Virus record (IMG/VR): IMGVR_UViG_3300023202_000079
Span: 1 to 28,110 of that record
Direction: 5' to 3' (one strand)
Length of the DNA stretch: 28,110 nucleotides
Source: a virus
Shown: positions 1 through 28,110 of the stretch, one piece after another
Layout: each line of letters opens with the position of its first letter
Position numbering within the stretch: the first letter of the stretch is position 1
Made by a program: the position numbers and the translations under genes
Notes under the pieces: generated by a model
Database searches by the model: none
What the model was told of the DNA's origin: nothing
What the model saw: the letters and a program-made list of their open reading frames with translations, nothing else

Positions 1-1
1 A

Positions 2-34
2 AAGAAGTCAAAGCGTAAAGGGAAGAAATACTGA
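2..34 (+). CDS. 3' end of an upstream gene, probably the large terminase (partial)
   Basis: Only the last ten codons are inside the window; they encode the very basic tail KKSKRKGKKY. The TGA stop at 32-34 overlaps the portal ATG at 34-36 by one base (TGATG), the coupling style also seen elsewhere in this genome. In tailed phages the gene directly before the portal is usually the large terminase subunit, so that identity is inferred from position only. Nothing in ten residues proves it. Confidence 0.4.
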   Translation, partial: KKSKRKGKKY

Positions 35-1920
35 TGGATAATATAAAGGTTAAAAAAGTATATGAAGATCTGCGCCGAGGGCTTAACGCTAAGCGTAAGC
101 TTATAAAAGAAATGCGTAAAGACGCGGAGTTCGCTTTAGGAAAACAATGGGATGATGAGGATAAGCAGAGACTTGAACGGCGTGGTGTGAAGGCTTTGAC
201 CATCAATAAGATCAAGCCTATGATCAAATTGATAACCGGTATCGAACGGCAGGGTAGAACGGATTACAAGGCTTTCCCTGAAGGGCAGGAAGATGAGCTT
301 GTCGCGGATATAGCTACTCGGTTGATAAAGAATGTTTCTAAGGTCAGCCGTGTTCATAACAAGATTTCCGATCAGTTCAAAGAGGGCATGACGGTTGGGG
401 AATGTTATATTGAGCCTTATATTGATTATACGTTCGATCTGATAAATGGAGACCTTAAGTTCCGCAAGATCAACGGTGCGAATATTATCGCCGACCCCGG
501 CGGTGAGGAGTATGATCTAAGTGACCGGAAGTTCATGATAAAGATCACGAAGAATTTGAGCCGTGAGGATCTGGAAGAGTTATTCCCGAAACAGAAGGAC
601 AAAATCGATAAGATTGGTAATGGTAAGATCGACCTGGATTCAGTCGTAGATGACGATAAGGTGCAGACAAGGGATTACCAGACAGCCGGGGATGAGGACC
701 TGAACCAGTCGGGAGATCTGTTAGAAGCCAGTTACGATTTACTTGAGTATTATTATAAGAAGATGATTGATGTTCATTATATTGCGTCACCAAGTCAGGG
801 GATTATAGCTACTACGGAGGAGAAGGAAGAAGCTGAACAGTTAGCCGAACGTATAGCGGATGAGCGGGGGATAGGTGATCTGAAGATAATCACTAAACAA
901 ACCCCGGAGATACGTATAAAGCAGATTGTCGGTAAACAAGAGTTTTTAGATGACCGTGCGTGGACGTTCCCGCGGTGGCGGTCGTATCCGTTCATTCCGT
1001 TCATCGCTGAGTGGATGACAATGGATGTGGATAATGACGAGTTGCTTATTCAGGGGATGGTCCGGGGGTTGCGTGATCTACAGCTTGAGTATAATAAGCG
1101 TCGGACGCAGGAGCTGCATCATTTGAACGCTTCGCAGAATTCGGGTACGCTTGCTCCTAAAGGTGCTTTAGATAGACAGACAAAAGATAAGTTGAAGAAA
1201 CAAGGTTCTTCACCCGGGTTTTTCGGTGAGTACGACCCGGGAAAAGCGGCGGGTACAACTCCAAACCAATGGAAGATACTCCCTCAACCTTTATCTCAAG
1301 GACACGCTCAGCTAGCTCAGGAGAACGCTCAAGATATTCGAGAAGGGTCGGGAGTTAATCCTGAGCTTTTAGCTAACGAGTCACAATCGCAATCCGGTCG
1401 GGCTATACTTCTTAAACAACGTCAAGGTATCGTTATGATACAGGAGGCGTTGGATAATTACACGCATACTAAAGAGTTGTTAGGACGATTTATTCTTTCA
1501 CAGTTAGGTGAGGTTTACACGGTTGAGACGGCTATTAGGGTTTTGGGGCAGTCGTTTATTAATGACAATTTTAAGCGTCCGAAGTTTGATGAGCAGGGAG
1601 AACCTGTTATCGGATCGGACGGAAATATTGAAACGGAGTTAGACCCAGATGAGGCGGGAATTATTGTCAATAAGATATTGAATGATGCCGGCTTAGGCAA
1701 GTATGATGTGTCAATCGGGGAAGGACCGTTCAACGAGACTATCAAGTTCACGAACTTTATGACGTTGATGGAGTTGGTAGAGAAAGGCGTTCCTATTCCG
1801 CCGGATGTAATTATTGAGGAGAGCGGGTTGTCGGAGTCGCAGAAGAAGAGAATAATTGAGTCTATTGAGAAGCAGAGACAGGCGCAGTTACAATCTCAGG
1901 GGCAGGAGGGGCAAGGTTGA
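34..1920 (+). CDS. Portal protein, P22-like
   Basis: This 628-residue protein should form the dodecameric ring at the capsid vertex through which DNA is packaged and ejected. The N-terminal half has the P22-type portal pattern: a charged amphipathic start, then GKQWDDEDKQRLERRG near residues 36-51, LTINKIKPMIKLITGIERQ near 55-73, and GECYIEPYIDY near 122-132. The C-terminal third is rich in Glu and Gln and ends in a Gln-rich tail, as portal barrel and crown regions often do. Length fits this family (about 600-725 residues). It starts with ATG after AGGGAAG and overlaps the upstream stop by one base. It is followed by small genes, scaffold and capsid, the classical head-gene order. Confidence 0.9.
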   Translation: MDNIKVKKVYEDLRRGLNAKRKLIKEMRKDAEFALGKQWDDEDKQRLERRGVKALTINKIKPMIKLITGIERQGRTDYKAFPEGQEDELVADIATRLIKNVSKVSRVHNKISDQFKEGMTVGECYIEPYIDYTFDLINGDLKFRKINGANIIADPGGEEYDLSDRKFMIKITKNLSREDLEELFPKQKDKIDKIGNGKIDLDSVVDDDKVQTRDYQTAGDEDLNQSGDLLEASYDLLEYYYKKMIDVHYIASPSQGIIATTEEKEEAEQLAERIADERGIGDLKIITKQTPEIRIKQIVGKQEFLDDRAWTFPRWRSYPFIPFIAEWMTMDVDNDELLIQGMVRGLRDLQLEYNKRRTQELHHLNASQNSGTLAPKGALDRQTKDKLKKQGSSPGFFGEYDPGKAAGTTPNQWKILPQPLSQGHAQLAQENAQDIREGSGVNPELLANESQSQSGRAILLKQRQGIVMIQEALDNYTHTKELLGRFILSQLGEVYTVETAIRVLGQSFINDNFKRPKFDEQGEPVIGSDGNIETELDPDEAGIIVNKILNDAGLGKYDVSIGEGPFNETIKFTNFMTLMELVEKGVPIPPDVIIEESGLSESQKKRIIESIEKQRQAQLQSQGQEGQG

Positions 1921-1994
1921 CGGATGTGGAGATACTTGCTCAGATAGATTGGGATTATTCTTTATTGAGATATATTAAAGAAGGTCAGAAATAA
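1917..1994 (+). CDS. Possible 25-aa microprotein
   Basis: A short open frame starts with TTG overlapping the portal stop (TTGA), with GGAGG about ten bases upstream. It ends in a TAA that overlaps the next ATG (TAATG). The peptide starts MTDVEILAQIDWDYSLLR and has no known domain. The two overlapping junctions are the main reason to think it is translated. It could equally be a coupling relay for the next gene with no function of its own. Confidence 0.35.
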   Translation: MTDVEILAQIDWDYSLLRYIKEGQK

Positions 1995-2131
1995 TGGTAC
2001 AATGGGTTGTAGATATGTTAGATAATCTTGTAAAAGAAAAGTTCACAGGAAACATTCAAATCAACATGTTCCGTGGAGGAATATCCAACGTAACAAAGAC
2101 GGAGAGTTTTAAGCCACAACCTAAAGAATAG
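1994..2131 (+). CDS. Small conserved-looking phage protein (45 aa), DUF2292-like pattern
   Basis: A 45-residue protein lies between portal and scaffold. A helical N-terminus (VVDMLDNLVKEKF) is followed by a short beta-like unit, GNIQINMFRGGISNVTKTES. That 'G-x-I-x-I-x-(F)-x-x-G-x-(I)' pattern is seen in very small phage proteins and recalls the DUF2292/YezD type, but this is by eye only. The ATG overlaps the preceding TAA. The stop is followed after a few bases by GGAGGG serving the next gene. Function unknown. Confidence 0.55.
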   Translation: MVQWVVDMLDNLVKEKFTGNIQINMFRGGISNVTKTESFKPQPKE

Positions 2132-2139
2132 GAGGGCGT

Positions 2140-2370
2140 ATGTTTGGTAAAGAAAGAATGAGTGATGATGAAATTATTAATAAAGCGGAAGAAATAAAGA
2201 AACAGAGAAGTTGTGAGCATAAGAATTTCACTATTTATGGTTATAATATGGTAGATGAAGCAACTTGTATTGATTGTGGATATACAGATAAAATATATAG
2301 ATTTTATAATAAGTTGATAGAAAGATTATTAAAGCTTGAGAAGAGATTAGAAAAAAAGTTAAAGAAATAA
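2140..2370 (+). CDS. Small protein with a Cys/His cluster and basic helical tail (76 aa)
   Basis: The ATG at 2140 follows GGAGGGCGT, a strong ribosome-binding site. The protein contains CEH near residue 25 and CIDC near 43-46, a spacing compatible with a small zinc-binding site. The C-terminal 20 residues are a highly basic helix (KRLEKKLKK). A zinc-dependent nucleic-acid contact is possible but unproven. Base composition is more AT-rich than the portal, consistent with an accessory gene slotted into the head operon. It is the last gene before a strong terminator. Confidence 0.6.
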   Translation: MFGKERMSDDEIINKAEEIKKQRSCEHKNFTIYGYNMVDEATCIDCGYTDKIYRFYNKLIERLLKLEKRLEKKLKK

Positions 2371-2397
2371 TTTAATAGGGACACTCTGAAACCCAGA

Positions 2398-2434
2398 AGC
2401 CCACTTGTCTTAATTGACGGGTGGGCTTTTTTTT
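2398..2434 (+). terminator. Intrinsic (Rho-independent) terminator
   Basis: A 12-bp stem runs from 2398-2409 to 2416-2427: AGCCCAC pairs with GTGGGCT and extends through TTGTC/GACGG with two G-U pairs. The six-base loop is TTAATT and a run of eight T follows (2427-2434). This is a textbook intrinsic terminator. It separates the portal block from the scaffold-capsid block. Confidence 0.93.
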
Positions 2435-2449
2435 ATTAGGAGAGAAAAG

Positions 2450-2608
2450 ATGCCAGACGAAAAAGTATTTAAAGAAGTTTACGACGATATGCGTAAAAAA
2501 GGACATTGTAACAAAACGTCATACGACAAGTATCGACAGAAACTAAATGCTCGGGACATGGATAGGAAGAAAAGAGAGTTCGAGTCTCGAAGAATAATTA
2601 TGAAATAA
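2450..2608 (+). CDS. Small basic protein upstream of the scaffold (52 aa)
   Basis: The ATG at 2450 follows AGGAGAG with normal spacing. An earlier in-frame start at 2414 lies inside the terminator hairpin and is not credible. The 52-residue protein is highly charged and basic (DDMRKKGHCNKTSYDKYRQ) with no recognised domain. It is first in the scaffold-capsid segment, ten bases before the scaffold gene, so it is probably co-expressed with head genes. It could be a head-assembly helper or an accessory protein. Confidence 0.6.
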   Translation: MPDEKVFKEVYDDMRKKGHCNKTSYDKYRQKLNARDMDRKKREFESRRIIMK

Positions 2609-2618
2609 GGAGATCACA

Positions 2619-3755
2619 ATGAGTGAAGAACAAGTTAAAGAAAAAGAAGAAGAAACAGTTGAAATTCCTGAAGAGGAAGAACAGCCGAATGACGGTGGTC
2701 AAGAAGAAGTAAGTTTTTCAGAGGAGTCTTTGAAAGAAGAAGGATGGACGCCTGAAGAAATTGACAGGGCGAAAGAGCAGGGATTAATTTCTAAAGAAGG
2801 GAAAGAAGAATCCAAGACGGAAGAAAGTAAGGAAGAGAAGAAGGAAGGTAAACAAGAAGAAAAGAAGGAAGAAAAGGGTCAAGAAATAAACCTTGATGAT
2901 CTTGATAATTTTGAGAAAGTTCACGACCTTTACAATAACGACCCGAAGTTGTTTTATCAGTTACCTAAGCACATTAAGGGTTTGTATCATAACTCAAAGG
3001 GATTATATAAAAAGGCTAAAGAGGCTGAGGAAGCTCGTAAGGAATTAGAAAGCAAACAAGACTTTGAAAAAGTACAGGAAGCCGGAGCTAAGAAACGCCT
3101 TGATAAAATAAGAGACCGTCTTAAAGACCCGGATAATTTACCTACTGACCGGGAATTGTTAGAGCTTATCGGTGAGGAGAAGCAAGCGGCGAAAGATTCC
3201 GGGGAGAAACCTTTAACGAAGGCGGATTTGGAAGAGATAGAGAAGGAAAAGGAACAGAAACAAAAAAGTGAAGAAGAACAGCTTAGAGAACAGCAATTAA
3301 AGGTACAACAGAAGGTTGTTAAAGCTGAAGCTTACGCTAATGAGAATATAAAAGATTTAACTGGTGGAAAATATGAAAGCATTGACCCTGTTATCAGTTT
3401 AGCAAAAGAAATGGCTGAGAAAAAGCAGCGATACGGGGTAATTATAGATCAGGCTTTTGCCAATGAAGATGTCAGTGAGGAAGATGTTGTTGATATTATA
3501 TTTGATGTAGCAAAAATAAACCCCAAGTGGGGAGAAGAAGTTGAAGGAACGTCTAAGAAAAAAGACGAGAATATTGTTGATAGAATGGAACGCAATTCCA
3601 AGAAACAAAAAACAAGTGCTTCAATATCCGGTGGGAAAGGTTCTCGGGTAATTTCTCATGACGACTTAACACCCGAAGATGCAGCAAAACTAAATCAAAA
3701 ACAATGGGATGCGTTACCTAAAAAGGTGCAGTCACGCATTCTTAGACAATTATAG
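2619..3755 (+). CDS. Candidate scaffolding protein (378 aa)
   Basis: Position and composition identify this as the likely scaffold, which guides coat-protein assembly and then leaves the procapsid. It sits 11 bases before the major capsid gene. It is extremely rich in Glu and Lys (first 90 residues largely EEK repeats) and is predicted to be mostly helix and coiled coil through about residue 240. It ends in a basic segment (GGKGSRVISHDDLTPEDAA...SRILRQL) of the kind that binds coat protein. N4-gp56-type capsids are commonly preceded by such acidic proteins. Start: ATG after AAGGAGATC. No enzymatic motif was seen. Confidence 0.7.
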   Translation: MSEEQVKEKEEETVEIPEEEEQPNDGGQEEVSFSEESLKEEGWTPEEIDRAKEQGLISKEGKEESKTEESKEEKKEGKQEEKKEEKGQEINLDDLDNFEKVHDLYNNDPKLFYQLPKHIKGLYHNSKGLYKKAKEAEEARKELESKQDFEKVQEAGAKKRLDKIRDRLKDPDNLPTDRELLELIGEEKQAAKDSGEKPLTKADLEEIEKEKEQKQKSEEEQLREQQLKVQQKVVKAEAYANENIKDLTGGKYESIDPVISLAKEMAEKKQRYGVIIDQAFANEDVSEEDVVDIIFDVAKINPKWGEEVEGTSKKKDENIVDRMERNSKKQKTSASISGGKGSRVISHDDLTPEDAAKLNQKQWDALPKKVQSRILRQL

Positions 3756-3766
3756 GAGTATGAATA

Positions 3767-4894
3767 ATGCCAAATACAACGAGTAATTCCAGTTTAAGAG
3801 CGCAGTTATGGCAAAAAGCCTTATTTTCTGACGTTCAAGACAAGCTGTTCTTCTGGAACCGAAATATGATGGGTGAAAGTGAAAATAGTATTGTGTACGT
3901 GAAGAATGACTTGAAAGAGAAAAAAGGCGGGACTATTAACATGGGTCTCGGGCAAAAAATGAGCGGTGACGGTGTAACAGGTGATGGCGAGCTTGAAGGT
4001 CAGGAAGAATCTATCAGCTACTTTGCTGATAGTGTCGCAATTGACCAGATCCGTAACGCTGTCCGCCTTACAGGTCGATTGGATGAACAACGTTCAGCTA
4101 ATAACCTTCGTGAAGATGCTAAAGAGAAAGGAAGTACATGGATCGCTGAGTATATTGAAAACCAGATTTTCATGAAACTCGGGGGTGTTGCTTCCACAGA
4201 CCTTACCCGGATTGACGGTTCAACCGTTTATTCAGGTCGTGCGGCCTGGTCGAATACAGGGAACGCTGTTCCTACTGCTGATGAAGCAGCTGGTAAAGGT
4301 GACCGTTACCTTTGTACTGATGCATCAGGTCTTGATTCGCTTCAAGCATCGGACGTTCTAACGACCACGTTCATCACACGGGCACGGGTAAAAGCAGAAC
4401 TTGCTTCACCGCGGATCCAGCCTATTCGTGTCAACGGTGCAAACCATTACGTTATGTTCGTTCACCCATGGGTGGCGGCTGACCTTAAGACAAACTCAAG
4501 TGACGTATGGGCGCAAGCTCAACGTGAAGCCCAAACTCGTGGGGACAATAACCCTATTTTCACAGGTGCTTTAGGTGTCTGGGATAATGTTATCCTTCAT
4601 GAGCATGAGTACGTTCCTACGTGCCAGGCTTCAGCGGACTTCGTTGACGGTGCTACAGCGGCCGGGGCGAGAGCTTTCCGTAACTTGCTTGTAGGACAAC
4701 AAGCGTGTTGCATGGCTAACGCGTCACCGCTTGGACAAGGTGCCGCACCTACTTTCATGGGCGAAAAGACTTTCGACTATGATAATAAAGCAGGGATGAT
4801 GGTTGGTTATATCGGTGGTATTCAGAAGCCTACCTTTAACAGCCTTGATTACGCTGTTATTGCTGTAGACAGTGGAGCCACAGACATTTCATGA
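3767..4894 (+). CDS. Major capsid protein, N4-gp56 family
   Basis: This 375-residue protein matches the N4-gp56 (DUF4043-type) capsid pattern. It starts with SLRAQLWQKALFSDVQDKLFF, followed by the loop GGTINMGLGQKMSGDGVTGDGELEG near 46-70 and DQIRNAVRLTGRLDEQRS near 87-104. The middle contains NHYVMFVHPWVAADLK and the C-terminal half contains GALGVWDNVILHEHEYVP, both typical of this HK97-fold group. Length is close to family norms. The ATG follows AGGAGTATGAATA. The codon pattern (many GGT/CGT/ACG) differs from the AT-rich accessory genes around it, as expected for a highly expressed gene. Confidence 0.9.
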   Translation: MPNTTSNSSLRAQLWQKALFSDVQDKLFFWNRNMMGESENSIVYVKNDLKEKKGGTINMGLGQKMSGDGVTGDGELEGQEESISYFADSVAIDQIRNAVRLTGRLDEQRSANNLREDAKEKGSTWIAEYIENQIFMKLGGVASTDLTRIDGSTVYSGRAAWSNTGNAVPTADEAAGKGDRYLCTDASGLDSLQASDVLTTTFITRARVKAELASPRIQPIRVNGANHYVMFVHPWVAADLKTNSSDVWAQAQREAQTRGDNNPIFTGALGVWDNVILHEHEYVPTCQASADFVDGATAAGARAFRNLLVGQQACCMANASPLGQGAAPTFMGEKTFDYDNKAGMMVGYIGGIQKPTFNSLDYAVIAVDSGATDIS

Positions 4895-4900
4895 TATATC

Positions 4901-4929
4901 TGTACAAATGTATCAAACTATAGTATAAT
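4901..4929 (+). promoter_or_regulatory. Candidate sigma70-type promoter for the homing endonuclease
   Basis: A perfect -10 hexamer TATAAT lies at 4924-4929. Exactly 17 bases upstream is TGTACA (4901-4906), which matches four of six positions of TTGACA. The predicted start, near 4936, falls in the loop of the hairpin described at 4918-4951. It is the only clear promoter-like match noted on the plus strand in an intergenic position. Confidence 0.5.
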
Positions 4930-4951
4930 GGAGAAAATCCATTAACTATAG
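4918..4951 (+). promoter_or_regulatory. Hairpin overlapping the leader of the homing endonuclease gene
   Basis: CTATAGT (4918-4924) pairs with ACTATAG (4945-4951), and TAATGGA (4926-4932) pairs with TCCATTA (4938-4944). A single A is bulged and the loop has five bases, giving a 14-bp stem. The last paired G is the first base of the GGAGGG ribosome-binding site. There is no T-run, so it is not an intrinsic terminator. By analogy with I-TevI of T4, read-through RNA could fold this hairpin and mask the ribosome-binding site. Confidence 0.6.
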
Positions 4952-4960
4952 GAGGGTACA

Positions 4961-5614
4961 ATGAAGATGTACAAATGTAAGAAATGTTCTAATGATAAGA
5001 AAAAGAATGAGTTCAAGAAAAACAAAGCATGCAAAGATGGTATTCAGTTAGTTTGTCGGGAATGTGATAAAAAAATAGCGGCAAACTATTATAAAAAGAA
5101 TCGCAAGGTTATGCTTTCTAAGTTTAAAGCCTATGCAATAAAGCATAGAGAAGAAATTAAGGAATACAGAGAAAAATACTTCTCAAGTAAACATGGAAAA
5201 ATAATGCAAATAATGCAGAACATAAGAAAAAGATGTGATGAGCCTACCAATAAACGGTTTCATCGTTATGGTGGTAGAGGAATTAAAAATCTTTTAACTT
5301 ATGATGATATTTCTATGTTATGGGAAAGAGATAAAGCCAATTCTTTGGTAAAACCTTCTTTAGACCGTATTGATGTAAATGGGAATTATGAAATAGATAA
5401 TTGTCAATTCATTGAAATGAAAGAAAATAGCAGAAAAGATTTAATTAAGTCTGTCAATCAATTAACGATAGATGGGGATCTAATTAAAACTTGGGAAGCT
5501 ATTACATATGCGGAGAAAGATGGTTTTCAAAGAGCCAATATAATAAAATGTTGCAAAGGTCACAGAAAATCTCATAAAGGATATATGTGGTCTTATAAGA
5601 AAAGGAGTGAATAA
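4961..5614 (+). CDS. Free-standing HNH homing endonuclease (YGGRGI type) with NUMOD-like C-terminus
   Basis: This is a site-specific endonuclease that spreads its own gene into alleles lacking it. The N-terminus has a four-Cys zinc unit (C6, C9, C32, C35). The HNH-family signature RYGGRGI is at about 102-108, followed by W121 and the degenerate catalytic region SLDRIDVNGNYEIDNCQF (133-150), where Asp stands where the first His of classic HNH enzymes would be. The last 50 residues (QLTIDGDLIKTWEAI...NIIKCCKGH) look like a NUMOD1-type DNA-binding helix-turn-helix. The gene is AT-rich, lies between capsid and a capsid-associated gene, and has its own promoter and hairpin, all consistent with an inserted mobile gene. 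Start: ATG after GGAGGGTACA. Confidence 0.85.
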   Translation: MKMYKCKKCSNDKKKNEFKKNKACKDGIQLVCRECDKKIAANYYKKNRKVMLSKFKAYAIKHREEIKEYREKYFSSKHGKIMQIMQNIRKRCDEPTNKRFHRYGGRGIKNLLTYDDISMLWERDKANSLVKPSLDRIDVNGNYEIDNCQFIEMKENSRKDLIKSVNQLTIDGDLIKTWEAITYAEKDGFQRANIIKCCKGHRKSHKGYMWSYKKRSE

Positions 5615-5616
5615 AA

Positions 5617-5913
5617 ATGGCTAGTTTAACAAAAAAATCTGAAGCTCTAACAGAGTTCTCAGGGGAAAAGAAGGCCGTTGGTATCGTATTCACAGCTTCT
5701 ACGAATACGAATGATACCGTGACGGTAACTGACCTTACTTCGATCGACGTGGCAGTAGCGACGCCTGTTACAGGTGACGCTGACTGTAACCAGTTGTCGA
5801 TCGAATCTATTTCAGATAACGTTCTAACAGTGAAAGCATTGGAGCAGGACGGTACTGTATGTACCCAGAACCCCACTGACTTTCATTTGATCGTTATTGG
5901 GTCAGAAGGGTAA
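5617..5913 (+). CDS. Small beta-rich protein, candidate capsid decoration or head protein (98 aa)
   Basis: The protein is short, acidic and Thr/Val-rich, with alternating patterns such as NDTVTVTDLTSIDVAVAT, suggesting a beta-sandwich. It was probably the immediate downstream neighbour of the capsid gene before the homing endonuclease inserted; its ribosome-binding site (AAGGAG) lies in the last codons of that gene. Small beta proteins next to the capsid are often decoration or cement proteins, and this role is inferred from position. A strong terminator-like hairpin follows directly. Codon use matches the capsid gene rather than the endonuclease. Confidence 0.6.
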   Translation: MASLTKKSEALTEFSGEKKAVGIVFTASTNTNDTVTVTDLTSIDVAVATPVTGDADCNQLSIESISDNVLTVKALEQDGTVCTQNPTDFHLIVIGSEG

Positions 5914-5920
5914 AAGGGTT

Positions 5921-5950
5921 GGGGCGGTCATTACAGGCCGCCCCTTCTTA
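5921..5950 (+). terminator. Terminator-like GC-rich hairpin after the capsid block
   Basis: GGGGCGGTC (5921-5929) pairs with GGCCGCCCC (5936-5944), giving nine pairs including one G-U, with loop ATTACA. A short pyrimidine tract TTCTTA follows. The stem is very stable but the T-run is weak, so it may act as an attenuator or an mRNA end-protecting structure rather than a complete stop. Confidence 0.7.
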
Positions 5951-5953
5951 CTT

Positions 5954-6544
5954 ATGAAAATATTAGCTTTAATGCCAACAGGTAAGGTCATGGAGTCGGT
6001 AGCGGCCCAGTCGTTAATGGCTCTGCAATCGGATATCCATGGTAAAGGGGACGAATTTCAGATAATGTTCGTCAGCGGACACAATGTCCTTCTGGCAAGG
6101 ACTTTACTTGTAAAAGAGGCCACGAAGCGTGAAGCGGATTATGTTCTATTCCTTGATTCCGACCATGTATACTCATCAAAAGCGTTGTATACGTTAATAA
6201 GTAAGATGGAAGATAATGACTTTGATATCCTCTCAGCCGCTTATAGGTTGCGGGGTAAGGATAACGTATTAGCTCATGGGAGTGTTTCGGACGGTAAATT
6301 CTCCAAAGATAAGCCGGGGGAAGGAATAAAAGAGTGTGATGTTATCGGGTTAGGTTTCGCTGTATTCAAGCATTCATTGGTATGCGAGATCGTAGAGAAG
6401 TATGACACGCTCTTTTGGATGGATGCAAATAAATGTTTAAGTGAGGACGCCTACTTCTGCCGGTTACTTCAGGAAGAAGGGATTAAGATACGTTATGACG
6501 CAGATACGATGGTAGGGCATTTAATGACAACAGTTATCAAGTAG
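5954..6544 (+). CDS. GT-A fold glycosyltransferase-like protein (196 aa)
   Basis: The protein resembles short phage glycosyltransferases of the GT2/Anp1-like kind, which transfer a sugar from a nucleotide-sugar donor. The N-terminal strand MKILALMPTGKV is followed by VSGHNVLLARTLLVKEA and then YVLFLDSDHVY, whose DSD is the metal-binding DxD. Later, GLGFAVFKHSL and SEDAYFCRLLQEEG match the acceptor and catalytic Asp region. The ATG at 5954 is preferred; the longer frame starts with TTG at 5897, inside the previous gene and before the hairpin. No good ribosome-binding site precedes the ATG, so expression may be low. Its place among head genes suggests it modifies virion protein, host surface glycan or DNA; the sequence does not say which. 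Confidence 0.75.
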   Translation: MKILALMPTGKVMESVAAQSLMALQSDIHGKGDEFQIMFVSGHNVLLARTLLVKEATKREADYVLFLDSDHVYSSKALYTLISKMEDNDFDILSAAYRLRGKDNVLAHGSVSDGKFSKDKPGEGIKECDVIGLGFAVFKHSLVCEIVEKYDTLFWMDANKCLSEDAYFCRLLQEEGIKIRYDADTMVGHLMTTVIK

Positions 6545-6550
6545 GTAATT

Positions 6551-6796
6551 ATGCCAAGAGAAAATTTAAAAAGAGTAACAGTACAAGAAAATCCACAATA
6601 TTATATTGAGGATGTACGTAGTATTAAGATATTCCCTGAGTCTGACAAGATCGAGGTTGAGACGTTTAGGAAGTTTTATGATGAGAACGATTCTATGACA
6701 AGTGCTGAGGCGGGGGATAGTTTTGAAGTAAGGTACACTTTGCCAGAGGGAATATATAATCAAATTGTTAAATCGATCAAACAAAAGAGGCGGTAG
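6551..6796 (+). CDS. Hypothetical protein (81 aa)
   Basis: A small, charged protein sits six bases after the glycosyltransferase and two bases before the adaptor gene. It has an alternating beta-like segment (SIKIFPESDKIEVETFRKF) and ends in basic residues (SIKQKRR). No known domain is recognised. The tight spacing argues that it is a real member of the head-tail operon. Other frames over this stretch are shadows. Confidence 0.6.
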   Translation: MPRENLKRVTVQENPQYYIEDVRSIKIFPESDKIEVETFRKFYDENDSMTSAEAGDSFEVRYTLPEGIYNQIVKSIKQKRR

Positions 6797-6798
6797 TT

Positions 6799-7461
6799 AT
6801 GAACGGCAGTTCTTTTTTGTCTTACGTTAAGCAACAGTTTAAGAGAGAAGATAAAGACACAGAAATTTACACCGCTACAGCCGACACGATAATGGATATG
6901 CGTTCCCGGTTCATGTCTGATGAGCATATGACGATATCGAACGCTTTGTCCGGGATATCCGCTCAAGGAGATTATATTCTAACCCCTCCCTCAGACTTCG
7001 GACATCTTATTGGGGATATTCTCGTTCGAGATACTGACGCGGATGACCCTTATACCCCGATGAATAAGCTCACAAAAGAAGAATACGACCGGATATGGTT
7101 CAGGAATCAAGCCTCTACGGTGGGGAATAGGGATTTAGGTGTTCCGGTCGATTACGCTTATTTTGGTGAGAAGTTTTATATCGGCCCGGCTGTTGAGGAC
7201 GCTAACTTTGAGTTTAAGATCAATTACACGACAGAGGATAAGCCGACTATCGTAGCCGGAACCGACCCTGTACCGTTTACAGACCAGTTTCGTGAAGTAT
7301 TGCGCCACGGTGTTCTAATGCGGATGTATATGGAGCAGGAGAATTACGGGGAAAGCGACAGGCAAGAGATCAAGTACGAGCGAGGAATTCAGAAGATTAT
7401 TGAAAACGACGAGATGAAAACAAACCAGAGTGATGAGGGGATTGTTTATCATGGGGTTTAA
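6799..7461 (+). CDS. Head-tail adaptor protein, SU10/P22 gp4-like
   Basis: The adaptor joins the portal ring to the tail in podovirus-type particles. This 220-residue protein shows the pattern of the phage adaptor family. It has a helical start (FLSYVKQQFKREDKDTEIYTATADTIMDMRSR), then the loop YILTPPSDFGHLIGDILVRD, then PMNKLTKEEYDRIWF, and finally GEKFYIGPA followed by a C-terminal helix pair (LRHGVLMRMYMEQENYGES). Length and order fit SU10-type adaptors. It lies downstream of the capsid and upstream of the nozzle candidate, as expected. Start: ATG two bases after the previous stop. Confidence 0.75.
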   Translation: MNGSSFLSYVKQQFKREDKDTEIYTATADTIMDMRSRFMSDEHMTISNALSGISAQGDYILTPPSDFGHLIGDILVRDTDADDPYTPMNKLTKEEYDRIWFRNQASTVGNRDLGVPVDYAYFGEKFYIGPAVEDANFEFKINYTTEDKPTIVAGTDPVPFTDQFREVLRHGVLMRMYMEQENYGESDRQEIKYERGIQKIIENDEMKTNQSDEGIVYHGV

Positions 7462-7476
7462 TAAAAGGAGTGAAGT

Positions 7477-8376
7477 ATGAGCGTGCCAAATATAAGCTGG
7501 GATGAGACATCTCCGGCCGGTTCGGACAATATTAACGCCGGAGACAACCGGATAAGGGAGCTTAAGGCTCAGATCCGTGAGATCGTAGACGTTGACCATA
7601 AATTCGATTCATCCGGTCAAGACGCGGATATGGGTAAGCATAATAAGTGTACGTTCATTGAAGCGGCTGATATTGGGACTGGAGCGACAGGTTTGCCTAT
7701 TTTAGGAGCGCAGACGGTATCAGGTAAAGCGGAGCTTCTTTTTACGGATGAGGATGATAACGATATTCAACTTACCAGTGCGGGGAGCATTGGCGGTTCT
7801 TCCATGGATTTCACCGGTAACGATTTCACTATCGCCGGGACAGCAACGGTTACAGGCGACGTAGATGTTGACGGTACGGTTAAAGGGGATGATGTAACGA
7901 TTGATACCAATGATACCTTTATCACGTCAAAGGACAACGCCGGAACAGGAACGGTTGACTTGATAAAAGCCGACACGAACGATGTTGCTGTTGTGCCAGA
8001 CGGAACGCAGAATGCCACAAACGCAGCACCTTCCAATGATAAGGATTTGGCTAATAAGAAGTATGTGGATGATTCGATTGTAGATATAGGAACTATTGAA
8101 GATTATGGTACAGGTACAAGTTCTGGGACATCTAAAACATTAGGAGCATTAAAGATATACTATGGGACAGTAAATGTTTCTGGGGCATCTTCACAAGCCA
8201 TAACAAATTTAAATTTTACATCAGCGTCAACTTATACATTACAGTGTACTTTTTCAGAGACATTTGGAGGTAATGGAGAGCCTATAAGAACTGTTAAAGA
8301 CTCAGGATCTCAGTGTACTATTCATAACGATAATGGAGCTGATTTAGACATTTCTTGGGTAGCAATAGGAACCTAA
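7477..8376 (+). CDS. Tail fibre or appendage protein with separate C-terminal adhesin-like module (299 aa)
   Basis: The N-terminus has the phage structural signature SWDETSPAGSDNINAGDNRI followed by RELKAQIREI. The centre is beta-helix-like (FTIAGTATVTGDVDVDG). A linker, PSNDKDLANKKYVDDSI at about 187-203, is characteristic of tail-fibre proteins. The last 95 residues (DYGTGTSSGTSKTL to the end) resemble fibre-tip domains that bind receptors (gp53-like C-terminal type, by eye). The DNA for this last module (from about 8090) is visibly more AT-rich than the first 600 bases, suggesting module exchange. The ATG follows AAGGAGTGAAGT. It sits between adaptor and nozzle genes. Confidence 0.65.
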   Translation: MSVPNISWDETSPAGSDNINAGDNRIRELKAQIREIVDVDHKFDSSGQDADMGKHNKCTFIEAADIGTGATGLPILGAQTVSGKAELLFTDEDDNDIQLTSAGSIGGSSMDFTGNDFTIAGTATVTGDVDVDGTVKGDDVTIDTNDTFITSKDNAGTGTVDLIKADTNDVAVVPDGTQNATNAAPSNDKDLANKKYVDDSIVDIGTIEDYGTGTSSGTSKTLGALKIYYGTVNVSGASSQAITNLNFTSASTYTLQCTFSETFGGNGEPIRTVKDSGSQCTIHNDNGADLDISWVAIGT

Positions 8377-8377
8377 T

Positions 8378-9919
8378 ATGCCCGAAACCCTACAAAAAAA
8401 AGGTTCAATACTCTTAATTCAGGGGTTAGACACATCCCGTCCGGCGGAGTATATTTCTGAGCAAGCGTCCCCGGATGTTGAGAATTTCGAGTCTGACCGG
8501 GCTTTGTTGAAGAAAAGGGACGGGACAAGTTCCAGAGGTTCGGCTATCGGTGGGACGGATAAAGAGATAATGCACGGACGTGAGTTTAACCGTGAGGGAA
8601 CGCTTTATAACGTCCGAATAGGACGGGACAAGATAGAGAATTATGATGGTGGGACAGATACATGGGACGATATAACCAACACGGATTATACAGGAACGAC
8701 AGACGACCTTTTCTCAACAGCTATACCGTTACTTTCCGGCAAACGGATATTATGTATTACGAACGGGATTGATAATATCCGAAAATGGACAGGGTCAGGC
8801 AACGACGCTGATCTTGGCGGATCGCCCCCGGTTGCGAAGTTTATTCAGGAATACCAGTCTTTTTTAGTATGCGCAAATATTCAGGGTGGTACAGATATAT
8901 CTCAAAGGGTGCAATGGTCGGATGACGCTGACCCGGAGACGTGGACAGGGGGAAACAGTGGTGCAACAGACTTGGTCGAGGACGGTCAGGATATTACAGG
9001 TCTTAACGTTTTCGGTCAGTTCCTTTGTGTTCATAAGCCTACTTCTATTTATCTGGGTGCTATTGTGTCTACTAACGAGGTTTTTAGGTTTGATAGAAAA
9101 AGTACAGAGGTTGGTACGATAGCGGATGCCAGTATTAAGAATTTGCCTACAGGGCAACAGATCTTCTTAGCAGAGGACGGTCTACGTCTTTTTAACGGAA
9201 TCTTAGCGCCTTTAATCCAAAGCCCTATTAATGAAGAAATACGGGATGAGATTAACCTTTCAGCGGCACATAAAGCATGGGCGGTTCTTGTAATTGAAAA
9301 TGATGAGGTCTGGGTCGGCGTTCCTTTAGGAAGCCAGACGGTCGGGGAGACGGTTTACAGGTACAATTATAAGACCGGGGCTGTGTATAAAGATACCAGA
9401 GCGAATATTAACGCCGCATGGCGGGCAACGCAGTCGTCGGCTAAGACATGGGATGACTTAAGCGGAACGTGGGATCAGAACACGAATAGATGGAATGATG
9501 GTCAGTTAGGAGCTGAGAGTGCTGATATTCATTTCGGTGATACGTCCGGGAACGTTACGATAGTTGATTCAGGTGTTAAAGACGATAACGGCACTGCTGT
9601 AACGGCACGATGGTCAAGTAAAGACTTCCAGAATGATGAGTTAGGACGACTTAACAGGTGGCAGGAATTGCTTTTATGGGCAAGGGGGAGCGGTTCTCTG
9701 GTAGCTGAGTACAGCGTTGATGAGGGTGATACCTGGACGGCGTTCTCAGGAAGTCCGTTTACTTTAGATGAAGATTTCCCGCCATTTAGTAGTCCTTTCA
9801 GGGGATGGGTGGATGTTGTGGACTTGAAGTTTAGGGTACGGTTCACGGTCAGCTCTTCGGGGAGTTCATGTGATATTAAACAGTTTCTTATAGGGTTCAC
9901 ACCGAGGGAGCTTATTTAA
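8378..9919 (+). CDS. Candidate tail nozzle/stopper protein, beta-propeller-like (513 aa)
   Basis: The first 50 residues (GLDTSRPAEYISEQASPDVE, then a 'KKRDGTS' turn) follow the pattern at the start of T7 gp12, P22 gp10 and related nozzle proteins: a 'G-(hydrophobic)-T/S-x-P' hook, then N-rich and K-R-D/P-G. The rest is beta-rich with repeated short strands and Trp residues (TWDDIT, TWTGGN, TWDDLSGTWDQ, SAFSGSP-like turns), consistent with a propeller. Size and position after the adaptor agree with a tail-tube or nozzle component closing the DNA channel. No enzymatic motifs were found. ATG at 8378 follows the previous stop by one base; ribosome binding is probably coupled. Confidence 0.5.
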   Translation: MPETLQKKGSILLIQGLDTSRPAEYISEQASPDVENFESDRALLKKRDGTSSRGSAIGGTDKEIMHGREFNREGTLYNVRIGRDKIENYDGGTDTWDDITNTDYTGTTDDLFSTAIPLLSGKRILCITNGIDNIRKWTGSGNDADLGGSPPVAKFIQEYQSFLVCANIQGGTDISQRVQWSDDADPETWTGGNSGATDLVEDGQDITGLNVFGQFLCVHKPTSIYLGAIVSTNEVFRFDRKSTEVGTIADASIKNLPTGQQIFLAEDGLRLFNGILAPLIQSPINEEIRDEINLSAAHKAWAVLVIENDEVWVGVPLGSQTVGETVYRYNYKTGAVYKDTRANINAAWRATQSSAKTWDDLSGTWDQNTNRWNDGQLGAESADIHFGDTSGNVTIVDSGVKDDNGTAVTARWSSKDFQNDELGRLNRWQELLLWARGSGSLVAEYSVDEGDTWTAFSGSPFTLDEDFPPFSSPFRGWVDVVDLKFRVRFTVSSSGSSCDIKQFLIGFTPRELI

Positions 9920-10335
9920 TGGCACTTAACAGGTTAGGTATTGGGGATATAGCGTTACCGGCACCGCAGACAGAGCAAGAGCGGGATTTAAAAATATCTT
10001 TGGAAGATATTATCTCTCAAATGCGAGATAATGTTGGATATTTGCTTAAACCGAGGATTGTAACTGTTACGTCGGATTATACAGCTACGGACTTGGATAA
10101 TACGATTCTAGGCGACGCGTCATCCGCTCAAGTAACAGTTACCTTGCCGGACGCTACGACAACAGAAGGGTTGATGCTTTATATTAAGAAGACGGACGCT
10201 TCCAATAACGTTGTTATCGACGGAAACGGAAGCCAGACGATCGACGGAAGCACGACACATACATTATCGTCACAGAACGATTCGGTTCAAATACAGTCAA
10301 ACGGGACTAACTGGTTTATAATTGCGAAGCAATGA
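9919..10335 (+). CDS. Beta-rich virion protein, fibre/decoration-like (138 aa)
   Basis: A short helical N-terminus (QTEQERDLKISLEDIISQM) precedes a domain with the common phage pattern VTLPDATTTEGLMLYIKKTD, then NNVVIDGNGSQTIDG and a closing QIQSNGTNWFII. This last domain recurs at fibre tips and on head or tail decorations; it is recognised by pattern only. The ATG overlaps the preceding TAA (TAATG). The 3' end overlaps the next gene by four bases (ATGA). Probably a small appendage attached to the tail. Confidence 0.6.
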   Translation: MALNRLGIGDIALPAPQTEQERDLKISLEDIISQMRDNVGYLLKPRIVTVTSDYTATDLDNTILGDASSAQVTVTLPDATTTEGLMLYIKKTDASNNVVIDGNGSQTIDGSTTHTLSSQNDSVQIQSNGTNWFIIAKQ

Positions 10336-10727
10336 TTTATCCATATTTACGGAAGGAAGATATTTTGCCGATATTAGATAGAATTAAAGATTTAAGACCT
10401 AAAGATTATGATAAGGTTAAGTCTAAAATATCAGACTTGAATTATATCAACGATCAATTCGTATGTGTCAGTCGTGATAAGGGTATTATAGACGGATTTA
10501 TGTTCGCAACGATAGAGTCTTTTGATATGCAGTTATGTATATTTATTCAATATTGTTTTGCTGATAAAAACGGAATAGCACAGCAGATGTTAGACAATGT
10601 AACGGAATGGTCAAAGGAACGAGATATATATAACTTAATTTTCCTAAGTGAGAGAAATTCAAAATCATGGGAAAGAAAATATAAATTTAAAGAAATATAT
10701 AAGGTACTTAAAAGGAGTATCCGATGA
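10332..10727 (+). CDS. GNAT-like acetyltransferase or acyltransferase-fold protein (131 aa)
   Basis: The arrangement resembles a compact GNAT domain: a central strand with IDGFMFATIES, then CIFIQYCFADKNGIAQQMLD, where the family has its acyl-CoA-binding loop and helix, then YNLIFLSERNSKSWERKYKF, typical of GNAT motif B, and a final strand. The normal Q/R-x-x-G-x-G/A loop is only partly kept (ADKNGIAQQ), so catalytic activity is uncertain. Small GNAT-like proteins are known between phage tail genes, where their role is unclear. The DNA is more AT-rich than its neighbours, suggesting an added gene. It overlaps both neighbours by four bases (ATGA). Confidence 0.55.
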   Translation: MIYPYLRKEDILPILDRIKDLRPKDYDKVKSKISDLNYINDQFVCVSRDKGIIDGFMFATIESFDMQLCIFIQYCFADKNGIAQQMLDNVTEWSKERDIYNLIFLSERNSKSWERKYKFKEIYKVLKRSIR

Positions 10728-11614
10728 GTGGATTTTTTAGTGATAGAGATGAGACAATAAGAGCAGAACCATTGCTTACAGATGAACAAAAACAATCTAT
10801 GTCTTTGCTTACTAACTTTGGTAGAACGGGAAGTATTGGAAACTTTCAAGCAGGCGCACCAGCCGATTTATCAGGATTTAACTTTGGGGAAACTCCTCTT
10901 GAGTCTTTAGCAAAAAATAGAATATTTGGTTTAATTGAAGGCCCTAAAGAAAGAGAAGGTATAAGCCAAGCAAGGGATACGTTCGGGGATTTTGTAGACG
11001 CGGAATTTGATATTGATGACCCGTCAACAGGTTTGTCCGCTTTTCGTAGGCAGTTATCTCGGAGTATTAAAGACTCTGATGACGTACTAGATCGTGAGGC
11101 GGCCGCTACAGGGTCAAGGTTTAGTTCACGTCTTGCCGGGGCAAAGACAGATTTGGCAGAACGTCAGAGTGATATATTAGGACGAGAGACAGCCAGACAG
11201 TTTGAGCGTGGAGAGCAAAGAAGATTTCAGTCAGCCGGAGCATTAGCTGACCTTGACAGGTTACAGGAACAGATCGAAAGTTCACGAATAGCTCAAGCAT
11301 TTCAGATAGGTGGCTTACAAAGAACGCTTAAAAATCAAGAGGCACAATTAAAACTTAACGACTTTTTAAGACAAAGAAATGAACGGCTGGGATCAATCGG
11401 AGCATTAGAAACTGTTTTTGGAAGATCAGTTCCTTTTGGGTTAAAAGAAACAACGATTGAACGTCCTTCAGTATTTCAAAGTATGTTAGGGGAGATATCT
11501 CCTATTGTTGGATCTTATAATACTCAACGATATGGAGGTAATGTCCCTAACCAGGCGAGTATCTCAGACCTTGCTGAAATTGCAAAGACTATTGCTACGC
11601 AGGGAGGTGCTTAA
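10724..11614 (+). CDS. Candidate internal virion/ejection protein 1 (296 aa)
   Basis: A hydrophilic, largely helical protein with many Arg, Gln and Glu residues from 90 to 220 (for example RQFERGEQRRFQ, DRLQEQIESSRIAQAFQIG), predicted to be helical or coiled. No enzyme motif or transmembrane segment is apparent. It is first of three long adjacent proteins placed after the tail-channel genes, the position of ejection proteins in podoviruses (P22 gp7/gp20/gp16, T7 gp14-16). The assignment rests on position and composition. Start ATG after AAAGGAGTATCCG, overlapping the GNAT stop by four bases. Its first 240 bases share the GNAT gene's AT-rich style, then revert. Confidence 0.5.
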   Translation: MSGFFSDRDETIRAEPLLTDEQKQSMSLLTNFGRTGSIGNFQAGAPADLSGFNFGETPLESLAKNRIFGLIEGPKEREGISQARDTFGDFVDAEFDIDDPSTGLSAFRRQLSRSIKDSDDVLDREAAATGSRFSSRLAGAKTDLAERQSDILGRETARQFERGEQRRFQSAGALADLDRLQEQIESSRIAQAFQIGGLQRTLKNQEAQLKLNDFLRQRNERLGSIGALETVFGRSVPFGLKETTIERPSVFQSMLGEISPIVGSYNTQRYGGNVPNQASISDLAEIAKTIATQGGA

Positions 11615-13110
11615 TGGCTACGATAATAGATTTGATTAAAAGAGACCAACTTCAGTCTATGGGTCAACCTAGTCGAGGAACTTCTGCTTTTTTAGAATTT
11701 GCTAAGGCTATAAATGAAGTGCAAAATCAGAAGTTAAAACAAGAGAATATAGAAAAACGATTTGAGAAAGCTAAGAAGTTAATGGAGTTATCGAATACTG
11801 TTTCGCCTAAAACAAATTCCACGGAAGTAGATAAAGCTATCGGCAGTAAAGAAGAAGGAACACGCCGTAACGTCACAGGGGTTCAAGATGTCCGCCGTCC
11901 TAAACAGATAAGAAAGTTCACAGTTGATGAAACAGGGCTTCCTTCTTTTGAGATAGGTCAGGAGTTGCCTTCGCCGCAGGATATTAAGTCGAGGTTTGAG
12001 GTTAGGAAAATCAGAAGTGAACAAGAGTCATCTCAGCAAAAAGAACAGGCTGTTGACGCTTTCCTTTCCGGTGGAAGTGAAGCTGATTTGATACAAGCAA
12101 GGATTGACGGTAATTTTGATATAGATCAAGATGAGTTAAGTAATCTTAGACAACAAAGACAGTTGATAATCGAAAGACAAAGAGAACCAGTAGATAGTGC
12201 TTTAACGGGGGAAGTTCCGGTAACATCAATATTAGAAAATAAGAAAGTTAAAAAAGGTAATGTTATACCAAGCACGGTTAGTGAACATTCTGCTATCAAA
12301 AATCCTAAAACACAGAAACCGGATGTTATAGCGGTAAAACGTGACCCTATTACAGGTCGCCCTACGGGAGATGTTGAGAGTATTGCTGATATCGAGACTA
12401 AGAATGATATTGAGAAGTTGAATGCTGTAGAAAAACAAGCGGAAGGACTGCAGGCGAAGAACGCTGTTGAAGCTGAAAGAAACCTTTTAAAGACAAGGCT
12501 TTCTTTTGGTAACCAGATGGACTTATTTACAAAGCTTGCAAAAAAGAATAAAGAAAAGTTTGGCGTTCGTCCCGGTTTTCTTAGTGGTTCTTTATCAACA
12601 GTTTTTTCACCTTTACAAATGAATGAGTTCAGGGATGCTTTTGTAGGTAACTCTGTAGAGGTTGCGGCGGCCATCGCTCGTATTGCTATGCCGGGGACTC
12701 GTGCAATCAGGGCTATTGATATATTTAAAGGAACGGTTCCTAATGAGTTTCAGAGTTTTGAGAGTGCTGCGGTGACTTCTGCTACTTCATTCAGAAATGC
12801 TATCAATCAAGTTAATGCTGAAGAACCGTGGAATGGTATTTTCCCTCAGATCGAAAATGAACAGGAAAGAAGGGATTTATGGAATAATCTTCCTTTAGAT
12901 CAAAAGTTAGATAAGACTGAAATGTTAGAGACGCAAGCTGAAGATGTATCAGAAACTTTCAGGGAGACCTTACTTCTTGAGATGTATGAAACAGACCCTG
13001 AGTTATTAAGACCAGAGACAAGGGAACAATTAAAAGGAATGTTAGAACAAGAAAATGATAAATTAGAATCTCTTGGATTTGACCCTGATCGTTATGAGAT
13101 CGTTAGGTAA
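11614..13110 (+). CDS. Candidate internal virion/ejection protein 2 (498 aa)
   Basis: A long helical protein. The N-terminal 200 residues are strongly charged with coiled-coil stretches (NEVQNQKLKQENIEKRFEKA; LRQQRQLIIERQRE). A less charged central region around 325-365 (FRDAFVGNSVEVAAAIARIA, then MPGTRAIRAIDIFKG) could interact with membrane. The acidic C-terminus is again helical. There is no recognisable lysozyme or transglycosylase motif. It starts in an overlap with the previous stop (TAATG) and is followed by GGAGAATAT and the next gene. The set of three is likely to be ejected into the cell with DNA, by analogy to known podoviruses. Confidence 0.5.
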   Translation: MATIIDLIKRDQLQSMGQPSRGTSAFLEFAKAINEVQNQKLKQENIEKRFEKAKKLMELSNTVSPKTNSTEVDKAIGSKEEGTRRNVTGVQDVRRPKQIRKFTVDETGLPSFEIGQELPSPQDIKSRFEVRKIRSEQESSQQKEQAVDAFLSGGSEADLIQARIDGNFDIDQDELSNLRQQRQLIIERQREPVDSALTGEVPVTSILENKKVKKGNVIPSTVSEHSAIKNPKTQKPDVIAVKRDPITGRPTGDVESIADIETKNDIEKLNAVEKQAEGLQAKNAVEAERNLLKTRLSFGNQMDLFTKLAKKNKEKFGVRPGFLSGSLSTVFSPLQMNEFRDAFVGNSVEVAAAIARIAMPGTRAIRAIDIFKGTVPNEFQSFESAAVTSATSFRNAINQVNAEEPWNGIFPQIENEQERRDLWNNLPLDQKLDKTEMLETQAEDVSETFRETLLLEMYETDPELLRPETREQLKGMLEQENDKLESLGFDPDRYEIVR

Positions 13111-13119
13111 GGAGAATAT

Positions 13120-14454
13120 ATGGCTGAACCTATAAAAGTAAGAGACAAAGAAACTGGCAAGATAATCACAATAAAACAGAAAGATTTTACAGAAGACCCC
13201 GTAGATGAATCGAGAGACTTCCCCGGAAGTGAAAGGGTGCGTCAGATACAAAGAGGACGTAGGACTCCAAGTGAAACTTTCAAGCCTGCTGAACTTCCTC
13301 AAAACAGGTTAGCCGGAGACTTTGAAATAGGTGGTGCTTTAGCAAAAGAGTTGGGTGTGGGGATGTTAGAGATTATGCAGAGGGCTGAAAGCGTCCTAGG
13401 TGGAGCTATGCAAGAGGTTTCAAGAGGCCAAGCGCCAACTTTAGAGAGGGTAAAGCAGGGCGCATCCGGAGAAATAGTTACAGAGGTAGGAGATGTTGTT
13501 AGGCAAACTTCGGAGTTTGGTGGAATCGCTAACGAAGCGTTATCTTCTCTGTTTGGTCTTACTACAACGATAACTGCCGGAAACTTCTTATCCGCCGGCC
13601 GTCTTGCTAAAGGTGCAAAGACGATCAAATCCTTTTGGGATGATTCTATAAATGCTTTGGCTGATAGAACGACACGCTTCGGGTTTAAACGCCAAGCGGA
13701 TAAATTAGCGCAAGGCGTTGATGATGTCTTTGATGGATTAAGAAAAGAAGCAGATAATTTGTATAATAAGGCAGGTCTAGCAAAAAAGCCTATTTCAGAG
13801 GCTGATGATCTGGCTAGGGTTAACGAAATTACCGGCACATTAAAGACTTCTGAAGTAAATAAGTTGAATAAGATCGCCGAGCTTGATGATGTTTCTAAGG
13901 CTAGGAGATTGGTCTCTGAGAATATTCCTCGTAAGACAAGAGGTGTTATTGATCCTAATTTAGGAAATGTTCGTAGAATAAAAACCGTTATTGGTGAATC
14001 TGTTCCTAAGAAAGTTTGGTCAGGGATAGATGATGCTACAGAAGAACAAGCATTAAGGATACAACAATATTTTGATCTTAATGATATTATTGCAAAAAAT
14101 GCGGGGGCTTTAAAAGATGACTTATTGACACTTAATGGTAAATATAAAGAATTACATGGTTTCAATAGAGTTATAAAAGGGATAACTAGGAAAAAGGGAA
14201 CAGGTGTGACGTCTACACAGATTAGGAATATAAGACAGCCTTCTTCACAAGGGGAATTATTTGAGTTGATGGATTTCCAGATAAAATATTATCCGGCAAC
14301 AAACAATATTCTGAAAGATGTCGATAGATTAAATAGAATGAATACTCTAATTAAAAATAAGAATAAAGTAATTATCGGTGCCGGAGGTCTTTTGTATTTT
14401 AATAAAAAGAGAGGTCGAGGGATAACTGATACAATAACAGAATCCTCTAACTAA
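13120..14454 (+). CDS. Candidate internal virion/ejection protein 3 (444 aa)
   Basis: A long basic protein with two moderately hydrophobic stretches: one near residues 135-160 (NEALSSLFGLTTTITAGNF) and one near the C-terminus (VIIGAGGLLYFNKKRGRG). Between them are helical, charged regions. This combination suits a protein that is packed in the capsid and crosses the host membrane on ejection. No catalytic motif is visible. It follows the 498-aa gene by nine bases with GGAG as ribosome-binding site. A membrane-associated tail-lumen protein is an alternative. Confidence 0.5.
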   Translation: MAEPIKVRDKETGKIITIKQKDFTEDPVDESRDFPGSERVRQIQRGRRTPSETFKPAELPQNRLAGDFEIGGALAKELGVGMLEIMQRAESVLGGAMQEVSRGQAPTLERVKQGASGEIVTEVGDVVRQTSEFGGIANEALSSLFGLTTTITAGNFLSAGRLAKGAKTIKSFWDDSINALADRTTRFGFKRQADKLAQGVDDVFDGLRKEADNLYNKAGLAKKPISEADDLARVNEITGTLKTSEVNKLNKIAELDDVSKARRLVSENIPRKTRGVIDPNLGNVRRIKTVIGESVPKKVWSGIDDATEEQALRIQQYFDLNDIIAKNAGALKDDLLTLNGKYKELHGFNRVIKGITRKKGTGVTSTQIRNIRQPSSQGELFELMDFQIKYYPATNNILKDVDRLNRMNTLIKNKNKVIIGAGGLLYFNKKRGRGITDTITESSN

Positions 14455-14465
14455 GGAAAAATCAA

Positions 14466-14798
14466 ATGTCCGTAATAAAAGAAACGATAACCCAAGATTT
14501 AAGTTCCGCCGCGGTAGATACGTCACTCGATTATCCGTATGATATAAGTATTGTTCAGATACTCTTAACAGCATCAACGAACATAACCGAAACAGTTACA
14601 ATAAGTTTCGATTCCGGTGACGGATCTGATTTCGATGTGGATTTAGATGTTAAAGATTTAGATGCTGAATCTGATTATGTATATAGACCGATAGGGATGC
14701 CTGTTATTCCACGATCTGATAAATTAAGAATACAGGTAACAAACGCAAATGCCACAGGAACGGTAAGAATAACCGTACTAACGGAGGCCAGACCATGA
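14466..14798 (+). CDS. Small beta-rich acidic protein, likely virion-associated (110 aa)
   Basis: A beta-sandwich-like pattern with alternating Thr/Val/Asp (NITETVTISFDSGDGSDFDV) and a final strand TGTVRITVLTEAR. It recalls small phage structural proteins that display on the surface, and it has weak similarity in style, not sequence, to the 98-aa protein after the capsid. It has no known domain. The ATG follows AGGAAAAATCAA. Its end overlaps the following coiled-coil gene by four bases (ATGA), so the pair is probably coupled. Confidence 0.55.
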   Translation: MSVIKETITQDLSSAAVDTSLDYPYDISIVQILLTASTNITETVTISFDSGDGSDFDVDLDVKDLDAESDYVYRPIGMPVIPRSDKLRIQVTNANATGTVRITVLTEARP

Positions 14799-15697
14799 CA
14801 AAGAAAGATGATTTAAAAGAAACCTTGAAAGACCTTCAGGGAGAGAAAAATACTTTGGAAAATTATATTACCAAAGCTAAGAGTGAATTAAAAAGGTATG
14901 AGGTAAAGGGAAAAGAAGCACGATCAGAGTTCGAGAAATTGGATAATAAGAATAAAGAGCTTGAAGAGAAGGTTAATAATTTAGAAGAGACCGTTAAAGC
15001 GGAGTATGAAAAAGAGCGTACATCTTATGATGTTCAGTTCGCGGAACTGGCTGATGAGATAAAAACTCTAAGAGAGAAGAAGAACGATCTTAAAGAAGAA
15101 GTTAATAAAGCAGTACGTGAAGCTGTTGCTGATGAGAAGGAAGAGCTGAAAGAACGTAAGAATGAGCTTAACCGGAAGTTGTCTGAAGTAAAGAAGAACA
15201 ATGCTGAAGTTGGATCGGTCAAGAAGAAGATGGCTGATATCCAGAAGAAAGCTGAGGAAGAGAGGCAAAAGTACGAACAAGCCAAGAAACGTATGGATGC
15301 AAAAGTCGAGGCGTTAAATGCTGATAGGGATAACTTGCAGTCTCAGATAAAAGAGTACAATGAGAAGTTAATAGCACTGAATAAAAAGGATGAGGCTCTT
15401 CGTACTAAAGAGAAGGATATTTCTGAGAAGAAAGAAAGTCTTGCGAAGGATAAAAAGGCGTTAGAAAGTACAGTGAACTCATACGAAGATAAGTTGAAAA
15501 AGATAGAAGAGAAACAAGCTGACCTTGTAGAAAGAGAGAATAGGTTATCTAAAAGTGAAGTTGATATTCAAGTTAAGAATAAGTCTTTAGAGTCTAAAGA
15601 AAAAGAAATTGAAGAAAAAGAGAAGGCTCTTAAATATAAAGAATTACGTTTAAACAAAGCTATTAGAGACAGGAACATGGAGGGAGCTTTATCTTGA
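14795..15697 (+). CDS. Long coiled-coil protein (300 aa)
   Basis: Almost the whole protein is a continuous heptad-patterned coiled coil rich in Lys, Glu and Leu (LKDLQGEKNTLENYITKAK; KEKDISEKKESLAKDKKAL; ESKEKEIEEKEKALKYKEL). No globular domain is evident. A rod this long would extend tens of nanometres. Lying just before the 1001-aa fibre-like protein, it could be a fibre shaft, a connector or a tail tape-like rod. Its start overlaps the previous gene (ATGA), and its stop overlaps the TTG start of the next (TTGA). Confidence 0.65.
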   Translation: MTKKDDLKETLKDLQGEKNTLENYITKAKSELKRYEVKGKEARSEFEKLDNKNKELEEKVNNLEETVKAEYEKERTSYDVQFAELADEIKTLREKKNDLKEEVNKAVREAVADEKEELKERKNELNRKLSEVKKNNAEVGSVKKKMADIQKKAEEERQKYEQAKKRMDAKVEALNADRDNLQSQIKEYNEKLIALNKKDEALRTKEKDISEKKESLAKDKKALESTVNSYEDKLKKIEEKQADLVERENRLSKSEVDIQVKNKSLESKEKEIEEKEKALKYKELRLNKAIRDRNMEGALS

Positions 15698-18600
15698 AAA
15701 GGATCCTTTTAATATTATTGTTTATCGCGTCCCCGGTATTCGCGCAAGAGTCGTATATCGGTGGAAGAGGGATATCGGATATAGATATCTTACAATTTGA
15801 CGGAATGTCCGCTCCGTCAACGTCCTCTTTAGGAGATGCTCGTATATACTTCGACACTACAGCCGGAACTTTGAAATGCTCCGAAGATGGAGGGGCGTAT
15901 ACGGATTGTGTCGGAGGCGGCTCAGGCGACATCTCCGGCCCCGTTTCATCCACAGACAACGCCATACCCCGATGGGATGGTACAGGGGGAGACGCACTGC
16001 AGGATTCCGGCATTACCGTTGATGATTCGGACAATATCACAATACCAAGCCTAACGAGTTGCGACACTATCGACACGGATTCTAATGGGCTTCTTTCCTG
16101 CGGTTCAGATGCCACGGGAGCAGGCGGTTCAGCCATTACACTGGATTTAGGAGATGACGGTGGAGATGATTCTACTGACCTTACCGAGATAGCTACTTCA
16201 GGGGACACGAACTCTATATTCACCGAGCCGTCAGCGGATAAACTTCTCATAACCTTATCGAACAACTGGCCTAGTGCGGACACAGCAGACGCTTTAAGCT
16301 CTAATCCGACGGCGGCAACGTCAGGGTCGGTCATTACGGACATAGCGGCAGACGGTACTGTTGAGGGAGAGGTGGATGTATGGACAGAAGCGGAAAATAC
16401 ATCAGCGGCGTACATATCGGCTTCGTCTGCTGACACCTTAACAAATAAGACTTTTGACGCAAACGGAATAGGAAACAGTTTATCCAATGTTGACCTTGAC
16501 GATATGGTGGCAGGGGATATTGTCACTGAAGGCGAAGGGATAGCTTCCAATGATAATGATACGACCTTGCCTACATCAGCGGCCGTTAAAGATTATGCGG
16601 ACAGTAATGACGACACCGGAACAGATGACCAGACCGTTGATGTGTTTTCATTTTCAAACCCTACTATAAGCCTTTCTTTAGAGGATGACGGGGAGGCCAA
16701 TAAGACTGTTGATATATCCGCAATAGACACAACGCTTGATCTTAGCGGTGCGGAAACTATCACTGGAAACTGGGTCAACACGGCAAACCCATGGGCAGAC
16801 AACGAAGTAGCTGATGATATTACCATTGACCTTGCCACACTTGCAACAACCGTCACGGTCAGTGATGATGAAAGCACGAATGACAACCATGAAATTGTTT
16901 TCACCACGGATAACACTAATCTGGAATCAGACGGAACGGCTACTTATAACCCTTCAAGCGGTACAATAACAGCAACAGCCTTTTCCGGTGCCGGAACTTC
17001 ATTAACAGCATTAAACGGTGAGAACATTCAAAACGACACGATAGACGATGATTCGATTGATTTTAGTGATGTTACGCTTAATGACTTAACCTTCGATGTG
17101 AACAGTACGACAAAGACCGAGTTTGGGTATGTTAATGGCGTCACATCCGCTATACAGACACAGTTAGATGGCAAAGAAGGAACGTTATCTAACGAAGCAG
17201 GACTCTACTCCGCTTTAAGTGACGTGACGGACTTTGTACAGGCAGGAGAGGCCAATTCTATTGATTCGGATATGTATGTAGACGGGTCTATTGATAATGC
17301 TCATTTGGCGGATGACGTTATTTCAGGGGCGACAGCGGTAGGAACTTTTGAATCAGGCGACACTTTTCTTTGTTTAGAGGCCGGGGTAGGTCTAAAGGAA
17401 TGTGATTTTGACGACCTTCCGGCAGGTGGCGGAGGAGGAGATACTTATACAGCAAGCGGAACCCTATTATCTTTAACCGGAACGGCTTTCAGCGTTAATG
17501 AAGGTACCTTAACAGACGAAGGAATTTGCACGTATGAGAGTACGGGCGACAATTTGGTATGTGACGGGATGACTTATAACGGGTCGAATTTCAAAGTTAA
17601 TTCTGATTCTGATTTATTTGTGAACGGGTCAAACGGAAGGGTTGGTATTGGTACAGCTTCTCCGGGACAGAACCTTCACATACAATCCACAGCGTCAGCA
17701 AGAATAGAGCTGGAAGCGGATACAGACAATGCAAACGAAGATCATATTGCTGAAATAATTTTTGATCAAGACGGCGGGGCGTATACATCGAAGCTAAGAA
17801 TGGCAGGGGATTACAACGCTTTTGTTATAGAACCGGACGGCGGGTTCGCAAGGATGGATATTCTACAAGATGACACGACTTATTGGCAGATCGGTCGTGA
17901 AGATGACAGGTATCATAGAATAGATTTTAATAATTCAAGCTCAACAGCCTCCAATAATCATATCTGGTTTCGTGTTCATAACGGCACATTGGACGGTCTT
18001 GTTACGGCGTTAATGTTAGAAGGTGACGGGGATGTTGGGATAGGAATACAGAACCCGACTTTAAGGTTAGACGTTGCGGCCTCTGAATCTATTGGGTTTA
18101 ATGGAACGGCCATTTTATCTGATTCGGCAGGGGATATGACGTTATCGAATGTAGACGGCCTTGACTCCACAACGGCTACCACCATAGCAACCGAAACGGA
18201 TGCGGCCACCACAACGGCTACCGGGGTTTTAGAACTTGCTACGACAACAGAAACCACAACCGGAACATCTACAACGGTTTCTTTAACCCCGGACTCTTTA
18301 GCAGGGTCTGATTTCGGGAAAAGGGCTATATCTGTCATTGTGTTTGATGATTCACAAGACGTTGCCACAGGTGACGGGGCAGGGGATGTCTTTTACAGGG
18401 TTCCTTCTATTATGGACGGGTATAACATTGTGGAGGTAGCGTGCCATGTTCAGACTTCAGGAACCACAAACACAACGGATGTTCAGTTAAGGAACGTAAC
18501 GGATACGGCTGATGTTTTATCCACAAAGTGCACCATTGACTCTGGGGAAACGGATTCAAGCACAGCGGCAACGGCTCCGGCTATCAACACGTCTAATGAC

Positions 18601-18699
18601 GACGTTGCGACAGGTGACGAGTTAAGGTTTGACGTGGACTCCGTATCAACAACAGCTCCCAAGGGATTGTTAGTGGAGGTTCAATTTCAATTACCATGA
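15694..18699 (+). CDS. Large fibre-like protein with N-terminal signal peptide (1001 aa)
   Basis: The first 18 residues, MKRILLILLFIASPVFAQ, form a classical Sec signal peptide with an AxA-type cleavage site (VFA/Q). The mature part is beta-rich, low in Lys/Arg and rich in Asp, Thr and Ser. It carries typical tail-fibre units: GDISGPVSSTDNAIPRWDGT, then DTLTNKTFDANGIGNS, TLPTSAAVKDYADS, and GRVGIGTASPGQNLHI near 650. The C-terminal 160 residues include a Thr-rich stretch and a beta domain probably at the tip. The start is TTG, overlapping the previous stop and preceded by GGAGGGAG. Fibre-like content with an export signal is unusual for a virion protein, which assembles in the cytoplasm. It could be a secreted or surface adhesin, or the leader could be retained as an N-terminal anchor. 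Confidence 0.75.
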   Translation: MKRILLILLFIASPVFAQESYIGGRGISDIDILQFDGMSAPSTSSLGDARIYFDTTAGTLKCSEDGGAYTDCVGGGSGDISGPVSSTDNAIPRWDGTGGDALQDSGITVDDSDNITIPSLTSCDTIDTDSNGLLSCGSDATGAGGSAITLDLGDDGGDDSTDLTEIATSGDTNSIFTEPSADKLLITLSNNWPSADTADALSSNPTAATSGSVITDIAADGTVEGEVDVWTEAENTSAAYISASSADTLTNKTFDANGIGNSLSNVDLDDMVAGDIVTEGEGIASNDNDTTLPTSAAVKDYADSNDDTGTDDQTVDVFSFSNPTISLSLEDDGEANKTVDISAIDTTLDLSGAETITGNWVNTANPWADNEVADDITIDLATLATTVTVSDDESTNDNHEIVFTTDNTNLESDGTATYNPSSGTITATAFSGAGTSLTALNGENIQNDTIDDDSIDFSDVTLNDLTFDVNSTTKTEFGYVNGVTSAIQTQLDGKEGTLSNEAGLYSALSDVTDFVQAGEANSIDSDMYVDGSIDNAHLADDVISGATAVGTFESGDTFLCLEAGVGLKECDFDDLPAGGGGGDTYTASGTLLSLTGTAFSVNEGTLTDEGICTYESTGDNLVCDGMTYNGSNFKVNSDSDLFVNGSNGRVGIGTASPGQNLHIQSTASARIELEADTDNANEDHIAEIIFDQDGGAYTSKLRMAGDYNAFVIEPDGGFARMDILQDDTTYWQIGREDDRYHRIDFNNSSSTASNNHIWFRVHNGTLDGLVTALMLEGDGDVGIGIQNPTLRLDVAASESIGFNGTAILSDSAGDMTLSNVDGLDSTTATTIATETDAATTTATGVLELATTTETTTGTSTTVSLTPDSLAGSDFGKRAISVIVFDDSQDVATGDGAGDVFYRVPSIMDGYNIVEVACHVQTSGTTNTTDVQLRNVTDTADVLSTKCTIDSGETDSSTAATAPAINTSNDDVATGDELRFDVDSVSTTAPKGLLVEVQFQLP

Positions 18700-19100
18700 G
18701 ACATTTTATAATTATATTATTTCTTATCTTCACTCCTAATATAGCTTTTGGAGATGTTCCACAGTGTTATGTAGCTGAGAACGCCGGGTCAGGTGACGCT
18801 AACCAAGAGTATAATTATGACAGGGACGACGGTTCAGGACGGCCTATTTATGTTGGAGATACTAATTCAGATATTGAACTTAGTTATGGAGTACATTTCG
18901 GTACATTCCAACCTGCTTGGACTATACAAGATACTTCTTTTGGTGACCAGTTATACGCTAAAGAATCAGGAGGACAGACATCCCAGCCTGTTGAAGGTAC
19001 TTATGACGCAGTTCTGGGAGGCCCTCCCGGAGCTGATGTAAGTGAGTGTGGCGGTGGAGGTGAAGAAAGTTTTAACACGCAAATTATAAATTTATATTAA
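18696..19100 (+). CDS. Exported small protein (134 aa)
   Basis: MRHFIIILFLIFTPNIAFG is a signal peptide with an AFG/D cleavage site. The mature part is acidic, about 115 residues, with two Cys (C24 and one near the C-terminus in SECGGGGEES) that could form a disulfide after export. The middle (DDGSGRPIYVGDTNSDIEL) is beta-like. No family is recognised. Its ATG overlaps the stop of the fibre-like gene (ATGA), so it is translationally coupled to it and may be its partner or chaperone. Confidence 0.65.
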   Translation: MRHFIIILFLIFTPNIAFGDVPQCYVAENAGSGDANQEYNYDRDDGSGRPIYVGDTNSDIELSYGVHFGTFQPAWTIQDTSFGDQLYAKESGGQTSQPVEGTYDAVLGGPPGADVSECGGGGEESFNTQIINLY

Positions 19101-19110
19101 AGGAGGGGAA

Positions 19111-19527
19111 ATGAGATTATTGTCAACATCAATATTAATTATGTTCTTATGCGTAGGGTATGTTCATGCTCAGGAAGCGTATGTTAGACAAACGCTTTAT
19201 AAAAAGGAATATGTTTCGGATGTTATTTTTTATAGGACAGAGATAGACCATAAGAACGGGGGGATAAATATTAAATACCGATTATCTGTTGCCCCAGGCG
19301 AGACAGAACTTTTGCCTGATAGTGGGTATATCAATTTAGACATTAAAGATTATCCTGATTTGGTAGCGGCCATTAATAACCTAAAAAGGGAAGTTATTAA
19401 AGAAATCCCTTCCAAGAATTACACAAACATTATTACAGATCAAGACGAAGGAATTGATTGGCAAGAAACAAAACAGAAGGTTCAGGACAAATCAATTAAT
19501 TGGAACCAGTTCGAGGTGGTTAGATAA
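19111..19527 (+). CDS. Exported small protein (138 aa)
   Basis: The N-terminus MRLLSTSILIMFLCVGYVHAQ is a third consecutive signal peptide (VHA/Q). The mature domain is mixed alpha/beta with strands such as EYVSDVIFYRTEIDH and KYRLSVAPGETELLP, and a helical C-terminus (NLKREVIKEIPSKNYTNII). No family is recognised. It is preceded by AAAGGAGGGG. Position between the fibre region and the lysis cassette suggests a role in the periplasm or at the envelope. Confidence 0.65.
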   Translation: MRLLSTSILIMFLCVGYVHAQEAYVRQTLYKKEYVSDVIFYRTEIDHKNGGINIKYRLSVAPGETELLPDSGYINLDIKDYPDLVAAINNLKREVIKEIPSKNYTNIITDQDEGIDWQETKQKVQDKSINWNQFEVVR

Positions 19528-19536
19528 AGGAATCTT

Positions 19537-19782
19537 ATGAATAATCCGGCACAACATAAAATGAAGGCACAGAAGATTTATTCTTCGGACGTTAAGGTCA
19601 ACAACAAGTGTGAGGAGTTAATATCGGGCATTGAGATCGACGCCTTAGACAAACTTTATTTCCAGACACGGACATTCATGGATTCATGGATATTCTGGGC
19701 GATATTTATAGTGGGGATTATCACCATATTTCCTTTTTTTCTAAAGAAAGTTTTTGGCATAAATTCTAAGAAAACGAAATAA
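19537..19782 (+). CDS. Small tail-anchored membrane protein, holin candidate (81 aa)
   Basis: A hydrophilic N-terminal 48 residues is followed by one strong transmembrane segment (SWIFWAIFIVGIITIFPFFL, about 50-69) and a short basic tail (KKVFGINSKKTK). Its size and place directly before the other lysis-type genes suggest a holin or holin regulator. A single TM with a cytoplasmic head also fits a pinholin or an antiholin. It starts with ATG after AAAGGAATCTT. The assignment is positional. Confidence 0.55.
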   Translation: MNNPAQHKMKAQKIYSSDVKVNNKCEELISGIEIDALDKLYFQTRTFMDSWIFWAIFIVGIITIFPFFLKKVFGINSKKTK

Positions 19783-19793
19783 AAAGGGCAACC

Positions 19794-20060
19794 ATGACAG
19801 ACAACAGCAGAGACACGCACATCAATGTTAAAAGCTGGCATCTTGTTATCACATTAGTAACCTTGATATTAGGGGCCGCTTTAACCACAGGCGGGGCATA
19901 CAGTGACATTAAAGATAACAAGGAACGTATTGGGGCCTTGGAACAGACAATGGGGAACATACGTGTAACGGTAGCTGAAATAAAGGCAGATACAGGAAAT
20001 ACTAATAGGAACGTTGAGGAGTTGATGTCTGTTTTTAGGAGACAATCTCCAGAGGAATAA
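19794..20060 (+). CDS. Small membrane protein with coiled coil, holin- or inner-spanin-like (88 aa)
   Basis: A short polar start is followed by one transmembrane helix (WHLVITLVTLILGAALTTGG, about 15-34) and then a coiled-coil region (DIKDNKERIGALEQTMGNIR and onward to about residue 75). This N-in/C-out layout is that of inner spanins (Rz-like), though at 88 residues it is short. Small coiled-coil phage membrane proteins of the XhlA kind are another match, though with the TM at the other end. It sits in the lysis cassette, upstream of a lipoprotein that could be its outer-membrane partner. Confidence 0.55.
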   Translation: MTDNSRDTHINVKSWHLVITLVTLILGAALTTGGAYSDIKDNKERIGALEQTMGNIRVTVAEIKADTGNTNRNVEELMSVFRRQSPEE

Positions 20061-20071
20061 GAAAGAATGGT

Positions 20072-20266
20072 ATGCCAACACCTGAGTATATTCACACAAA
20101 AGTTGACATTAAGGTGTTGCTTGATGCTTTAAACATGATTGAAGGCGGGTTTAAGGCTGATGACAGGATAAGGACAATGAGTGGTATTGAAAAGTTAAAA
20201 GATGAAACTCATAAGATAATCGGGAGGACAAGACGTGGGGAAGATGAAAACGCAAGAGTTAAATGA
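20072..20266 (+). CDS. Hypothetical protein in the lysis cassette (64 aa)
   Basis: A small, helical, charged protein (VDIKVLLDALNMIEGG, KADDRIRTMSGIEKLKDET). No domain is recognised. It overlaps the following hydrolase gene by 32 bases, and the hydrolase ribosome-binding site (GGGAGGACAAGAC) lies in its coding region, so expression is likely coupled. The start at 20072 has only a weak ribosome-binding site; an out-of-frame ATG at 20066 is less likely. Confidence 0.5.
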   Translation: MPTPEYIHTKVDIKVLLDALNMIEGGFKADDRIRTMSGIEKLKDETHKIIGRTRRGEDENARVK

Positions 20267-20768
20267 ATTTAAGATGGGGCACTTCATACTTTGGAAAGGG
20301 AAGGGCGGGTTCTTTACTAACCGCATTCGCAACCATCAGAAGTCCATTGGCCTTAGCGATGAAGCTAGTGAGTATACTCATATTGACGTTTCTGGTGGTG
20401 GCCCTTGGGTTGTTCGTGCTATGCCTCCTAAGATTGTATGCGGAGATTTCAGTAAGATTTACGGAAAAGGCCGGGAGTACGCGGTGTTAAGTTTTAAGGA
20501 CAGCATTTGGAGGAGGAAGAAAAGGTATAAGACAGCCTTTTGGGCCGGGACAAATGTACATCAAAGGTATGACATTCTCGGTATTATCAAGATGAAGCTC
20601 CCCTTCGTGTTCCATTCTAAGTCAGCATACTTTTGTTCAGAGAACGCTTTATGGGCATTACAAAAAGATTACCCAAAAGCTATGAATGGCATGAAGCCAT
20701 ATAACTGCACCCCGGCACACTTCTTTGAATCGAAAGAATTTGAGGTTGTAAAATGTGGAAAGCTCTAA
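20235..20768 (+). CDS. Permuted papain-fold hydrolase (YiiX/NlpC-P60-like), candidate endolysin
   Basis: The order of likely catalytic residues is that of the permuted NlpC/P60 (YiiX-type) group. His49 in EASEYTHIDV comes first, and Cys134 in SAYFCSENALWAL comes late, with Glu136 next to it. Supporting features are GHFILWKGKGGFFTNRIR at the start, RYDILGI before the Cys, and YNCTPAHFFES near the end, all typical of this family. Enzymes of this fold cleave amide or ester bonds, including peptidoglycan and acyl bonds. No other lysin is seen, and it sits between holin-like genes and a lipoprotein, so an endolysin role is likely but inferred. Start: GTG with a good ribosome-binding site; ATG at 20244 is an alternative. 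Confidence 0.7.
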   Translation: MGKMKTQELNEFKMGHFILWKGKGGFFTNRIRNHQKSIGLSDEASEYTHIDVSGGGPWVVRAMPPKIVCGDFSKIYGKGREYAVLSFKDSIWRRKKRYKTAFWAGTNVHQRYDILGIIKMKLPFVFHSKSAYFCSENALWALQKDYPKAMNGMKPYNCTPAHFFESKEFEVVKCGKL

Positions 20769-20983
20769 AGAAATTCTTGAAAAGCCTTCGCCCTTGGAAA
20801 AAAGGCGTAAAGTCCAAGTGGAAGTTCTTTCTTGGGTTTGGCGTGATTGTATTGATGAGTGGATGCGTAAGCAGCAAGACGTTATACATAAAAGGCGAGA
20901 ACGTAAGATGTTCATGGACAGGCGTTTGTTCTGGGGAAAACCTGACGTTTATAAGGATAGCAGAAAGAGATTGGGGTAAATAA
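20753..20983 (+). CDS. Small lipoprotein, possible outer spanin (76 aa)
   Basis: A basic N-region of about 24 residues precedes a short hydrophobic segment and lipobox LMSGC with Cys38, indicating lipidation and outer-membrane sorting. The mature part is only about 38 residues with two further Cys (RCSWTGVCSGE). Position at the end of the lysis cassette suggests an outer spanin partner for the 88-aa membrane protein. It lacks the proline-rich stretch common in Rz1-type proteins, so this is tentative. It overlaps the hydrolase by 16 bases and ends directly against the minus-strand array. Confidence 0.6.
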   Translation: MWKALKKFLKSLRPWKKGVKSKWKFFLGFGVIVLMSGCVSSKTLYIKGENVRCSWTGVCSGENLTFIRIAERDWGK

Positions 20984-21364
20984 TTATTTCACCGCCTCCA
21001 ACATCTTCTTAGCCTTTTCAATAGCTTCTTCTTTGGTCTTGCAGACGAGGTTGTTTTTAAATCTTTCACGATTAAGATAATCCTCGTACCAAAAAGCAGA
21101 AAACCACAAGGACCCATATTCGGGAGATGGCACATAATATCTATCGCCTTTTTTAGGCACCCACTTCTTAACCACAAGGCTTTCTTTCCAGTTGTCGCAT
21201 TGGAAGTGTCCTAGATAGTGTTTACTCTTTTCATTCCACATACAACCACCTTCTGATGGAGTATGTTTATACCAATATCCACGCCCACCTTCATCACACG
21301 CCACAGCCTTAGCATCAGGCAGTAATTCAAGAAACTTCTCACCTAATTGTCTAGTCCATTTCAT
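20984..21364 (-). CDS. Phage hypothetical protein with C-terminal 'TKEEA' domain (126 aa)
   Basis: The C-terminal half has the pattern of a common uncharacterised phage domain. It runs KKGDRYYVPS, then a Trp/Asp-rich stretch (SLWFSAFWYEDYLNRER), then N-L-V-C-KTKEEAIEKAKKML. This unit probably displays condition-specific or substrate-binding functions that remain unknown. The N-terminal half has three Cys and several Trp. The ATG is preceded by GGAGGCACAA. It is the last gene of the minus-strand array and ends flush against the convergent lysis operon. Confidence 0.65.
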   Translation of the reverse strand: MKWTRQLGEKFLELLPDAKAVACDEGGRGYWYKHTPSEGGCMWNEKSKHYLGHFQCDNWKESLVVKKWVPKKGDRYYVPSPEYGSLWFSAFWYEDYLNRERFKNNLVCKTKEEAIEKAKKMLEAVK

Positions 21365-21464
21365 TTGTGCCTCCAGATGTTTTTATATTCTCATAACAAT
21401 CACATTCTGATCCACAAGAATTCATAACAATATGTTTTTCTTTATGACAATATACCCAGGTCAT
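21351..21464 (-). CDS. Cys/His-rich microprotein (37 aa)
   Basis: The ATG at 21464 overlaps the YopX stop as ATGA, and the stop lies 14 bases inside the next gene. The peptide contains YCHKEKHIV and then C-G-S-E-C-D-C-Y, enough Cys and His for a small metal site. There is no homologue known to me. The preserved start/stop coupling at both ends and the lack of any other content in this gap support translation. Confidence 0.5.
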   Translation of the reverse strand: MTWVYCHKEKHIVMNSCGSECDCYENIKTSGGTNEMD

Positions 21465-21796
21465 TCTTCCTCCTTTAATAGTTCTGGATTATCGTAGATG
21501 TTCCCAATAACATTGCAATCTTTATCTAAGACACATTCCGTTTTCCAGAAAAGACCTGACTCTAAATCTCTAATAAATCTAACCTTATCTTTATTATGCC
21601 ATAATTCAACAAAGTCTCCCACATAAACGTCTTTTCCATTTTTATCTGTTACGCCTACATACTGCTGTGTCCTTCTCTCATACTCGTCAATGTTTAGAGA
21701 TTCTTCTGATGAACTAGCAATTCCAGCAAATCCTCCGTCAATAAAGCCCCAATAATAGAATTTTCCACTGATATATGTTCTGAACTTAATCTTCAT
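21461..21796 (-). CDS. YopX-family protein (111 aa)
   Basis: The family hallmark is visible: RTQQYVGVTDKNGKDVYVGD at about 42-61, equivalent to the usual 'R-x-Q-Y-T-G-L-K-D-K-N-G-K-x-I-Y-E-G-D'. The closing VIGNIYDNPELL is near residues 96-107. YopX proteins are widespread in phages and prophages; the function is unknown. Length fits the shorter members. Its ATG overlaps the previous gene's TGA (ATGA), and its own stop overlaps the next microprotein's start. Confidence 0.88.
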   Translation of the reverse strand: MKIKFRTYISGKFYYWGFIDGGFAGIASSSEESLNIDEYERRTQQYVGVTDKNGKDVYVGDFVELWHNKDKVRFIRDLESGLFWKTECVLDKDCNVIGNIYDNPELLKEEE

Positions 21797-21942
21797 TTTT
21801 CCTCCTTTACTGTTGGGATGTCTTTTTCATCTTTCCATTTAGTATGTCGTTTAACGCGGGTTCCATTTACTAATCCTACAACTTCTCTTCTTGACTGCAA
21901 AACCTTCTTCCCATCTTTTTTCTCTAGCCAGCGTAGGTTCAT
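21793..21942 (-). CDS. Small 'LRWLE' phage protein (49 aa)
   Basis: The 49-residue protein starts MNLRWLEKKDGKKVLQSRRE and contains TKWKDEKDIPTVKEE near its end. This pattern ('K/N-L-R-W-L', 'KVLQ-x-R', 'W-x-D-(V/I)-P') is common in very short conserved phage proteins of unknown function, so I regard it as real. It is coupled at both ends by ATGA overlaps. The first 13 bases of the gene recur about 300 bases upstream at 22243, in a shortened frame. Confidence 0.7.
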   Translation of the reverse strand: MNLRWLEKKDGKKVLQSRREVVGLVNGTRVKRHTKWKDEKDIPTVKEEK

Positions 21943-22208
21943 ACAAACACCTCAATTTTAGATGTGCTTCTAGGTTCATATTCAAGACTATTATATTTAA
22001 TCTTTATAGCGGTTCTCGCTTCTTCAACACTATCAAGATAACTTAATGATTGAGCAGGATATCCAGGAACTTCAGTTGGGTCAGTGTCATTGACCAAAAA
22101 AGTTAAACACCTTCCCCCATTCTTATTGAAATCAACAACAACTATTTTCCCGCCTTTTCCATTATTCCTACTAACTAAATTAGTTAATCTTAAATTATCT
22201 AGATCCAT
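21939..22208 (-). CDS. Hypothetical protein (89 aa)
   Basis: A mixed alpha/beta protein with strands GGKIVVVDFNKNGGRCLTFL and a helix around LDSVEEARTAIKIKY. No domain is recognised. The ATG lies after AAAGGGATTGA. Its stop overlaps the LRWLE gene's ATG (ATGA). Typical of small early-region accessory proteins; function unknown. Confidence 0.65.
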   Translation of the reverse strand: MDLDNLRLTNLVSRNNGKGGKIVVVDFNKNGGRCLTFLVNDTDPTEVPGYPAQSLSYLDSVEEARTAIKIKYNSLEYEPRSTSKIEVFV

Positions 22209-22243
22209 TCAATCCCTTTCTTTATTAAGTAGCGTAGGTTCAT
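22199..22243 (-). other. 14-codon frame: possible remnant or translational relay of an LRWLE-type gene
   Basis: The frame reads MNLRYLIKKGIEWI and then stops. Its first bases, ATGAACCTACGCT, are identical to the start of the 49-aa LRWLE gene at 21942. It overlaps the preceding stop as ATGA and the next start by ten bases. It could be a truncated duplicate that still couples ribosomes to the 89-aa gene. Confidence 0.4.
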
Positions 22244-22389
22244 TTCTCCTCCAATTTAGCTAACATCGTCTGAAGCACATTCTCAATACAAACATAGTTA
22301 AATACTAAATCATCAGGTTCATCATCTTTAGACATCCAAACTTTACATTCTTCTATCCCTGCCTCTAGTAATTGTTTAATATCACTCAT
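22240..22389 (-). CDS. Small acidic protein (49 aa)
   Basis: Starts MSDIKQLLEAGIEECKVW and continues as an acidic helical protein (KDDEPDDLVFNYV) ending in LAKLEEK. No family is recognised. The ATG overlaps the previous stop (ATGA), and its stop overlaps the next short frame in the same way, next to GGAGGAGAAATGAA, a junction also found at 22592. Coding status rests on this coupling and on complete use of the interval. Confidence 0.6.
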   Translation of the reverse strand: MSDIKQLLEAGIEECKVWMSKDDEPDDLVFNYVCIENVLQTMLAKLEEK

Positions 22390-22595
22390 CTTTCATCCTC
22401 ACTTCTTTCTAAATTTAATTGGTATTTAAACTCCTCTGCCAGCCCGTACAGTCGGTCAGGAATACTATCTGTATGATTATATGTGACCACAGGCTTATTC
22501 CCTGAGACACATTTCGCCCCTACGAAAAAAGCATCATCAAACCGAGATATGATCTCATCAATAAGCTCTTCGTCTGTTACGTCTATGAATTTCAT
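22386..22595 (-). CDS. Hypothetical protein (69 aa)
   Basis: A small acidic protein: a helix (DEELIDEIISRFDDA), a short strand region (AFFVGAKC, KPVVTYNHT), and a C-terminal helix (RLYGLAEEFKYQLNLE). No family is recognised. The ATG follows GGAGGAGAA, and both ends overlap neighbouring genes by ATGA. Confidence 0.6.
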   Translation of the reverse strand: MKFIDVTDEELIDEIISRFDDAFFVGAKCVSGNKPVVTYNHTDSIPDRLYGLAEEFKYQLNLERSEDER

Positions 22596-22741
22596 TTCTC
22601 CTCCTTACATTTTCCACAAATATGATACGGTTTAACATAATAGTGTGTTGTTCTACACCTTGATTTCTCCTGATGGTCACAGCACTTCTCAACCTTGATT
22701 GTGTGCGTCATACAAAGACATTTCGGGCATAGTGAGATCAT
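22592..22741 (-). CDS. Zinc-ribbon microprotein (49 aa)
   Basis: Contains CPKCLC near the start, CCDH in the middle and ICGKC near the end, giving two likely CxxC knuckles. Such proteins bind zinc and often contact nucleic acid or a protein partner; the partner here is unknown. ATG preceded by GGAGGGAGTTA. Its stop overlaps the next ATG. It is short but has a clearly organised Cys pattern, so translation is likely. Confidence 0.65.
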   Translation of the reverse strand: MISLCPKCLCMTHTIKVEKCCDHQEKSRCRTTHYYVKPYHICGKCKEEK

Positions 22742-22762
22742 TAACTCCCTCCGTTCTGTTTA

Positions 22763-22909
22763 TCAATCACTCAACATCTCTCTATCCTCAATCATTCCTT
22801 CCATATATTTAACATCACACCACCGACAAATATCCTCTTCTAATTCTCCACAATCATCTTTATAAGGCTCGAACTCCTCTCCACAAACTTCGCATTCACA
22901 TATTCTCAA
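22763..22909 (-). CDS. Zinc-ribbon microprotein (48 aa, TTG start)
   Basis: The likely start is TTG at 22909, since GGAGGAG lies at the right distance upstream. An in-frame ATG at 22921 would add four residues (MEEI) but has no good ribosome-binding site. The protein starts MRICECEVCGEEFEP and has a second knuckle at ICRWC, so Cys pairs bracket an acidic centre. This is a small zinc-ribbon layout. Function unknown. A TAA directly follows its TGA. Confidence 0.65.
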   Translation of the reverse strand: MRICECEVCGEEFEPYKDDCGELEEDICRWCDVKYMEGMIEDREMLSD

Positions 22910-22954
22910 TATCTCCTCCATTATGTTGAACTTTTTCTTACCAATAATTTAATT

Positions 22955-23191
22955 TTATATATTAGCTCCAATGTCAACATCACGTATTTCTTTATACCAC
23001 TGCACTACTTTTACAGAAAAATCTAAAAAATCTCCATGAGCATGAATACCATCAATCGGAACATCCCTACTGCTTAACATCCCAGAGGTAAATCCAGCAT
23101 CGAACTCCTCTCTAATCTGTTGTAATGCTTCTATAACATTATTGCTTACATGTCTAAAGGTGTGGTTATCTCGCAAATAATAAATTTTCAT
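22955..23191 (-). CDS. Hypothetical protein (78 aa)
   Basis: A mixed protein: a strand and turn MKIYYLRDNHTFRH, a helix NVIEALQQIREEFDAG, then DVPIDGIHAHGDFLDFSVKV with three closely spaced His/Asp residues that could bind metal. No family is recognised. The ATG overlaps the previous TGA. A 33-base AT-rich gap follows its stop, one of the few real spacers in the array. Confidence 0.6.
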   Translation of the reverse strand: MKIYYLRDNHTFRHVSNNVIEALQQIREEFDAGFTSGMLSSRDVPIDGIHAHGDFLDFSVKVVQWYKEIRDVDIGANI

Positions 23192-23622
23192 TTTCTACTC
23201 TCCTCGTAAGTCTTGATGCAATCGTCAATAGCTTGATTGTATGCCTTAACCTCTGCTGCATGAATATTCTCTTTAGGGTTATACATAAATGATTTCTTCT
23301 TTTCCGGCCACTTAACCTCCCCAGTCTTTTTATCATACCCGAAAGCCTCTGCGTTTTCTTTGATAATATCATCTATTTCTTCAGCAGTCATATCCTTAGA
23401 TGTTATTGTTTTACCGTCGCATTTAGGGCATCGTAACGGCTCAGTCTTTTTCTGGGTTAGCCATTTGGATTCCCTATTAGCCAAATAATTCAATTCACCG
23501 TCTATAGTTTCGTGTCCTGCGTCACGTTCTACACAATTTCTATAATCACCTATGACATTCCTAAGCCCTGAGTAGTCAACCTCCACCTCGCAAGGGGGGA
23601 GTTCTTTAATTTCTTCTTTCAT
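23188..23622 (-). CDS. Hypothetical protein with one CxxC knuckle (144 aa)
   Basis: The N-terminal 60 residues are acidic (CEVEVDYSGLRNVIGDYR). RCPKCDGKTI near residue 64 forms one CxxC. The remainder is charged and helical (AEEIDDIIKENAEAFG, HAAEVKAYNQAIDDCIKTY). No known domain. The ATG sits in the repeated junction AAGGAGCTGACGAAATGAAA. Both ends overlap by ATGA. Confidence 0.65.
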   Translation of the reverse strand: MKEEIKELPPCEVEVDYSGLRNVIGDYRNCVERDAGHETIDGELNYLANRESKWLTQKKTEPLRCPKCDGKTITSKDMTAEEIDDIIKENAEAFGYDKKTGEVKWPEKKKSFMYNPKENIHAAEVKAYNQAIDDCIKTYEESRK

Positions 23623-23795
23623 TTCGTCAGCTCCTTGTTTTCAACTAAATCAAATAATTTATTTGCAAAAACATCACATTTGTATTCTAAGATTCTTTCA
23701 AACTCCCCCTCAGATATTGATGCTCTCTGGCCATTTAATTCTTTTGTTAGTTTATCCCTCATTCTTGTTGCCAGAACATCTAATAAATATTTCAT
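23619..23795 (-). CDS. Hypothetical small helical protein (58 aa)
   Basis: Reads MKYLLDVLATRMRDKLTKEL, then a helix-rich acidic and hydrophobic mixture ending in LVENKELTK. The last three residues and the stop arise from the repeated junction sequence. No family is recognised. The gene is exactly bracketed by two copies of the same 20-base junction (23617-23636 and 23790-23809), which looks like a cassette. Confidence 0.6.
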   Translation of the reverse strand: MKYLLDVLATRMRDKLTKELNGQRASISEGEFERILEYKCDVFANKLFDLVENKELTK

Positions 23796-24184
23796 TTCGT
23801 CAGCTCCTTAGCTTTAAATATAATGATTGCACTTGGAAATGGTGCGCTGTTCTTACTATCCCCAAATTTCAGACGCCCTTTTATAAACCTAATCTCCGTA
23901 GATTTCATACAGTAATCATGCCAAGCCTTTGTGTCTGTCCTCGATGGTATAAGCATAACAACAGTCTTTCCTTTCTGCCATTCTTCGTACGCTTTCCGAC
24001 ACCAATCTCTCAAATTAGAATATGGAGGATTAACAAAGGTAACTGTTCCCCATTCTCTATCCAACCCCCTTTCTCCACCTATCGGGCAGGGATCGTCATT
24101 AAAATGAAACTCATTGTCCAACGCCTTATAAACGCGATCAGGTGTTTTCCAATTATCGGTTTCTGATGAGAAGTGGACATTCAT
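23792..24184 (-). CDS. Dam-like phage DNA N6-adenine methyltransferase (130 aa)
   Basis: This is a short phage-type DNA adenine methylase (Dam/PF05869-type). It has NWKTPDRVYKALDNEF near residue 11, as in 'W-x-T-P' proteins, then DPCP, then WGTVTFVNPPYSNLRDW with the catalytic NPPY (52-55), then VVMLIPSRTDTKAWHDY and IRFIKGRLKFG. The order and spacing match this family closely, although it is short (family often 150-180). The ATG at 24184 is chosen because it overlaps the previous stop and uses the repeated junction; upstream frame extension is not supported. Methylation probably protects phage DNA against host nucleases or affects replication. Confidence 0.88.
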   Translation of the reverse strand: MNVHFSSETDNWKTPDRVYKALDNEFHFNDDPCPIGGERGLDREWGTVTFVNPPYSNLRDWCRKAYEEWQKGKTVVMLIPSRTDTKAWHDYCMKSTEIRFIKGRLKFGDSKNSAPFPSAIIIFKAKELTK

Positions 24185-24495
24185 TTCGTCAGATCCCCTC
24201 GCTTGTGTGCTTCGCAGATTGCTTTGGCTATCACCCTGCATTTATATTTAGCCCACTTCTGTGGAAATAAGTTAAGAACCTTCTCCTCGTCTAAATCCTG
24301 CTTATCATCGGGGCGGGTGTTCATATATCGTTCTAATTCTTCTCTTAGACTACCTGCCGTTCCAACAATTCTCCATAAAATCATGTGTAATTCTCTTATA
24401 TAATCAAATACTTCAGAGTCATGATCTATATACTCTTCCGATAAAAAACCCTCGGGTCTTTTCTTCATTTCAAACGGCTTAATCTCTTCACTCAT
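24181..24495 (-). CDS. Hypothetical phage protein (104 aa)
   Basis: The ATG at 24495 overlaps the previous TGA by one base (TGATG); a GTG one codon earlier is possible. The sequence is mainly helical (SEVFDYIRELHMILWRIVGTA; REELERYMNTRPDDK) with a C-terminal FPQKWAKYKCRVIAKAICEAH that recalls small phage proteins of unknown role. The end overlaps the Dam-like gene by ATGA. Confidence 0.65.
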   Translation of the reverse strand: MSEEIKPFEMKKRPEGFLSEEYIDHDSEVFDYIRELHMILWRIVGTAGSLREELERYMNTRPDDKQDLDEEKVLNLFPQKWAKYKCRVIAKAICEAHKRGDLTK

Positions 24496-24680
24496 CACTT
24501 ACCCCCTCTATCCTTTAATGTTCCTGCCATAACCCATAATATCTGGTCTAAAGTGCTTACAACGCTAAAAGCAAATACACCTAAAGCCCACCCATGATAA
24601 TAACCAACTGATGCTCCAATTAGAAAATGTATTAATATGTCGAGTTTGTTAGGTTTACAGTCAAGTTTAAATATTTTCAC
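24495..24680 (-). CDS. Small membrane protein (61 aa)
   Basis: Two adjacent hydrophobic segments, HFLIGASVGYYHGWALG and VFAFSVVSTLDQILWVMAG, follow a basic start; the C-terminus KDRGGK is cytoplasmic by the positive-inside rule if both cross. No family is recognised. Coupled to both neighbours by ATGA or TGATG overlaps. Membrane microproteins in phage early regions sometimes block superinfection or alter host membranes; that is an inference. Confidence 0.65.
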   Translation of the reverse strand: MKIFKLDCKPNKLDILIHFLIGASVGYYHGWALGVFAFSVVSTLDQILWVMAGTLKDRGGK

Positions 24681-24934
24681 TTTACATCCTCCATCATTTT
24701 AATATTCCAGGCTAACCCTAATAAATACCTGTCACTAACTGGTTGTCCTGTCATTAACCTGTTCAGCGTTTCAGAGCATACTTCAGCCAGTTTATTTCCT
24801 TCGATAGAATTCGATGCATACGCTTCCTGTAATATTGAGATTCTCCTCACGCCTAATTGTTTAATATATTCTTTAGCTGAATCCGCAGAAGGATGATAAC
24901 CTTCTATGATCGTTCCTTTACCGTCTGTTTTCAT
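24677..24934 (-). CDS. VbhA/Fic-antitoxin-like protein (85 aa)
   Basis: The centre reads EAYASNSIEGNKL. S41-x-x-x-E45-G46 fits the Fic-inhibition motif (S/T)xxxE(G/N), in which the Glu blocks the ATP site of Fic AMP-transferases. Compared with remembered VbhA antitoxins (ALASxxxEGL, then a helix with V, G and SD), residues 37-80 here keep the same order: A-S-x-x-x-E-G, V52, G63, SD67-68 and a C-terminal helix. No Fic domain (HPFxxGNGR) exists in the window, so this would be a stand-alone antitoxin or anti-Fic protein. A Fic N-terminal-domain remnant or chance resemblance are alternatives. ATG preceded by GGGAGGAGGTTAA. Confidence 0.5.
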   Translation of the reverse strand: MKTDGKGTIIEGYHPSADSAKEYIKQLGVRRISILQEAYASNSIEGNKLAEVCSETLNRLMTGQPVSDRYLLGLAWNIKMMEDVK

Positions 24935-24984
24935 TTAACCTCCTCCCACTCCACTTTATTAACTGGTCGGTACAGCTCTTGCCC
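24931..24984 (-). pseudogene. In-frame continuation of the 42-aa membrane gene after a stop codon
   Basis: The seventeen codons after the TAA encode GQELYRPVNKVEWEEVK and end in a TGA that overlaps the next ATG, the signature of neighbouring genes in the array. It looks like the detached 3' end of the gene before it. Read-through, a sequencing error or chance are the alternatives. Confidence 0.4.
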
Positions 24985-25113
24985 TTATTTGCATGCGATG
25001 TAGCCTTTTTTATATATAATTGATTTTTTAGGTAGCATTTTTCCCATTCCAGAATACAACAATATTCCGAATATCATACCCATTAAAAACCAAAAAAATT
25101 TATCACATGTCAT
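24985..25113 (-). CDS. Small membrane protein (42 aa), possibly truncated by an in-frame stop
   Basis: Reads MTCDKFFWFLMGMIFGILLY and then SGMGKML followed by a basic region to IACK, with one strong transmembrane helix. The ATG overlaps the preceding TGA (TGATG). The TAA at 24985-24987 is not coupled to any start. The same frame continues for 17 sense codons (GQELYRPVNKVEWEEVK) to a TGA that does form ATGA with the VbhA-like gene. This suggests an original gene of about 60 codons. Confidence 0.6.
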   Translation of the reverse strand: MTCDKFFWFLMGMIFGILLYSGMGKMLPKKSIIYKKGYIACK

Positions 25114-25313
25114 CACTCACCCCTTTTCTCGATATAATAAGATATTATTCCACCCCAAGAGAACATATAAACTATGAATAACATAAGAATAGCCGTAAAA
25201 AAACCATCTTCATTATCTCTAATTCCCTTCATTATACCTGTTGTGTTATATCCTAAAGACAAAACTCCACCGATAGCGTGCCAATACCAAAATGCATCAT
25301 GTGTTGTTATCAT
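25113..25313 (-). CDS. Small membrane protein (66 aa)
   Basis: Two likely membrane segments: AFWYWHAIGGVLSLGY near 7-22 and FFTAILMLFIVYMFSWGGII near 38-57, separated by a charged loop (MKGIRDNEDG). The C-terminus IEKRGE is basic. No family is recognised. It is one of three neighbouring membrane microproteins in the array (24495-25313). Coupled upstream by ATGA and downstream by TGATG. Confidence 0.65.
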   Translation of the reverse strand: MITTHDAFWYWHAIGGVLSLGYNTTGIMKGIRDNEDGFFTAILMLFIVYMFSWGGIISYYIEKRGE

Positions 25314-25645
25314 CTCTCCCCTTTTCTTATTGTTGACGTTATTCTCTGTAGTAATTCACCAACTGAGAATATAGGGACGCCTATACACTTTTCCTCAACC
25401 TCCCTCGCCACCTTCTCACGGATTTCGGGTTCAAGATGTTGACGGGCTATGTCGGCAATCTCCTCTGCCCTAAAATCTTTGGTATTCTTCCACCCCTTAT
25501 CATACGTGGTTTCGATGTAATTCTTTATCATCTCAACCAACTCATCTTCCTTGACTTCTTCGACTATCTCAGCCTGAAAGTCAGTAACATATTCACAAAT
25601 ATTCATTCCATCTTGATCTGTATACTTTAATCTATATTTTGCCAT
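25310..25645 (-). CDS. Hypothetical phage protein (111 aa)
   Basis: A beta-strand start (YRLKYTDQDGMNICEYVTD) is followed by charged helices (DELVEMIKNYIETTYDKGW; EIADIARQHLEPEIREKV). No family is recognised. ATG after AAAGGAGAGTGAG. It is the first protein gene downstream of the RNA cluster at 25676-26010, so it may be co-transcribed with the tRNA and re-initiates translation independently. Confidence 0.65.
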   Translation of the reverse strand: MAKYRLKYTDQDGMNICEYVTDFQAEIVEEVKEDELVEMIKNYIETTYDKGWKNTKDFRAEEIADIARQHLEPEIREKVAREVEEKCIGVPIFSVGELLQRITSTIRKGER

Positions 25646-25675
25646 CTCACTCTCCTTTGTTGTTGGTTAATTAAA

Positions 25676-25810
25676 GACTCTTGAGGCAGGAGCCATTCTC
25701 TCCTACACGCTTCGCTCGTCTCCCCTACGAAGCTACTCCCAATGCTTAACGCTGTCACAGGAGAACGCACTAATGGGTTGATATTGTCTCTCTTCCAACA
25801 CTCAAGAGCC
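25676..25810 (-). ncRNA. Structured RNA candidate C downstream of the tRNA (about 135 nt)
   Basis: The ends GGCTCTTGAG (25810-25801) and CTCAAGAGTC (25685-25676) form a ten-pair helix. One pair is G-U on the minus strand but would be A-C on the plus strand, favouring minus-strand RNA. Inside, AGGAG/CTCCT (25700-25684 region) makes a 5-bp stem with a 7-base loop, and GCTTCG/CGAAGC another hairpin. It starts one base after AATATC, like its neighbours. No long frame is present. Not matched to a known family. Confidence 0.5.
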
Positions 25811-25818
25811 TGATATTA

Positions 25819-25892
25819 TGGTCAGACAGGGAATCGAACCCCGGACCTACTCATTATGAGTGAGTTGCTCTAACCGACTGAGCTATCTGACC
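25819..25892 (-). tRNA. tRNA with CAT anticodon (Met, or Ile2 if modified)
   Basis: A full cloverleaf fits. The acceptor GGTCAGA/TCTGACC is followed by discriminator A. The D-arm is GCTC/GAGC, the anticodon stem ACTCA/TGAGT with loop CTCATAA, and the T-arm CGGGG/CCCTG with loop TTCGATT. The length is 74 bases without an encoded CCA. The anticodon CAT gives elongator Met by default, but Ile(CAT) with lysidine cannot be excluded. The loop and its surroundings resemble bacterial elongator Met. Confidence 0.93.
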
Positions 25893-25900
25893 GATATTGT

Positions 25901-26010
25901 TGGGCGGTCGGAGTTGCCGAACTTTAGCGGCACTTAAAACCGCCTAACGAGGTTATTATAAAGCCCCTGATTCGTATAGTCACCGACTTTTCAGGACTGC
26001 CATTACGCCC
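25901..26010 (-). ncRNA. Structured tRNA-like RNA candidate A upstream of the tRNA (about 110 nt)
   Basis: The 5' end GGGCG (26010-26006) pairs with CGCCC (25906-25902), followed by a single A (25901) like a discriminator base. It begins directly after AATATC and stops eight bases before the tRNA. Internal stems include CCTGA/TCAGG enclosing AGTC-GGT-GACT, and GCGGT/GCCGC with a 7-base loop containing TAA in anticodon position. A T-arm is missing, so it is not a canonical tRNA. Confidence 0.5.
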
Positions 26011-26046
26011 GATATTTTAAAGAACAATCAGTGTGGTGATTCTATT

Positions 26047-26793
26047 TCAAAACAACTGCCCCTGTGCTTGATGGCGTTCTAACCTTAGCTTAGCGGCGTT
26101 GTAGTAGTCTTTGTCTATTTCTGAACCAATGAAATGTCTTTTTGTATCCCAACAAGCTATTGCACTAGTACCACTACCAACAAAAGGATCAAATACTTTT
26201 CCATATAAAGGTGTTGTCATGTTAATAGCTATATGAGCCAACTTAAGAGGAAAAGGCGCTGGATGTTCTGTGTTATTATCTGGAGGAAACCTCCAAATTT
26301 CTGTAGAGAATTTTTTATTTGTTTTATTACACATAGGTTTCTTCTTTGTAAGCCAAAATATTATTTCAGTTGTAGGGTCAAGGTAGTTTACATTATGGTC
26401 ACATGAACCGCATCTATCCCATATTATTTGTTGATAGAAAGTTAGTCTACTATTCTGTATCCACTCAAAAGGGTGTGAACCTGATGAGTTAAATCTCCTT
26501 ATTTTATGATTGTATAGGAAACTTCCTGTAGGTCTAATAATCCTATACCCCTCATTAAGAATACTAATTTGCCATGATTTATATTCTTCTTCTTTCATAT
26601 TATCATCATAAGAATTATATTTTATATCAGCCCCAGACCATCTTCCTTTCCCTTTTGACGTATCTTTTCTTCCTCTAAAACCATTTTTATTATATGGAGG
26701 AGATGTCAATATTAAGTCAATACTGTTGTCTGGAATTTCCTTCATAGCCTCCATACAATCCCCATGTATCAGTTTAATGTCTGCACGCATCAT
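26047..26793 (-). CDS. Beta-class DNA (N4-cytosine/N6-adenine) methyltransferase (248 aa)
   Basis: Motif IV, LILTSPPYN (28-35), is near the N-terminus, and the SAM-binding motif FDPFVGSGT is near 201-209. This order, IV before I, defines the beta class (PF01555). HPAPFPLKLAHIAINM before motif I is the usual motif X region, and IGSEIDKDYYNAAKLRLE follows as normal. TSPPY alone does not settle N4C versus N6A. Length is normal for stand-alone phage methylases. Two adjacent ATGs (26793, 26790) both overlap the upstream stop; the ribosome-binding site GGGGAGG suits the second slightly better. No restriction enzyme lies nearby, so it probably protects phage DNA. Confidence 0.92.
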   Translation of the reverse strand: MMRADIKLIHGDCMEAMKEIPDNSIDLILTSPPYNKNGFRGRKDTSKGKGRWSGADIKYNSYDDNMKEEEYKSWQISILNEGYRIIRPTGSFLYNHKIRRFNSSGSHPFEWIQNSRLTFYQQIIWDRCGSCDHNVNYLDPTTEIIFWLTKKKPMCNKTNKKFSTEIWRFPPDNNTEHPAPFPLKLAHIAINMTTPLYGKVFDPFVGSGTSAIACWDTKRHFIGSEIDKDYYNAAKLRLERHQAQGQLF

Positions 26794-26900
26794 TCCTCCC
26801 CTTCCTCAACCCCTGTATGCTCTCCACACCTAGGGCAGATATCTATGTCAGGATAGTCAAGCATATACTCTCCGCAACATATTGAATAGTATTCAGGCAT
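26790..26900 (-). CDS. Zinc-ribbon microprotein (36 aa)
   Basis: Reads MPEYYSICCGEYMLDYPDID and then ICPRCGEHTG, i.e. CCG and CPRC knuckles 16 residues apart, a rubredoxin-like or zinc-ribbon unit. It overlaps the upstream gene by eight bases and couples to the methyltransferase. It may be a partner or regulator of that enzyme by position; this is inference. Confidence 0.6.
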   Translation of the reverse strand: MPEYYSICCGEYMLDYPDIDICPRCGEHTGVEEGEE

Positions 26901-27207
26901 TGTTAAACCCCTCTCTGTACTGGGCGTATTGTTCCATCATGACGTACCAACTATCATACGGGTTACGACTTATGAAATCTCGATACCACTCCTCCGCTGA
27001 CATTGGTTGTTTCTTATCAACCCCATCCAATTCATTTACTCTATGCTCAAGCTCTGTTAAGCGGTCTTGAATATATGTATCTTCTTCCTCACAGGCTGAG
27101 AGCATGGCTTCAAGCGCTTCTAACAAATTCTCAACATAAAGTTTTGATTCTAATTCAAATTCTTTTTCTAGGAAATCTATCCCCGCCTCAATCACTTTTT
27201 TGTTCAT
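26893..27207 (-). CDS. Hypothetical acidic helical protein (104 aa)
   Basis: The first 70 residues are an acidic coiled coil (FLEKEFELESKLYVENLLEA; TYIQDRLTELEHRVNELDG). The C-terminus is Trp/Tyr-rich (SAEEWYRDFISRNPYDSWYV). No family is recognised. ATG after GAGGAGGCAAA; both ends overlap neighbours. Confidence 0.65.
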   Translation of the reverse strand: MNKKVIEAGIDFLEKEFELESKLYVENLLEALEAMLSACEEEDTYIQDRLTELEHRVNELDGVDKKQPMSAEEWYRDFISRNPYDSWYVMMEQYAQYREGFNNA

Positions 27208-27365
27208 TTTGCCTCCTCATATATCTTGTCAACTATTATCCCATCAAACAAAGGGTCTTCCGGGCGTTTTTGCCCTCCCCAAATACCTAGAGATTCTTTT
27301 ATATACTCAAAGACCTCTTTCTTAGTAGTCCACTCTGGTTGATTAAACTCTATGGTTATCTTCAT
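27204..27365 (-). CDS. Hypothetical protein (53 aa)
   Basis: Reads MKITIEFNQPEWTTKKEVFE, then YIKESLGIWGG and a C-terminal helix (FDGIIVDKIYEEAK). A compact beta-alpha protein; no family known. Coupled by ATGA at both ends. Found by reading the junctions; it fills its interval completely. Confidence 0.6.
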   Translation of the reverse strand: MKITIEFNQPEWTTKKEVFEYIKESLGIWGGQKRPEDPLFDGIIVDKIYEEAK

Positions 27366-27652
27366 CCTATACCCCCAAACTTGTTTGCTATTGCAAATTC
27401 ATTTTCCTCTTTTAAATACTCCTCAGCATACTCTTCCCAACCATCTTCCCCGAATAAATCCTCCGGGGTCTCTCCTGTTAATTCAATAATCTTCTTCCTT
27501 AATTGTTCGCTTGTCATTTTGCCTCCCATCTTAAACATCTTTGTCTGAACACTAGCAATTGTCCGCTTAAGCTTCTTAGCGCACTCTTTTTTTCCTAATT
27601 TATTGTAGTTCCTGATTAACCAGATTTCTTCAGAATCGCTCCATTTCTTCAT
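27362..27652 (-). CDS. SANT/Myb-like DNA-binding protein (96 aa)
   Basis: The N-terminal 43 residues have the SANT/Myb helix pattern: KKWSDSEEIWLIRNYNKLG, KKECAKKLKRTIASVQTK and MFKMG, with Trp spacing and a 'R-T-x-x-S-V-x-x-K' recognition helix common in phage regulators and endonuclease fragments. The C-terminus is acidic (GETPEDLFGEDGWEEYAEE). It may regulate the early region or act with a partner. An internal ATG could give an independent C-terminal protein. Coupled by ATGA overlaps. Confidence 0.7.
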   Translation of the reverse strand: MKKWSDSEEIWLIRNYNKLGKKECAKKLKRTIASVQTKMFKMGGKMTSEQLRKKIIELTGETPEDLFGEDGWEEYAEEYLKEENEFAIANKFGGIG

Positions 27653-27798
27653 TTATCCCTCCTCATCCTATGCTCAAACAACTTATGCCTGTTACCCCAT
27701 GCTAAGGGGTTCTCCTGAGCTTTCTTTCTACGCAAAGCGTGCTTTCTGCTGTGTTTATCTTGGAGTTTTTTGATTTGTTCTTTATTCAGTCTCTTCAT
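27649..27798 (-). CDS. Small highly basic protein (49 aa)
   Basis: Reads MKRLNKEQIKKLQDKHSRKH and ends in KLFEHRMRRDK, with about one third Lys/Arg/His. It likely binds nucleic acid or is a histone-like or inhibitor peptide, but this is inferred from charge only. It overlaps the preceding gene by 17 bases and the SANT gene by four. Confidence 0.6.
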   Translation of the reverse strand: MKRLNKEQIKKLQDKHSRKHALRRKKAQENPLAWGNRHKLFEHRMRRDK

Positions 27799-27976
27799 AA
27801 CATACCACCGCCTGTTCCGGTTTCGCTATCCAGCATTTTCTGACTTCAAAGTGCCTGTACCCTTCTTTAATGCCGGCCAAATAAACATACCCTATCAATA
27901 TTAGAAATGAGAGGGTGACCAGAGCAACCGCTGGGATTGCCCTGATCAAGAGGCTGGCAAGCTTCCGCCCTCTCAT
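27782..27976 (-). CDS. Small single-pass membrane protein (64 aa)
   Basis: The ATG at 27976 follows GGAGGAACAAAT; an earlier TTG at 27994 is less convincing. Basic start MRGRKLASLLIRAIP, one TM helix (AVALVTLSFLILIGYVYLAG, about 16-35), and a C-terminal domain with two Cys (KCWIAKPEQAVVCYEE) probably outside. No family is recognised. A periplasmic-facing early protein is plausible. Confidence 0.65.
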   Translation of the reverse strand: MRGRKLASLLIRAIPAVALVTLSFLILIGYVYLAGIKEGYRHFEVRKCWIAKPEQAVVCYEETE

Positions 27977-28110
27977 ATTTGTTCCTCCATCCAATCAATG
28001 CTTTCTTTATACGCTCGCGCTTTCTCTACAAGCATCTGATAGCGGTACCGATGTGAAGCATACACATAACCTGCTTCGTGCATACATTTAGCCTGCGCCC
28101 ATTTAATATG
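27973..28110 (-). CDS. 3' end of a hypothetical gene (partial)
   Basis: Open from the window edge for 45 codons to a TGA that overlaps the next ATG (ATGA). The sequence is Tyr/His-rich and helical (HEAGYVYASHRYRYQMLVEK, SIDWMEEQI). The real start lies beyond the window. It continues the coupled minus-strand array. Confidence 0.55.
   Translation of the reverse strand, partial: HIKWAQAKCMHEAGYVYASHRYRYQMLVEKARAYKESIDWMEEQI

Follow-up and report, generated by a model that had tools for sequence, protein, structure and literature searches.

Genes and leaders of the block

The window, which is the whole stretch of DNA analysed here, is a 28,110-base IMG/VR virus record (IMGVR_UViG_3300023202_000079) that encodes a P22-type portal (E 1.6e-95), a Phage_capsid_3 capsid protein and a nozzle/stabilization-like protein (PHROG 3287). 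The ejection-type genes are followed in order by a 110-aa protein (S110), a 300-aa coiled-coil protein, P1, P2, P3 and a lysis-like set, all on the plus strand. S110 (14466..14798) matches PHROG 486, a virion structural protein, at E 0.004; its homologues lie near exported fibres in two uncultivated phages, L002 and L084, and in both a similar coiled-coil gene comes after the S110 homologue. The coiled-coil protein of the window (14795..15697), predicted to be cytoplasmic, overlaps the start of P1. An ordinary virion-type fibre without a signal peptide is also encoded in the window (7477..8376, plus strand).

P1 (15694..18699, 1001 aa) was delineated as an exported fibre-like protein from its ORF, Shine-Dalgarno sequence, Sec signal and fibre modules. 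Its start codon is TTG, with GGAGG about 10 nt upstream, and overlaps the stop codon of the preceding gene (TTGA, 15694-15697). P2 (18696..19100, 134 aa, two cysteines) and P3 (19111..19527, 138 aa) are small proteins predicted to be exported by the Sec signal rule. P1 and P2 share 4 nt (ATGA, 18696-18699) and the gap between P2 and P3 is at most 11 nt, in agreement with the coupled or closely spaced genes described in the sequence-only reading. Because the genes overlap or nearly touch, a single coupled late transcript is likely from the gene order; promoter and terminator scans of the window gave results no better than shuffles. The set downstream of P3 (19537..20983), called lysis-like from position and topology, consists of a transmembrane (TM) protein, a TM/coiled-coil protein, a 177-aa protein (PHROG 1128) and a small lipoprotein. 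The small lipoprotein adjoining these genes points to a diderm host.

Several other genes of the window were recorded. A 131-aa protein between the nozzle-like and ejection-type genes (10332-10727) is acetyltransferase-like by position, and gp18 of phage KLEP18-1, at the matching position, is annotated as a putative aminoglycoside acetyltransferase. A Cys-rich, HNH-like 217-aa protein directly follows the capsid gene (4961-5614), a glycosyltransferase-like 215-aa protein has a DSDH motif (5897-6544), and the minus strand carries a DNA methyltransferase-like protein with a TSPPYN motif (26047-26793) and a tRNA-Met (CAT) found by ARAGORN (25819-25892).

Signal peptides were called with a home-made rule, in strict and looser forms, that looks for a positive n-region, a hydrophobic core and small residues at -3 and -1. 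The strict form called P1, P2 and P3 and no other window gene, while the looser form also passed 5617-5913, weakly. The leaders and their predicted cleavage sites are MKRILLILLFIASPVFA^QES for P1 (residues 1-17, 15694..15744, plus strand), MRHFIIILFLIFTPNIAFG^DVP for P2 and MRLLSTSILIMFLCVGYVHA^QEA for P3. Three consecutive proteins with Sec leaders at 15694-19527, of 1001, 134 and 138 aa, had been claimed from the sequence alone, and the claim was correct in coordinates and lengths; cleavage after VFA is indeed the best predicted site in the P1 leader. Signal-peptide genes thus number 3 of 38 in the window and all are adjacent (permutation p = 0.004). N-terminal shuffles of P1-P3 with the same composition passed the rule at a rate of 0.6-2.8%. 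A control set of 30 E. coli K-12 proteins contained five known signal-peptide proteins, of which the strict rule found three, with no false calls, and the core is more hydrophobic in all three leaders of the block than in the control proteins that were found. Chance leaders were rejected on the permutation, the shuffles and the rate in related phages (7 of 482 genes, described below).

We also considered whether the leader anchors the protein or is retained, as had been suggested. All three leaders have a short h-region and good signal-peptidase sites; we found no lipobox in them and no second TM segment in P1-P3. These features argue against an anchoring or retained leader, and a membrane anchor or a lipoprotein was ruled out by the missing lipobox and the missing further TM segment. 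Display on the intact infected cell, another earlier suggestion, is unlikely given a host that is probably diderm and the lack of any match to a surface-anchor or outer-membrane domain. Release of the protein at lysis fits.

Fibre modules, tip and cysteines of P1

Taken whole, P1 was without match in Pfam, PHROG, NCBIfam and the PDB. It is very acidic, with 171 Asp and Glu residues against 31 Lys and Arg. P1 shares sequence modules with phage fibres; the earlier description of "fibre-region" proteins applies to P2 and P3 only by position. The region after the signal contains a first close cysteine pair, C62/C72 (15745..15918). Residues 228-235 (16375..16398) form a DVWTEAEN fibre module that is common to about 20 other contigs. 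The shaft (17587..18198) carries two VGIG..xP...L capping-loop-like motifs, at residues 650-661 and 781-792, and is followed by the C-terminal tip (18268..18696), a predicted C1q/TNF-like jelly roll with cysteines 917 and 946. The tip model (pLDDT 71.5, pTM 0.66) gave weak Foldseek matches to C1q-type and viral jelly rolls in the PDB (TM about 0.4) and matches to phage tail proteins in BFVD at 1e-9 to 1e-4. The tip is shared with phage fibres that lack signal peptides, at up to 63% identity. In three of them, L076, L077 and L078, identity in the aligned tip is 61, 47 and 36%, and L076 and L078 match tail-fibre PHROGs; unlike P1, none of the three has a visible signal peptide or tip cysteines. 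The predicted structure of P3, built without an alignment, was unusable (pLDDT 41).

The three best PDB matches of the P1 shaft, all weak (E 0.005, 0.009 and 0.056), were mosaic adhesive trimer (MAT) proteins of Bdellovibrio, and MATs were also the four best PDB matches of the exported fibre of another contig, L044 (4.8e-8 to 0.002). MATs of Bdellovibrio bacteriovorus are signal-peptide-bearing, tail-fibre-like trimers on the predator surface, with C-terminal tips that include TNF/C1q-like folds (PMC10769870). Like P1, they have a signal peptide and a length of about 1000 aa, and their tail-fibre-like shaft with capping-loop motifs and their swappable C-terminal tips (PMC10769870) may have counterparts in the shaft motifs and the predicted jelly-roll tip of P1. 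The superfamily is recognised by a conserved beta-rich domain of about 130 aa behind the signal peptide (PMC10769870), a trimeric beta-helix shaft with capping loops and an adhesive tip or S74 domain at the C-terminus, and the comparison with P1 was confined to the C-terminal parts that make up the MAT entries in the PDB. P1 had no Pfam match to an S74 domain. MATs are predator surface proteins, whereas P1 is a phage gene in a structural operon. This likeness raises the idea that the block is an adhesin of the lysogenic or carrier state, helping the infected host to attach and not the phage to spread. Bacterial MATs and a protein of a Nomurabacteria contig, which share fibre modules and exported N-termini, speak for it, but the block belongs to a probable late operon and adjoins lysis-like genes, and we regard this role as unlikely. 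Nor was an integrase seen among the ORFs of the window, which is a weak argument because the window is a fragment.

Mature P1 has ten cysteines, which form five close pairs. Among 27 distinct instances of the DVWTEAEN module, both cysteines are present in 16, neither in 11 and only one in none (Fisher 8e-8, kinship not corrected for); P1's own module is one without the pair. The tip cysteines 917 and 946 are missing from the three homologues without signal peptide (36-61% identity), and the pairs C123/C136 and C612/C623 are both retained in homologues with hydrophobic N-termini. Exported fibres have 11.7 cysteines per 1000 residues and fibres without signal peptide 3.1 (p 0.004), in small, hand-picked sets. 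A disulphide between C917 and C946 in the tip is putative and would require the two strands that carry them to be neighbours. Elsewhere, an exported 1107-aa protein of L002 (2327-5650) ends in a laminin-G domain and contains 30 cysteines in its mature form.

Signal-peptide blocks in related phages

Segments in common with P1 were found in 17 IMG/VR loci. By eye, a signal peptide or a hydrophobic N-terminal anchor opens 21 of the 22 fibres with P1 segments, and a signal-peptide ORF lies just upstream of the remaining one, in a sample biased by its selection for similarity to P1. Runs of signal-peptide genes occur in L008, L017, L019 and the L002 phage (eight such genes in the record). Four of the module relatives (L005, L010, L012 and L018) have N-termini that look like anchors and not like cleavable leaders. 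They would favour an explanation in which the leaders of P1-P3 are hydrophobic N-termini for attachment to the virion, or arose by chance, and are not export signals. The shuffle and control rates, the cysteine pairing and the signal peptides that small, unrelated neighbouring proteins carry at this locus all stand against it, and we consider it very improbable.

For an independent test, the window's virion fibre without signal peptide (7477-8376) was used as bait. It led to L044 and L084, which have four and three consecutive signal-peptide genes, respectively, at the position of the window block, after the ejection-type genes. L084 is identical to the window at 54% of portal, 56% of capsid and 60% of stabilization-protein residues, and L044 at 43% of capsid and 41% of stabilization-protein residues. 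The block proteins of both contigs, however, had no match to P1-P3 except for one short shaft repeat in L044, and the block stands before the S110/coiled-coil pair in L084 but after it in the window. As far as these sequences go, the chassis is conserved and the block replaced, the pattern expected of receptor-binding loci. Two other bait matches were uninformative, since the L045 contig stops short of the locus and L046 is without the window's gene order. All relatives with a signal-peptide block are uncultivated contigs. Among exported partners in other phages, domain matches were to Laminin_G_3 (1.5e-10) and to a beta-propeller (5.1e-6).

P2 and P3 are orphans, without homologues found among viral contigs or phages. 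We considered whether P3 could be a "fibre chaperone" common to the small proteins of L044 and L084, and rejected this because the alignment scores were no better than those of shuffles. Probing viral contigs with the nozzle-like protein found nothing, nor did a comparison of the L044 fibre with 61 genomes of the genus of the L019 genome (a Nitrosomonas MAG). An exported fibre within a head-tail operon was seen on a Parcubacteria MAG contig (L020, 6465-9449).

The P22-like loci of KLEP18-1 (a Paracoccus phage) and Pam5 (a Pseudanabaena phage) carry fibres or spikes at the position of the window block, after the ejection-type genes, and these (KLEP18-1 gp22/23, Pam5 gp16-18) are without signal peptides, unlike P1-P3. 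Across 11 more distant relatives, 7 of 482 genes passed the signal-peptide rule; by script none were adjacent and no run was found, and the fibre and spike genes checked there had no signal peptide. Nine related records other than KLEP18-1 and Pam5 were without a run of signal-peptide genes under the strict rule. The script's gene picker overlooked gp19 of Pam5, which adjoins the signal-peptide gene gp20. A small pair of signal-peptide genes (L073, 17837-18642), directly after the tail spike, therefore exists in a cultured cyanophage.

Proposed export and roles of the fibre

The view that P1-P3 are a Sec-exported block and that P1 is an extracytoplasmic adhesive fibre draws its support from the leaders, the modules shared with fibres, the pattern of cysteines and the position of the block, which is conserved. 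We think this probable for the core alone, apart from any final role. The export is very probably real and selected, given the cysteine data and the repeated occurrence of signal-peptide blocks at the locus, and these bear out the earlier suggestion of an exported fibre-like protein, unusual in tailed phages. The open-access literature yielded no account of tail fibres with signal peptides in tailed phages.

The phage would be a P22-like podovirus whose receptor-binding locus carries the three genes as an adhesive-fibre block, probably expressed late in infection from one coupled transcript. Their products would cross the inner membrane via Sec and shed their leaders. Once in the oxidising periplasm, P1 would fold as a long, putatively trimeric fibre, stiffened by several probable disulphides and ending in a jelly-roll binding tip. 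Because no anchor was found, P1 would remain periplasmic until the cell lyses, after which it would act as an extracellular binding protein, like the Bdellovibrio MAT adhesins.

What P1 would bind for is a separate question. It could be the distal receptor-binding fibre of the virion, maturing in the periplasm and binding the particle after lysis, with a protein such as S110 or the upstream coiled coil as a possible cytoplasmic adaptor. We hold this quite possible, if short of probable. The relatives KLEP18-1 and Pam5 keep their virion fibres or spikes at this locus, and fibres that bear the P1-type tip without a signal peptide match tail-fibre PHROGs; in L076 such a fibre follows a coiled-coil gene downstream of head genes. 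The signal peptide of L017 is directly followed by an N-terminal stretch that appears virion-fibre-like, and in the case of P22, tailspikes can be joined to particles in vitro. Nonetheless, we know of no tailed phage with a Sec-exported component taken into the virion, a pool of free fibres would compete for receptors, and the virion is already supplied with a fibre without signal peptide (7477-8376).

The last point also favours a free adhesin or decoy, or receptor masking, in which P1-P3 leave the lysing cell and attach to receptors on debris or on neighbouring cells, so that progeny are not lost to debris or rival phages are blocked. We entertain this role and its uses tentatively. The block has no anchor, its exported partners in other phages have binding-type domains (Laminin_G_3, beta-propeller), and MATs are a precedent for fibres outside virions. 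A free adhesin would, however, block the phage's own adsorption too, unless the virion fibre uses a different receptor, and no defence-family match was found (PADLOC and NCBIfam searches). Interference with other phages, put forward in the sequence-only reading, is one among several uses that would fit these data, and docking on released virions, absent from that reading, is at least as likely. It is a more doubtful generalisation that, in some tailed phages, distal receptor-binding fibres are secreted by Sec, fold and become oxidised in the periplasm, and complete the virions only after lysis.

On the usual view, the cytoplasm is where tail fibres are made and attached to virions. Exported, disulphide-stiffened fibres appear to be a real and little-noticed phage route to adhesive fibres, and several uncultivated phages have an exported-fibre block that is conserved in position and variable in sequence. 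Either virion assembly can be completed beyond the cytoplasm, or secreted adhesins serve phages in managing adsorption. Both options matter for predicting host range from metagenomic data, in which genes of this kind would pass as ordinary fibres.

What the first reader, a model, noticed from the sequence alone, without database searches (positions are those of the whole stretch)
25676..26011. Three tandem RNA elements share an AATATC leader: one tRNA and two unknowns
On the minus strand the hexamer AATATC lies immediately before the atypical element A (26010), immediately before the CAT tRNA (25892) and one base before element C (25810). The gaps are only 6-8 bases. Each element has complementary ends. 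This spacing looks like a phage tRNA array in which two members are not canonical tRNAs. Phage RNAs that mimic tRNA or decoy host nucleases or toxins are a reasonable hypothesis.
Basis: partly seen in the sequence, partly recalled or inferred. Interest (0 to 1): 0.72.

Follow-up and report, generated by a model that had tools for sequence, protein, structure and literature searches.

The report
Phage tRNA between two RNA folds
A virus of bacteria carries one ordinary transfer-RNA gene squeezed between two non-coding stretches: the downstream one very probably folds into a compact 135-base RNA of unknown function, like two puzzling small RNAs of phage T4, while the upstream one holds little more than a single strong hairpin.

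Summary
The sequence observation is accurate: AATATC lies directly before element A, directly before the tRNA and one base before element C. A fourth copy inside C was missed. The CAT tRNA is real (Rfam 74.6 bits). A and C are not tRNAs by Rfam or ARAGORN, resemble neither the tRNA nor each other, and have no relative in any collection searched. None of the portal-related phages recovered carries the region, so no covariation test was possible. C is the better candidate: its 10-bp closing stem has pairing probability 0.8-1.0, no shuffle of 3000 matched it, it folds better on the tRNA strand, and its z-score is -2.3. In A the proposed end-pairing has probability 0.03 and is nearly chance (p 0.03-0.10). 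The same bases instead form a 50-nt hairpin (25899-25948), significant but folding better on the opposite strand. The closest precedent is phage T4 RNAD (119 nt) and RNAC (139 nt), stable late RNAs of unknown function packed beside T4 tRNA-Arg. Size and spacing match, but covariance models of both miss A and C. Tightest reading: one working tRNA, one probable orphan structured RNA or leader (C), one hairpin spacer (A). Nuclease-decoy function is untested.

The parts
25819..25892 (-). tRNA gene, anticodon CAT (elongator Met, or Ile2 if its C34 is modified to lysidine); no encoded CCA
   Evidence: ARAGORN; Rfam RF00005 74.6 bits, full length; fold z -3.87
25676..25810 (-). Element C: 135 nt, 10-bp closing stem GGCTCTTGAG/CTCAAGAGTC around several predicted hairpins; candidate small RNA or structured leader
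   Evidence: closing-stem pairing probability 0.8-1.0; z -2.27 on minus, -0.60 on plus; helix score matched by 0 of 3000 shuffles; no Rfam match
25899..25948 (.).
   Evidence: z -3.49 minus, -5.18 plus, 0 of 200 shuffles either way; the 80-nt window over it is second in the z list of 1402 on the plus strand; pairing probability about 0.95
25950..26010 (-). 5' half of element A; no evidence of structure
   Evidence: z -0.54, 56 of 200 shuffles fold as well
26011..26016 (-). AATATC before element A
25893..25898 (-). AATATC immediately before the tRNA
25812..25817 (-). AATATC between tRNA and element C
25667..25696 (-). possible 9-codon leader ORF (MAPASRVFN) overlapping the 3' side of element C; AGGAG only 3 nt from its ATG; weak
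   Evidence: direct reading
26047..26793 (-). upstream gene: N6/N4 DNA methyltransferase
   Evidence: Pfam PF01555 E 4.8e-33; phrog_67
25310..25645 (-). downstream gene, 111 aa, no family, no relative found

Best explanation
The 401-nt gap between the methyltransferase gene and the next minus-strand gene is a co-transcribed RNA-processing unit with one working phage tRNA (CAU) in the middle. Downstream, element C folds into a compact multi-branched RNA closed by a 10-bp stem. It most likely persists as a small RNA after the tRNA's 3' end is cut away, much as T4 RNAC and RNAD do beside T4 tRNA-Arg. Upstream, element A is mainly spacer plus a 50-nt hairpin next to the tRNA leader. The AATATC stretches are A/U-rich single-stranded linkers, plausible sites for endonuclease entry. 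Shown: the tRNA, the C stem (by prediction and shuffles), the hairpin, the hexamers. Inferred: co-transcription, processing, and stability of C. What C does is not known; a translation- or tRNA-related late function is the analogy-based guess. The tRNA itself most likely compensates codon usage (ATA is 40% of Ile codons, if it is Ile2) or replaces tRNAs depleted by the host.
For: tRNA. C. Region G+C 46.6%, highest of the nine gaps over 120 nt, the others 31-41%. Same-strand genes on both sides, no terminator-like site in the gap. T4 precedent with matching sizes and spacing: rnaC 139 nt, rnaD 119 nt, gaps 1 and 6 nt; both are expressed late with unknown roles (PMC9697503, PMC3014915). ATA 229 of 575 Ile codons.
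Against: No homologue of A or C was found, so nothing shows conservation. Covariance models of RNAD and RNAC do not match A or C. C's overall z-score is moderate and C was chosen after the fact. No transcript data. The 80-nt sliding windows over C are unremarkable, because its support comes from the long-range closing stem.
Confidence: 0.45

Rival explanations
1. Element C is a cis-acting leader of the 111-aa gene that starts 30 nt downstream: alternative pairings of AGGAG (with CTCCT in its own hairpin or with TTCTCCT upstream) and a 9-codon ORF would gate expression.
For: C ends 30 nt before the start codon on the same strand; mini-ORF MAPASRVFN with AGGAG; the two alternative pairings are visible by direct reading.
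Against: AGGAG-ATG spacing of 3 nt is short; no Rfam riboswitch or leader match at E <= 10; no relative of the downstream gene to compare.
Confidence: 0.25
2. Only the tRNA is functional; A and C are spacer whose folds are chance or remnants of lost array members.
For: A's ends pair at near-chance level and with probability 0.03; 5' half of A z -0.54; no homologues anywhere searched; related phages lack the region.
Against: C's closing stem (0 of 3000 shuffles); the 50-nt hairpin (0 of 200 shuffles); high G+C of the gap.
Confidence: 0.22
3. A and C are tRNA mimics or degenerate tRNAs that bait host nucleases or toxins.
For: Position in a tRNA locus and shared AATATC; an ARAGORN mitochondrial-mode hit, Leu(taa), at 25901-25964; phage tRNAs are proposed to evade host anticodon nucleases (PMC10264068).
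Against: No tRNA-model match at E <= 10; no similarity to the tRNA beyond chance, p 0.5 and 0.6; the mitochondrial-mode hit occurs in 2.4% of shuffles.
Confidence: 0.05
4. The 50-nt hairpin in A is a DNA-level palindrome (mobile-element end, replication or recombination site) unrelated to RNA from the minus strand.
For: It folds better on the plus strand (-26.1 against -20.9 kcal/mol), where its mismatches become G-U; element A is flanked by AATATC direct repeats.
Against: Both mismatches being G-U on one strand is a coin toss; the integron attC core pattern is in the opposite orientation (direct reading); no second copy in the window or elsewhere.
Confidence: 0.12

Closest known systems
Phage T4 RNAC (species 1, 139 nt) and RNAD (species 2, 119 nt)
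   Same: Two non-tRNA elements of the same sizes (135 and 114 nt here) in a phage tRNA locus, same strand, a few nt apart; absent from Rfam and missed by ARAGORN; RNAD has an equally unremarkable fold z of -0.83.
   Different: No sequence or covariance-model match; T4 has both 3' of tRNA-Arg in an 8-tRNA cluster, here they flank a single tRNA; RNAC holds a perfect T-arm, C does not; the T4 RNAs are proven transcripts conserved across Tevenvirinae.
GOLLD and ROOL RNAs
   Same: Structured RNAs of unknown function in phages and prophages, often near tRNA islands; one GOLLD was found downstream of a Met-tRNA (PMC12286853).
   Different: Many GOLLD members exceed 800 nt and ROOL is also a large RNA; their Rfam models do not match here.
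Phage-encoded tRNAs (tRNA-Met/Ile2 CAT)
   Same: The middle element is an ordinary member.
   Different: Nothing.

Membership tests
tRNA (RF00005) | match of the middle element to the tRNA covariance model | tested here: met
   74.6 bits, 1-71/71
tRNA (RF00005) | match of elements A and C to the tRNA covariance model | tested here: not met
   no tRNA hit in A or C at E <= 10 with lax filters; ARAGORN standard, intron and relaxed modes call no tRNA for A or C on the minus strand
T4 RNAD family | match to a covariance model from 9 Tevenvirinae sequences | tested here: not met
   A aligns end to end but at 4.8 bits; chance sites elsewhere in the window score up to 8.9
T4 RNAC family | match to a covariance model from 7 Tevenvirinae sequences | tested here: not met
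   best hit is the tRNA itself (10.3 bits); C unmatched
T4 RNAC/RNAD-like tRNA-locus small RNAs (by architecture) | 100-140 nt non-tRNA element directly beside a phage tRNA, same strand, gap under 10 nt | tested here: met
T4 RNAC/RNAD-like tRNA-locus small RNAs (by architecture) | processed, stable, discrete transcript | not testable with these tools
   needs RNA-seq or Northern blot of infected cells
GOLLD / ROOL | Rfam model match | tested here: not met
tmRNA | Rfam or ARAGORN match | tested here: not met
   ARAGORN -m at default finds none; the relaxed hits at -ps60 are on the other strand and wrap around the ends of the stretch
integron attC site | RYYYAAC ... GTTRRRY core sites | tested here: not met
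   the inverted repeat reads GTTRRRY ... RYYYAAC, the opposite order (direct reading of 25899-25948)

The most novel reading that the evidence does not exclude
Elements A and C are two discrete, stable phage RNAs of new families, released with the tRNA from one precursor by cleavage at a repeated AATATC signal: an independent counterpart of T4 RNAD and RNAC in a P22-portal-type phage, which would suggest that tRNA-locus companion RNAs are a general phage function.
Probability: 0.12. Interest if true: 0.7.

Novelty: new member of a known kind. Interest (0 to 1): 0.35.

Why it matters
T4 RNAC and RNAD are stable late RNAs whose role is still unknown (PMC3014915, PMC9697503). Unrelated phages with same-sized companions beside a tRNA would give an independent handle on what such RNAs do. 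At present only element C is a serious candidate, and it is an orphan.

Tried and rejected
Rfam at E <= 10 on the 421-nt region: only tRNA-related matches and a sub-threshold YrlA at E 7.8. blastn of the whole region, A and C in phages and plasmids: only tRNA hits or chance. Exact 16-mers of A in IMG/VR: 7 contigs, all without the rest of A or a tRNA. The tRNA 5' half in IMG/VR: none. A 21-mer of A in 84,980 genomes: none. Relatives by methyltransferase, portal and major capsid protein: portal/capsid kin at 45-58% identity exist, but none holds the array or its neighbouring genes; no capsid kin in bacterial genomes, so the host is unknown. Considered and dropped: tmRNA, attC site, HDV-like and hammerhead ribozymes (read by eye; no Rfam match), retron ncRNA (no reverse transcriptase among the neighbours), A and C as duplicated tRNAs, a coaxial GGGCG + GTCGG / CCGACCGCCC model for A (-30.7 against -35.5 kcal/mol). 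A first sliding-window fold run timed out and was redone coarser.

Full report
What the window is. The window is a 28,110-nt IMG/VR virus record with a P22-type portal protein at 34-1920, a major head protein at 3767-4894, structural genes on the plus strand up to about 20.8 kb and small genes on the minus strand after that. Its nearest relatives have portals 45-58% identical and capsids 50-55% identical. They are mostly short contigs, and none holds the array. No capsid relative was found in 84,980 bacterial and archaeal genomes, so the host is unknown.

The observation. The three AATATC hexamers are exactly where stated. A fourth sits inside element C (25785-25780). AATATC is common on the minus strand of this window (35 copies against 15 on the plus strand); four in 401 nt has Poisson P of 0.0012 before allowing for the choice of hexamer. 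Three copies share the longer form AATATC[AG]G[GT]C, seen only once elsewhere in the window. The boundaries of A and C were set by the hexamers, so 'immediately before' is independent evidence only for the tRNA.

The tRNA. ARAGORN and Rfam agree on a full-length tRNA with anticodon CAT at 25892-25819. No CCA is encoded. It may be elongator Met or, given that ATA makes up 229 of 575 Ile codons, Ile2; I could not decide.

Element C. The first ten and last ten bases pair with probability 0.8 to 1.0. None of 3000 dinucleotide shuffles reached the helix score with tight boundaries, and 3 of 3000 did with loose ones. The overall fold is z -2.27 on the minus strand and -0.60 on the plus strand, which favours an RNA read in the tRNA's direction. 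Inside the stem the model places several hairpins, one of which absorbs the fourth AATATC. C ends 30 nt before the start of the 111-aa gene, so a leader role is a live rival; a 9-codon ORF overlaps its 3' side with a poorly spaced AGGAG.

Element A. The proposed GGGCG/CGCCC ends have pairing probability 0.03, and a helix that good occurs in 3-10% of shuffles. The CGCCC is used instead by a 50-nt hairpin, 25948-25899, with probability about 0.95, z -3.49 on the minus and -5.18 on the plus strand. The 80-nt window over it is second in the list of 1402 windows on both strands by z-score. The 5' half of A shows no structure (z -0.54). A is therefore better described as spacer plus hairpin. ARAGORN in mitochondrial mode sees a Leu(taa) shape in its 3' part, but 2.4% of shuffles give such a hit too.

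Comparison. No relative of A or C was found in phage records, plasmids, IMG/VR or genomes. The best precedent is T4, where rnaD (119 nt) and rnaC (139 nt) follow tRNA-Arg at 1 and 6 nt. The T4 RNAs are transcribed late, and their roles are unknown (PMC9697503; PMC3014915). As a control, RNAD folds no better against shuffles than A does (z -0.83, against -1.45 for A), so a weak z does not rule A out. I built covariance models for both. RNAD's model aligns to A end to end but with a score beaten by chance sites in the same window. RNAC's model prefers the tRNA itself. So the architecture is alike and membership in those families is not met. GOLLD and ROOL, also found near phage tRNA islands (PMC12286853), do not match either.

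Verdict. One ordinary tRNA, one probable structured RNA or leader (C), one hairpin-bearing spacer (A). tRNA mimicry is not supported, and the decoy hypothesis is untested. Without relatives or transcripts the claim of two new small RNAs cannot be raised above a minority reading.

Noticed in passing
L180:13828-13907 and about 13908-14459 (relative G007, IMGVR_UViG_3300028549_000458): A degenerate tRNA-Gly(UCC)-like gene (RF00005 33.9 bits; missed by ARAGORN) lies directly upstream of, or overlaps the start of, a Mom-family DNA modification gene (PF25680 E 2.6e-23). Direct reading gives a 7-bp acceptor GCGGAGA/TCTCCGC, U73-CCA, an 8-nt anticodon loop TGTTCCAA and an irregular T stem. From memory, Mom attaches a glycinamide-like group to adenine, so a dedicated glycyl-tRNA donor is a tempting idea. 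In eight other phages with Mom no tRNA-Gly is annotated within 1.2 kb, so it is not general.
   Followed up: partly
L078:7720-7862: Directly upstream of a tRNA-Met(CAT) in another methyltransferase-bearing phage contig lies a roughly 70-nt element with paired ends and two T-arm-like hairpins (AGGGGTCGAATCCCT and GAGGTGCAAGTCCTC), not called as a tRNA by ARAGORN.
   Followed up: no
window 4121-4200 (+): Lowest folding z-score of all 80-nt windows (-7.2, from only 20 shuffles) inside the major head protein gene.
   Followed up: no
window 5916-5946 (+): GC-rich terminator-like hairpin GGGGCGGTC/GGCCGCCCC at the junction of two head-region genes.
   Followed up: no
window 1994-2131 (+): Short ORF (about 45 aa) in the AT-rich 698-nt gap after the portal gene has relatives close to the portal gene in L103 and G010, so it is probably a real small protein.
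   Followed up: no
window 4961-5614 (+): HNH endonuclease gene directly after the major head protein gene; a relative sits beside the capsid gene in G006 and a weaker one far from it in G007, which suggests a homing endonuclease.
   Followed up: no
L238-L246: T4 RNAC is 98% identical across seven Tevenvirinae, while RNAD keeps its two ends and varies in the middle; neither is in Rfam, and two Dhakavirus relatives (L242, L244) keep RNAD but show no RNAC directly after it.
   Followed up: partly
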